Origin: Ecdyonurus torrentis
Taxonomy: Eukaryota; Arthropoda; Insecta; Ephemeroptera; Heptageniidae
Length of the DNA stretch: 64,000 nucleotides
Assembly: GCA_949318235.1 (NCBI GenBank)
Contig: OX439132.1
Span: 12,619,624-12,683,623 of the forward strand
Reading direction: 5' to 3'
Below, one piece after another: positions 1-64,000 of the stretch. The translations under genes were made by a program, and so were the position numbers. Position 1 is the stretch's first letter. Each line of letters starts with the position of its first letter. The notes under the pieces are model-generated. The model searched no databases. It was given only the letters and a program-made list of their open reading frames with translations, and was not told where the DNA came from.

Positions 1-939
1 GAATAAAATTTTAAGTTGTTTGTTTTTAAAAAGCTATTTTATGTTGTTAATAATTTTTGCTTCGTGGTTTAGGTACTTTTTCTTGCTATCATTATTTAAT
101 ATTTGAGGAAATGTATGTTTTGCAATTAATATGATACTTAGAACAGTTAAAAAGGTACAAAATAAAGTATCAGTTTTATTAAAAATAAATTGAAATTACA
201 GTTTATAAAATTTAAATATATTCTTTCATGTATCACATAAGAGTAATAGTGATTTACGTCACTGCAGCTCAAGTCGGTTGTGCCTCACGAGCAAGTGAAA
301 CATAAATACATCGCACAACTTCTACTCTAATATAGTGGTCCGAACCCTCCAGGCACTTACATATTGTACAAGCCACATAAACACCATACCGGACTATTCA
401 TATCCTAGGAGAAGATTACGACCACTTTATTTTGTTATTATTCTTTTTTATTTTATCCTAAATTCTTAAAATATACATTTTTAAACATTATTATTTGACC
501 GAAAAACAAAATGCATTTATTCATGAAACAGGTGTTATTAACATTTTTTATCGATAATATTTATTATTTAATTATGAATAAAAAATTTTCATTAGAAAAA
601 AGGTGTTTACATTATCACAAAAAAAAAAAAAAAAAAAAAAAAATGTTGTGGTAAAAATGATGATTATTATTTCAATGTAAATTAAAGAATTCTGGAACTC
701 AATAAAATGGCAAAAGCAATAAACAATTAAAGTCCTTGCACATGAATTTATGAAATCAAAAGAAATACAAGAATTATCATTAATTAAGTTATATTTGACA
801 AGACCAATGCTTGTCATAAATTTTTAATTGTAATTGTTAATATGAACTGCCTGGGTTCGTATTGATAAAGTTTCTTATTGTTCTTAAAATTAAAAAAAAA
901 AAAAAAAAAAAAAATTATTTTGAATATTAGTGACAGGCA

Positions 940-1170
940 GTGCTGCGATAACGTGAACACCAGGCCTCGGTATGGTTTTGTGATTGCTTGATGCAGTCCT
1001 TAAAACATAGCTCAGTGGATGCAGTATAGGTGCACCACGCAGCAACATGCGGAGCCAAGCGTGCGGTGCGGTGAACAAGACTTTGCCTCGCAACGCAACA
1101 CACGAGCCAGAATGGAGCCGTCGGATCACCAAGTTTATAATATCTATTACATGAACCGCACGCTTTACGC
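940..1170. repeat. GC-rich repeat-like block next to a poly-A tract
   Basis: A block of roughly 230 bp is much richer in G+C than its surroundings and begins just after an A tract (about 892-914). It contains tagctcagtggatgcag near 1008, which resembles a tRNA A-box, but I find no convincing B-box at the right distance. A minus-strand open frame of about 100 codons crosses it and has no family resemblance I recognise. It is most likely an interspersed repeat such as a SINE or MITE fragment; the class is uncertain. Confidence 0.35.
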
Positions 1171-1732
1171 AAAAGTTGACTATATTATTTAGTTCTTCAA
1201 TTTCAAGCAAGTAAAGAATAAACTACGTAATTTATGTTGTATTTATGTCATTATAGCATAAAAGATGCTAAATAAGAACAACATAATTAATTAGTCACTT
1301 GTCAAACATATAATATAATATTATGCTGTGTAACAGAGTTATTTATTATGCTTTATGGTCTAAATTATGAACAAATTATACTGAAAACAAGCTATCATAA
1401 TTATTATGCATATTTATTTTTGTTCATGTTTGAAGATTATTGTAATTAATTTGTTATAACTTTTACTTAAAACATATAAAATTATCTAAAATTTAATTAC
1501 CTTCTCTTTATTATTAATTAATAGGAATTATATATTATGTAGAATCAATAATTTGTGTCTGCAAATCACAACCGTACACCTTGCTATAATCATTACTTCT
1601 TTCAAGTAACAATTTTTACCTTTTTATCTTTCACAATTAAAAGCAAATAAGCTATCAATACGTGTAAAAATAATATGTAAAAAGATGGTCATATGTATCC
1701 TTCTAATCTAAATATTGACATTATATCAGTTA

Positions 1733-1812
1733 TCCTCAGTAGTATAGCGGCAGCATACCTGTGTGACTGAAGGGATCGGACCACCCGATTATTGAACTGA
1801 TCGAATGTCCTA
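1733..1812 (+). repeat. tRNA-like fragment, possible SINE head
   Basis: The run tcctcagtagtatagcggc resembles the 5' half and A-box of tRNA-Asp/Glu-type genes. About 50 bp further on, gatcgaatgtcc (about 1799-1810) is close to a B-box. The anticodon arm and acceptor pairing cannot be drawn, so this is not a functional tRNA gene. A tRNA-derived SINE remnant is the simplest reading. No tail or target-site duplication was identified. Confidence 0.3.
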
Positions 1813-2676
1813 TATAAACCTCACAACATACTGTACTGAATGTACTTGATTTCTTGGTTCTCAAATATACATTGCTCTGTTGATAATACATTGCAACCAA
1901 TTTAAATGATTTTTTATGAACGATTAACATTTTTACTATAAAACTGATACTTTTAATCCTACCTTCGGTTAAATTTCGTATTGTTGTTTTTGCCCTTTTA
2001 TTTGCATCGAAAGTTTTTTTTAATTAGTTTATTTTTAACATATAGTATATTTTAAACAATATAAACTTATTTATTTTACTAATTTAAGTATAAGCTAGGC
2101 TGCAATTTTGCAGATTAACATACAAATGTAAATTATTTTATTGAATTGTTATTACGTAAATAATTTTTTATATAATATATAATTTATACTGTATATAAAA
2201 AGACTATTTTAATTAAATTATCATAAACATGTTAGTAATACAATACAAATTCTTAGCGTGTTTTATACAATAATGCAAATTCCTCTTTACTTACGTTAGA
2301 GTATATAATTATACTAGAGTAACATGTTACATTCCTATAACGATTTAAATATAATAAATGGTTATGTATATTACACACTATATTATACACTCAAAAATGT
2401 ATACATAATACAACTTGAAGGGATGTCTAAAATGTATATCTCTGTCTTTTTCAATTTGTTGTTTTAGTATTATTATACAGTTTATACAAGTCTCAAGTAT
2501 TATGTTCAACTTAACCCTCTTTGCAATGCAATATCACTTACCACTATATATATAGATGTAATGTAGTACCCTTTAGGTGAAATTATATATAACTACCACC
2601 ATACTGCTGCATTGCATACCATTTTAATTTGCACAAACCATGACCTTGACCGGCTCATGTTCAGGTTGTAATATTC

Positions 2677-2776
<100 letters not shown>

Positions 2777-3266
2777 TCTTAACGACGCCTGCAGTTAGAA
2801 ATTTAAAGTATTTTATATACAGTAACATATCAAGAATAAAGTTATTAAGTTAAAAGCTATATGCATTTGTTTATATTGAATCATTTTGCAAGCTCTACAG
2901 AAAGTTATTCAATATCATCTAACTTATATATTATTCTGATGCATTATAATGTAAATAAATAATTATTCGCAGTAATTAATAATATAAAAAATTATCATTA
3001 TATTTATTAATTATAAGTGTTTATTTTTAATTTTTTATATTAAAGTAAAGTAAAAAGTAAGTAGAGCGTTGTATAGAATACATAAATTTTTGTACCACGA
3101 ATAATATTATATTGATTGCGTATTATAGTAGTATTATACGATAAACTCTATAAAGATTGAGCTTTTTTTATCACTAAAATAATGCCGCCAAATATGGAAT
3201 GTTTTTATTGAGAGAAAAATACAAGCGGAGTCAAAATGGTATAAAGAAAAAATTTGGTCTAGAGTA

Positions 3267-3316
3267 CACAGGACCGCGATAATATATTTTACACTGATAT
3301 TTTACCATTTAAATCC

Positions 3317-3354
<38 letters not shown>

Positions 3355-3416
3355 CATAATAAAATTGTATACTAAGCGCGAGTTTTTATATGGTAAAATA
3401 TATTATCGCGGTCGTG
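3267..3416. mobile_element. TA-flanked MITE, 150 bp
   Basis: Inverted ends CACAGGACCGCGATAATA at the left and, read on the other strand, CACGACCGCGATAATA at the right continue through a shared TATTTTAC. They differ by a 2-base indel. A TA dinucleotide sits immediately outside each end (3265-3266 and 3417-3418), as expected for Tc1/mariner-type insertion. The interior is mostly a T34 tract (3321-3354) and AT-rich sequence with no coding capacity. The class is inferred from the TA flanks only. Confidence 0.65.
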
Positions 3417-4515
3417 TACATGAGATTGCGATACTATTTTTTTGACCTTTCAAAATTGGCGCTGTAAATTTTTTTTGGTTCGGTGCTTATACTACATTGT
3501 GAAAATGGTTAGCTAAATCATGCGTACTGTATACTTGCGGCATCAAAAAGTGTTCAGAATCTCAAGATAAAGCACTTTGAAATATATGTAAAGGCTAGTT
3601 CACACAATGAAATAAAACTGTGTTTGACATACATGCACGATTTCAAAATTCCAATGCCAATTTTGGATCGATATAGTAGGTTCTATAGCCCTAAGGAGCA
3701 GTGCCGTTTTGTGGATCTCAGTGTATATAATATTTATTTTAAACTGTAAGTACAGTACGTCTTTGGCTTAAAACTAATAACATAAAATCCCTGGGGACAA
3801 AATTTCACTTTTCGAACTACGAGTATCATAATATTTGAGCTGTACAGTACACTATACGCAGTGATATCTTACAGTTATTGATCAACTCATATGCAATTAA
3901 AAATAACAATAATACAAAAATTTATAAATAAGTGAATCAAATCTTTATTGCATATATGACAGGCAAAATATGCATAAGTACAAAAGAATAACATAAAAAA
4001 AATACTGAGCGCATGTAATGTTATCAATAAAAATAGCGATTACTCTTTAAGCAAAGACTATGTACTAAAAATTCTAAATAATAATTGAAATGATTGTAAG
4101 TCTACTCACTCACATCCACCAAAAATATAAAGCGTGCGATTTGAAATATCTTTGCGTAGCAAGAGACAGATAACTCAATTTGTTTCCCATGAAATGCTTT
4201 TTAAAATTTTGTTTTAGACTTATTGCATTATTGTATAGTGCAGGGCTTTTAGCCTGAGAGGAAATTTATTGTTAATTCCAGCAAAAAATCAAGCTATACT
4301 GTATAGTCCAGCCTTGACCTTCGTTTGCTGTAAGGATCTCCAAACATAGTACAGTCCATATGGTGGTGGTCTGCTGCTGTCTGGTATTTTGAAAAGTTTT
4401 AAATTATTCCTCGTTCTCTTTCTAATTTATATGTAACGTGAGTTTCATATAAAACAACAACCGCAGAAAAAAAAAAGTGGAAAAACACGATCTTCAGTTT
4501 TTCCACAAAATTTAA

Positions 4516-4546
<31 letters not shown>

Positions 4547-5622
4547 CTGGCCAAAGGAAAGGGGTTTCATTAAATCTTTCAATTTTTGGTTACATTTCAA
4601 AAATATACAAACATTAACAAATAAATATTATTTTTCAAATGAAACTTTAAAAAAAAAAATTAAACTTTCACTTCAATAGTTACCAAAATATATATTTTAA
4701 GCCGCAGTATTAGTGAATAAAAATAATAAAAAATGAAACGGAAAAAGTTTGAATAAATATCAATATGTTTAATTTTTACTTATATGAATAATTTCTTATA
4801 TATAAGGTTCTGTTAAACAATGTAATTTTTATAAATTTTAATTAGAAACTTATAAAAAATGTACACAAAGTTTAACTGTACAGTACGAGATTTTATAAAG
4901 CTAAGGTTCTTACTGGAAGATTTTTTTTCTAGGTTAATAAATATAGCAATATTAATTTATTAACCTTATTAAAGTGCAATATAATACCATTTAATATTAG
5001 ATTTTTCACAAATATTTGAGTTGCGTGTCATAAAATTATCTAAAAGATGAAAATTTGACGGAGAGAGAGAGAGAGAAATCAAAGTTAATTTATATATAAT
5101 TTGTCATAGTAAAATATTATTGTCACGAGATGGTTCGTGATGGTCTCATAATATGCACCCTCTATTTTACAGAAAAAAAAACTATCAGAAGGTGCATTTT
5201 ATTTGGGAAGTAGGGCAATGGGGACGACCACGTGTTTCTTTGCCTTGACTTAAGGTATAAGAAAATAAAATACTCCCTATTGCTTCTTTTAGTTCGCTGA
5301 CCTGCCTTCAGTCAAACTAGGTCACAAATTAAACACCACTGCCCAGGTAATCGTACCCAAGGGAACATGCAACTATCTGCATTTTATATAACCTTTTTCT
5401 GTTTAAAATAAAATACTCCAACCTAACGCACTAACAACTACAAAGTTTCACTTTTCTACACTACTCTTTTAATAACATATTTAATGTTTTGGTATGTTTT
5501 CTAAAGTCAAATTCAAGTGTATGTCAGATTGAAAAGGGGTGAAATTGTAGAAACAAATATATATTTCAACACCTTTATGTAGGTCGTGAGGAAGGGAATG
5601 AGGTTGTTTTGTTTCTCTTTTC

Positions 5623-5625
<3 letters not shown>

Positions 5626-5706
<81 letters not shown>
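5626..5706. repeat. (CT)n microsatellite, about 80 bp
   Basis: Uninterrupted CT tract on the + strand. Short GA/CT runs also occur at about 4519-4537 and 5061-5077. Confidence 0.98.
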
Positions 5707-5712
<6 letters not shown>

Positions 5713-6543
5713 AATACTTATTGTTTAAGAAAGAGAAGTACAATTAAGTTTTAAATGTTATTGACATTGCAACAAAGAAAATAAGAACAAAAACAATGAA
5801 GTAAAATAAATTACTTTTCTTTTTATCCAACATAGAGGCAAATTCAAAATTTATGCCTCTGATTTTTTTTTAATAATACTCTTTTACACACATTGTAAGT
5901 AATATACAGATATTTAATGTTTAAATACTTTTACAGTATATAAATTATTGATTTTATTGCTTCCAGAGAAACTATACTAACTTTTCTGGGGCAAAAAGAG
6001 CATTATATAATAGGACATTTATTATATACGAAGTATCTATATTTTATATAGAAAGTGAAGAAAGTATATAAGGAGGGCGGAAAGAATATTTTTATGATAT
6101 TTTAAGCTCTTATATTGCATAGTGTTCAATATTGATAAGTACTTAAATCATACTTAAAATATAATTATAATTTATTACTTGAACTAAAGGTATAAATTAC
6201 TAAACATTTTAGGAAAATCTCTATATAAATTTAAGAAGTTATTGTATTGCATGTGAGAATGTTTTAATTTATACATTGTAATGGAAAATGGTAACATCTT
6301 TTTAAAAAAAATGCGTGTTTTTCAAAAAAAAAAAAAAAAATCATTTTTCTAGAAGACTTTTAGTTTTTTATAAGCACATAATATTTGAATACTATTTTTG
6401 TAGATTACCGACTTTAAACTGGAAAAACTTAAGATTTGCTTGTATAATTAATATAAATATGACACTGATTCGAATTACAATAACGTATTTTACTCCATAG
6501 CTATTTCATCTTTGTGTGTTGCAAAGAGATTAGATTATGAATG

Positions 6544-6545
<2 letters not shown>

Positions 6546-6634
<89 letters not shown>
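6546..6634. repeat. (CT)n microsatellite, about 88 bp
   Basis: Uninterrupted CT tract. It creates an artificial Ser-Leu open frame that should not be annotated as protein. Confidence 0.98.
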
Positions 6635-6635
<1 letters not shown>

Positions 6636-9610
6636 ATCTCAATAAATAAATACGTCCATGAAAATCCTTGTGTCTATTCCCATATAATTCATACTGATGG
6701 AACACGCGAACCAATTACAGAATTTCCTATTCTTTAACAATTGCGCAAGACTTATTTTAAACTTTTTGATGAAAATGCTACTTCACCGAGACCGTAATAT
6801 TTTAAAATTTGAATGCGATACATTGTTTTACGATGTTTATTTCAAGCTAAAAATAGCAAGTAACACCATCATCTCAAAATAACATTAAATATTTATTTTA
6901 TAATAATGTAAAAACACAGAATTACTAGGAAATTTTAGTGCGATAGTTTCTAGAAACAATTTTTGTGTAAAATTTTTGGTCAGACTCTAAGATGTCAACT
7001 CTATAACAACAAGTAGACTCTTCCGCTGAAATATGACGTATTTCTAGCTGACCAGGTGTTGTTTTGTTAGAGATGAGGCATCGTGCCAGCTTGTCCTGTC
7101 CACTCTATTGCCTTGTTTCTGATTGATAAATGTGCTCTCTTGTTATCCGGTTACAATTACTTCCATTAGTTTCAATTATCACTTCATGATATGAAATGAT
7201 ATATCAACTTATAATTCAAGCATTTTGTCATATTTTATGTTGGCATTTATATTTAATCCAGAGATTTAACTTAGATCATTATTTTAACTGAAATAGAAGC
7301 CAAACGTTACATTCAAAATGTCTAAATCTTGAATTCAAAATATTTTAATTACGCACAGAAGAAAAACTAATTAAAAAAAATTTTATGTTGCTTAAAAGTA
7401 ACAAAAAAGGAATATTAAATAGGCGAGTGAGGAAGGGTGAATTGCTATAAATTATGCAGTTTTATTTTCCATAAATATTTTTACTAGAAACTAAAATAAC
7501 AGCACATTGAAAACCAATGTTCTTTTTCTCACAGCTGGGAAATGTTAAAAACAAAATAAAAAGTTTTCAATTTAAATATCATTTCTATCAGAAATTCTAT
7601 ACAATGAGCAAATATAGAAACATCGTAAAATTATTTTGGCACGCAAATTGAAGTGTAGATAGGCTACCCGATTGTTATTTTAACCTAAATCTTTCTACAT
7701 TAATACATCAATCAACGCCGAGTCTTAATTTACATCTGAAAATACTAATAATTTTCTTCAATTTAAATATTATTATTATAACTCTCAATATTTATACAGA
7801 AATATTTGAAGAACAGTACTGAAATTTTTGTAATTTTATGACATGCTTTTTAAGCAACGTAATGATTTATTTTTACATAAAACGTAGCCTGTGAAGCGAT
7901 TGTAAAAAGAGCACAAAAATAAAAACTAAACACAATTATATTCTATTTGTTCAGCTTTCATTAAATTGTTGAATCAATCCATAAACATTGTTAAAAATAT
8001 TGTTCGTTTTATTTTTGTTTCTAATAAGTTTTTAGGACAAATCTTGCTAAACCAGAGAGCACATCATTCATTTTTGAAAGCAATTTTCTTTACGAATATA
8101 AACATATTAAAAATTTTGTATTCGTAAACTGAATCTAACGTTTTTGTAAGTTAATATTTATATAATATCAAGTTTTTCTATTATTTTCACTTTTTTTTTT
8201 AGTAAGTTTAAGTTATAACATATGATATTTGAGCTATGAAAATACTGCAATATTAATAATATTACATTTTTATATCAATGGTTTAATTAGACAAAACTAT
8301 ATCTGCAAATTAAACTTATCAAAATTCAGTAAAATGTTTTATAATTTTGAAACATACGTAAATTTGACTAAAGAATATCCCTAAAACATGATGATTTAGA
8401 GCCTACTTTAAATGATAGAGTGTACGTGACATTTCATACTATCGAGCGGAATCGCTTTTTTTTTTTTCTTTCTTTTTCTTTTTTCACTGCGTTTCATGCT
8501 TTAAAAAAATACATAAAAACGAGGTCGTGTATGCATTTTTCATGCTATAAGCTTCCCTGTAGTAAAGTATGATAAAGGGTGTGAAACTCTATATATAGTA
8601 TTGCCACAACATATAAATGTTTGTTTTTGTTTTGTACAAACAATAGTGGTCAACAAAATCCTCTATACGTGGCTGTTTAAATAAAGAATGAATATATCGT
8701 CAGTTTTGTTTTATGCTATATGAGTACTTTTGATGTGTGTTTTTTATATTACTGAATTAATTAGGTAGCATCAAAAACATCATGAATATAGCTCTATTCT
8801 TAGCTCTATTTTTATATAAATAATATATATCTGTTTCATGAACGATTACATTTTATAATACGTTCATATTATACATTGTTTCATTATACCTTTCATTATT
8901 GAACAAAATATTATATACTATATAGTTCAATAGTTACTATATCATATATAGATATATGTTTATACTTTCATAACAATTGCAATTGAGAGTCAGAGTAAAA
9001 TTTAGAGTTCAACAGAGAATAATACGTGTAATAATTTTAGGTAATTTGCATATTAAAACAAAACAAAACAATGACCTGATTTAAAATGAAGACTATACAT
9101 ATTATATCAAGCTGCAAGAGAGTGCTAAAATTAGTATTCAATATAAAATTTAACACAAATATATTCCTACAAAAATACCATAAATTTAGATATTTCTAGA
9201 GTTTTAATGCACGAAGGGGATGAACAAAAAGATGTATATTTTCATCAATATATATATTATCCTTTGAGAGTTGCTCCACATTAGATAGGCCAAGGCTCAA
9301 AGAACGACCTTCCAAATAGATTTTCTGTAAATACAAAGAAATGATATCAGTCAGGCCGTAAGCTATTTGTCACTTAAATAAAAAAAAAAAAAAAAAAAAA
9401 AATAAAGAACGTGTCTCTTTATATTCTTTTTATTTACAGAAATCTTTCTATTTTTTGTCATCATATGTCAATGAAAAGAGATAAAGAACTTATTTTCGAT
9501 GTTTATAAAATAGAAACATTGATACATGATGTAGTGTCCATTAAAAGAATCATTGTGTACTTATATGTATGTAAACTGTAAACACACACATTATATTATA
9601 TATTTTATAC

Positions 9611-9615
9611 ATATA

Positions 9616-9658
<43 letters not shown>
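9611..9658. repeat. (TA)n microsatellite
   Basis: Alternating TA tract of about 40-48 bp in AT-rich non-coding DNA. Confidence 0.97.
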
Positions 9659-9661
<3 letters not shown>

Positions 9662-11093
9662 TTCTATATATACTTTTGATTTTTTTTTTTCCAGTTTATG
9701 CAAACAGTTGGAGAAAATTACGTTTTCAAACTGTTACATTAGGCGTTTTTCATTTTCTTCTTTTCTGTACTTTTATTTTACAATTTTGTTAATAAATATA
9801 CATTTTATACGTAATTCGTTAAATTTTTTTTTTTTGTATTATCAATTTCAATATTTAAAATATTGATTTTTTTCTCTTGTTATTTTCACGTATATTAAAC
9901 GAGGAAAGATGAGAATATATTTGGGGAGTAATAATTACAACGCACATAAGTTCATTATTATTATATTATTATTATTATTTCACAGGAAGAAAAATCCATT
10001 AAAACACTACACTATAATACACTATACTCGTCACTATACTGTTCATCAATATTTCAGAGAGCAAGGTATAAAAGTTGGAACGTAAATCCGAACTCAATTA
10101 CATTTCCAATACCAATTCATGACCATCTGTTACAGAAAGTATTTTATCAAAACTGCGCAGTTGGGAATGTGTACTGAAGTAGACAACATGTCAATGTTGT
10201 GATGAGTTTAATATAATTAAAATTATAATTGGTACATAATTAGATAATTTACATTAAAGCAGCAGTAAAATTTAAATCTCAAAGGTCTTATACAAATTAT
10301 ATAAATACTACACAAATTAGAGAAAGCTTTTGACTTAAAATTTGAAGGTAAATTCATTAACAACGTCAAGTTTACTGAATAGGATTTTCTTATTAATACT
10401 AAAATGACGCTTTAAACAGTAACCTCGATTATATAAATTTTTAGCATATGAATAGATTTCTTACTCACTTTGTAGTTAATATTGTTGAAAAAGTGGAATT
10501 TATTTTTAAAATAATTTACGTTGAACAATAATATATAATTTGTAAGGTATGTAATTGACTGTATTGTTAAACATTTGGGTTAAATTGAGAGGTTGTATGC
10601 CTGATTTTGCACAATAAAAGCCGTTACTTATTATAATTATTATAATATTTTGAGTAGGGCATTAGCATTGCAATAACTGCGTAAAAAGTTAAAGAAATCT
10701 GGTATGTAAGTGTATTTTTACGGAGCATTTTTACATTGAAACATATCTAGTTATTCTATATAGAAGACAATCAATAAACAATTTGATTTGATAAAATTTT
10801 GATGGATAGGTGTTACAATAAACGATATAATATCAACAAATCTGCTCATTCAAGATACACTACCAATAGAGAATTATATGTAGAGTCTAGACTCTAAAGT
10901 ACCATTCTAGCAATACCATGAATGTATAATCAACTATATTTTGAAACAATAGTGAGTTCATTAACTTGAAAAAACAATACCTAAATTTGGCAATCTCACA
11001 TTAAGTACTGCGTGTTATATGCTGTATGTGCTTATTATACTCTGTTATATGAAAAGCATGCTGATTGTGGGCGCTTCCTCTTTACAAATAAAC

Positions 11094-11621
11094 TAGAGCT
11101 GTAAATTTAAACCGGTTCGAGCACCCGCCCGGGCCAAAATCTTCGGGTGCTCGTTTTTTTGAAAATGGTAAACCCGGGTTTCGAGCTTTTAGCTCGAAAA
11201 CGAGCTTTTTCGAGTTGAGCTCGTGAATGACTCGCGAAAAAAACGAGCTTTTAAAAATAATTCGAGCTAAAGCACAATTTTTGAACAAAGCAAAGAAAAA
11301 ACTGTTTGCAATTTTTGTTTAAATTTGCATTTTTAGTATGCTATGTGGCAAAATAAGCTGTTAAAAATATTTTTAAAATTTATTTCATTTTATTTGTGAC
11401 TTTTATCCTTCAAAAACAATTTTTTCATAATAAAAATCGAGCTTTTTTCTTCATAGGCTCGAAGGCTTGTTTTTAAACTTTGGCTCAAAATTCGAGCTTT
11501 CCGAGCTTTGGCTCGTTTTTCGAGTTTAAACTCGATTTCAAGCTAAACCCGGGTTTCAAGTCAAACCGGGTTAAAAAATGTCAGCCCGGGCTAAAAATAT
11601 TTCAAGTTTTTTACAGCTCTA
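11094..11621. mobile_element. Non-autonomous hAT-type element, 528 bp, with 8-bp TSD
   Basis: The two ends are perfect 12-bp inverted repeats, TAGAGCTGTAAA and TTTACAGCTCTA. They are flanked by an identical 8-bp direct repeat, AAATAAAC, at 11086-11093 and 11622-11629. An 8-bp target-site duplication with TAG...CTA termini is characteristic of the hAT superfamily. Inside, subterminal sequence is rich in CGAGCT(TTT) motifs in both orientations (about eight copies) and in CCCGGG-containing palindromes, as in other hAT elements whose transposase binds subterminal repeats. There is no transposase frame, so it would need a transposase supplied in trans. Confidence 0.9.
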
Positions 11622-12820
11622 AAATAAACCTTATACATGTAAAAGAAAAAAAAAGATGACAATTAGTGTCTTTGTCTCGCTAAGACTTTTACTAATTTAC
11701 CTAGCAAAGATGCCAGCAGCAATGTAAACTTCTGCTTTTTCTATATCTTAAGTGTTTAACTAGTGCACAATTAAAAAATAATAAAAGATTTCTTTTTCAT
11801 CATCATCATCTTGTTGGCATATATATCCATCTTCTAATTGGTACAAATGTTTTCAATTTTTACAACAAGAATATTCATTTTTAATAACATTAGAATTTTG
11901 AAATAAAGAGATTAGTTGTACTGATAATAAATCTAAAACGTTCCTTGCATTAGGATTATATCTGTATATTTAAAAACTTTTTAGATTTACTTTCGGTACC
12001 TTATAATATACTAAATTTTAATATTCATTCCCTAGTTTTTTTTTTTTTTCATTGTGTTTTAATTTTTAATTTTATTTGTGTAAAAATTCCCACTGTAGCC
12101 TTTTATGTAATAATAATTAAATGAATTACATTTATTGGGCGAAATCTAGTATTTGACCTCTAAATTTAACCCAGAGCTGTTTTATAGTACAGTGCAATTT
12201 TTGTTTTTATACATTCCAAGTATAGTATAATGACAGAAAAAATATAATGCACATGTAAAAACATGTTTAATTTCAAATGTGAAAAAAGGCCGTGAGTGGT
12301 ATAGTTTTTTTTTTTTTTTTTTTTTTAGTGTTTATACCAGTTGATATTTTTTATTAAATTAAATATGATTAAAATTAAATGACAATGAAATTGCCTTTAC
12401 TCATCTATATATTCTTTATATTTTGATAACCCAATCATTTAATTCACAATTATTGAGTTTTTAAAAACTTATGATCTTACGAATAATATAGTATAGAATA
12501 AATAATCAACTTCATTAAAAAAAGGGGTAGAAGTTGCAAAATGTAGCTCACTCATACACCTAATCCTATAGAACATGTGAAATTATACAATAATAGTCAA
12601 AATAAGTAAACAAACAAAAAAAAATCATAGTAAAGGTACTGAATAGACACCATATATATATATCAATTTAAAATAATTAACATTTGTAGTCTACGTAGCA
12701 AACAGGTTATATTTTTACTCTTTTAAAACTAAAACTTATACTTTAATAATTTTCTGAAAATAAAAATAATAAATCACAAATAGATTTAAAAATAAAACTG
12801 TCTGAAAAGTTATGAGACAC

Positions 12821-12859
<39 letters not shown>

Positions 12860-13367
12860 AATAGACTTAAGATTTTTTTATTAGATTAAAAGTTTGATAC
12901 ATTTACCAGTAAGTGATGACGAGCCATATATTATTACCACTTTTATCTCTTATCTTCATTTCTAACAATAAGTTCAAAGTAGAAAAAAAAAATATATGAT
13001 TGCAATGCACTTTGCACAAAACTTTTCCGTTACTATAATATCAAAGCTTATAGATGGTGTTACTATTTATAGGGCTCAATTATCACATAAAATTTTATAA
13101 ATATATGTTGTTACAATCTTCATTAGTTTTACACAGAACAATATTTAAATTCATGCTTTTATAATAATATTTTAATGTTCAATGTTATGATTTTTGTTTT
13201 CTATTTTAAGTTTTACTAAAATAACTTCAATTAAAAATATAGGAACGCTAAAGATTTAAAATCAATTGAAATATTTCCAAATCAACGTTTCACTATTATA
13301 AGAACTAGATATTAGCACTGGCAAGTAATATTTATTTTAAAGTGCTATACATATATAAAGTTGTAAA

Positions 13368-13399
<32 letters not shown>

Positions 13400-15745
13400 G
13401 CACATTCAACTTTAAACATATAAAAATTGTGGAAACCACCTTGCAAATATCTGTCTTATTGCTTAATATTTTACTGGCAAGAGGCATATAATATGTTCGT
13501 TTCAAAATGTTAAGATGATGGTTACAGAGGGTTCTGAAAATTTCATAGTAAATATAGTGTTGCTATAATTGACTTTCAAAAAACATTAAGATTAATATGA
13601 AATCAACTTTTGAATTCCAACTTCTAACTACAACCATTTAATGCTAATAAAAGTCTTATCCACAGTAAAACTTTTTTTTTTTTTTTTTTTTTCAACGGTC
13701 ACTGTACAGTACGTATTTACGTATGTCCTATGCACTACTAGGACGTAAATTGTATAAATATACCAAGTGAACGTTTGTCTCCTGAAAGTATGCCTCGTAA
13801 GGATCCCTTGTTTAACCTATTGACTCAATAGGTTTCAACGAGAGATCTGAGGATAGTATTGAGTAAATAGAAAATAGCATTTAATTTACCAACAAAAACA
13901 TTAAAAATATATAAGAATATACAGTGTATTTAAAAAAAATACAATAATACTTTATAACATTACAATTGTAATGCATTATAATATACGACACATAATGGTG
14001 GTGGTATTATTATACATAACATGACCTAGGTCACCACAAGATTTTTATATTTCAATTGTATAATTTTAATAGCAGCAGTCTCTCTTATACATTCAAAAAT
14101 TTCACCCAGTTGTATAGAGGTTCTTGACCTGGCATAACAACAAAACATCCTATACGATATTTTTATGTCTTATTATTGGATTTCTCACTTATATTAAAAA
14201 AAAACTTTATTTTATCTTATAATATAATATAATTTTACTAAACTAAAAGTCAAGAAAGTTTATCAAGAAAAAAAATATTTACTTTGAGAGAATATATAAA
14301 ATTTTAGTAGATATTAGTTTTTTTTCTACATATATAAAACTTTAACAAAAATGTTATTTTTCCGTTCTGACAAAATGAATTTATAACCGTTCGTCTGATA
14401 AGTGAGTTATTATTTTTTTTTTAACTCTGCTGCAAGACTAAAGAAATCCAATCATTCTAGAACCATCATTGAGTTTGATGGAAAATAGATCAAATATCCG
14501 GTTTTTCATCATAAAAAGTTCTAAAAGTTGCATAAACAAAATTTTATCTAAAATAACTGTACAAGCAATACTTGAAATTCATTTTTTTGAAAACAAGAAA
14601 TATATTTAAAGAAAAATACCAACAATATCTTTATGAGAACAATGTGATTTTTAATTATTTTTTGGGGTAATATTGAATTCCATTAATTCTATAGTTAGAT
14701 TATATAGACGCAATAAACAGTAACTAATATTTTTATCAATTTATTACATATAATTTCATAAAAACTCCTAAAGAAAAACAAAATCTCATGATTATACTAA
14801 ACAAAAGTAAAATTATTTCTTACTTTTTAAAAAAGAAAAGAAAAACCTTTTATTTCATCTTATCAATTTTTTATTATATAGCTGGACAAATACTGCAAGA
14901 TTAAAAAAATATATAACATATAGTTTTATTTTTAGTGTTGCCTCCAGAGACTATTGTTAAACGAACAATATAAAAACACTTGTCCTCGCCATATTGATTT
15001 TTTTTCACGTGTATATGTTGTGTTTGGTTGGACATTATATAATTGGTTTGGTTCTCTTGATAAATGTGAAGAGAAAGACTTTACAATTTTACTTGTCAGA
15101 TATCAAAAACTATATTCATCTGTACATGAGAGGTAATTAAAACTTTGTTTATATGTTTAATAATCATTAAAAAGCTTGTTTTAATGCTTTTATGTTTATA
15201 ATTAAAGAAACGGACAAAAGGGTGTTAATGTATTTACTCTTTTTTTTTAATACATTTTGCATTTTTTTTTTCCTACAGAATAAAAAAAAAGTTCTAAAAT
15301 TACTAATAGGATTTCCTGCAACATTTAAAAGGAGGAAAAAAAAAGCGCGTGCTACATTTTGCGATGTAGAGTGTGAAATATAATATGATGTACGTAAGTC
15401 ACTTAATTTTTTTTTTCTTTAAATCTATGCTATACGGAAATCATATACTAACTCGCTTTTTTATTCACATTTCACATCACACGTCTACTAAAAGCTTTTT
15501 ATAATATAAATTTAAAAATCTTACTTATACGTTATCACATACCAAATTTAATTAATAAAAAAATCCAACAGTATATATATATATCATGAGGTAATTTGAT
15601 TTATTAATTTTTAGTGATATAAATTTAGATTTTCAAAGTAACCTTTGTAAAATTTGCTTATTTAGTTTATTTTAAAATTTGGTTACATATATTTTTAATC
15701 AAATAACTAGTCTAAAGTATATATTTCTACTTCCAATTCACTATA

Positions 15746-15911
15746 CTACACTAGAAATCACGTAAGGATGTGGGCGATTTATCGATTCCCCCTGGGCAGC
15801 CAATAGATGCTCTAGCTTTCAAGGTCACTAGGAGGTGGGGTAATGTTAACTAAATGGAGAGCTTTTAGGCGTTCTCTTATTGGTCACATCCTTACGTGGC
15901 GCAGACTGTAG
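15746..15911. mobile_element. Mariner-type MITE, 166 bp
   Basis: The left end reads CTACACTAGAAATCACGTAA and the right end, on the opposite strand, CTACAGTCTGCGCCACGTAA. Both continue into GGATGTG, so the terminal inverted repeats are about 28 bp and imperfect. TA dinucleotides lie directly outside both ends (15744-15745, 15912-15913), consistent with Tc1/mariner insertion. The interior is more GC-rich than its surroundings and has no coding capacity. Confidence 0.7.
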
Positions 15912-16476
15912 TACCAGATTTAGAGCTTAAAATTGCACTATTTAATTAACAAAATATTGTGATTCTAAAAATTATTTATAGTATAAAAAAAATGAAAATA
16001 TGATTGTTGAATTATTATATTATTATGGTTTCTCCTTTTTCTTCTTTTTATTAACCGAAACACCGAACTCTTACTTTAGCCAAGATGCTTGCGAGAGTAA
16101 CTTAGTACCAAATTTACTAGTACTAGATACTGTAGGTGTTAATATGACGGTGAATAGAGACATCTAGGAATTTTGTACATTAGCAATATCTTACTGTTCA
16201 AATTTTTGAAATAGAAGTTTTCTGAAAGTTTAAATTTACTTTTAGTCTCTATAATACTTTATATGCAGGGGCATATGCAGGGGAGGGGGTGTTGAGATTC
16301 TGGACCCAACTCCTTCAGGTCTCTAAAAAAACAAAAAAAGGTAAAATGTCCCACCACTGGACCACTTCCGTCGCAAAACTCTGACTATACCACGTATGAG
16401 TTGTCAATTTTTTTTTTCAGACTGATATAATTATATAATATGATATTTAATTTGTGTATTTTAATTTATGTTTCAG

Positions 16477-16576
16477 CTTGGTTGCTAGGATGGTGGATGT
16501 GCAAGACTGTACCATACGTACAGGGTGTGTCCGTGGCTGCATCTGTGTACAGTCTCATTGCAGTATCACTTGACAG
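16477..16576 (+). CDS. SIFaR: SIFamide-type neuropeptide receptor, internal exon (TM3 region)
   Basis: This exon lies between a tttcag acceptor and a gtaatc donor. Its first two bases finish a codon begun in an upstream exon, and its last two (AG) start the arginine codon completed at 23411. It encodes the end of extracellular loop 1 ([10 protein letters not shown], with the conserved disulphide cysteine) and TM3 ([20 protein letters not shown]), ending in LD plus R of the DRF motif. This stretch is distinctive for arthropod SIFamide receptors, class A Gq-linked plasma-membrane GPCRs of the NPFF/gonadotropin-inhibitory-hormone receptor clade. The exons for the N-terminus, TM1 and TM2 are not visible here and probably lie upstream, perhaps outside the window. 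Confidence 0.9.
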
Positions 16577-16934
16577 GTAATCTATACTTCATTATAATTC
16601 ACTATACCATTAATTATTATATGCATAATTAACGTTTTATTATTATGATACTTGAATAGAATTACCTTTTTTTCTTCTATTCCATCCCCGTATTTGTAAG
16701 AGGACACTAATTATATATTATATAGATATAATCATCTTATTCTCATGCAATCTTTACGTTAAACACTTTCCAAAACAGCAGCTATGTTATGACTTATGAG
16801 TATGACAGTGAATCTTTTATAACTATAACTACAGAGAAAGTGTACCAAACATTAGATACTATTATTCATTTAATTGATCAGGAGATAAAAGTAAATAATA
16901 AACTTTTTACAGGCTAGATAAGTTTTTTATCAAT

Positions 16935-16976
<42 letters not shown>

Positions 16977-18261
16977 GTAAAAAGTTATAATCAACATTAT
17001 TATCCATTTACCTTAGTCAATTGGTGAGATGTGAAGTATAGTGTAAAGATTGGTCTATACAGTTAACACTAAAATTATTATCCATATAATTACAATTATA
17101 CGATTATTACCTCGTTTTACTGTGATAGCTTCTTAACAACACTAACTTTACTTGTTAGTTTACAATTAAGATGGCTTAAATTACATATATATAGTATTCT
17201 ACATTTTTTTCACTCACTTTTATAGCTAGTTTATAAGATTTTTTTTTTTTTTTTTTTTTTACATATATAAAAATTTACTATTTAAATTTCCTAATGTAAA
17301 AACCGTATGTAAATTTTCATATTTTATCTACACTATTGCAAGCAATATAAATCTACTTTGCTATATAGCGCAGAGCGTAATTTTCTAGCATATTAAATAA
17401 TTTTATGTTCATTCCAGTGAAAAAAAAATTAATTTATCAAGACCTAGAAAATACTTTATCAATTTATAGAATATATGATGTTATATCATAATATAGTAAT
17501 TAAAATATAATTATGTATGTATAAAATACATTTTGAGCTAAATTGAAGCATCTTTAAAATATAGGCTACAAGCATCCTTAGGCAGGAAAAAAGGTTTATA
17601 ACTATAAAGTAAGTTGATTCTTGCTTACACGTAGTGATATTTTCATTGCACAATAAATTCAGTTGCATGCAAATCTCTAGCAAGAACTTTTAAAATTTTA
17701 CACAATCAATATTATTTCACAATAGAAATATTGTTTCGTATTATGACTGTTATGATAAACCATAACATGTATGATGATCAAACATAAATGCAACATCAGA
17801 GTATTTTATTTTGAAATAAGGCTGTAAAAAAAATAATTATAAAAAATTCCAGAAATAAAACCATAAGGTACACTATAGAATAAATGTTGCAAGTTGTAAT
17901 ATAAAATATAACCTATATATTAAATTTTATACAGAATTTTATATATAAATATACTTTACGTATACTATTATGTGAATATTTCAATTCATTGTAAAATATA
18001 TATTTCATTGGCATTAATATCGCATGATATTCTTTTTGATGTAAACTATAACGTAATATATTTATTATTTTTTTTTTCTTTTTGTTGTTAATATTTTATA
18101 AAATGAAATAGATTAAGTTTATAACATCTGCTACCTGCAAACTATACTGTTACTGCATCGTGCACCCCTATATTATCATAGTGCAAGCTGCCTGCTTCTA
18201 TATATGCATAGTGTTGTTGAGGAACTCATCAATAATATTATACAGTCTGCTATACTGATAA

Positions 18262-18316
<55 letters not shown>
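18262..18316. repeat. (CT)n microsatellite, slightly interrupted
   Basis: CT tract of about 55 bp broken by two CTTT interruptions. It lies within the receptor intron, only about 65 bp from a GA tract of opposite strand sense. Confidence 0.97.
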
Positions 18317-18379
18317 AACTCTAAAACTAGATACAAATTAAAGTCTATTATATATTACACTGGGTTGATTGAAAAAAAA

Positions 18380-18381
<2 letters not shown>

Positions 18382-18442
<61 letters not shown>
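18382..18442. repeat. (GA)n microsatellite, about 60 bp
   Basis: Uninterrupted GA tract in the receptor intron. Together with the CT tract at 18262-18316 it forms a simple-sequence inverted pair that could fold back in RNA or single-stranded DNA. Confidence 0.98.
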
Positions 18443-18445
<3 letters not shown>

Positions 18446-18731
18446 CTACACAATTTAAAATCAATCATAAAATTCATTATCAAACTCTAATTAAATATTG
18501 ACAGCAAAAGTTAATAAAATATATATTTACACTGATATACACTGCCATGATAAAAAACACACGTAATTTTACTATATTGCAGTTTAATTATTTAATCAAT
18601 TCGTTTTTCAATTATTTTTCTCATTTTATTTAGAATTGTGCTATGCTCCATTATATTATTACTTCTTTATTTTGTATTGAACTTATAGATTGTTACGTAA
18701 AGTTTTAAATAAAATAATAGATCTAGCTTAA

Positions 18732-18849
18732 GGGCTGTAAGCTGCAACCTCTAGTTAAACCTTAGTTATCTTTTTTTAATTGTTGCAACAATCAAAATAA
18801 CAACTTAACTACGGTTTAACTAGTTAGTTAATGTCGCAGCTTACGGGGG
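18732..18849. mobile_element. Palindromic MITE flanked by TTAA, 118 bp
   Basis: The left end GGGCTGTAAGCTGCAACC and the right end (other strand) CCCCCGTAAGCTGCGACA are related inverted repeats that extend inward through TAGTTAAACC-TTAGTTA-like sequence, making most of the element one imperfect hairpin. TTAA tetranucleotides sit directly outside both ends (18728-18731, 18850-18853), the target-site preference of piggyBac and Kolobok elements. It is non-coding and lies in the receptor intron. Class assignment rests on the TTAA flanks alone. Confidence 0.6.
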
Positions 18850-18945
18850 TTAATAATGTTTTATTTTCATGTTTTCAATATTTTAGTTCAAGAGAATTTT
18901 TCGCAACTAATAATAATTCAATTTTACTGCTTTTGATAATGTGTG

Positions 18946-18976
<31 letters not shown>

Positions 18977-19601
18977 CAACATAAAAGAAGAAAATGTTAT
19001 CTTTTTTCCTACCATAACTAAGATTTGATTATTTTCAAAAAAAAATTTACTCCTTTTTTTTTTTTAGAAACGCATTTGTATCCCTACTATTTTGAGAAAC
19101 TGTATATCGACGTAAAGTGACGGTCAGTTCCGATTAAAAAATATGAAATTGCTAGAGGGTACAGAGGAAATATATTTTCTTCTTTCATATCTCGTTTTCT
19201 TTTCTTGTCAAAATTCTTATGACATCCAATAATCCACGTCGAATACCCGCGGGCAGATGTCTTTCTCTTCAAACAAAATATAAGAGAAAACTAACTTACT
19301 TAGCTTAGCAACAAAGTTGAAAACTTCTTAACAATTTTGCAATTCTAAAGTAAATCTTTTTTGAAATGTAAGAGAGCAACTATTTGTTTTAAATGCCAGA
19401 AGTAATCGTATAGCTTAAAATTATGCACATTATTAAAATAGCAAACAGCTTCAAATAAAATCTTCTACTTTTCATATAGCCAAAGGAAGCAGAAAGAATT
19501 TATATAATATTAACATATTTTAAATTACTCAATGGTTTATAAAAAAAAAAATCTATAAAAATGAAATACATTATAAAATAAAAGTTAATATTATTTTGGT
19601 A

Positions 19602-19858
19602 CACGGAAAAAAGTTACAACCTATGGCTCGTACATGAATCTTCTACTTTTCAATATATGTACACTTTAATTTGGAACAGGTAGTTATACAGTCAGTAAAC
19701 TACAATACCACTTAATCTAAGTGAGTCACACCTTTATTGAAGTATATTACACCTGCATTAGGTATTATTGTAGTATAATAATACCTATGTACTAGGTTAT
19801 ATGTCTATCTATTGCATTTACAGGATGTTATACCTGCCTTGCGTATTTTTTTTCTGTG
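19602..19858. mobile_element. MITE family A, copy 1 (TA-flanked, 257 bp)
   Basis: The left end CACGGAAAAAAG and the right end TTTTTTTTCTGTG are inverted, with TA directly outside both ends. A second member of the same family is at 44009-44277. The two share the ends and an internal core including cacacctttattg followed by agtataatat-like repeats and a ttacaggat block near the 3' end. It is non-coding and sits in the receptor intron. TA flanks suggest a Tc1/mariner-type transposase mobilised it. Confidence 0.7.
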
Positions 19859-21832
19859 TAATATATAAATGTTACTTAATTTTAAATAACGCGCTAATAA
19901 GACTACAAGTTCAATTTTAAATCCTTGTTTCATAATGCTATATATGAAATATACTATATGCAGCTTAAACTTATGAATTTTTTTAACATTATTCTGAAAT
20001 TAGAATATTAAAATATATTGAAATTTTGTAGCTATAAAATTCAAAGCATCGCTCAAAATATCTTTGTCACTTTTGCGCAATTTAATATACAAATTAATTC
20101 AGTAAGAAATATCACTAAAATTAAGAAGTTTTGAAGTATGTGCATGTTTATACAAAAAAAAAAAAAAAAAAGAGGAATTGTGTTTATGTAAGAGTTTTAA
20201 TATATTATGTTATTATATATTATGTTAGGAATGTTAAATCTTAACTTGCTAGGTTTTTAAAATTCAATTGAAATTTAATTCATCCACATAAAACAATTTA
20301 TTCGCATGCATAAATATATTCTTTCAAGTTTAAAGTTGTTTCTATAAAGCCTTTTTTACAACATACCATCAGGAATCAAGTACTTTCTTGCTAAAAAAAA
20401 AAGAAAAAAAAAAAAGAAAAAGAAAAAAAAAGATCGTTTAATCGTGTGTAAAACTTGTGGCTTTAAAATGTTATTTAAATTATGTAATGTATATGCTTAT
20501 TTTAATATAAAAAAGCGACGCTCAATATTTTTTTTTTTCATTCTTTTGTCATTCAAATGAGTTTGCCAAAGCTAAAGAGTTGAACATTTGGTGACAAAAG
20601 AAGGCAACGTCATCATCTCTCTTTCTAGAAAACAAATTGGTGACACTAGAAAAATATTTAAATACGACGAGCTAATAATCATCGCACTTTTTTTTTCACT
20701 TAAAAAAGAAATGACATGATTATAAATAATTCTAACATTTTTCAAGTTGTGTTTTTAAAATTCACAAAATAATATAAGACAAAAAAAAATGACAATGACA
20801 AATGGCTGCTGACAGCATACAACAGGGTTTTGAAAGTCTTTTACATCTACTTCAACAAATGCTTATATGTTTATATGTTGCATACATTTATGCAGTTCTT
20901 TGTTTGCAACTGAAATTACTTTACTGAACATAATTATTGTAGAATTACTTTTTTTGTCTCTCTTATGTATATCTAATGCAGCTTTTAAAAGAATTTAATA
21001 TATACAAATGGAAATAAAGTAAGACATAAAAATTAATAATTTAATTCACAATTGAAATTTAAATTACAAAACTAACCAACTAACAATAAAATCATTCCGA
21101 TTTTTACAATTCATATATTTTTTACCATACTATGAAAGCCCCAACTTCTATTCAAAAAAATTATTACATGAAAAAAATAATTAATTTTTAATATACCGTT
21201 GACTTTAATTGTAAATTAATGAATGTAAAAATACAATATAAAATTTTATTTTTATCGTTTGAATTTTCATAAAAAAAATCCATATAAAAAGCTATTATAT
21301 TTTATATTTATATACAGTTTTAATCACAAAATTTATGAAATGTATGTTATTTTATTTTCAATACAGAAAAAGCTTTATTGTATAAGTTGTTATCTATAAT
21401 CCCTGTAGAGGGCTTCAATATACGAGTGAGTTTATTTTATGTAATGCATGAGTAACTTTATATTCTCTTGAAACTCACGGGATTGAGAGATAAAAGAAGA
21501 CAAAGTTAGCGAGAAAGAATGGATATAGAAAACAAAAATTAATTTCAGTTTTTTCACTTGATCGTTCTTGTAATTTGAATTTCATATTGAATTATACCAT
21601 AATTTTAATTTTCTTTCGACTATACTACTTTTTATTCCATTTTACGATGATTTAAAAAAATAGTGCTGATATTAACCCATTATCATAAATGATATATTCA
21701 AAAGCTCGTTTTAAATTATCATTTTTTATACACTTGTCGTGAGAGAATTATTATGATCATTATAATGGTCTCTTAAATGTAGTCTGCTTACACTTTTAAA
21801 CATTAAAATTATTTTTTTGAGAAAAGTTAAGA

Positions 21833-21835
<3 letters not shown>

Positions 21836-21894
<59 letters not shown>
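21836..21894. repeat. (GA)n microsatellite, about 58 bp
   Basis: Uninterrupted GA tract in the receptor intron. Confidence 0.98.
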
Positions 21895-21897
<3 letters not shown>

Positions 21898-22148
21898 GGG
21901 AAAGCGAGGGATGATGGGGAAAAGTGAAAACAATGCCAAAGACAGACTTAAAAAAAAGGACTTAAAAACTCTTTTAGTCAAAGACCGTTCTTATGTTTCA
22001 AATATAATGATGTAAAGTTTCAAATGAGGTATTACTTTATTATGATATCTCTCAAAAGCATTGTAACGAGTATCTTTTGTACAAACACATTTTAATTTTT
22101 GAAAATTTCAGGAAAATAAAGTATCAATTTTACAATCGTCTTAATTTC

Positions 22149-22150
<2 letters not shown>

Positions 22151-22203
<53 letters not shown>
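22151..22203. repeat. Poly-A tract, 53 bp
   Basis: The longest homopolymer in the window, within the receptor intron. There is no upstream retroposon body that I recognise, so I do not call it a retrotransposon tail. Confidence 0.97.
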
Positions 22204-22205
<2 letters not shown>

Positions 22206-23410
22206 GTTTTAAAAATAGTTCACATTTTTTAGACTGTTCACAACTTTTTTTCGTTAATACGGTGATGAAACCAATAACATTGTATTTGATCTTGCTTGTT
22301 TTTATTTAAGCCAATTAATTTTTAAACGCATTGTGATTAGTTGGGTATGATTTGTGATCACCAAAATGAAGTGGGGTTAAGGAATTGTATTAAAGAATAA
22401 ACTAATGAAGAATTCAAAATATTTTTTTAAATATTTACAGATTAAAAAAGTGTTTTAAAAGTTATTCTTTCAAGTATACTTAAGAAGAAAAAAATTTATA
22501 TTTGACCTACAATGTACTGTAACAAAGATGCTATTTTTAGCCTTCAAAGACACTTTTGAATAGAACAGCTTACATAAAAATTTTATATATAAGAAAGAAC
22601 AAAAAAAGAAAAAGATGTCCACTTTCTCTAACAAAGTTTTGTTTTGACATTTTTATTGCGGAGGATGAACTGCAACAGTCTGTATTCATAGCTTTTATTT
22701 AGACTTTTCATTGTATTTTTCTCTTATTCCTGTTCATTTTATTTACTTTTATTGATATTGACTCAATCCACCTACTCAGTAATCTTTTTAATGTCTTTTT
22801 TTAGATATACTTAAATAATATTGGAAAAGAAAAGAAAGTGATTTTTATTTTGTTTGTCTCTTTTGATTTTAACCTTGCATTGTTAGTCAAATTTTTAAGA
22901 AAAGAGGACCAACATCTCTATCACGTCTAGAGTTTTCATGTAAATTATTTTCAAAATCGACAAGTTTGCCTTCTGCTGTTGTATACTTATGCAGATGAGA
23001 CGTTCGTCTCCTTTATGAAAACACCAGATGAAACGTTAAAAACAAAAAAAGACACTACGTTTACGTGCGTTTATAATTCAAATAATAATTGTTTATAATA
23101 TATAATTATACACTTATTGTCCTTAAAATGCAAGAACAGAACATATAATACACAGTAAAAATAAATAATGTAATAATTATTTTGTAACATTTTTAGCAAA
23201 AAATTACAACAACATAATTTATATTCTACTGCATAACAATTATGTTACATAGTATAAATATTATTTTATCCTGTTTTATTTTAGCAACATTTATATTATT
23301 ATATATGACAGGAAAATCAGCTTAAATAACCTATGCATATTTTGTATTATTGTACACAATTATATCATGTCAGTTTTAATTAAAAATACGTTCTTTTTAT
23401 ATGTTTACAG

Positions 23411-24299
23411 ATTCCTGGCTATCTGGTATCCACTGAAATGTCAAATCACAAAACGTCGTGCCCGACTTATGATTGTAGTCATATGGATGGTAGCATTGAC
23501 CACAACGATCCCATGGGCATTGTTTTTCGATCTTGTATCGATTTTCAATGAGAAACCGGACATCCAACTTTGTCTTGAAGTTTGGCCACCAGGATTAGAT
23601 GGAGATCTTTACTTCTTGCTTGCCAACTTACTTTTATGCTACCTGCTACCCACAGTTCTCATCTCACTGTGCTATATTCTAATCTGGATTCGTGTAGCAC
23701 ATCGAAATATACCATCTGATACAAAGGACGCACAGATTGAAAGGATGCAACAAAAATCTAAAGTCAAGGTCGTTAAAATGTTAGTGGCAGTCGTGATTTT
23801 ATTCGTATTATCATGGTTACCACTTTACCTCATATTTGCACGTATCAAACTTGGAGGTGATTTATCTGAATGGGAAGAGGAAATATTACCAATTGCAACT
23901 CCAATTGCTCAATGGCTTGGCGCATCGAATTCATGTATCAATCCGGTATTGTATGCATTCTTTAACAAAAAATACAGACGTGGTTTTATGGCAATTTTAC
24001 GAAGTCGAAAATGTTGTGGCAATCTGAGGTACGAATCTACTTTCCAAGCAAGTTTAAATTCAAACAGTACACGAAAAACGTTAATAAATTCGTCAATACG
24101 TCAAGATCCAGCTGGATTTCAATCATCATTGAAAAAAGATCCAATGTCATTTCAACAAACATCAATTCGAAAAGATCCAATGGCGTATCAACATACTTCT
24201 ATTCGAAAAGATCCTCGTTCAAGATTTCCACCTAAAAGACAAGATTCTGGTTCTTCAACATCATCTGTAGCTTACATCTTTAATAACAGTGGAGTCTAA
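23411..24299 (+). CDS. SIFaR: SIFamide-type neuropeptide receptor, last exon (TM4 to C-terminus)
   Basis: The first base completes the DRF arginine, then the frame encodes [18 protein letters not shown] (intracellular loop 2), TM4 (about [20 protein letters not shown]), loop 2 with the disulphide cysteine ([10 protein letters not shown]), TM5, the loop-3 core [16 protein letters not shown]6 with [14 protein letters not shown]7 with the NPxxY motif as NPVLY, and helix 8 with CC for possible palmitoylation. It ends at TAA 24297-24299. The two exons together give about 328 residues. SIFamide receptors mediate neuropeptide control of feeding, mating and sleep through Gq in insects. Odd features: the motif is DRF rather than DRY, and the C-tail carries four near-repeats of a 12-residue SIRKDP unit. 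An upstream in-frame ATG at 23367 is intronic and not the start. Confidence 0.93.
24090..24227 (+). repeat. 12-codon tandem repeat in the receptor C-tail
   Basis: Four consecutive units: [35 protein letters not shown] and [11 protein letters not shown]. The conserved core is S-[IL]-[RK]-[KQ]-D-P. The two central units are most alike at the DNA level (period 36 bp). Each unit offers a Ser/Thr pair just ahead of a basic residue, so the repeat multiplies potential phosphorylation sites in the cytoplasmic tail. Confidence 0.9.
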
Positions 24300-24600
24300 A
24301 AGAGGCAAACGGAATAATTTTGTGGATCTGATCTTTGTAAAAAAAATAACGGCTGAGGGAAGTAATATCGTTATAAAAATTTAATAATTTTTTTTTAAAC
24401 GATAGTACCTCATCGTTAAAGTTGTATTTTCAGCAATTTAAAATTGGGTGAAAAATTTTGTCTCTCGGTGGCACGAGAGAAATAGTGCGAATGCCACAAA
24501 AAAAAATATTTAAAAAAATATTTCATGGAGAATAAATACATTAATTATAACTCATATTATATATACAGGGTAAAAATAAATAAAAATCCTTTATCTAATA
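24300..24600 (+). other. Probable 3' UTR of the receptor gene
   Basis: Follows the stop codon. It holds a perfect 7-bp stem-loop (TCTCTCG at 24461-24467, loop GTGGCA, CGAGAGA at 24474-24480). AATAAA at 24531-24536 is the first canonical polyadenylation hexamer downstream, and others follow in the AT-rich sequence. The 3' end of the transcript is inferred, not shown. Confidence 0.45.
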
Positions 24601-27600
24601 AATAATCATTATATAATGTATAAATAATATTAGAAAGTAAATTAGTAAAATAGCATTGTCTTAAATAGCCTTAATATAAATTATATATAATTATATAATC
24701 TGAGCCCAAAATAGTTTACTTTAAAACTATTTAAGACAGTACTTAATATAATTAAGTAACATATTTAATTTAAAATTGTGGACATTAAATAACAATTTTA
24801 ATTAAAAAAAATCTCATTATGAAATCAATTTTGTATACCAAATCACTTCGCCATTTTCAGCATTGAAATTAGCATTCATTACATTGAAATAAATATTGAA
24901 AAAAAAATAATAATAAATAAAAAATGGACAAGTGAGGTAGTTATTAGTTATTATTTTTCATAAAAACATTGAATTCATTATTTAAAAAAATATTTCTGCA
25001 CATTGGATATTTACAAAAAAACAAAAAAAAAAACGATTCTTTATTTGCAAAGAATAATGCATCTGTTATGTATATTATATTAAATGTCAGGGTAGCCATA
25101 ATATTATGTATATAAATAGATAAAATATAATACAGATATAAAAAATATATTTAAAAACCCTTTAATAAATGTATGTACTATACAACGTAATAGAATACCA
25201 TCCGAAAAAACTACAACTGTACCAACGAATACATATAACAATAAAAAATAGTTATAATAAAACAAGTTTGTTCCAAATAAACATCCCATAGAGTGTTCAT
25301 TGTTAATAATAATAATAGAAAAATATTATAATGAGACCAAAACATTATACAGATAAACATTAGTTTAACGTATATTATAGTCGAGAAATAATAGAGTAAA
25401 AAAAAATAATAATAAAAATAATACTAATGAGAATCTAAATGTTAAATGTTAATTTTAAATGTGGTTTAAAAATGATAAATGTTATATTATGTAATAGAAA
25501 ATCACTAGGCTCACAAATTAATAATAATATTTACCATATTAAATGGAGCTTAATGGAACAATTAAATAGTAATAATGATATAGTTATATTAATAATAATA
25601 ATAGAAATTTACCTCAATAGTTTAATAAATGTTTCTAGAAAACATATCTATCTTTTATGGGTAAAAAAAAAAAATCTTAAATTGAATTAAATGAACACTT
25701 TGTAAATGGATGATATAATTAAGTGCTTCACCCTGTCATAATTTTTATTTTTTTAGTTTTATTTTAATATTTTAATAATTTATGTTGCTACCTGATTTAA
25801 AAGTGCAAAAACTATTACAATTTATATTTTAAAAATAATAAATATAATTATTTTAATGCAGAGCTATATATATTTAAATACATTCCTTAAAAATTATATA
25901 TTGAAAAAAATACATAATATTTTAAACTAACTTGAAAAGGGAAAAAAATTGTTTATTTTTCTTAAGCATTTCTATTTTCTCATCTCACCACTCAATAGTA
26001 TAATAATAATAGACTCTTTCTTAAAAACATAATGTCCCAGAAATCGATTAAGCATAATTAATTATTAAATCATAAATATTCTTGATCTATAGTTATATAA
26101 TAGTACAGGCACTATATGTGTGCCGGAAACACTTACGCATTATTACCCCAATTCAATAATTAAGTGGAGTGATTGTCAATGTAATTAGAAAAATAAATAA
26201 AGTTTTCGCATATCAGTATTTCTAAGAACATTTTTTTATTCAATATGAAATAAATTGGTACTTTCTTTCCAAGCTCTTTTTTTAACTTTTTTTTTTTTTT
26301 TTTGAAACTTAGAATTACACAACGTCTTTTACACTTGTTTGAAAAGTAATTATATTATATAAAAAAAATAAAAAAATAAAAAAAGTTGGTGAAATGACAT
26401 GACAAAGTCCATATCGTTAAAAGTTTTAGCACTCGTAACGACTTGTTGAAGTATACAATAGTAGAGAAAAATAATAAAAATAAAAAGTATTATTTGTGTA
26501 TTGTAGCAAAATAATATAAAGTTTATAGCTCAGCTTATATGTGTGTTCAATATCAATTTTATGTGGCATGTAAATAATAAAATCTATATATAAAGGGAAT
26601 ACGAATGTGTATCACTTTTTAAGGCTTTTCTCAACACATACTCAAAAAAGTATTAAAATTACATTTTGTTTTTCGTATATATAAATTTAAAGAAAACAAC
26701 ATTTTGTTACTTACAATTTGTACATTCTCGTACAATTTAAAACTTCACTCAACCATTTTTTTTTTTTTTTTTTTTTTTTTTTACTATTTAAATTCCAAGT
26801 TTTTTTTCTTTTCTATTTTAGTGTTTAGTTTCTTAAAAAATTGTATAAGCAAACTTTAAGCGTATTACCAATTAACCTACTTATAAAATATATTCTAAAT
26901 TTTTATCATAAAAAATGATATTTTCTTGCTGTGCTTGATAGTAAGGACCAATCAAAATGCTTGATAATTTTAGTACTTTTAATAAAATATAAGCCTTAAA
27001 AATGTTTTTTCCGTGGTTGCTTTAAAATGGATTAAGATTTTGATGTACCCAACACCCTTCTTCTTCTAACTTAAGTAGCTTAAATTGCTCCACGTTTATA
27101 TATAAAGTGGTGTTATTTTGCAAGAATCTTGCATGCAAATTGTGTAATAATAAAGAGTAGTTTAAATTTACAAGCAATAACGAGACACCATATTTGTTTA
27201 GTATATGCATGAAATGTGTATACATAAAAGTAATAATATAAATAAAAATTTAAAGTTATATTAAATTGAATGCATTTTTTTATGCAGCTTAATAAAAAAA
27301 CATTGTGTAAACTGCAGCTGATTACTTTAAATAAGTTTTTTTTCATCAGTGTTTTTTTTTCTATTTTGATTTATTTTAAAATTATTTATACGTAAGAAAT
27401 TTATAAAAAATTACTACTTTTCAGAAAAAAATTCAATCAAAATTATTTGCTGTTAAAAACCATTTTTGTTCTATTAAAATATAAATTTGAGTTAACAAAT
27501 AATAATATTTATGTATTAAATTTGAGGATTTTAATATAAAAACAACAACTTTAAACCCATGCATGTTATTGTACTAAAAAAATTATAATCGATGTCATAT

Positions 27601-28856
27601 GCATGCTATTGCCTCAAAGTTATAGAAAAAACTACAAATCATAATGTCGATAGAAAAAAAAAATAACAAAATTGTATTGTACATTTGTTGTAAAAAAAAA
27701 ATCAGAATACTGTATAATAAAGTGTGTATAGTAAAAGAAATAGGAATAAAATAATGAATATTTTATGTCAGATTTTACGATATCAGAATAAAATGTAAAT
27801 AATATTTCACTGCGAGGTTGCATTGTTGGAGAAAAAAAAAATACTTCGCACAAAAGATATTGGAGTAACATTTTAAAGAAGAAGAAAGAAAATGTTCGTT
27901 TTTGTGGATCGAAAACGTTATTTTTTAGAGCGGCAGGTCAAATTATATCAACAAAAAAATACGACTGACAGAAGACCATGGTATATTGCATCTCTTTGCA
28001 TCAAGTGAAATTTAATTATAGTGAAAATCAAAAAATATATATAAATAATTAAAAATTGGATATTTATTACTTATTTTATTAATAAAAATTAATAATTAGG
28101 AAATTTGGCTTTTTACGGGTACAGGTAATTACTAATTAGGTCTTATTATGAATTGGGATATAGGTACTCTTTATAAGAGTAAGCTTATGTATAGAAAAAC
28201 GCATGCTGGATGTGAAATTGTACATAATAAAATAAAAAACTCTAATGATTCAAATAAAATTTATAAAATGACAAACATAAATTTTTATAAGCTTATGAAT
28301 AAATTTCTAAGCTAAGTTTTTAAATTGATACTTTAAGAATTAATTCATATTCAAGGTGCATTTTTCTATATATTGAGAAACATTTCAAAAATTTCAGCTA
28401 CAAGACATAATTATTATCGTATTATTATCTGTACATCGAAAAAAGGAACAGTATAAAATTTACTCTAGAAATTTTAAGAAAAAATTAAGTGTTATTTCAT
28501 GCACATTTGGAAATAATATTATATATTAACTAAAAAAATTGAATGTGTTGTAATTTTTCAAAGACCAGAATCAAAAATATATATTGTATGTCATATTGTA
28601 TGTATTGGAGCCGGTTTTGAGTTTAACTTGGCGTTCAACTTGATATTTAGGTAAGCAAGATGGACGTATTAGGGGGACAGGACAGAAGGTGGAATTAAGA
28701 TGGAACAAATTTAATGAAAAAACGAGATAAACGAGAAAAGCAATTATAATATTTGATAAATAAGAAAGATGTTTATTTTACATGGTTTCTGTATGTCCAA
28801 CTAGGACCCCTTATTTTTAAGGACTCATTCTGTATATCTACGGTGAATGTCTGAAA

Positions 28857-28981
28857 GAAGGTTCGCGGAAAAAAATAGTCCTCGGATAAAAGGACCTGTC
28901 TTTGCGCACAGGTATAGCGTGTCGGCGAGCTGTGCACAGGTAGGAACTTTTATCTGAGGACTTTTTTTCCGTGGACCTTCA
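28857..28981. mobile_element. Palindromic MITE, about 125 bp
   Basis: The left side GAAGGTTCGCGGAAAAAAAT and the right side (other strand) GAAGGTCCACGGAAAAAAAG continue as related inverted sequence through GTCCTC-GATAAAAG to an inner ACCTGT...GCACAGGT hairpin. It therefore folds almost end to end and is GC-richer than its surroundings. The inner CACGGAAAAAA motif recalls the termini of MITE family A. I could not define a target-site duplication, so the outer limits are approximate. Confidence 0.55.
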
Positions 28982-31279
28982 TTCTGCATACCCTCTTCAG
29001 CAGTCCATAGACTCATAACGTATTACAAGTAAGCTAGATCCTGACTACACCCTTGCAGAGTTAGTAGGATGTTTGATGAGTAGGTTGAGGATTTTTGAAC
29101 CAGGCAGATCATAGTAACAACTAAGCTTACAACAAATATATAGTTGCATACGTATTATGATTTTCATCCACTTATACCATCTGTTCAGCTGAGTGCATAC
29201 AATACATACTTGTGTAATGGTTTCTGGTCAAATATTGAGAATTTTACTACACAAAAGATAATAAAAATTAAATGTCTGCACAAAATGTTGGAAAATATTT
29301 AAAAAATAAAAATATTTTATTATTATTAGTCTTTGAGACTCATTGTAGTGTCTTATATACAAGACAGAAAAAATAATGTATAAAATAATGTTTTCGTGAT
29401 AAAGAAGGCGATAAATATTATATTATTAAATATTTAATTGTTAATAAAAAAGTAGAGATATATGTATATTTAATGTTCAATATGAAAAAATAAATATATA
29501 AATAATAGTAATTTTGACTCATATAATACTTATTTGATGTTCGTTTAAATTAAATTGAAATTTCAATTTAGTGATGTTTTAGACACTTGAAATATTATAA
29601 TAATATTAACTGTCAACTACTGTAATTGCTGTAACACCCTTCTTGAATGTAACAAAATAAATGTTGAATAAATATAAAATGGAAATGTTTTTCTCTTTTA
29701 AAAAAAGATGTTTTTAACACTTAACTTTTATAATATAGCGATATGAAGAAATTATTATTATTATTTTACGCTTTATATGAAAGCATTAAGATTTTTTTTT
29801 TATGTAGGATAATTGTAAAGATGTTGAAATATATTATTATTAAATATAATAGGCATATATTATTAAAATTTTAAGTTCACACTCTGTATGTATTGGCACA
29901 ATGAACAATTTTTTTTTATCAAATAGACGGTTCATATCACTTTTGTAACAGTTTTTATTTATTTTTCTTATTTTTGAAATACAAAAAAAAGTAGAAGAAG
30001 AAGCTTTCAATCAACAATATAATTACTTCACTACGAGTTCTCCTTTTCACTTACAATTAATGTAGTTATTATCATCATAATAAAGGAATGCTTCACTGCT
30101 CTTTAACTTATTATTAGATTAAATAAATTAGAGTTTTAATTAAAGTCTGCTATTTTTTTTACAAGAAACAGATAAAGACATGCAAAACGTATAATGTCAA
30201 AACCATAAAATTGAAAACTAAATTCAAGAAATAAAAAAAAATTTTAATTATAAATTTTGTTACAAACATCTTGAAATAAAAACGTAAATCAGTTTTAAAT
30301 TACAAAAATTTTAATACTCATATAAATAATTATATTTATATTATAAAAAAAAAAGAAACAAAAAACACTATTTTATATTCACAGCACAAAATATAAAATA
30401 TGAAAAAATATATAAAATAATAAATTTTTAACTTTATATTGTGACATTTGAATTTATCAGTGTCACTTATATTTCTTAGTGATCTTTGTTGTTGTTGTTG
30501 TTGTAAAGAAAGAAGTAAAACAGATGAAGTATGTCAGAATAGAATATGAAAACAATGATGACAATCCTTGCACCTGGTACACTACAAATAATCTAACTTT
30601 GAGGTTTAATATTTGAGGAAAGAAAAAGTATTGACAATGAAGAACGAGAATTGCCGACGTGTTTGTAAATTGTAAAAAAGTTAAATAGTTTGATTGAATT
30701 TTAAAATTTAAAAAAAAGCTTATTTCCAATATTTTTCAATCAAAAGCAGCAATACTTGTAAGACTTGAAATAATATTTGTTTAAACTAGTTTTGATTAAC
30801 GCCAACAACAAACTAAACACACCAAATTATGAGATTAATATCTCACAGATTAAAACTAATATTATTATATTTAAAAATTTAATTACACAGTAAAAGTAAT
30901 TTCGAAATAATTAAAATGTAACCTTCTCTCAAACAATTTTTAACGATCTAAATTTTCAAATCCAAATTCAAATTAGTTCATTACTCAGCAACAGAGCAAG
31001 TCCAAATAGAGTCAAATTAATACAAAAAGACAAAACAAACATAAAAGACACATTGTCCATGCCATTATAATCATACCTCCCTGCACACGCATGCAAAAGC
31101 TGCGTCTGGAAAGAGACCCGACCACGCATGATTCTGGAAACTTTCTTTACTTTAACTGATTATTTAATAGTAATGAGAGATTCACCGTACAATACGCAAG
31201 GAAAATATTTATGAAATATGAGAAAACATGCTTAAATCATTTTTTAAATGCCAAAGTTACAAGATCGGTAAAAATATAT

Positions 31280-31280
<1 letters not shown>

Positions 31281-31366
<86 letters not shown>
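31281..31366. repeat. (TA)n microsatellite, about 86 bp
   Basis: Uninterrupted TA tract. Confidence 0.98.
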
Positions 31367-31848
31367 TAATCAATGACAGTAAGATATTTTGATCTAATAT
31401 AATGATTATTCAATATGTAATATTACTAATAAAGACAGAGTAGAAAAAAATGCACAACTATAAAATCATGTATAACATGAAACAAAATTATAATAATTAT
31501 ATTCCTATGTGAAATATAAATCACATCAAATTAAAATAAAATAACTTACCACAATTTTTTATTTTAACTTGAAAAATTGTTTTGACTTAAAGAGTAAAGT
31601 TCATTAAAATTTTCATTTCACAGTTAGAAAAAAAAAAGGATCAAAGAATGTCTTTTTAATTTTTATTATACTGTTAGTCTATTCTTTAAGCCAATGTAGA
31701 ACATTTGAATTAGCCAACATTTGTAGCCAACATTTGAATTACTATGATTTCAGTGAAACTATACGATCATAGAACAGAATTACGGTTTTCAGACTATATC
31801 TAATAGTTTAAAAGTTTTACTCTAAAATCTCCATAATATATCCTTGAA

Positions 31849-31851
<3 letters not shown>

Positions 31852-31921
<70 letters not shown>
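31852..31921. repeat. (GA)n microsatellite, about 70 bp
   Basis: Uninterrupted GA tract. The Arg-Glu open frame over it is an artefact. Confidence 0.98.
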
Positions 31922-31924
<3 letters not shown>

Positions 31925-32390
31925 CTAGAGAGGATTTTGCATAACGAGAGCATCAAAGAAAATGAAGATCAAAAACAAAGAGCAGTGTTGTCATATGCAG
32001 ATCCACTCTCAATCTTTCTTTCTTTTTTTTTTTCTCATTTTATATATTGTTTTCTTAGTTAGAGTTTTACGTTGATTGAAATGATGAGTACGTGAAAATA
32101 AAAATATACAAAAAAGTAACATGATATTTTTAGTACTCATACACTCCCAAGCACACGTACAATATGATAATGTTAACTTTGATTTATAAGATGTAACTAA
32201 ATTGTCTTTTCAAAATGTCATAATATTTTGATATTCAAATATTTTTTATTTTTATACTTTTTCTATTAGTCTAAATGTAAGTAAAAGTCATTTTTTGTGT
32301 ATGAGCCAATCGGTATTAAGAATTGATGTATAATTGAAATCAATTTATAAAGGAGTAAATAAGTAGGAGTACTCTTATGAGATCTGGCAG

Positions 32391-32392
<2 letters not shown>

Positions 32393-32461
<69 letters not shown>
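32393..32461. repeat. (GA)n microsatellite, about 68 bp
   Basis: Uninterrupted GA tract, about 470 bp from the previous one and in the same strand sense. Confidence 0.98.
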
Positions 32462-32464
<3 letters not shown>

Positions 32465-35091
32465 AACATAAACTTAAGATAATATAAGAATGAATTATTT
32501 AGACAAAAATTAAAGTGAACAAACCTTTCATGCAAATTCTCAATACCTACTTCAATAAGAAATCGATTTGTGATGAAGTGATTAATTTAAAAAATAATAT
32601 TCACCGCGTAAAATTTTTTAATATATAAAACTTTCTGCAATATACTGCCATCTCGAGGTAGCTTGTAAAACTGTTTAGAAAGCGTGCGCCAAAACTGGTG
32701 CTCAATTGGTGCTCAAAAGAAAGTAAGAAGTTTTATAATATATTTTAATGCAAAATTTTGAATGAAACTGCGTCTAATAAAGTGTACATAATAATAAAAT
32801 TTAAAAAATCTTCTAATTGATACACTAGCGTAATAAAATAATTTTCACTACAGTTTCTTAGCAGTACAAATGATACTCTTAATAACTTTCGAATTTAATT
32901 TTTAAAACCGGAACTACATTGTTGATTTATTTTCATTTTTTATAAATTATTACGTCTCCTTAAAGATTACCTAATTAATATAATTATAAGCTTCTTCAAT
33001 TGAAGCGTCATAAAATAAAATGCCCTAATGAATTTCTCTTCATATTACTGATATTGATGCATTGAGGTGTAAGAATCTTTATATAATAATGATTTGTGAT
33101 GCAAGCAATTTCTTTTTCTGATAACTTCTTATTAATTTGGTATTGATTATTAGAGAAAGAAGGAATTTGTTTTCTTCTAATTAAAAATAATTATTATTAC
33201 TTATGCCTACATTGTTTTTGTGAGGTAACATTTATTAACTTAAAATGTTTTCAGTAAACAAGTTTGTGTTAGTTTTATGTAATAAATAAAAAATTAGTTT
33301 GATAGGCAAGTTGAAACAACAATTAATAATAATAAATAAATAAATAAATTTAAAAAAATCCCCTGCAATTAAAGCTAAGAAGGAAAAAAAATCTTAAATA
33401 GTCATAAAAAGCTAAATGCAAGAGTTTCACCAATTTTATTTTGCATGAATTTAATGTTATGTAAACAAAACAAAATCTACAATCGTAATTGCAATTAATT
33501 TTTGCACGCAAAATAAAAATTTTATGATAGAAATATGAAATACTGTAGAGTCTTTACAAATTTATAAACATTTTCAGATTCTTTCCGACGGATGTCTTCA
33601 GCCTCAGAGAATGGTAGATGCAACCTGCAGCACATAAACGAACAAAAAGTTGCATACTTTACAGGTGCTTTAAACTCCTTCTTTTAGAATATTATTATTA
33701 CAATGGTCAATAGCACAGCCAGGATTTTGTGACGGGAGAGGGGGTCCAGTATAGTAAGCATGGGCTACTGAATACACCCTTGCCTATGGTAACAATTCTC
33801 TCTGGTCTGATGATCATGGGTCCTGATTCCTTTTTCATATTGTCATTAACTTTCAAATAACATGCAAAAGTAATGGGGTTGACTTCTGAGCCTTTTAAGA
33901 TACAACCCTTAACTGTTATTCAAACTAGTGCTATTCATAAAGCATTTAAACTTAAATTTTATTTTAAAAAATTTAGTATCAAATATGGGGTAAAAAAATA
34001 AGAAGAATAAGAAGGTTTGAAAATCAAATTCATAGCACACTAACAAAAATTATTATCATTTTTAAGTTTATAGAAATCTAAGTTGTATGTAAGGTTCTAA
34101 GATTTAAAAAAAAATGCATTTTCTAATTTTAATGATTTATTCAAGTTTTTCTGCACCACTTTGCCTTTGTATTTTTTAATGTTACGACGAGGTACAAATC
34201 GCCTGCTAATACAATAAGTAGTTCTATCATTAGTAAATATTAAATATCATACACATTGAACATATACATTTTGAAAACTGCATTAAAAATAATAAACTTA
34301 TTTGTTTTCACATTCTGGAAAAAAAAATCCTCAAATATTTTTATTTATCAAAAGACCTAATTCTTAAAATCAATATTTTTTTTTGTTCAAATATTCATCG
34401 TGTCAATAAGTTATTAGTTGCACTACATATAAACTCCTACTACTCATATATAGAATAATGTTTCAGGTATTTAAATACAGTAATCTGTGAAGCGATATAC
34501 TTATCATTTAGATACGCAATTATAAAGCAGAAAAAAAAAGAATGCATAATTTTCTGTCGACTTAACTTAACCCCTTTGATATGACTTTCTAATTATCAAG
34601 AAGCATGTGAATACTTATGTGTTTATGTCTCACTCTCGCTACATTTAATAACAAACAAACAGCATAGAGATCTTTAAGTAAAAAAAAAAAAAAAAAAAAA
34701 ACTTTCTTACGCCGTGTGAAACTTATTAATTGTATGGAAATAATTTATTTCATATAAATTGTCAACAATGTTACTAACTTACAATAATGAGAGCGGAGTA
34801 ATCATTCTCTGTATATGTTTATTATAATTGTTTGTAATGCACATACAAAATAAACTCGGAATATGAATAATTTTTGTTGTTGTTATTATTCATGAAAGTT
34901 TAAGGACAAAAAACAATAATAATAATAATAATAATAATAACATGACATTGAACTTGTAATTTGAATTTAGTTTATTTGCATTTAGTGAAATATTTTGTTA
35001 TCAATTCATAAAATGATTTTTTAAATGTACAGTTAAGTACTGATGTCAATAAATAGAATCTCTTTAAGACCTCCACTTAACCTTTTCAATG

Positions 35092-35093
<2 letters not shown>

Positions 35094-35158
<65 letters not shown>
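35094..35158. repeat. (GA)n microsatellite, about 65 bp
   Basis: Uninterrupted GA tract lying a little beyond the end of the interspersed repeat copy at 35388-35632. Confidence 0.98.
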
Positions 35159-35161
<3 letters not shown>

Positions 35162-35387
35162 TACAGAGTACGATACACAATGCACCTGTCACAATGTAAG
35201 CCAGTGTTCTTACTTGAGGGAAGTTGTCACGTTGCACTCTAGTAAACTTATCACGACACCGAGCAATGTTTCAAGTCAATTTATCACAGTTTCTCCAATA
35301 TTCCTTCTACACACATTAGTTTGTTCTATAAACTACACACAACTCTTGAGCCAGCTACAAAAAATTTTTTTTTTCTTTGTTAAAATC

Positions 35388-35632
35388 ATCTGATCATGAC
35401 GTCGTTACCTGTTTACTACGTTTATATGGTTGATCATTGTTATTTCTTCGTTTAAAAATTTGGACCTGATAAAAATGAACAAAACTTCACACAAAAAAGT
35501 TCCATGCTCAACATACGACTCACTTTTATCGGCTCAAAAAACAAGATCAACCAATGAATGTGTCTTATTATGTTGGTCAGCCAATCACTGTTAATGAGAT
35601 TCACTGTACTTTACAGAACAAACTATTGTACT
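35388..35632 (-). repeat. 240-bp interspersed repeat family B, copy 1
   Basis: Read on the minus strand this segment matches the 55-kb copies from TGTTCTGTAAAG through the shared block CAGTGATTGGCTGACCAACA and ATTCATTGGTTGATCTTGTT to GTAAACAGGTAACGA and a final GTCAT-ATCAG. It differs from them by scattered substitutions and short indels. There is no coding capacity. The class (MITE, SINE or fragment of a larger element) is not decidable from three copies. Confidence 0.8.
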
Positions 35633-36499
35633 TTTCGGAAATTAATCAACTCTTACTTTTATAAAAATAATAAAGTCAAACATATATATCAGTATATCAC
35701 AAATTAATTATAACTAATTTTTAAAAACTACTTAATCATTTGTAAAATTTATAAAATTAATTATTAAATTCAACAATTTATTTAATAATTTACGTACACT
35801 AACTATAAACATTCTATTTAAATAGCATAAAATTTTTTATCATGCAATGCTGTATTTATTTCTATTCAAAATTGTCACAATTATTGTAAACGTAAAAGTC
35901 ATCATACATTTTTATACATTTTTGTTTCTTCCTTTTTGTGGTGTGTTTGCGTCATAATTATGTATTTAAAATATTTTTATTTGCATAGGAGAAGATACAA
36001 AGTACAAACTTAGTTCCTAGTATTTCCGGTCAGTTCAGATAAAGGTGTTCAGTTTGACTTCGTTTTTTATAATGTGACGTTGTGTCTTTTAGTGCTTTTG
36101 ATTTTATCATGTTAAAATATTTTTTCAACAACTCATTTATCAGCAAAATTAGTTTTAATTTTAAATATAAAAACATATATAATAAAAGAAGTTAATAAAA
36201 ATTAAATATAATTTTCAAGTTAATGAAACAAATCTTTAGGTAAGTACATTTTTTAATCGTATATTATAGTAATGAAAATTTGTGGTTTATTTAACACATA
36301 AAACTAAAAATATAATAAAAATATGGTGCAAAAATATTTATTTGCAATTATGTTTGAAATTTTATTATTTATGTGTAAGCAGAGTACATACGTCTATAAA
36401 ATGAACATTGGTGTAGCTGAAATAGATGCACTTGAAATATTACTTATTATCGTAATAAATTTACCTCGAATACTGGACGAAACAACATTCACAATCTAG

Positions 36500-36508
36500 C
36501 TTATTGCA
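36500..36508. repeat. Target-site duplication, left (9 bp)
   Basis: CTTATTGCA lies directly outside the left end of the foldback element. The identical 9 bases follow its right end at 42045-42053. Confidence 0.92.
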
Positions 36509-36563
36509 ATGAACGTCAAGTTAGCCCCCCCACCCCCGAACTTTTAATTGAAAATTTGTGTGT

Positions 36564-37075
36564 CGTTTGTGCTACGTTTGTGCTGGTTTGTGCCGTAAAA
36601 AGTTTCGTTTGTGCTACTAATTAGCGGGAGTTAATTAGAATCTTAATTTGGGGGGCTAACTTGACGCCAACCCCCCCTCCATTAAAATTTCAAACTTTTT
36701 TCACGTCAATCGTTTGTGCTACGTTTGTGCTGGTTTGTGCCGCAAAAATTTTCGTTTGTGCTACTTTAATTACAGAGTTAATTAAAATTTAATGAGGGGG
36801 GGCTAACATGACGCCAACCCCCCCTCTAACAAAATTTGAAATTTTTTTCACGCCAATCGTTTGTGCTACGTTTGTGCTGGTTTGTGCCGAAGAGTTTGAC
36901 GTTTGTGCTGGTTTCGTTCCTGAGATAATTAGCAATTAATTAGGGGGGCCAACTTGACGCCAGCCCCCCCACTCACAAAAATGAAAAAATTTTGGTGGGA
37001 ATCGTTTGTGCTACGTTTGTGCTGGTTTGTGCCGTAAAGATTGACGTTTGTGCTGGAATATTAATTAAGATATTC
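36564..37075. repeat. Four tandem subrepeats of about 146 bp, left arm
   Basis: Units start at 36564, 36711, 36858 and 37003 with CGTTTGTGCTACG (periods 147, 147, 145 bp). The first three also contain a GTTTGTGCT-rich core, a short AT-rich piece and a G-run/C-run hairpin such as GGGGGGCTAACTTGACGCCA followed by a C-run; the fourth is truncated after the core. The sequence from the element's tip to 36563 is a partial extra unit. Confidence 0.9.
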
Positions 37076-38310
37076 ACTAATTAACTTTAGAGCCAATCAC
37101 AATTGCGCATTTCAAGTAGCGCGAAAGATTTGAATTGAATATTTAAATGCAAATACGTATAACTAGAGTGCGCTTTCTCTTTTCCTTTTTGCACCCAGGT
37201 GAATAAAGGAAACGATATATATACGTAAAGGGAAGGTGGGGTAATTTAGTCCATGGGGCATAATGGGACACTAATTGAATGAAAGTTTGAATTTTGAAAA
37301 TTTCCATGCTTAATATAAGATATATATAAAATAAATATTATTGTTGTTACTTTTTTTATAATATTTCATTTCCATGTTTTTATTTTAATTTAAGTTTTAA
37401 GCGATGAAGCATGCTCAATATGAGCTTTAAAAAAATGTTTGAGCTTCATGCTTAAATATAATTTCCTCGTACAGAAACATTAAACTGAGTAAATTTTACT
37501 GAATGCAAATGTCATTTTTATTTATTGTATAACTGATGCTAAAATATTTAAACAATATTTAATAGGTAAAATATTCACACAAAAAAAAAAAAAAAAAAAA
37601 AACAAACAAACAAAAAAAAAACTTGTAACTTGTAACACACGTTATTATTAATTTATTATCAAGCAATATAACCTGGTATGTTGCATTAAAAAATTGTGCA
37701 GAAAAAGAGCTATTACAATATTTATTTATTTTTCGTCGTATATATACATAGCATGTATATAATATGCTATGTTGTATGCTATGTATGCTATGTTGATTTT
37801 TAGAGCCAGGTATTCCTTCTTTGACATTAACAGAGTTGTAAATATATACAATACATATTCGTCTTTATTCAATAATACTTCAACAACAAAAAAAAAAAAA
37901 AAAAAAAAAAAGTATTTTCCACTCATACACCTAAGAAGCCATAATATACGATTTCAATTAAAAATAAAAATCTATATTATTGGTGATAATATAAAATTAA
38001 TTATTTATTTATTAAACACCAAGGTGTACTTATACATATTTATATACATATTTATATATTTAATTTAAGATAAATGATTTAATATGATAATATAAAATGG
38101 AAAAGATTAAGAATAAATTGCACATTGTAACAAAGAGTATAGGCAATTCCTACGTTTTCAAAAATATTTAAGGAAATTGTAACGAATGTATTAACTTAAG
38201 GTAACACCACTATTAACACAATATAATTATATTTTACTAAATAATAAAATTACTGGCGTAGAACACATTGAAAAAAAGGAGTCTAATATCCTAACATACC
38301 TAAATATCAA

Positions 38311-38504
38311 CGTTGATTTAGCCGGAGTCATTGATTTTCAATTTATATTCCATTCACGAAATGGCAGATGCGGTTTTATGACGTCACAGCTCGCTTGTTC
38401 TCGCACGCGTAGACCAGTGAGCTGTGACGTCATAAAACCGCATATCTGCCATTTCGTGAATGAAAAATAAATCAGAAATCAATGACTCCGACCAAATCAA
38501 CGTT
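38311..38504. mobile_element. Palindromic MITE nested in the left arm (194 bp)
   Basis: The ends CGTTGATTTAGCCGGAGTCA and (other strand) CGTTGATTTGGTCGGAGTCA continue as a nearly complete hairpin across the element. It contains two perfect TGACGTCA octamers in inverted positions and a loop around a CGCACGCG core. The mirror copy in the right arm is 40053-40244, so it was inside the ancestral arm before or when the arms were duplicated. Confidence 0.75.
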
Positions 38505-39008
38505 AATGCAATTTTAGAATATTAGACAGATTTCATATCAAACTTCAAAAAAAAAAAAAAAACTATATTTTATACTATTTACCAATTAACGAAATTAAAA
38601 AACAACTCTTTTCAAAGAACAGCGAGGAAAAAAATAATGGCGCCAGGGGGAGGGGGGGTAATATATTTTGTGTTCTAAAAGATAACATTGCCCTGATTCA
38701 ATTTAAACTCAAATTTTTAATCTTTGAGTTCATAAAGTATTTGTAATTAATTTTTGAGAATCAATAAACGATGACACGGGCGGTAACTTACACGCATTTA
38801 AGCATCGAAAAAAGTATCCACCCGTGACGTCATTTTGCGACTTAAAAAAAATAATATACAAATTACTAAGCTAAAAAATTAAAAATTTGCATATTTCGAT
38901 TCAGGACAATGTCCTGTTTTAGAATGAATTATAATTACCCCATTGAAATTTTTAGTCTTTCTCATTTAAATGTGTTGCATATACAAAATGTTGATATTTT
39001 TTAGAAAA

Positions 39009-39330
39009 AGTCTGCGGCCCGCAAATGATTTCTAAGGTCCGATTTGGCCCGGCATACAAAATGAGTTTGACACCCCTAGACGATCTCATTGAAAAAAAAA
39101 AGTGGTTTTGACCTATAAGCAAAGTTAAATTCAGTGCCATACCTACATTTTAATTTGTTGCATAATGAATTCATTATGCAACAAATTAAAATGTAGGTAT
39201 GGCACTGAATTTAACTTTGCTTATAGGTCAAAACCACTTTTTTTTTTCAATGAGATCGTCTAGGGGTGTCAAACTCATTTTGTATGCCGGGCCAAATCGG
39301 ACCTTAGAAATCATTTGCGGGCCGCAGACT
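39009..39330. repeat. Perfect palindrome, 2 x 161 bp, at the element centre
   Basis: The sequence is its own exact reverse complement about GAATTC at 39167-39172, including a matching 10-base A/T run. Pairing ends abruptly just outside these limits. Its axis (39169.5) is about 107 bp left of the axis of the outer arms (near 39277), so it is a separate inversion event. Each half ends inside a hAT-like terminus. Confidence 0.95.
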
Positions 39331-39608
39331 TTCAGTGAGGGGTGGACAGGGCCCCGCCGGAGTAAATTTTTTTCAAAAAGGGGGCGTGGCTATTAATTTT
39401 TATGCAAATAATATAAGTTTAATTGAAAATATTAACATTGTTAATTTTAAAATCATGAAAAAGTGGGACCAAATCTGTAATTATACATTTTTTTTAATTA
39501 TTATGTTTTATTTAATTTAATTTTTTTTTTAATCGGAGGTTCCGCGGGCCGCACAAAATGACCTCGCGGGCCGCATGCTACCCGCGGGCCGCGTGTTTGA
39601 CACCCCTG
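39261..39608. mobile_element. hAT-like MITE in the spacer, about 348 bp
   Basis: The left end TAGGGGTGTCAAAC and the right end (other strand) CAGGGGTGTCAAAC are inverted. Both are followed by CGGGCC(GCA)-rich subterminal sequence (GCGGGCCGCA several times near 39310-39595). These termini are typical of hAT-superfamily MITEs. No 8-bp duplication is seen at the present borders, as expected if later rearrangement copied the left end into the central palindrome (partial inverted copy at 39009-39078). Confidence 0.6.
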
Positions 39609-39860
39609 CGATAGAACAAGATTATTATTATAATAATATTTATTTTTAAAATCGTAAAATATTAATAATTTAAAGTGGCTTTTTAGTACCAGTCCCTATT
39701 GAAACGAAAAAGTGTCTCATTATACACTGGTAAATATATACTACTGTTTTTGTTAATATAGTTATGTTATGAGTATATGAGTCTCACCGAAAAATTATCT
39801 GGCTATAGAAAAAAAAAGTATATACTTACATTATAAATTTGTGCACGGTCAAAAGCATAC

Positions 39861-39945
39861 CTCTTTTTCAGCACAATTTTTCAATGCAACATAAATAACA
39901 TAATCTATATCAGGTTAAATTGCTTGATAATAATAACGTGTGTTA
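39861..39945 (+). repeat. Partial direct copy of right-arm sequence in the spacer
   Basis: Resembles 40843-40919 in the same orientation: both run from CTTTTT-C-GCACAATTTTT through AATGCAACATA and GCTTGATAATAA to AACGTGTGTTA, with indels. It is a diverged third copy of arm sequence lying inside the spacer. Confidence 0.65.
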
Positions 39946-40052
39946 GAAGGCACAATTTTTGTTTACTTTTTTTTTTTTTTACCTTGGCTGCAATTTTAAG
40001 TCGCGGAACACTTTGAACAAAAAACCTGTCTAATATTCAAAAATTGCATCAG

Positions 40053-40244
40053 CGTTGATTTGGTCGGAGTCATTGATTTCTGATTTATTTTTCATTCACG
40101 AAATGGCAGATATGCAGTATTATGACGTCACAGCTCACTGGTCTACGCGTGCGAGAACAAGCGAGCTGTGACGTCATAAAACCGCATCTGCCATTTCGTG
40201 AATGGAATATAAATTGAAAATCAATGACTCCGGCTAAATCAACG
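40053..40244. mobile_element. Palindromic MITE nested in the right arm
   Basis: Mirror copy of 38311-38504 as expected for arms of one inverted repeat. Both TGACGTCA octamers are kept. One shoulder differs from the left-arm copy (ATGCAGTATT where the left arm implies ATGCGGTTTT), one of the few arm-to-arm differences. Confidence 0.75.
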
Positions 40245-41494
40245 TTGATATTTAGGTATGTTAGGATATTAAGACTCCTTTTTTTCAATGTGTTCTACGC
40301 CAGTAATTTTATTATTTAGTAAAATATAATTATATTGTGTTAATAGTGGTGTTACCTTAAGTTAATACATTCGTTACAATTTCCTTAAATATTTTTGAAA
40401 ACGTAGGAATTGCCTATACTCTTTGTTACAATGTGCAATTTATTCTTAATCTTTTCCATTTTATATTATCATATTAAATCATTTATCTTAAATTAAATAA
40501 ATAAATATGTATATAAATATGTATAAGTACACCTTGGTGTTTAATAAATAAATAATTAATTTTATATTATCACCAATAATATAGATTTTTATTTTTAATT
40601 GAAATCGTATATTATGGCTTCTTAGGTGTATGAGTGGAAAATACTTTTTTTTTTTTTTTTTTTTTTTGTTGAAGTATTATTGAATAAAGACGAATATGTA
40701 TTGTATATATTTACAACTCTGTTAATGTCAAAGAAGGAATACCTGGCTCTAAAAATCAACATAGCATACATAGCATACAACATAGCATATTATATACATG
40801 CTATGTATATATACGACGAAAAATAAATAAATATTGTAATAGCTCTTTTTCTGCACAATTTTTTAATGCAACATACCAGGTTATATTGCTTGATAATAAA
40901 TTAATAATAACGTGTGTTACAAGTTACAAGTTTTTTTTTTGTTTGTTTGTTTTTTTTTTTTTTTTTTTTTTTGTGTGAATATTTTACCTATTAAATATTG
41001 TTTAAATATTTTAGCATCAGTTATACAATAAATAAAAATGACATTTGCATTCAGTAAAATTTACTCAGTTTAATGTTTCTGTACGAGGAAATTATATTTA
41101 AGCATGAAGCTCAAACAATTTTTTAAAGCTCATATTGAGCATGCTTCATCGCTTAAAACTTAAATTAAAATAAAAACATGGAAATGAAATATTATAAAAA
41201 AAGTAACAACAATAATATTTATTTTATATATATCTTATATTAAGCATGGAAATTTTCAAAATTCAAACTTTCATTCAATTAGTGTCCCATTATGCCCCAT
41301 GGACTAAATTACCCCACCTTCCCTTTACGTATATATATCGTTTCCTTTATTCACCTGGGTGCAAAAAGGAAAAGAGAAAGCGCACTCTAGTTATACGTAT
41401 TTGCATTTAAATATTCAATTCAAATCTTTCGCGCTACTTGAAATGCGCAATTGTGATTGGCTCTAAAGTTAATTAGTGAATATCTTAATTAATA

Positions 41495-41990
41495 TTCCAG
41501 CACAAACGTCAATCTTTACGGCATAAACCAGCACAAACGTAGCACAAACGATTCCCACCAAAATTTTTTCATTTTTGTGAGTGGGGGGGCTGGCGTCAAG
41601 TTGGCCCCCCTAATTAATTGCTAATTATCTCAGGAACGAAACCAGCACAAACGTCAAACTCTTCGGCACAAACCAGCACAAACGTAGCACAAACGATTGG
41701 CGTGAAAAAAATTTCAAATTTTGTTAGAGGGGGGGTTGGCGTCAAGTTAGCCCCCCCTCATTAAATTTTAATTAACTCTGTAATTAAAGTAGCACAAACG
41801 AAAATTTTTGCGGCACAAACCAGCACAAACGTAGCACAAACGATTGACGTGAAAAAAGTTTGAAATTTTAATGGAGGGGGGGTTGGCGTCAAGTTAGCCC
41901 CCCAAATTAAGATTCTAATTAACTCCCGCTAATTAGTAGCACAAACGAAACTTTTTACGGCACAAACCAGCACAAACGTAGCACAAACGA
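41495..41990. repeat. Four tandem subrepeats of about 146 bp, right arm
   Basis: Inverted counterpart of 36564-37075, read as AGCACAAACG-rich units separated by C-run/G-run hairpins. A single-base difference from the left arm is visible near 41523 (GGCATAAACC for GGCACAAACC). Confidence 0.9.
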
Positions 41991-42044
41991 CACACAAATT
42001 TTCAATTAAAAGTTCGGGGGTGGGGGGGCTAACTTGACGTTCAT

Positions 42045-42053
42045 CTTATTGCA
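42045..42053. repeat. Target-site duplication, right (9 bp)
   Basis: CTTATTGCA, identical to 36500-36508. Flanking bases on both sides differ, so the duplication is exactly 9 bp. Confidence 0.92.
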
Positions 42054-43876
42054 CTGTCTGTGCTGTACAGAATATCACATACGTCTGCATGCGTATCTTG
42101 ATGGTTTATTTTCATGAGTTCTTTCCAATGATATTTATACGATATTATTATGTAATAATTTTTACAACCATGGTTATGTTATGTCCTCTAATATAAACTT
42201 TTTATATCCTGAAAAAAAAAAAAGAATTCCAAGTTCTAATACGATTTTCTTTAAAAATAATTTTACTATTCTAAAATATGATCCTTATCCGTGAATGCGA
42301 TATTTTGCAAATTCTTATGATATCCACCATGCTATCAACATTGACAGGTGATTGTTATTTAAAAAAATGTGTATTAGCATTAACAAATAAATATATATCC
42401 AACCAAAAATAAACCAAAGAAACTTAAAAAAATATATTTAATAATACTTCCACTGCTTAAAATAAAAATATTCTAACACAAAATGTAATTAAGTTTTAAA
42501 AATAACGATCGTCTAGAAAATTCTATATAAAAATTATGTGAAAATACATACCTAATTTATAACTATTTTACGTGAAAAATTTAAAATATTTCAAATATGT
42601 GTGGCATATTTAAAATATTTATTATATATTAATTCGGATATAAAAACGCTATCAACGACATTTTTGACAAAAGTTTATTTGATTATGCAGTTCAACGACA
42701 TTAGACAATAAAAAGTTTTTATTTTAAAATTCAGTGATGTTAATTTCTAAGTATGAGTCACAATATGTTACACCAAAGAAAATTACTTTTAATTACATAC
42801 TTTGCATAATATAATCTTTTATTAAAAACACAATGGACTAATTGTCCATTTTATTATCATTACATTAAGCTAATAAAATTTCACTTTTTTTATTTTAATA
42901 TTTCTGCTATATTTTTTTTAGTTATACATTTTAATTAAAATATTTTTGCAAACTTTTTAAATCGAATAATCTATTCATAAAATCTACACGTTGAGTGAAA
43001 GTAAAAAAAGTTATAAATTATTTATTCATGAACAATGTAAGGGCATAGAACATATTGCTTTGTGTTCATTATGTATAGTAAGTTATATACAGTGAAAATG
43101 AAGCATTTTGAATGCGAAGTCTGCTCTGAAAATAAATGTGCAAAGTTGCATGTTTGTTGTATATTTTGATATCACAACATACTAACCAGTGGGCAAAAAA
43201 CAATAAAATAAACAATCAACTTGCTCTGCACGATGCCATTTAGGTTAATATTACAAAATTATATTATTGTGTGTTTATCATACAAATTATTTATGGATAA
43301 CTCATAAATATTTGTACATTTTAATTTAGAGAAAAGTAGCTAAACTATATAAAATATTTATTTATTTATTTTATTTATTTGTCTAATATAAATACTAATA
43401 TTATAGAGTTTAAGTTCTATTTTACACAGCAAATAATATTATTTCATAAAACGTTAGCAAAATTATTAATAGTTTAAACCTCATCTTAAAATTTATATAG
43501 AGACTTAAATTATTATAACAATTTTAAGGTTTTCATTTATGGCCCATATATCTTAAATTTACAGGTTGACCCCATGACATTAGAAATTCAATGATATAAA
43601 TAAATTGGGACGCGTGACCATCATAAAAAAGGTGACAAATAATTATTAGGTCTTATAAGTTATAGACTTAATATATTTAAAAAAAAATCATATGTAGTTT
43701 GTAATTATTGCATGGTGATCTCGTAATTTTTTTTTATGCATACATATATTTGAAGCCATATTATCCTCATTATAATGGGTTCTATATAAGCGAATAAACA
43801 TTCCCTTTGTGGTTTACATGACGGTTCTACGTCAAACAATCTTATAGCACGTTTTAACCTAATCTCATTAAATCAC

Positions 43877-43911
<35 letters not shown>

Positions 43912-44008
43912 CGAAACAATTTTAGTAAAATTACTACTGGACCTCATTTTCAGCTTAAAAAAAAGTTAATATAAATACTGTAAGCAGTAGACATTTCATC
44001 AATAAATA

Positions 44009-44277
44009 CACGGAAAAAATACTACTAGGCAGGTACCCGTAAATTACAATAGGTAAATATCAACCTGGAATAGGTATTCGTATTGATATACTTCAATGTT
44101 ATACCTAATCTAGGTAAGACACACCTTTATTGTAGTATAATATGATACATCTGCATTATTATCATAGTATGGAATTATTGTAGTATAACTATATACTATA
44201 CCTATTTTAGACTAATATTTACTTTTTTGCAAATTTACAGGATTTATATATCTGGCATTGGTATAAATTTTTCCGTG
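44009..44277. mobile_element. MITE family A, copy 2 (about 269 bp)
   Basis: The ends CACGGAAAAAAT and ATTTTTCCGTG are inverted and match copy 1 at 19602-19858. The shared core includes CACACCTTTATTG, TATTGTAGTATAA and a TTTACAGGAT block before the right end. TA precedes the left end; the right flank is AT, so the duplication is not perfect here. Confidence 0.65.
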
Positions 44278-47200
44278 ATTTTGAAAAGATAGCTTTTTTA
44301 AATACGTATAACTCATATAACTTCTTTATTAAATAATATGTGGATTTTAAAATATTCAAAAACACATTAGTTACGTCAATAAAAAATTGGAACTTAAAAG
44401 TTTCATAATATCAAATGTTATGTAATAAATTGTTCATCCGTTAACATTATGCACAGATGATGGAGCTATCATTTTGATTAATACAAAAAAAATCTACTTT
44501 AAACCTATCAATATTCCCATCATTTTAATCTAAAATGCATAAATTTTACGCCACATGGTTTAAATTATTCATCAAGATTATAATCTACAATAGCATCATT
44601 TGGTCAGATTGACAGTTTCAATTTCAATTTTTTATTTTATGTTAACGCCTTAATATTTATTTGGAACACACTACAACTTAATTTCATAAGAAATCTACAG
44701 GGGATCGTAAAAAAAAAAAAAAATAATACACTTTATTTTCTTCTAGTCATTTATAGTCTAGAAACGTGCATAAACTATAGACTCAAGTGTTTATTTTAGT
44801 TACTTAATAAACAATAATATTAGTGGAATGAATGAAGTAACCTGTATAACGTTTTCATTTTCGTGATTTATATTTTTATAAATGATTTGTGTTGTTATGG
44901 TCAAATTTGTTAACTGTAGTCCAAAATGTGTTTAATAAGTATTTTCATTAGCATTTGAAGTAACTTATTGATGAAAATTAATAAAACATTGCTAGAGTAA
45001 GGGAGAAAAAAAAAAGTTAAAAATTATAATAAAATGAATATTATATTTGAAAAAGACTAAATTACAAGTTAAAAAAAAAAAAAAGACATTGCATGTTTTG
45101 TGATTTAATTTTTACATTTACATACTATAAATTTTCTATATTTTTTTTAACGAATTAGATTTACACTAAAACTCTACTTTATGTTGCACGAAGTTTTGAT
45201 GGGAGTTTTCAAAACTGTCTTAATTATTATTATTATTTTACTTATATTTTAATTGCTATACGTTAATTGTATTTTAAATTATATATATAGTTTAATTTTA
45301 AAAAACCTCATTATCAGCTCAACTGTGACAAACATCATTATAACTTAAGAGTTTTACATTTTCAAATTTTCCCTTAATTGTTGGGAAAGAAATATTTTAA
45401 AACGTATTTTATAAATAATAATTTGAAGAAATTACGAGAACGAAATAAAACTATATACATTACACAAAAAGTGCACGCACGCAGCTAAAAATATCTGCAC
45501 ATAAAATTACATAAGTTTAAAAGTGTATTTTATGCATTCAAAGAAGTGATTAGGTCATGATCAGAATTGCATACCTATTGCTAATCGACAATCGAATACT
45601 GATAGCCAATGAATCAACAATATATCCTGTAACTTGGCAACGATTTCCATATGACGTCATCAGTTATTAAATATGAAAATAAAATATTATTGCAAATATA
45701 TAAATATGTGCATGCAGTTCTGAATAAATAATATATAATATCCAGCACAAAAAAGAATCGAACTGTAAACAATTATATAGCGTATTTTAGTATTACATCA
45801 TATTAATGTGCATGAATTCAAAAACTGAATACATAAAGCCTCAAGCAGCCTCAACCTTCTTAAGTATTAAAAATAAATCTAGGTGGATAATATTCTATTA
45901 CATGGCATTGTATACGTATATGTGTAAGAAGTGAAATTATTTAACAATTTAATAAATTATTATATTTCTCAATATAATATACTAAGGTCAGAAATTTTCA
46001 GTAAACCATTAAGACTAATATAAAACAACAATTATGTCTATAAATAAATTAATAACAGTTATATATAAAAAAAAAATTGTGATTTTTTTTATAGCGCATT
46101 TAAAAATTAACTCCAACTTTGAATTGGAGAAAAGGTTATTGGCATGAAGAGGGATAGCTCTAAAACACTTTTGTTTATTTTCTTTGAAATTGGCACTTTA
46201 TTTAGCATTGAAAAGTAATACCTAAGTGAATAAATTTTAAAAATATATTTTATTTACTAATAATAATGATAATAACAAGTAAATATAAAAAAATTATAAT
46301 AATATTGCTTTAGTAATCTTATGCATGAACAAAAATAAATTCGTAATATTTATGCTAGCTCGTTTCCAGTAACATCTATTTTCTTTTAAATAAATTGTAT
46401 GCTATACTGCATAATAGTTGTTATTTAGCAGAAATATTATGCTGTATAGCATAATTAATTATCATGTTCCAATTTAGTAATAATTTTATGCTATAAAATA
46501 TTTTAAGTGCAGCATTAATTACGTCATTTCTATTCTTTTCTTGGTTATGCGAAGCATTCTACATTTTTTTTAAACATAATAATAGGAAATAATTTCATTT
46601 CTATAGTTTTCATTGTAATAAGTATAAAACTGTAGCAGGGAGTTTCTTAGAGGACCCGAAGTATTACTTCTTGATATAAATGTTCTAGTTAACTATTGCT
46701 ACTTGTGTGTAGATGATAGAAGGCTACAGTATTATTGTGTATAGGATGTGTGCGCATGACGTCATTCTTAATGCTTTTCGATGCTCTTCTTGAGCAATGA
46801 ATAACATTGCTCACAGCATATGACAAATATGTAGTTTTTGGCCATTTTCTTAGGAAAATTAGATTTTTTTGGTTATTATTATTTTTCTTGCAAACTTGAA
46901 AAACTAATTCAACATGTTAAAATCATCAATGCTCTAAAAAAATATTGCAAAGTGTTTTTAAACTACCCAAATGAGTCATTTTCCTATACTGGCCCATGTT
47001 ATTTAGCGATCACTTATGGCGTTGACTTTAACTTATTCCCTATAGTTGCGGAAATATCAACACAAATTGTGTTCTTTCCATTTAAACACGAGTAAGATAA
47101 CATCTTTAAGCATTCAAATTCAACACGTTCTTTTCTCATAAGAATAGCATTGCAAATTTAGTGCGAATTTTTAAATGGTAAATTATATAGCTAAAATCAC

Positions 47201-50200
47201 GTGTACAATAGTTCTATATCTACACAATAGCCGTATATTTATTTAAAATACCAATTTAATATTTTAAAAGGTATGGTCTTACGTCAGTTTAACAGGGATC
47301 CGGAAGTTGGTCTGTGGTACAGTTAAAGGAATAGGGGTATAGGTAGCAATCTCTAATAAAAAAATAAATAATAATAATATTTACAAATTTAGATTATTAG
47401 ATTATTAGTCACGTTTAAGACACGTCTTGAAATATAATAAAAATTAAGAAACAAAAGAACGACGAATACATGACATTCATATATCATTTTATTAATATGT
47501 CAATCTAATATTATGTATACTTGTAATGCAGCCTACGCACCAAACCTGACGAGAAGAAACACAGGTGTTAATACGACTAAAAAAAGTATTCCATATTATA
47601 TAACCAACAGTCTGAGTGTCAAGATTCAGCCTATTTTTTTATAATAATATAATATATTATGCAACATTATATTATGATAAAATAGAAACTTTAAAGTATT
47701 TGGAAGAAAAAAAAATATTCTAACAGGTTCTATAGAAATAGTATTAGTTTAGTAGTGTATATATAGTAGTAGTAGTAGTATTTTTATGTGACATCATATT
47801 GATATAATTTCACTTTGCCCTACCTTATTTATAAAAGGTGATCCATTTCACCCAATAAAGAAAAAGAAAGTGAAAACAAATTTGTGAAAATTGTATCACA
47901 GCTTTTCCGCTGCTGGCGGTCGTTTTTAGCTTCAACCGACGCGTAGAGGTTATAAGTATGAACGAACATCGTTGTCGTTTTATATATACCTTGATACAAA
48001 CAGCTTATATATATATATATATGAGAGAAAGAAATAAAATAAAGACAAGAGAGAGAAAGTATTGCTAATGTTGGGTGTGAGTCCTTCAGGCCCCATCACA
48101 AGAAAACTAGATCAAGTAGGCAGGACATAACAAATAAACATGAAGTTTTTATTATAAAAACAAATGAATTTACACGTATTTAAAAGTGCTTGTTTTTTTG
48201 AATGTAAATAATTTTGTTTAACTTTTAAATCTAAAAATTTAAACACTTATTTTGATTGTGGTTTCTTGAACTTTTAATGTAGAACAACTAGTTAAATATT
48301 TGTTACCAGCTCTCAGTTTACAATTCAATTATATACTATATGAAATTTATATACATAATATATAAAGAATATACTATACGGTAGATATACTGTATTTAGA
48401 GTATTATGAACTAACAATTAAATATTGAAAGAATTCAAGTTTTACTTTAGCTTAGTATATATATGAAAGTTCATTTATCCATAACATTAAAATAATGATA
48501 ATAATAGTTTCAATTCATTAATTTAATTATCTATAAAAATTCAATTATTAAGCATTTTACAAGTTAACAATCCGCAAAAATTACTTTAAAACAACGGACA
48601 TTCAACTTACTTTCATCTTTCTCCATTTTAATATTTTGGTACGTATATGTGTATGAAAGTAATTAATTGCGTGAAGTACATGTACAAAATATTAAAAAAT
48701 TATTTTAAGTAACAAGATATCTAACATGCAAAATTATATTTAATAGTAAAATATGGTAGTAAATATGAATGTTTTCAAATATTGGAAATCAATCAAAATT
48801 TAACCACTTAGCCAATATTTTAATATAATATAATTAAGAATGAGCACAGAGAAAGAATAATAGTAATGATAATGAATATTGTATATAATAAACAATATAG
48901 TTGTATAGTATATTCTATTGTTCCTTTTTTTTGCAAGGATATTTCAAATATAACATGGTATTGACACTATATTGATGTATTGATTGATATTTTACCATTG
49001 TATTTATATGAGGACTGGTGTAAAATTTATAAATGAAATGTAAAATTAAATACATGTTATAAATGAACAAGTCAATAAAAAATCTTGTATGATCATATGA
49101 AAAGAAGAAATGTTGTGTAGAACCTAGTTATACCTCTTCTACAATAAATAAATAAATAATAATTTTTATTTAGTTTTTACTAATTCAAATACATCAATAT
49201 TACATTTTTAGCACATTAATATTTAGTTTATAAGATTAATTTTAAATAATAATAAATATATCAATTATTAATATATTACATTTGCCCACATAAAAAGTCC
49301 CTTTTTTTAATAAAAATGTTTTCTACAGCAATATACAATGCTGGATAGCAGTTTCTGAGTTACTAATTACTATGTTATGGAACAGAGTGACTTTGCAATC
49401 GAGCTTCATACATCTTATATGTATGTCTATAATGATGAAATCTAGCTTTGTTCTACAGTACTGGAACCAACATCGTGTATTTTCCAATCTCTTTTTCCGT
49501 GTACTATAGTATAATTTTTCATTATCAATACTTAACATTGATTTCAAATCATATATAATTCACATGAAACCAGTTTAATAACTGATCAAGTATTTTGTGT
49601 ATCTTACCATTATTATTTTTTTTTTCATGAGCACCCTATAGCTCAAACTTTATCGTGTTACCTTTCTTTAATATGTGAGCCATGGTTTTTAGTGATCCAC
49701 ATGCCTGGCAGTTCCGCGCGGCTGCTCCAGACTTGCAGACAAAAGGGCGTGCCTTAGGCAGGGCAACTTGAGTACCCACACCATCATACTCATTCTACAC
49801 ACACAACATCTGCAAAATTATACTTTGCATTTGATTGTTTTCAATCTAGGGTATAGAGAAATTATTTTTATATCATAACAAAAATCATCAAATATAAAAT
49901 AATCAATTGCTATATATTTTAAAGTAGTTGCCAAAAAAATAAGAAAGTAGACTAAAATTCAATTGAAAAGGTGAAAAATTAAAAATAGGTGATTTGAAAC
50001 TATGATCTAGAGTTTGATTTTTTTTTATACTTGATTGGTAATATTTCATTTATTTCTGAGAAAGCATTACAAAGCAAATTTTGACACTTTTTTTCTTCTT
50101 ATACAAAAGTGTGTTTTCTAAATGGTAATCGAAAATACGTATAATATTTCATTATTTTGAATTCTCAAACTATATGCTATAATATAACTAAAAAATTTGA

Positions 50201-51740
50201 ACCAAAAATACTGATTTAAGTAATGCACTGAAGCAATAATGTATAAAATTTAATATAAAATCAACAAATAACTTCACAATGTGAATGTAAGAATATTATA
50301 TATTTTCTTGGAAGAATTGCAATATTTTTCTCCACCCATCTTTTAAATATTCAAGCAAGTATGTGTAAAGTATACGTAACAAAACATAAAATTGCTATAT
50401 TTTTATATACATACTATATAGGAAATGTATTTTAAAATACATTTATACAGTTTTATGATAATAGTAAAAGTATAATATTATGTTATATATATAAAATATA
50501 GTATCGTCTCGTGCCAGAAATGAATTTAGATCTTTTGTTTCAACAAGTCTCTCAGTATATTTAATAAATCTTTCATACATATAAATGTCATTGTTTGTAA
50601 CTTTAAGAGCACACAATATACATACATAAAGTAAAAGTTTCATATTATACTATTATTATTTTTCTTCTTCTATACTCTGAAAGGTGATATAGTGAGAGAA
50701 TGATGATATAAAAGAAGTCTTCTTTTTTTATGCAATAAAGCATCTTATCTAATTTACAAATGCCAAAATGTGTGAAAAATGCGTCACGTTTTTAAACATT
50801 TCCTGGTTTTTAAAACTGTTTTTAGTATAAATATTTTCTTCTTTATAATAAAACAATGGCTTTAAAAAAGTATTTAATGTAAATTTTTAAAATAAATCAT
50901 TTTCTTATAGAAAAAAATAAGGAAGACTTCACTCTCTTTTATGTGTGTACTTTTTAAGTATGAATTGTTACTCTGCTTTTTTTTCCGTTTGTGTCAACTT
51001 AGGGTTTTCTTAAATAGATCGTTTTAGGAAAGTCGTTTTATAATATATAGCTTCTTACGTAAGTAGTTTGTTGTTTATAACATAACTATAAAAATAAACG
51101 AATAAATAATAGAAAAAAAAAGCAATGATGAAGTAATTATTAACTCATTAACCCCTTGTGGTGGTCAAGCTTGCCTCATTATTTGAAATTTGTTAAATAT
51201 ATGCCCAGAAGGACATTTTTATTATTATATAATTTTATATCTATATAGGCACAATATAGTAACAATGCGTTCTAGCAAGATATTGCAATACAAAATGAAT
51301 AATTGATGTGTGTTTTTTTGACATACACTACCAATTATCTTGTAAATAAATAATGAAAGTATACGTATGATTTTTTTTTTATTGGAATGCTATAATTACT
51401 ACGTTGAAATTCGCGCGAGTACTCATATGGTACGTACTAAATAATTATATATAACTACTCTGAATGTCAAGAATTTGTTTTGTGGTTTTTTCACGGACTT
51501 GAGCGTCATCAAAATTTCCTTGTCTGATATAAAAGGATATGGTTTAGTATTTTGTTTATTTGAATCATTTATCAATTTTAATGACTCCCCATTCATGTCT
51601 GTTAAAGGATATTGGTTTGAAAGAGGCGTCACACAGGGAAATTTAATTATAAATTATTTTTTTTGCAACATTTATAATAACTCATAAGACGTTTCTTAAT
51701 GATAATAATTTTATTGTGATCTAAAAATTAGGTCATATTA

Positions 51741-51860
<120 letters not shown>

Positions 51861-53329
51861 TCCATATTTAGACAAAACAACAACAAAATTAAACATGTTA
51901 AACTTATTTTAGAAATATAAAATTTTCTAACTAACTCTAATAAGCAAACAAATTATAATGTTACAATAAAATGACAGTTTCAGTAATAAATTATTGTCAT
52001 ATTCTTTTCTAATTGAATCAGTTCCCATAGGAAAATATAATAATTTAAATATTTTATTGAATTTCTCTAATAAAATCTGCCTAAAGGATTTTCTCATTCA
52101 TCAATACATTTATTAAAAAAAAAAAAAAAAAAAAAAAAATACTGATGAATCGTAAAAAAATTTGCTCTAATTTCACCTCAAAAGCTTCGCCGTCGTCGTT
52201 ACATCAGTTAGCTAAAATCCCCGGAACTGGAAGCCTATAATATATAAAGTCAGCATATTTAATTTATAAAGCCTGGGGGGCGCGGTCACAAAATATGTGT
52301 AACATTTGGCTCATTCTTACGTAACTAACAACGATTAAAGTCATTTTCACCACAAGGAGAAATTTTTACCTCTGTCAACTTAAAGACTAGAATTTTGTGT
52401 GTGTGTTTTTGGAATGTGAATTTTTTTGTAATATAATTAATATCAAAATTATATAATATATTAATAATACAATTATTATATTATATAAATGAAAATGAAA
52501 GTATATAATAATATTGATTGACAAGTTGATGATACATTTTAACGTTCTTTAATAAAAGGATCGAATCATTTATTTGACAATATCAATACAAAAGAGTCAT
52601 AATGTTTTTAGCTTTCAGTTTTAATATTTTGAGAACTTGTTTGGTAGCTTAATTTAAACGTTTAATCTAATTATATATGAGGAAATGTGGTAATAATGAC
52701 ACAGAATAATAATTTCTCAGAAAAGTGTTTTGATTTTGCTTAAAGTTTTGTCACATTTATTTGGCACGTGTGTTGTATTATTAATTTATTTTGAAATGTT
52801 AAAAATCGATAATTTTAATTTTACTATTGAAATTTTTTAGTTTCTAAACTAGTAAGCTTTTAGACATACAAAATAATGTATATTTATGAATAATGAAATA
52901 CAATGCATCGCTGAATAAATAAAATAAAATTTGAATCAGCTTTATAATCGTTCTAATTTTTGTTTTAGAAAAGTTTGGTGTTCATAATATTAAAATGTCA
53001 AATATAAATGTGATTTATGGTTAAATGTTATTGTTAAAATAATGTGTCAATTTTATTTGAGTGTATACGTATTATCTAATTTAGAAATTATATAGCAGTT
53101 ATTTAAAAATAACAATGTGAATAATATTATGAAATTTATTATTTTTTTTAGTATTTATTATTAACGATAATTGTTGCAAAATATATAAGTTCAATCGATT
53201 GTGAGGTGTAACTGTGCTGATATATATTTTTTTTTGTTATTGTAATAATGTAGCCTTTACAAATTATATTATCGTTTGTTAATAAGCCTCTGTATAAATT
53301 AAATATCTGGTCAAGGTTTTGTAAAATAG

Positions 53330-53392
53330 GGCTGTCAAGCCCTCACAACGCCTTAATAAAGTTTATTATTATTATTATTATTATTATTATAA
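53330..53392 (+). repeat. Retroposon-like 3' tail with (TTA)n
   Basis: The sequence ccttaataaagtttatta followed by (TTA)n, preceded by a short GC-richer piece (ggctgtcaagccctcacaac), looks like the 3' end of a truncated LINE or SINE with a simple-repeat tail. No reverse-transcriptase sequence is present upstream, so at most a 5'-truncated copy remains. Class unknown. Confidence 0.35.
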
Positions 53393-54773
53393 ATCAGTTT
53401 TAAAATTGAAAGTAATTAAAAATTAATTTTAATAAAAAAAGAAGTTATTACTATTAACATATTTATTGGCTCATGATCTCATGATGGTATAAAGTTTTTA
53501 AGATTTTTTTTAATACTGAGTATTTATTAACGTGTGATTCATTAAAGTTATTGTAAAATTTATGCACGGGACATTTATATAAATAATACAACAGAGTATA
53601 AGGGAGAAAATCCACAACACTCAATGTTCTCATGGGAAAAAATACTCATCTCCCTCTCTGTTTTACAACCCTACACGTGAAAATGATGCCATATTTAATT
53701 AAATTGTACACCAGAAAATATTAATAAAATACAGTAATATTTTTCTCATCGTTTTTTTTTTTTTTTTTTTAATTAAAAGGTCAACCCTCAGATTAAGTGC
53801 TTTAAAACTTTACATTTTTGCTTCTTGCTTTACTGCTTCACCTTTGAGTGTCTTTTTTAACACCCCTTGGGGTAAAAATACAATTAAAAAAATTTAAAAA
53901 AAAATTAATTAATATTTTTTTTAATTCTATGATTTTATCTGAAAATATAACTTTCTTGAAATAAAATTTCAATGCTATAGATTTTGCAAACGGCCTATTT
54001 ACTTATAAAAATTTTGCAAGACAATATAGAAGAAATTTGATAAAAAACAAACACATAATTACTTACAAGAATGTCAATAAAAAAATGACCATGAGCACCT
54101 TCCACTCATTAATAATTAATATGTTATTATTTTATTAATCCATATATGATAGATACATACAGTATGATTATACAGTATAAGCTCTGATTCACGTTTTTAT
54201 ATTTCAACATAAACTGCAGCCAAGTTCCAAACGTCCTTCACTTATAAACAACAAATAAATAAGAGTATAATGCACTTTTTATGTTACAATCGAAAGTAAA
54301 GCACTATTATATTTTGTTATTATACATTCTAGAATCATGTTAATAAATTATACTTTTGTGGGGCATTTTTTGAATCATGATTACTGAACTTTTTATGTCG
54401 CTTCCGTCAGATTTATTAATAAACTATAATTTTATATAAAAATGTTTTTGTTAAAATATATTTAGAAATAATTTATTATTCATTACGATTACATTGTTGT
54501 TGTTTTTATTGCAAGATATTGATTTTATCTATTGGAGAATATACATGAAGAATATAAAGTGAAATGTTAAACTATGGGAAGCATCTTTGAATTTTAAAAC
54601 TTTTTTTTAAAGGCTGTGCATAGAGTAAAACAAAACACAGAATGCATTTAAAAAAATGACATTTACAGTAAAAACAATAACTATTGAATAGTTAAAGGAC
54701 TACTGGCTTTAAAAAAATAAATCAAAAACGTAAAATTCATAAGATGGGACCTTCATTAACAAACATATACAAG

Positions 54774-54981
54774 CTTGTTCTGTAAAGTAAAGTGAATCTC
54801 AACAACAGTGATTGGCTGACCAACAAAATACGACACATTCATTGGTTGATCTTGTTTTTTGAGCTAACAAAATTGACAAAAATTGAGTCACATGAAGAGC
54901 ATGGAACTTTTTTGTGTGGAGTTTCTTTCATTCTTATCAAGTTCAAAGTTCTAAACAAAGAAATAACAATGATCGACATTA
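54774..54981 (+). repeat. Interspersed repeat family B, copy 2 (first of tandem pair)
   Basis: Near-identical to the segment that follows at a period of 209 bp, and homologous to the minus-strand copy at 35388-35632. It ends at AACAATGATCGACAT without the terminal GTAAACAGGTAACGA block, so it is the incomplete member of the tandem pair. Confidence 0.85.
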
Positions 54982-55233
54982 GCTTGTTCTGTAAAGTAAA
55001 GTGAATCTCAACAACAGTGATTGGCTGACCAACAAAATACGACACATTCATTGGTTGATCTTGTTTTTTGAGTTAACAAAATTGACAAAAATTGAGTCAC
55101 ATGAAGAGCATGGAACTTTTTTGTGTGGAGTTTCTTTCATTCCTATCAAGTTCAAAGTTCTAAACGAAGAAATAACAATGATCGACCATATGTATATAAA
55201 CGTAGTAAACAGGTAACGAAGTCATAATCAGCT
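54982..55233 (+). repeat. Interspersed repeat family B, copy 3 (second of tandem pair)
   Basis: Full-length relative of 35388-35632, including the ATATAAACGTAGTAAACAGG block and the final GTCATAATCAG. The few differences from copy 2 indicate a recent local duplication of 209 bp. The short frames it encodes are identical in both copies only because the DNA is duplicated. Confidence 0.85.
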
Positions 55234-55307
55234 GTTATAACAAAGGAACATATCGACACAAAAGTTGCGCCGGAAGTCTGACTTTGCAGAACGAGCTTAA
55301 GTCCCTT

Positions 55308-55436
55308 CCTTAACTCTTCTGTACCCTCGCAAACTGAAGTGACTGGAATTGACGTCATCAATTCCATGAATTGTAGCACGGATTGCCTACTTCACAAGTT
55401 GTCTCCCCAGTTTGTGAGAGTACTAAAGAGTTAAGA
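55308..55436. mobile_element. Small MITE, about 129 bp
   Basis: The left end CTTAACTCTTCTGTACCCTC and the right end (other strand) CTTAACTCTTTAGTACTCTC continue into GCAAACTG / ACAAACTG, giving inverted repeats of about 28 bp. The centre holds another palindrome, GGAATTGACGTCATCAATTCC-like. It lies directly downstream of repeat family B copy 3. No clear target-site duplication was found. Confidence 0.55.
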
Positions 55437-57593
55437 GACAAAATATCTGCATGTTTAAATAGTCCCATTTCATGATTTATTATTGAGAGATTGAGAGAAA
55501 TTTTTTCGAGGCCCGCATCTATTTAAAGTTATAAAACCTATTAATAAATAGGTACAGACTTTACAATATATATAATTTTACTTTAATGCGTCATGGTTGA
55601 ATATTTTATTTAATAATTAACTTATTGCTCCATATAACTACATGGTATTTCTATAAGGAAATATAAAATAAAATTTTATATCACAGCAGTTGTAAATTTA
55701 ATGTTTCTAAAAGTAGTATATACCTTTGTTATTAATTTTGAATGAATTATAAATAAATTATGTAGAATAAATAAAATTAAGATTTAAAAATACATGTTGG
55801 TAACCTACATTACGTTATGAACTTGAAATTCTGAACTTTTCAATTGAAGTAAAAAAAAAAAGTAAATATAAAAAGAACATTCTAGTTTCTCTCCACAGCC
55901 TACACGCATTATGCGTTTATCATTGACGCTATACTTACATTCATACAACGATATAATTAAGTCTCTCCGTAAAGGATGCAATTTTACATTTTTATATACA
56001 TTTACTTTGATCTCTATAATATTTTTTTTCTAATATTCACTTTCTACACCAAGCGACAAATTTAGTGCAAGTTATGCGTATATCTAAATAAAATTGTAAT
56101 TATTAATAGAAAGCAGATTTTTTTCTATATTATAGTTAAGGTAGGTAATCTATCATAATATTAATTTTATCATAATTGTATTTATCTTCTGTGCAAATCA
56201 TAATATATATGTAATTATAAATGCTCTCAATACAAAACAAAAGGATGCATAAATATTTATGATTTATATGATAAATATCTTCGCACCTATGATTTAAGGT
56301 TATGATAATTATGGGAGAGCTACTCGTTGAGAAATTTGTATATATTGAAATCATATTGATTTATTTCATTATATATATATGATTGATAAAGTAATAAATT
56401 AAAAATCATGTTTTTCAATATTTGAATTGGTTATGTTTATGCAATTATGTTAATTCAATTTTTATATCATAATAAATTTTGGTTGTCAGTGAATATATCC
56501 AGAATCAATATTTTATTTTTTGGTGCAGATGTTTTTTATAAAATTTTATTCTAATATCTTATGGCATTACAATGCATTCATATGGAGACTTAAATTAACT
56601 TAATGTTCGATGTCATCAATATGGCATTTGCATAGATCAGTAAAGTTTTATCTTGCATTGTTTATATAATTATATTTATAAACCTTATAATAAATGATAT
56701 TAAAAAAGCTACCAAGGGATACACAAAATTTATGAAAACTTCATTTAAGTACTATAATTCTCATACTGTTACTTATTTATTGCTATTATTATTACTTACA
56801 ATATTATTGAAATCAATTTAAATAATTTAAGTAATGAAAGAATGGAATAATCGATAAATATTGGAAAGGAGGATTTAATAAAATATTTTGCAAGTATATG
56901 AGCCTCTCTCTCTCTCTCTCTGGCTGATATAAATATCATATATACTGTAAAAAATGTACCAATTTATCATTACACCCTAGAAATTTAAAATTCAAGTTTG
57001 AAGCAGAGACAGACAATAATTCATTACATAATTCATTGATATATAATACAATATTGGTACAAATAAACAACTTTTCCAATCCACAACCTGGTTAATAAAA
57101 ATAAACATTACCACGTAATGTGCGGTTTTCATATTAATTTACTACATTTCTTTCATATCTTGCAAATATACAATATCAAGTTCATGTTTTAATAATACAT
57201 ATAAAATATCCCTTTCTCCGTAGACTACAATTATATTTAAAAAAAAAACTTTGTAAAAACACTTTGTAATTAAATAAGGAAAGCACCTGAACGATTTACA
57301 TTGCTTTTAATTTGAAGGCTGGGTCATGTCCATATTAAAACATAATAAAATGAACTACAATCTTTGTTATTGTATGAGTTGTTGGATAACCAACACCCAC
57401 ACTTTTCATATGGCCTTGAAATTTGCAAAGAATTACGCAAGTTTGAAAATATGTCGCTCAAGTCAAGTGCGGTTTCTTGTCTCAACTTTCTAAGTGGGTC
57501 ACTATAGCGTCTCTCTCAAACTTCCGATTACTATTAAAATACTTTTTATACGATTTCCCCTTGATAATACCATTCTTATTTCATTAAAAGATT

Positions 57594-57852
<259 letters not shown>

Positions 57853-58919
57853 TTGACTAAATAGGAAAACTATACAAAACGTTGAAATTTTCTACTCATG
57901 CAACACGAGTCTATCTTAATTAGTACAAGATTCTCAATGTGCAATTTTCAACACTTAATTTGTAGGAACACTAGTATGTTGTTACAGTTCTAGTTATATT
58001 GTAATATAAATAATAGTGAGAAGCAATTTTAATTAGTATTTTGCCTAGGAAAATCTTAACAAAAGAATTGTGTGATGATGACTTTTCTATGATTTCTAAT
58101 TTCTTATCTAGTGTTGATTAGACTAACTCAAATTTACTGATGCATATTTACTGATGTATAATATATTTTAACTTGTTATATTATAGTTAATAACATTTGA
58201 TCTACAATAACTATTTTTAACAAATCAAACAATAATTTTATATGTATTTCATAAAATGATGATAACTCACAGTTTTTCCTGATACAAATTTCACTTTTAC
58301 ATGAAATCACTTCAATTGCTAATTTAATTTTTACGACTTTTGCTTTGATTTCTATCCAATAAGGAAAATTATTACACATGCCAACCCAGTTTTAATGTGA
58401 TCGCAAAAAATTTCTTGGAGACCTCAACGCTTGCATATACAAATGAGGAGAAATTTTACTCCTCATTGTTTTAAAAGTTGACATGTGGTAAACTTGTAAA
58501 TTAGCAATCAAACTGTATATAATTTCAATAAAATTATAATATATTAGTTGTATACTATTATAACTAGGTTTTCATTTAATATAAATAAAAAACATGCTAA
58601 ATAAACTAGTGAATAAATAATATAATAATAATAATTATCTAACAAGCCAACAAACAATAGATATTTATAATACATTTAATATAAAAAAAAGAGTAAAAAA
58701 TTGATTTAATTTTAAATTAAATGTTAATTACTTATAGATAATTACAGCGTAAATTAATTAAGCCTAGATGAAAGTTCATGGAATATAGACCACAAGAGTT
58801 GATAATTCACCTTGTTATCATACTTGTTAAATGATATATATGCATTTTTATCACAAAAACTGATGAATGAATATCTCAAGTTTCACTTCTATGTCACTAC
58901 CAAGGTAAGCCAGACGTAC

Positions 58920-59116
58920 ATTCTGATTGGTTGAGACGTTAAGTAAGAGCCAATGAGAAGACTGGGTATCCCGGGAGCGGCAGGTATAAAGTGAGCATGA
59001 TTGCGGCGGCCCGCGCTACTTGACGTGTGTGGTGCGTTTGAAACACAAGTGCTTTTTTAGTGGATTCAGCAATTTATATATTGAAGTGAACAAGAGAACA
59101 TTTTTTTATTATAAAT
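58920..59116 (+). promoter_or_regulatory. Promoter and 5' UTR of the cuticular protein gene
   Basis: A TATAAA box at 58985-58990 lies 127 bp before the start codon. Upstream are two CCAAT-type elements in opposite orientation, ATTGG at 58926-58930 and CCAAT at 58950-58954. A GC-rich patch (CCCGGGAGCGG, GCGGCGGCCCGCGC) surrounds the TATA box in otherwise AT-rich DNA. Transcription would be expected to begin about 25-35 bp after the TATA box, near 59015; this start site is inferred. Confidence 0.75.
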
Positions 59117-59137
59117 ATGGCACGAGGCACAAGCATT
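59117..59137 (+). CDS. RR-1 cuticular protein, exon 1 (start of signal peptide)
   Basis: Encodes only MARGTSI before a consensus donor, GTAAGT, at 59138. The ATG follows ATAAAT and is the first ATG after the TATA box on the expected transcript. A tiny first coding exon interrupted in the signal peptide by a phase-0 intron is the usual layout of insect cuticular protein genes. The signal peptide is completed by exon 2 at 63433. Confidence 0.85.
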
Positions 59138-63432
<4,295 letters not shown>

Positions 63433-64000
63433 ATCGTGCCGCTAGTTCTCGCCTTACTGGCTAGCTCTGCCCTTGCACAGCAACAATTACGTCGTGTTCG
63501 AGTGAGGACACGTCCCCTTGCTGCCAGTGTAGAGGAGCCCCAAGCTGAAGCCCGCTCTGTAGAAACTGCCCCTCAGGTTCAATATTACGCAGCCCAAACA
63601 GAAGAAGAGGCTGAACCTGAAACTGTGGTTCTGGTCCAGCCACCTCGCCAACGTGCCAACCAATATTTTGGTAACCAATTGGCACGTCAGGATGATGAGT
63701 ACCGTGCACCATTGAGACCACAAGGTCGTGCTACTTCTGCTCAACAAACTCAACCACGCACCAAGGAACACACACGTGCCCCACCTGTTCAAACCCTCCG
63801 TAATTACAATACTATTAACGATGATGGCTCTTTCACTTTCGGTTATGAAGCTGCTGATGGAAGTTTCAAAGAGGAAACTCGTGGAGTTGATTGCGTAGTC
63901 CGTGGTAAATATGGATATATTGACCCTGATGGTAACAAACGTGAGTTCACTTATGTATCTGGCAATCCTTGTGACCCTAACAACCCTGACCCTGAAGAGG
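63433..64000 (+). CDS. RR-1-type cuticular protein, exon 2 (partial, runs off the window)
   Basis: Continues in phase 0 from exon 1: IVPLVLALLASSALA completes a signal peptide, with likely cleavage before QQQLRR. A low-complexity region rich in Gln, Arg, Glu, Ala and Pro follows (mature residues about 1-115). Then comes a chitin-binding (chitin_bind_4, Rebers-Riddiford) domain: TINDDGSFTFGYEAADGSFK, EETRGVDCVV, RGKYGYIDPDGNKREFTYVS. The aromatic residues in F-T-F-G-Y and Y-G-Y and the PDG turn fit the RR-1 group. Instead of the usual ADENGF ending it reads SGNPCDPNNPDPEE, with a cysteine pair (GVDC, NPC). The product is secreted and expected to bind chitin in cuticle. The 3' part lies beyond the window; codon use is visibly GC-richer than the surroundings. 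Confidence 0.92.
   Translation, partial: MVPLVLALLASSALAQQQLRRVRVRTRPLAASVEEPQAEARSVETAPQVQYYAAQTEEEAEPETVVLVQPPRQRANQYFGNQLARQDDEYRAPLRPQGRATSAQQTQPRTKEHTRAPPVQTLRNYNTINDDGSFTFGYEAADGSFKEETRGVDCVVRGKYGYIDPDGNKREFTYVSGNPCDPNNPDPEE

What the first reader, a model, noticed from the sequence alone, without database searches (positions are those of the whole stretch)
36500..42053. 5.5-kb foldback element with 2-kb inverted arms and a perfect 9-bp target-site duplication
The arms pair at a constant coordinate sum (78553-78556) over about 2.02 kb, and CTTATTGCA is duplicated exactly at both outer ends. This makes it a true insertion rather than a chance inversion. It has the hallmarks of Drosophila Foldback elements (9-bp duplication, arms of tandem subrepeats) but the sequence matches nothing I recognise, and no transposase is present. 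Near-identical arms suggest recent activity or ongoing arm-to-arm conversion.
Basis: partly seen in the sequence, partly recalled or inferred. Interest (0 to 1): 0.85.

Follow-up and report, generated by a model that had tools for sequence, protein, structure and literature searches.

The report
Non-coding foldback transposon in an insect
This looks like a 5.5-kb piece of mobile DNA in an insect genome, built as a huge hairpin with no recognisable gene of its own, that probably moves with an enzyme made by another element; it appears to be a new family of a type already known from flies, mosquitoes and nematodes.

Summary
In detail: element 36509-42044 (5,536 bp), exact CTTATTGCA on both sides, arms 99.2% identical over 2,027 columns. 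Each arm has a terminal motif and 3.4 subrepeats of 147 bp. The box GTTTGTGC occurs 31 times in these arrays and once elsewhere in the window; shuffles average 1.34. A 33-bp block with three boxes is identical in all four left-arm units although the rest has drifted. The terminal core recurs inverted inside the arrays. I read these as transposase contact sites. No transposase domain was found in the 31 ORFs (of 51) that overlap the left arm and loop. Anatomy and duplication length fit a non-autonomous Mutator-type foldback transposon, as Tetris, Tm1 and Muta1 derivatives. Membership in Mutator is inferred only: the own-genome search failed in 14 of 14 tries, so other copies, an autonomous relative and an empty site are unexamined. 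Six of ten arm substitutions lie in the innermost 98 bp, pointing to homogenisation or late re-copying of the outer arms. The loop holds nested palindromes, one perfect and possibly an assembly fault. New family, known kind.

The parts
36500..36508 (.). target-site duplication, left copy, CTTATTGCA
42045..42053 (.). target-site duplication, right copy, CTTATTGCA
   Evidence: the only other occurrence in the window, either strand, is at 4219
36509..42044 (.). whole foldback element, 5536 bp, 30.7% GC against 25.5% for the rest of the window
36509..38533 (+). left arm
   Evidence: blastn self-comparison
40022..42044 (-). right arm
   Evidence: blastn self-comparison
36509..36530 (+). left terminus ATGAACGTCAAGTTAGCCCCCC
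42023..42044 (-). right terminus, exact inverted match
36563..37057 (+). subrepeat array of the left arm: 147, 147, 145 bp units and a partial fourth; 16 GTTTGTGC boxes; 33-bp invariant block at the head of every unit
41496..41990 (-). subrepeat array of the right arm, mirror image; 15 GTTTGTGC boxes plus one changed by the 37029/41524 substitution
36650..36677 (.). inverted pair of terminus-like sequences inside unit 1 (GGGGGGCTAACTTGACGCCAACCCCCCC); similar places in units 2 and 3, not in the partial unit 4
   Evidence: CGTCAAGTT sites
38306..38507 (.). 200-bp palindrome near the inner end of the left arm (about 86% self-complementary)
   Evidence: I12
40048..40249 (.). the same palindrome in the right arm
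   Evidence: I13
38436..38533 (.). innermost 98 bp of the arm, holding 6 of 10 arm-to-arm substitutions
38655..38941 (.). decayed palindrome in the loop, 66% self-complementary
   Evidence: halves aligned
39007..39332 (.). perfect palindrome, 2 x 163 bp, no spacer; possible recent duplication or assembly fault
   Evidence: I5
39261..39608 (.). hAT-like non-autonomous insert: inverted ends sharing AGGGGTGTCAAAC; no matching 8-bp flanks
   Evidence: superfamily name recalled, not searched
39857..39980 (.). diverged (71%) piece of arm sequence inside the loop, homologous to 40839-40955
   Evidence: E 5.8e-17

Best explanation
A non-autonomous foldback-type cut-and-paste DNA transposon, most likely mobilised in trans by a Mutator-like (MULE) transposase encoded elsewhere in the genome. 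Proposed steps: (1) the transposase binds the GTTTGTGC boxes arrayed four to a unit in each arm, and the terminal motif; (2) it pairs the two ends, cuts out the element and inserts it at a staggered cut, leaving 9-bp duplications; (3) the arms, able to pair with each other, were kept alike by conversion or were re-copied from one another, stopping near the centre of the palindrome at the arm's inner end; (4) the loop, under no constraint, collected nested hairpin elements and a hAT-like insert. Shown: borders, duplication, arms, arrays, box distribution, block conservation, clustering of arm differences, no recognisable transposase domain. Inferred: binding, the enzyme's superfamily, trans-mobilisation and conversion.
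For: Exact 9-bp duplication at borders set independently by the arms. Arms of 2,025 and 2,023 bp at 99.2%. GTTTGTGC: 31 of the 32 matches in the window lie in the two arrays, expected 1.34, 0 of 100 shuffles reach it. 33-bp block identical in 4 of 4 left-arm units while 66 of 114 remaining columns agree among the three full units; longest invariant run matched by 0 of 20,000 column permutations. Terminal core CGTCAAGTT: 7 of 8 window matches are at the two ends (2) and in the arrays (5); shuffles average 0.25. No transposase domain in 31 of 31 stop-to-stop ORFs of 40 aa or more overlapping the left arm and loop. 6 of 10 arm substitutions fall in 98 bp (51 of 200,000 random placings do as much). 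Same build in print: Tetris, 8-10 bp duplications, subrepeats of about 220 bp, no transposase found (PMC4079207); Aedes MULEs, 8-9 bp duplications, 10 of 12 long-arm families with subterminal tandem repeats (PMC5225508 passages); Tm1, 9-bp duplications and a Phantom-type MULE transposase (PMC3169594).
Against: Only one copy seen: no other copy in the window; exact patterns gave 0 hits in viral contigs and two bacterial contigs in genome contigs (read as chance), but these collections are a poor place to look for an insect element. The terminus starts ATG, whereas most arthropod MULEs are reported to have conserved G/C bases in the first three positions (PMC13359780 passage). Foldback shape also occurs with a P-type transposase (Galileo). 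The invariant block might reflect local conversion between units rather than selection. ORFs under 40 aa and spliced remnants were not scanned. Assembly errors cannot be excluded.
Confidence: 0.78

Rival explanations
1. A foldback element mobilised by a transposase of another superfamily with duplications near 9 bp (Merlin, P/Galileo type, or one not yet described).
For: Foldback arms arose in several superfamilies (PMC3169594 Discussion). Merlin makes 8- or 9-bp duplications (PMC8101967 passages). The ATG terminus departs from the tendency reported for arthropod MULEs.
Against: Merlin termini are given as 5'-GG and arms as 24-462 bp: not met here. Galileo copies are flanked by 7-bp sequences (PMC3573991 passages): not met here.
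Confidence: 0.14
2. An assembly artefact: one arm is a reverse-complement copy created by a chimeric read or scaffolding.
For: Very high arm identity; a perfect zero-spacer palindrome in the loop; no reads available.
Against: Arms differ by 10 substitutions and several indels, are separated by 1,488 bp of loop, and end exactly at an exact 9-bp duplication next to different flanks.
Confidence: 0.04
3. A segmental inverted duplication by host repair or replication (fold-back template switching), with no transposition.
For: The arms' inner ends are themselves palindromic, which could provoke template switching (general knowledge); a diverged piece of arm recurs in the loop.
Against: Does not predict a 9-bp duplication at the outer ends, nor terminal motifs repeated inside arrays.
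Confidence: 0.04

Closest known systems
Tetris (Drosophila virilis; PMC4079207: abstract, section 10, part 1 of section 16 read)
   Same: Non-coding foldback element; arms up to 1,735 bp with internal tandem repeats (about 220 bp) that share 37 bp with the outer arm; 8-10 bp duplications; assigned to Mutator by duplication length; no transposase found.
   Different: Repeat unit 147 bp; GTTTGTGC boxes; array begins 54 bp from the end, not behind an outer domain of up to 866 bp; nested palindromes in arm and loop. No Tetris sequence was compared here.
Muta1 and derivative elements (Aedes aegypti; PMC5225508: abstract and passages)
   Same: 8- or 9-bp duplications; short terminal motif followed by subterminal tandem repeats; non-autonomous derivatives with varied internal sequence; called a type 2 foldback element by its authors.
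   Different: Muta1 arms are 145 bp with nine 12-bp repeats; here about 2 kb with 147-bp higher-order units, each holding four 8-bp boxes.
Tm1 (Meloidogyne; PMC3169594: abstract, section 9, part 1 of section 11 read)
   Same: Composite arms with variable numbers of short repeats, 9-bp duplications, mostly non-autonomous.
   Different: Repeats of about 14 bp (core CGATTCAGTATCGC in M. incognita); asymmetric 7-bp ends outside the inverted repeat; arm identity 93% on average.
Galileo (Drosophila; PMC3573991: passages)
   Same: Long arms, in some groups with tandem repeats of about 210 bp suggested to hold secondary transposase sites; short internal inverted repeats in some groups.
   Different: P superfamily; 7-bp flanking sequences.
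Drosophila FB (recalled; no FB sequence compared)
   Same: Foldback shape, tandem subrepeats, 9-bp duplications.
   Different: Sequence relation untested; unit length differs from what is recalled for FB.

Membership tests
Foldback-type DNA transposon (structural class) | Long inverted arms containing tandem subrepeats, around a variable middle | tested here: met
   (variability of the middle not testable on one copy)
Foldback-type DNA transposon (structural class) | Target-site duplication at the borders | tested here: met
   CTTATTGCA
Foldback-type DNA transposon (structural class) | Several dispersed copies | not testable with these tools
   The genome search unanswered in 14 of 14 tries; window has one copy
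Mutator/MULE superfamily | 8-11 bp target-site duplication (8-10 in PMC5225508; 9-11 in PMC3310237) | tested here: met
   9 bp, one copy
Mutator/MULE superfamily | MULE-type DDE transposase in the element or in an autonomous relative with the same ends | tested here: inconclusive
   none in 31 of 31 ORFs over left arm and loop; relatives could not be searched
Mutator/MULE superfamily | Conserved G/C in the first three bases of the terminus (most arthropod MULEs, PMC13359780; a tendency, not a definition) | tested here: not met
   terminus ATG; paper passage
Merlin superfamily | Terminal 5'-GG | tested here: not met
   terminus ATG; criterion from PMC8101967 passages
P superfamily, Galileo | 7-bp flanking duplication | tested here: not met
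   9 bp here; criterion from PMC3573991 passages
Drosophila FB family | Sequence similarity to FB arms or NOF transposase | not tested
   no FB sequence was compared

The most novel reading that the evidence does not exclude
The element belongs to a transposon lineage with no described transposase, whose ends work as a graded array: each full 147-bp unit carries a pair of inverted pseudo-termini and four GTTTGTGC boxes, so that inner units can serve as alternative ends and the element can shed or regrow its arms by transposing from them, with arm-to-arm conversion stopping at the hairpin at the arm's inner edge.
Probability: 0.1. Interest if true: 0.65.

Novelty: new member of a known kind. 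Interest (0 to 1): 0.4.

Why it matters
Foldback elements have been tied to chromosome inversions and to the birth of satellite DNA (Tetris paper, abstract and Discussion part 1). This copy shows a sharp step between nearly identical and diverged arm sequence beside a hairpin, and a clear candidate binding module, so both the homogenisation of arms and the multiple-binding-site idea could be tested on it. Its arms of about 2 kb exceed the longest in a survey of arthropod MULEs that encode transposase (text: 1,193 bp; one table row: 1,527 bp; PMC13359780 passages), a survey that did not cover elements without transposase.

Tried and rejected
Other copies: none in the window. The 30 best unfiltered matches shown lie at A/T runs, and the filtered self-comparison shows no match between element and rest at E 1e-8 or better; weaker pieces were not listed. 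Exact pattern scans: a 23-mer and the terminal 19-mer in viral contigs, 0 hits each. A 22-base pattern in genome-contig hit two contigs, both of Pacificibacter marinus; I read these as chance and did not look into loci L001 and L002.

Own genome: the genome search with the same request failed as busy (14 of 14). So copy number, an autonomous relative and an empty site remain unexamined, and it is not known whether a genome is held. No empty-site pattern was searched anywhere.

Transposase remnants: of 51 stop-to-stop ORFs of 40 aa or more overlapping the element, the 31 that overlap 36509-40021 were scanned against Pfam (one of them without its first codon). The other 20 lie wholly in or beyond the right arm, the left arm's mirror, and were not scanned. 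No match reached its curated cut-off; the strongest, SegE_GIY-YIG E 2.8e-4, has 21.5 of 25 bits and its ORF holds a lysine run, so rejected. Six other weak matches (E 0.007 to 0.16) are to unrelated families.

First count of arm differences (7 of 11 in the last 98 bp) included one position outside the arm; corrected to 6 of 10. In some searches the masked copy of the window was 9 bases short behind the element, so matches there to the right of it read 9 too low; coordinates given here are corrected or taken from the unmasked comparison.

Literature by motif: three 10-base strings in full text, 296 papers, 20 listed, whose titles look unrelated. RNA families and tRNAs: none at the default threshold. 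Host: the SIFamide-receptor tree joins the window with three unnamed proteins (100/100) and then Ischnura (93/96, below the tree tool's own mark of 95); a palaeopteran insect is a guess.
Full report
Observation. A self-comparison of the element finds arms at 36509-38533 and 40022-42044, 99.2% identical over 2,027 columns with 10 mismatches. CTTATTGCA stands directly outside both. Random pairs of 9-mers in this AT-rich window agree at a rate of 0.00015. The longest inverted pair outside the element is 274 columns at 83%. The element is 5,536 bp, 30.7% GC in a 25.5% GC background.

Anatomy of the arms. From outside in: terminus ATGAACGTCAAGTTAGCCCCCC (identical at both ends); a subrepeat array at 36563-37057 with steps of 147, 147 and 145 bp; about 1.25 kb without repeats of this kind; and a palindrome of about 200 bp at 38306-38507. 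The box GTTTGTGC occurs 32 times in the window, 31 of them in the two arrays, in one orientation per arm; 100 shuffles give 1.34 on average and at most 6. By position there are 4 boxes x 4 units x 2 arms = 32; the one missing was changed by the arm substitution at 37029/41524. A 33-bp block with three boxes is identical in 4 of 4 left-arm units, while 66 of 114 other columns agree among the three full units; 0 of 20,000 column permutations give so long an invariant run. The terminal core CGTCAAGTT occurs 8 times in the window: once at each end, five times within the arrays, and once elsewhere at 10364. Inside a unit it forms one half of a G-run/C-run inverted pair.

Arm-to-arm differences. The outer 1,927 bp differ by 4 substitutions (0.2%) and a few indels, the last 98 bp by 6 substitutions (6.1%). 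A 98-bp span with 6 of 10 occurs in 51 of 200,000 random placings. The first of the inner differences lies about 30 bp beyond the centre of the arm's inner palindrome. Meanwhile neighbouring units within the left arm match a reference unit at 82% and 61% without gaps (D2). So the arms were made alike as wholes, after the units had drifted: either conversion of long tracts or a late re-copying of one arm. A single copy cannot separate these.

Loop. It contains a decayed palindrome (38655-38941, 66%), a perfect 2 x 163-bp palindrome without spacer (39007-39332), a piece with inverted ends sharing AGGGGTGTCAAAC (39261-39608) that resembles a non-autonomous hAT element (name recalled, not searched; its 8-bp flanks do not match), and a 71% copy of arm sequence (39857-39980). 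The perfect palindrome may be a recent duplication or an assembly fault; this cannot be decided here. Of 51 ORFs of 40 aa or more, the 31 overlapping the left arm and loop were scanned and none reached a Pfam cut-off.

Mechanism. Cut-and-paste movement in trans is the natural reading of duplication, termini and missing gene. The boxes are the best candidates for transposase contacts because their block alone resists drift; arm repeats with this proposed role are described for Galileo (passages) and suggested for Tetris (Discussion part 1). Local conversion between units remains an alternative cause of the invariance. Nothing here shows binding or movement.

Known kinds. Tetris is the closest in build; Muta1 derivatives and Tm1 link this build to Mutator-type transposases. 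Duplication length supports Mutator; Merlin and Galileo criteria fail. The ATG terminus departs from a tendency of arthropod MULEs. I therefore file it as a foldback-type transposon that probably works like a non-autonomous MULE, with membership in Mutator unproven. Eight paper searches were made, with these listings: 20 of 70 papers, 3 of 3 (36), 5 of 5 (37), 20 of 296 (38), 12 of 12 (46), 15 of 83 (47), 7 of 7 (58), 1 of 1 (61). None of the listed titles and abstract openings describes this element, but the host is unidentified and repeat databases were not searched, so this says little about whether the family has been recorded.

Host. The window carries a SIFamide-receptor exon (7tm_1, 1.1e-29) and a cuticle protein (Chitin_bind_4, 3.3e-11) (receptor name), so it is an insect. 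The three best protein matches are unnamed sequences (sources jgi and lgn) at 88-94% identity.

Limits. One copy, no reads, no relatives. The verdict rests on anatomy.

Noticed in passing
39007-39332: Perfect 326-bp palindrome with no spacer; 72 bp of each 163-bp half is the end of a hAT-like insert. Either very recent or an assembly fault.
   Followed up: partly
35375-35629 and 54772-55245: Inverted pair of dispersed repeats, about 83-85%, one member holding a 209-bp tandem duplication at 98%; one lies within 1 kb of the element.
   Followed up: no
31274-31409 and 51702-51834: AT-rich inverted pair, 90% identical (second place shifted by 9 to true coordinates).
   Followed up: no
38379, 38425, 38825, 40123, 40169: TGACGTCA (a CRE-like palindrome, name recalled) occurs 8 times in the window, 5 of them inside the element.
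   Followed up: no
23253-24299: Last coding part of a SIFamide receptor gene; nearest named relative in the tree is Ischnura, 93/96.
   Followed up: partly
63409-63999: Cuticle protein gene with Chitin_bind_4, running off the window.
   Followed up: no
57594-57854: TTTA microsatellite of about 65 copies; several long GA/TC runs elsewhere in the window.
   Followed up: no
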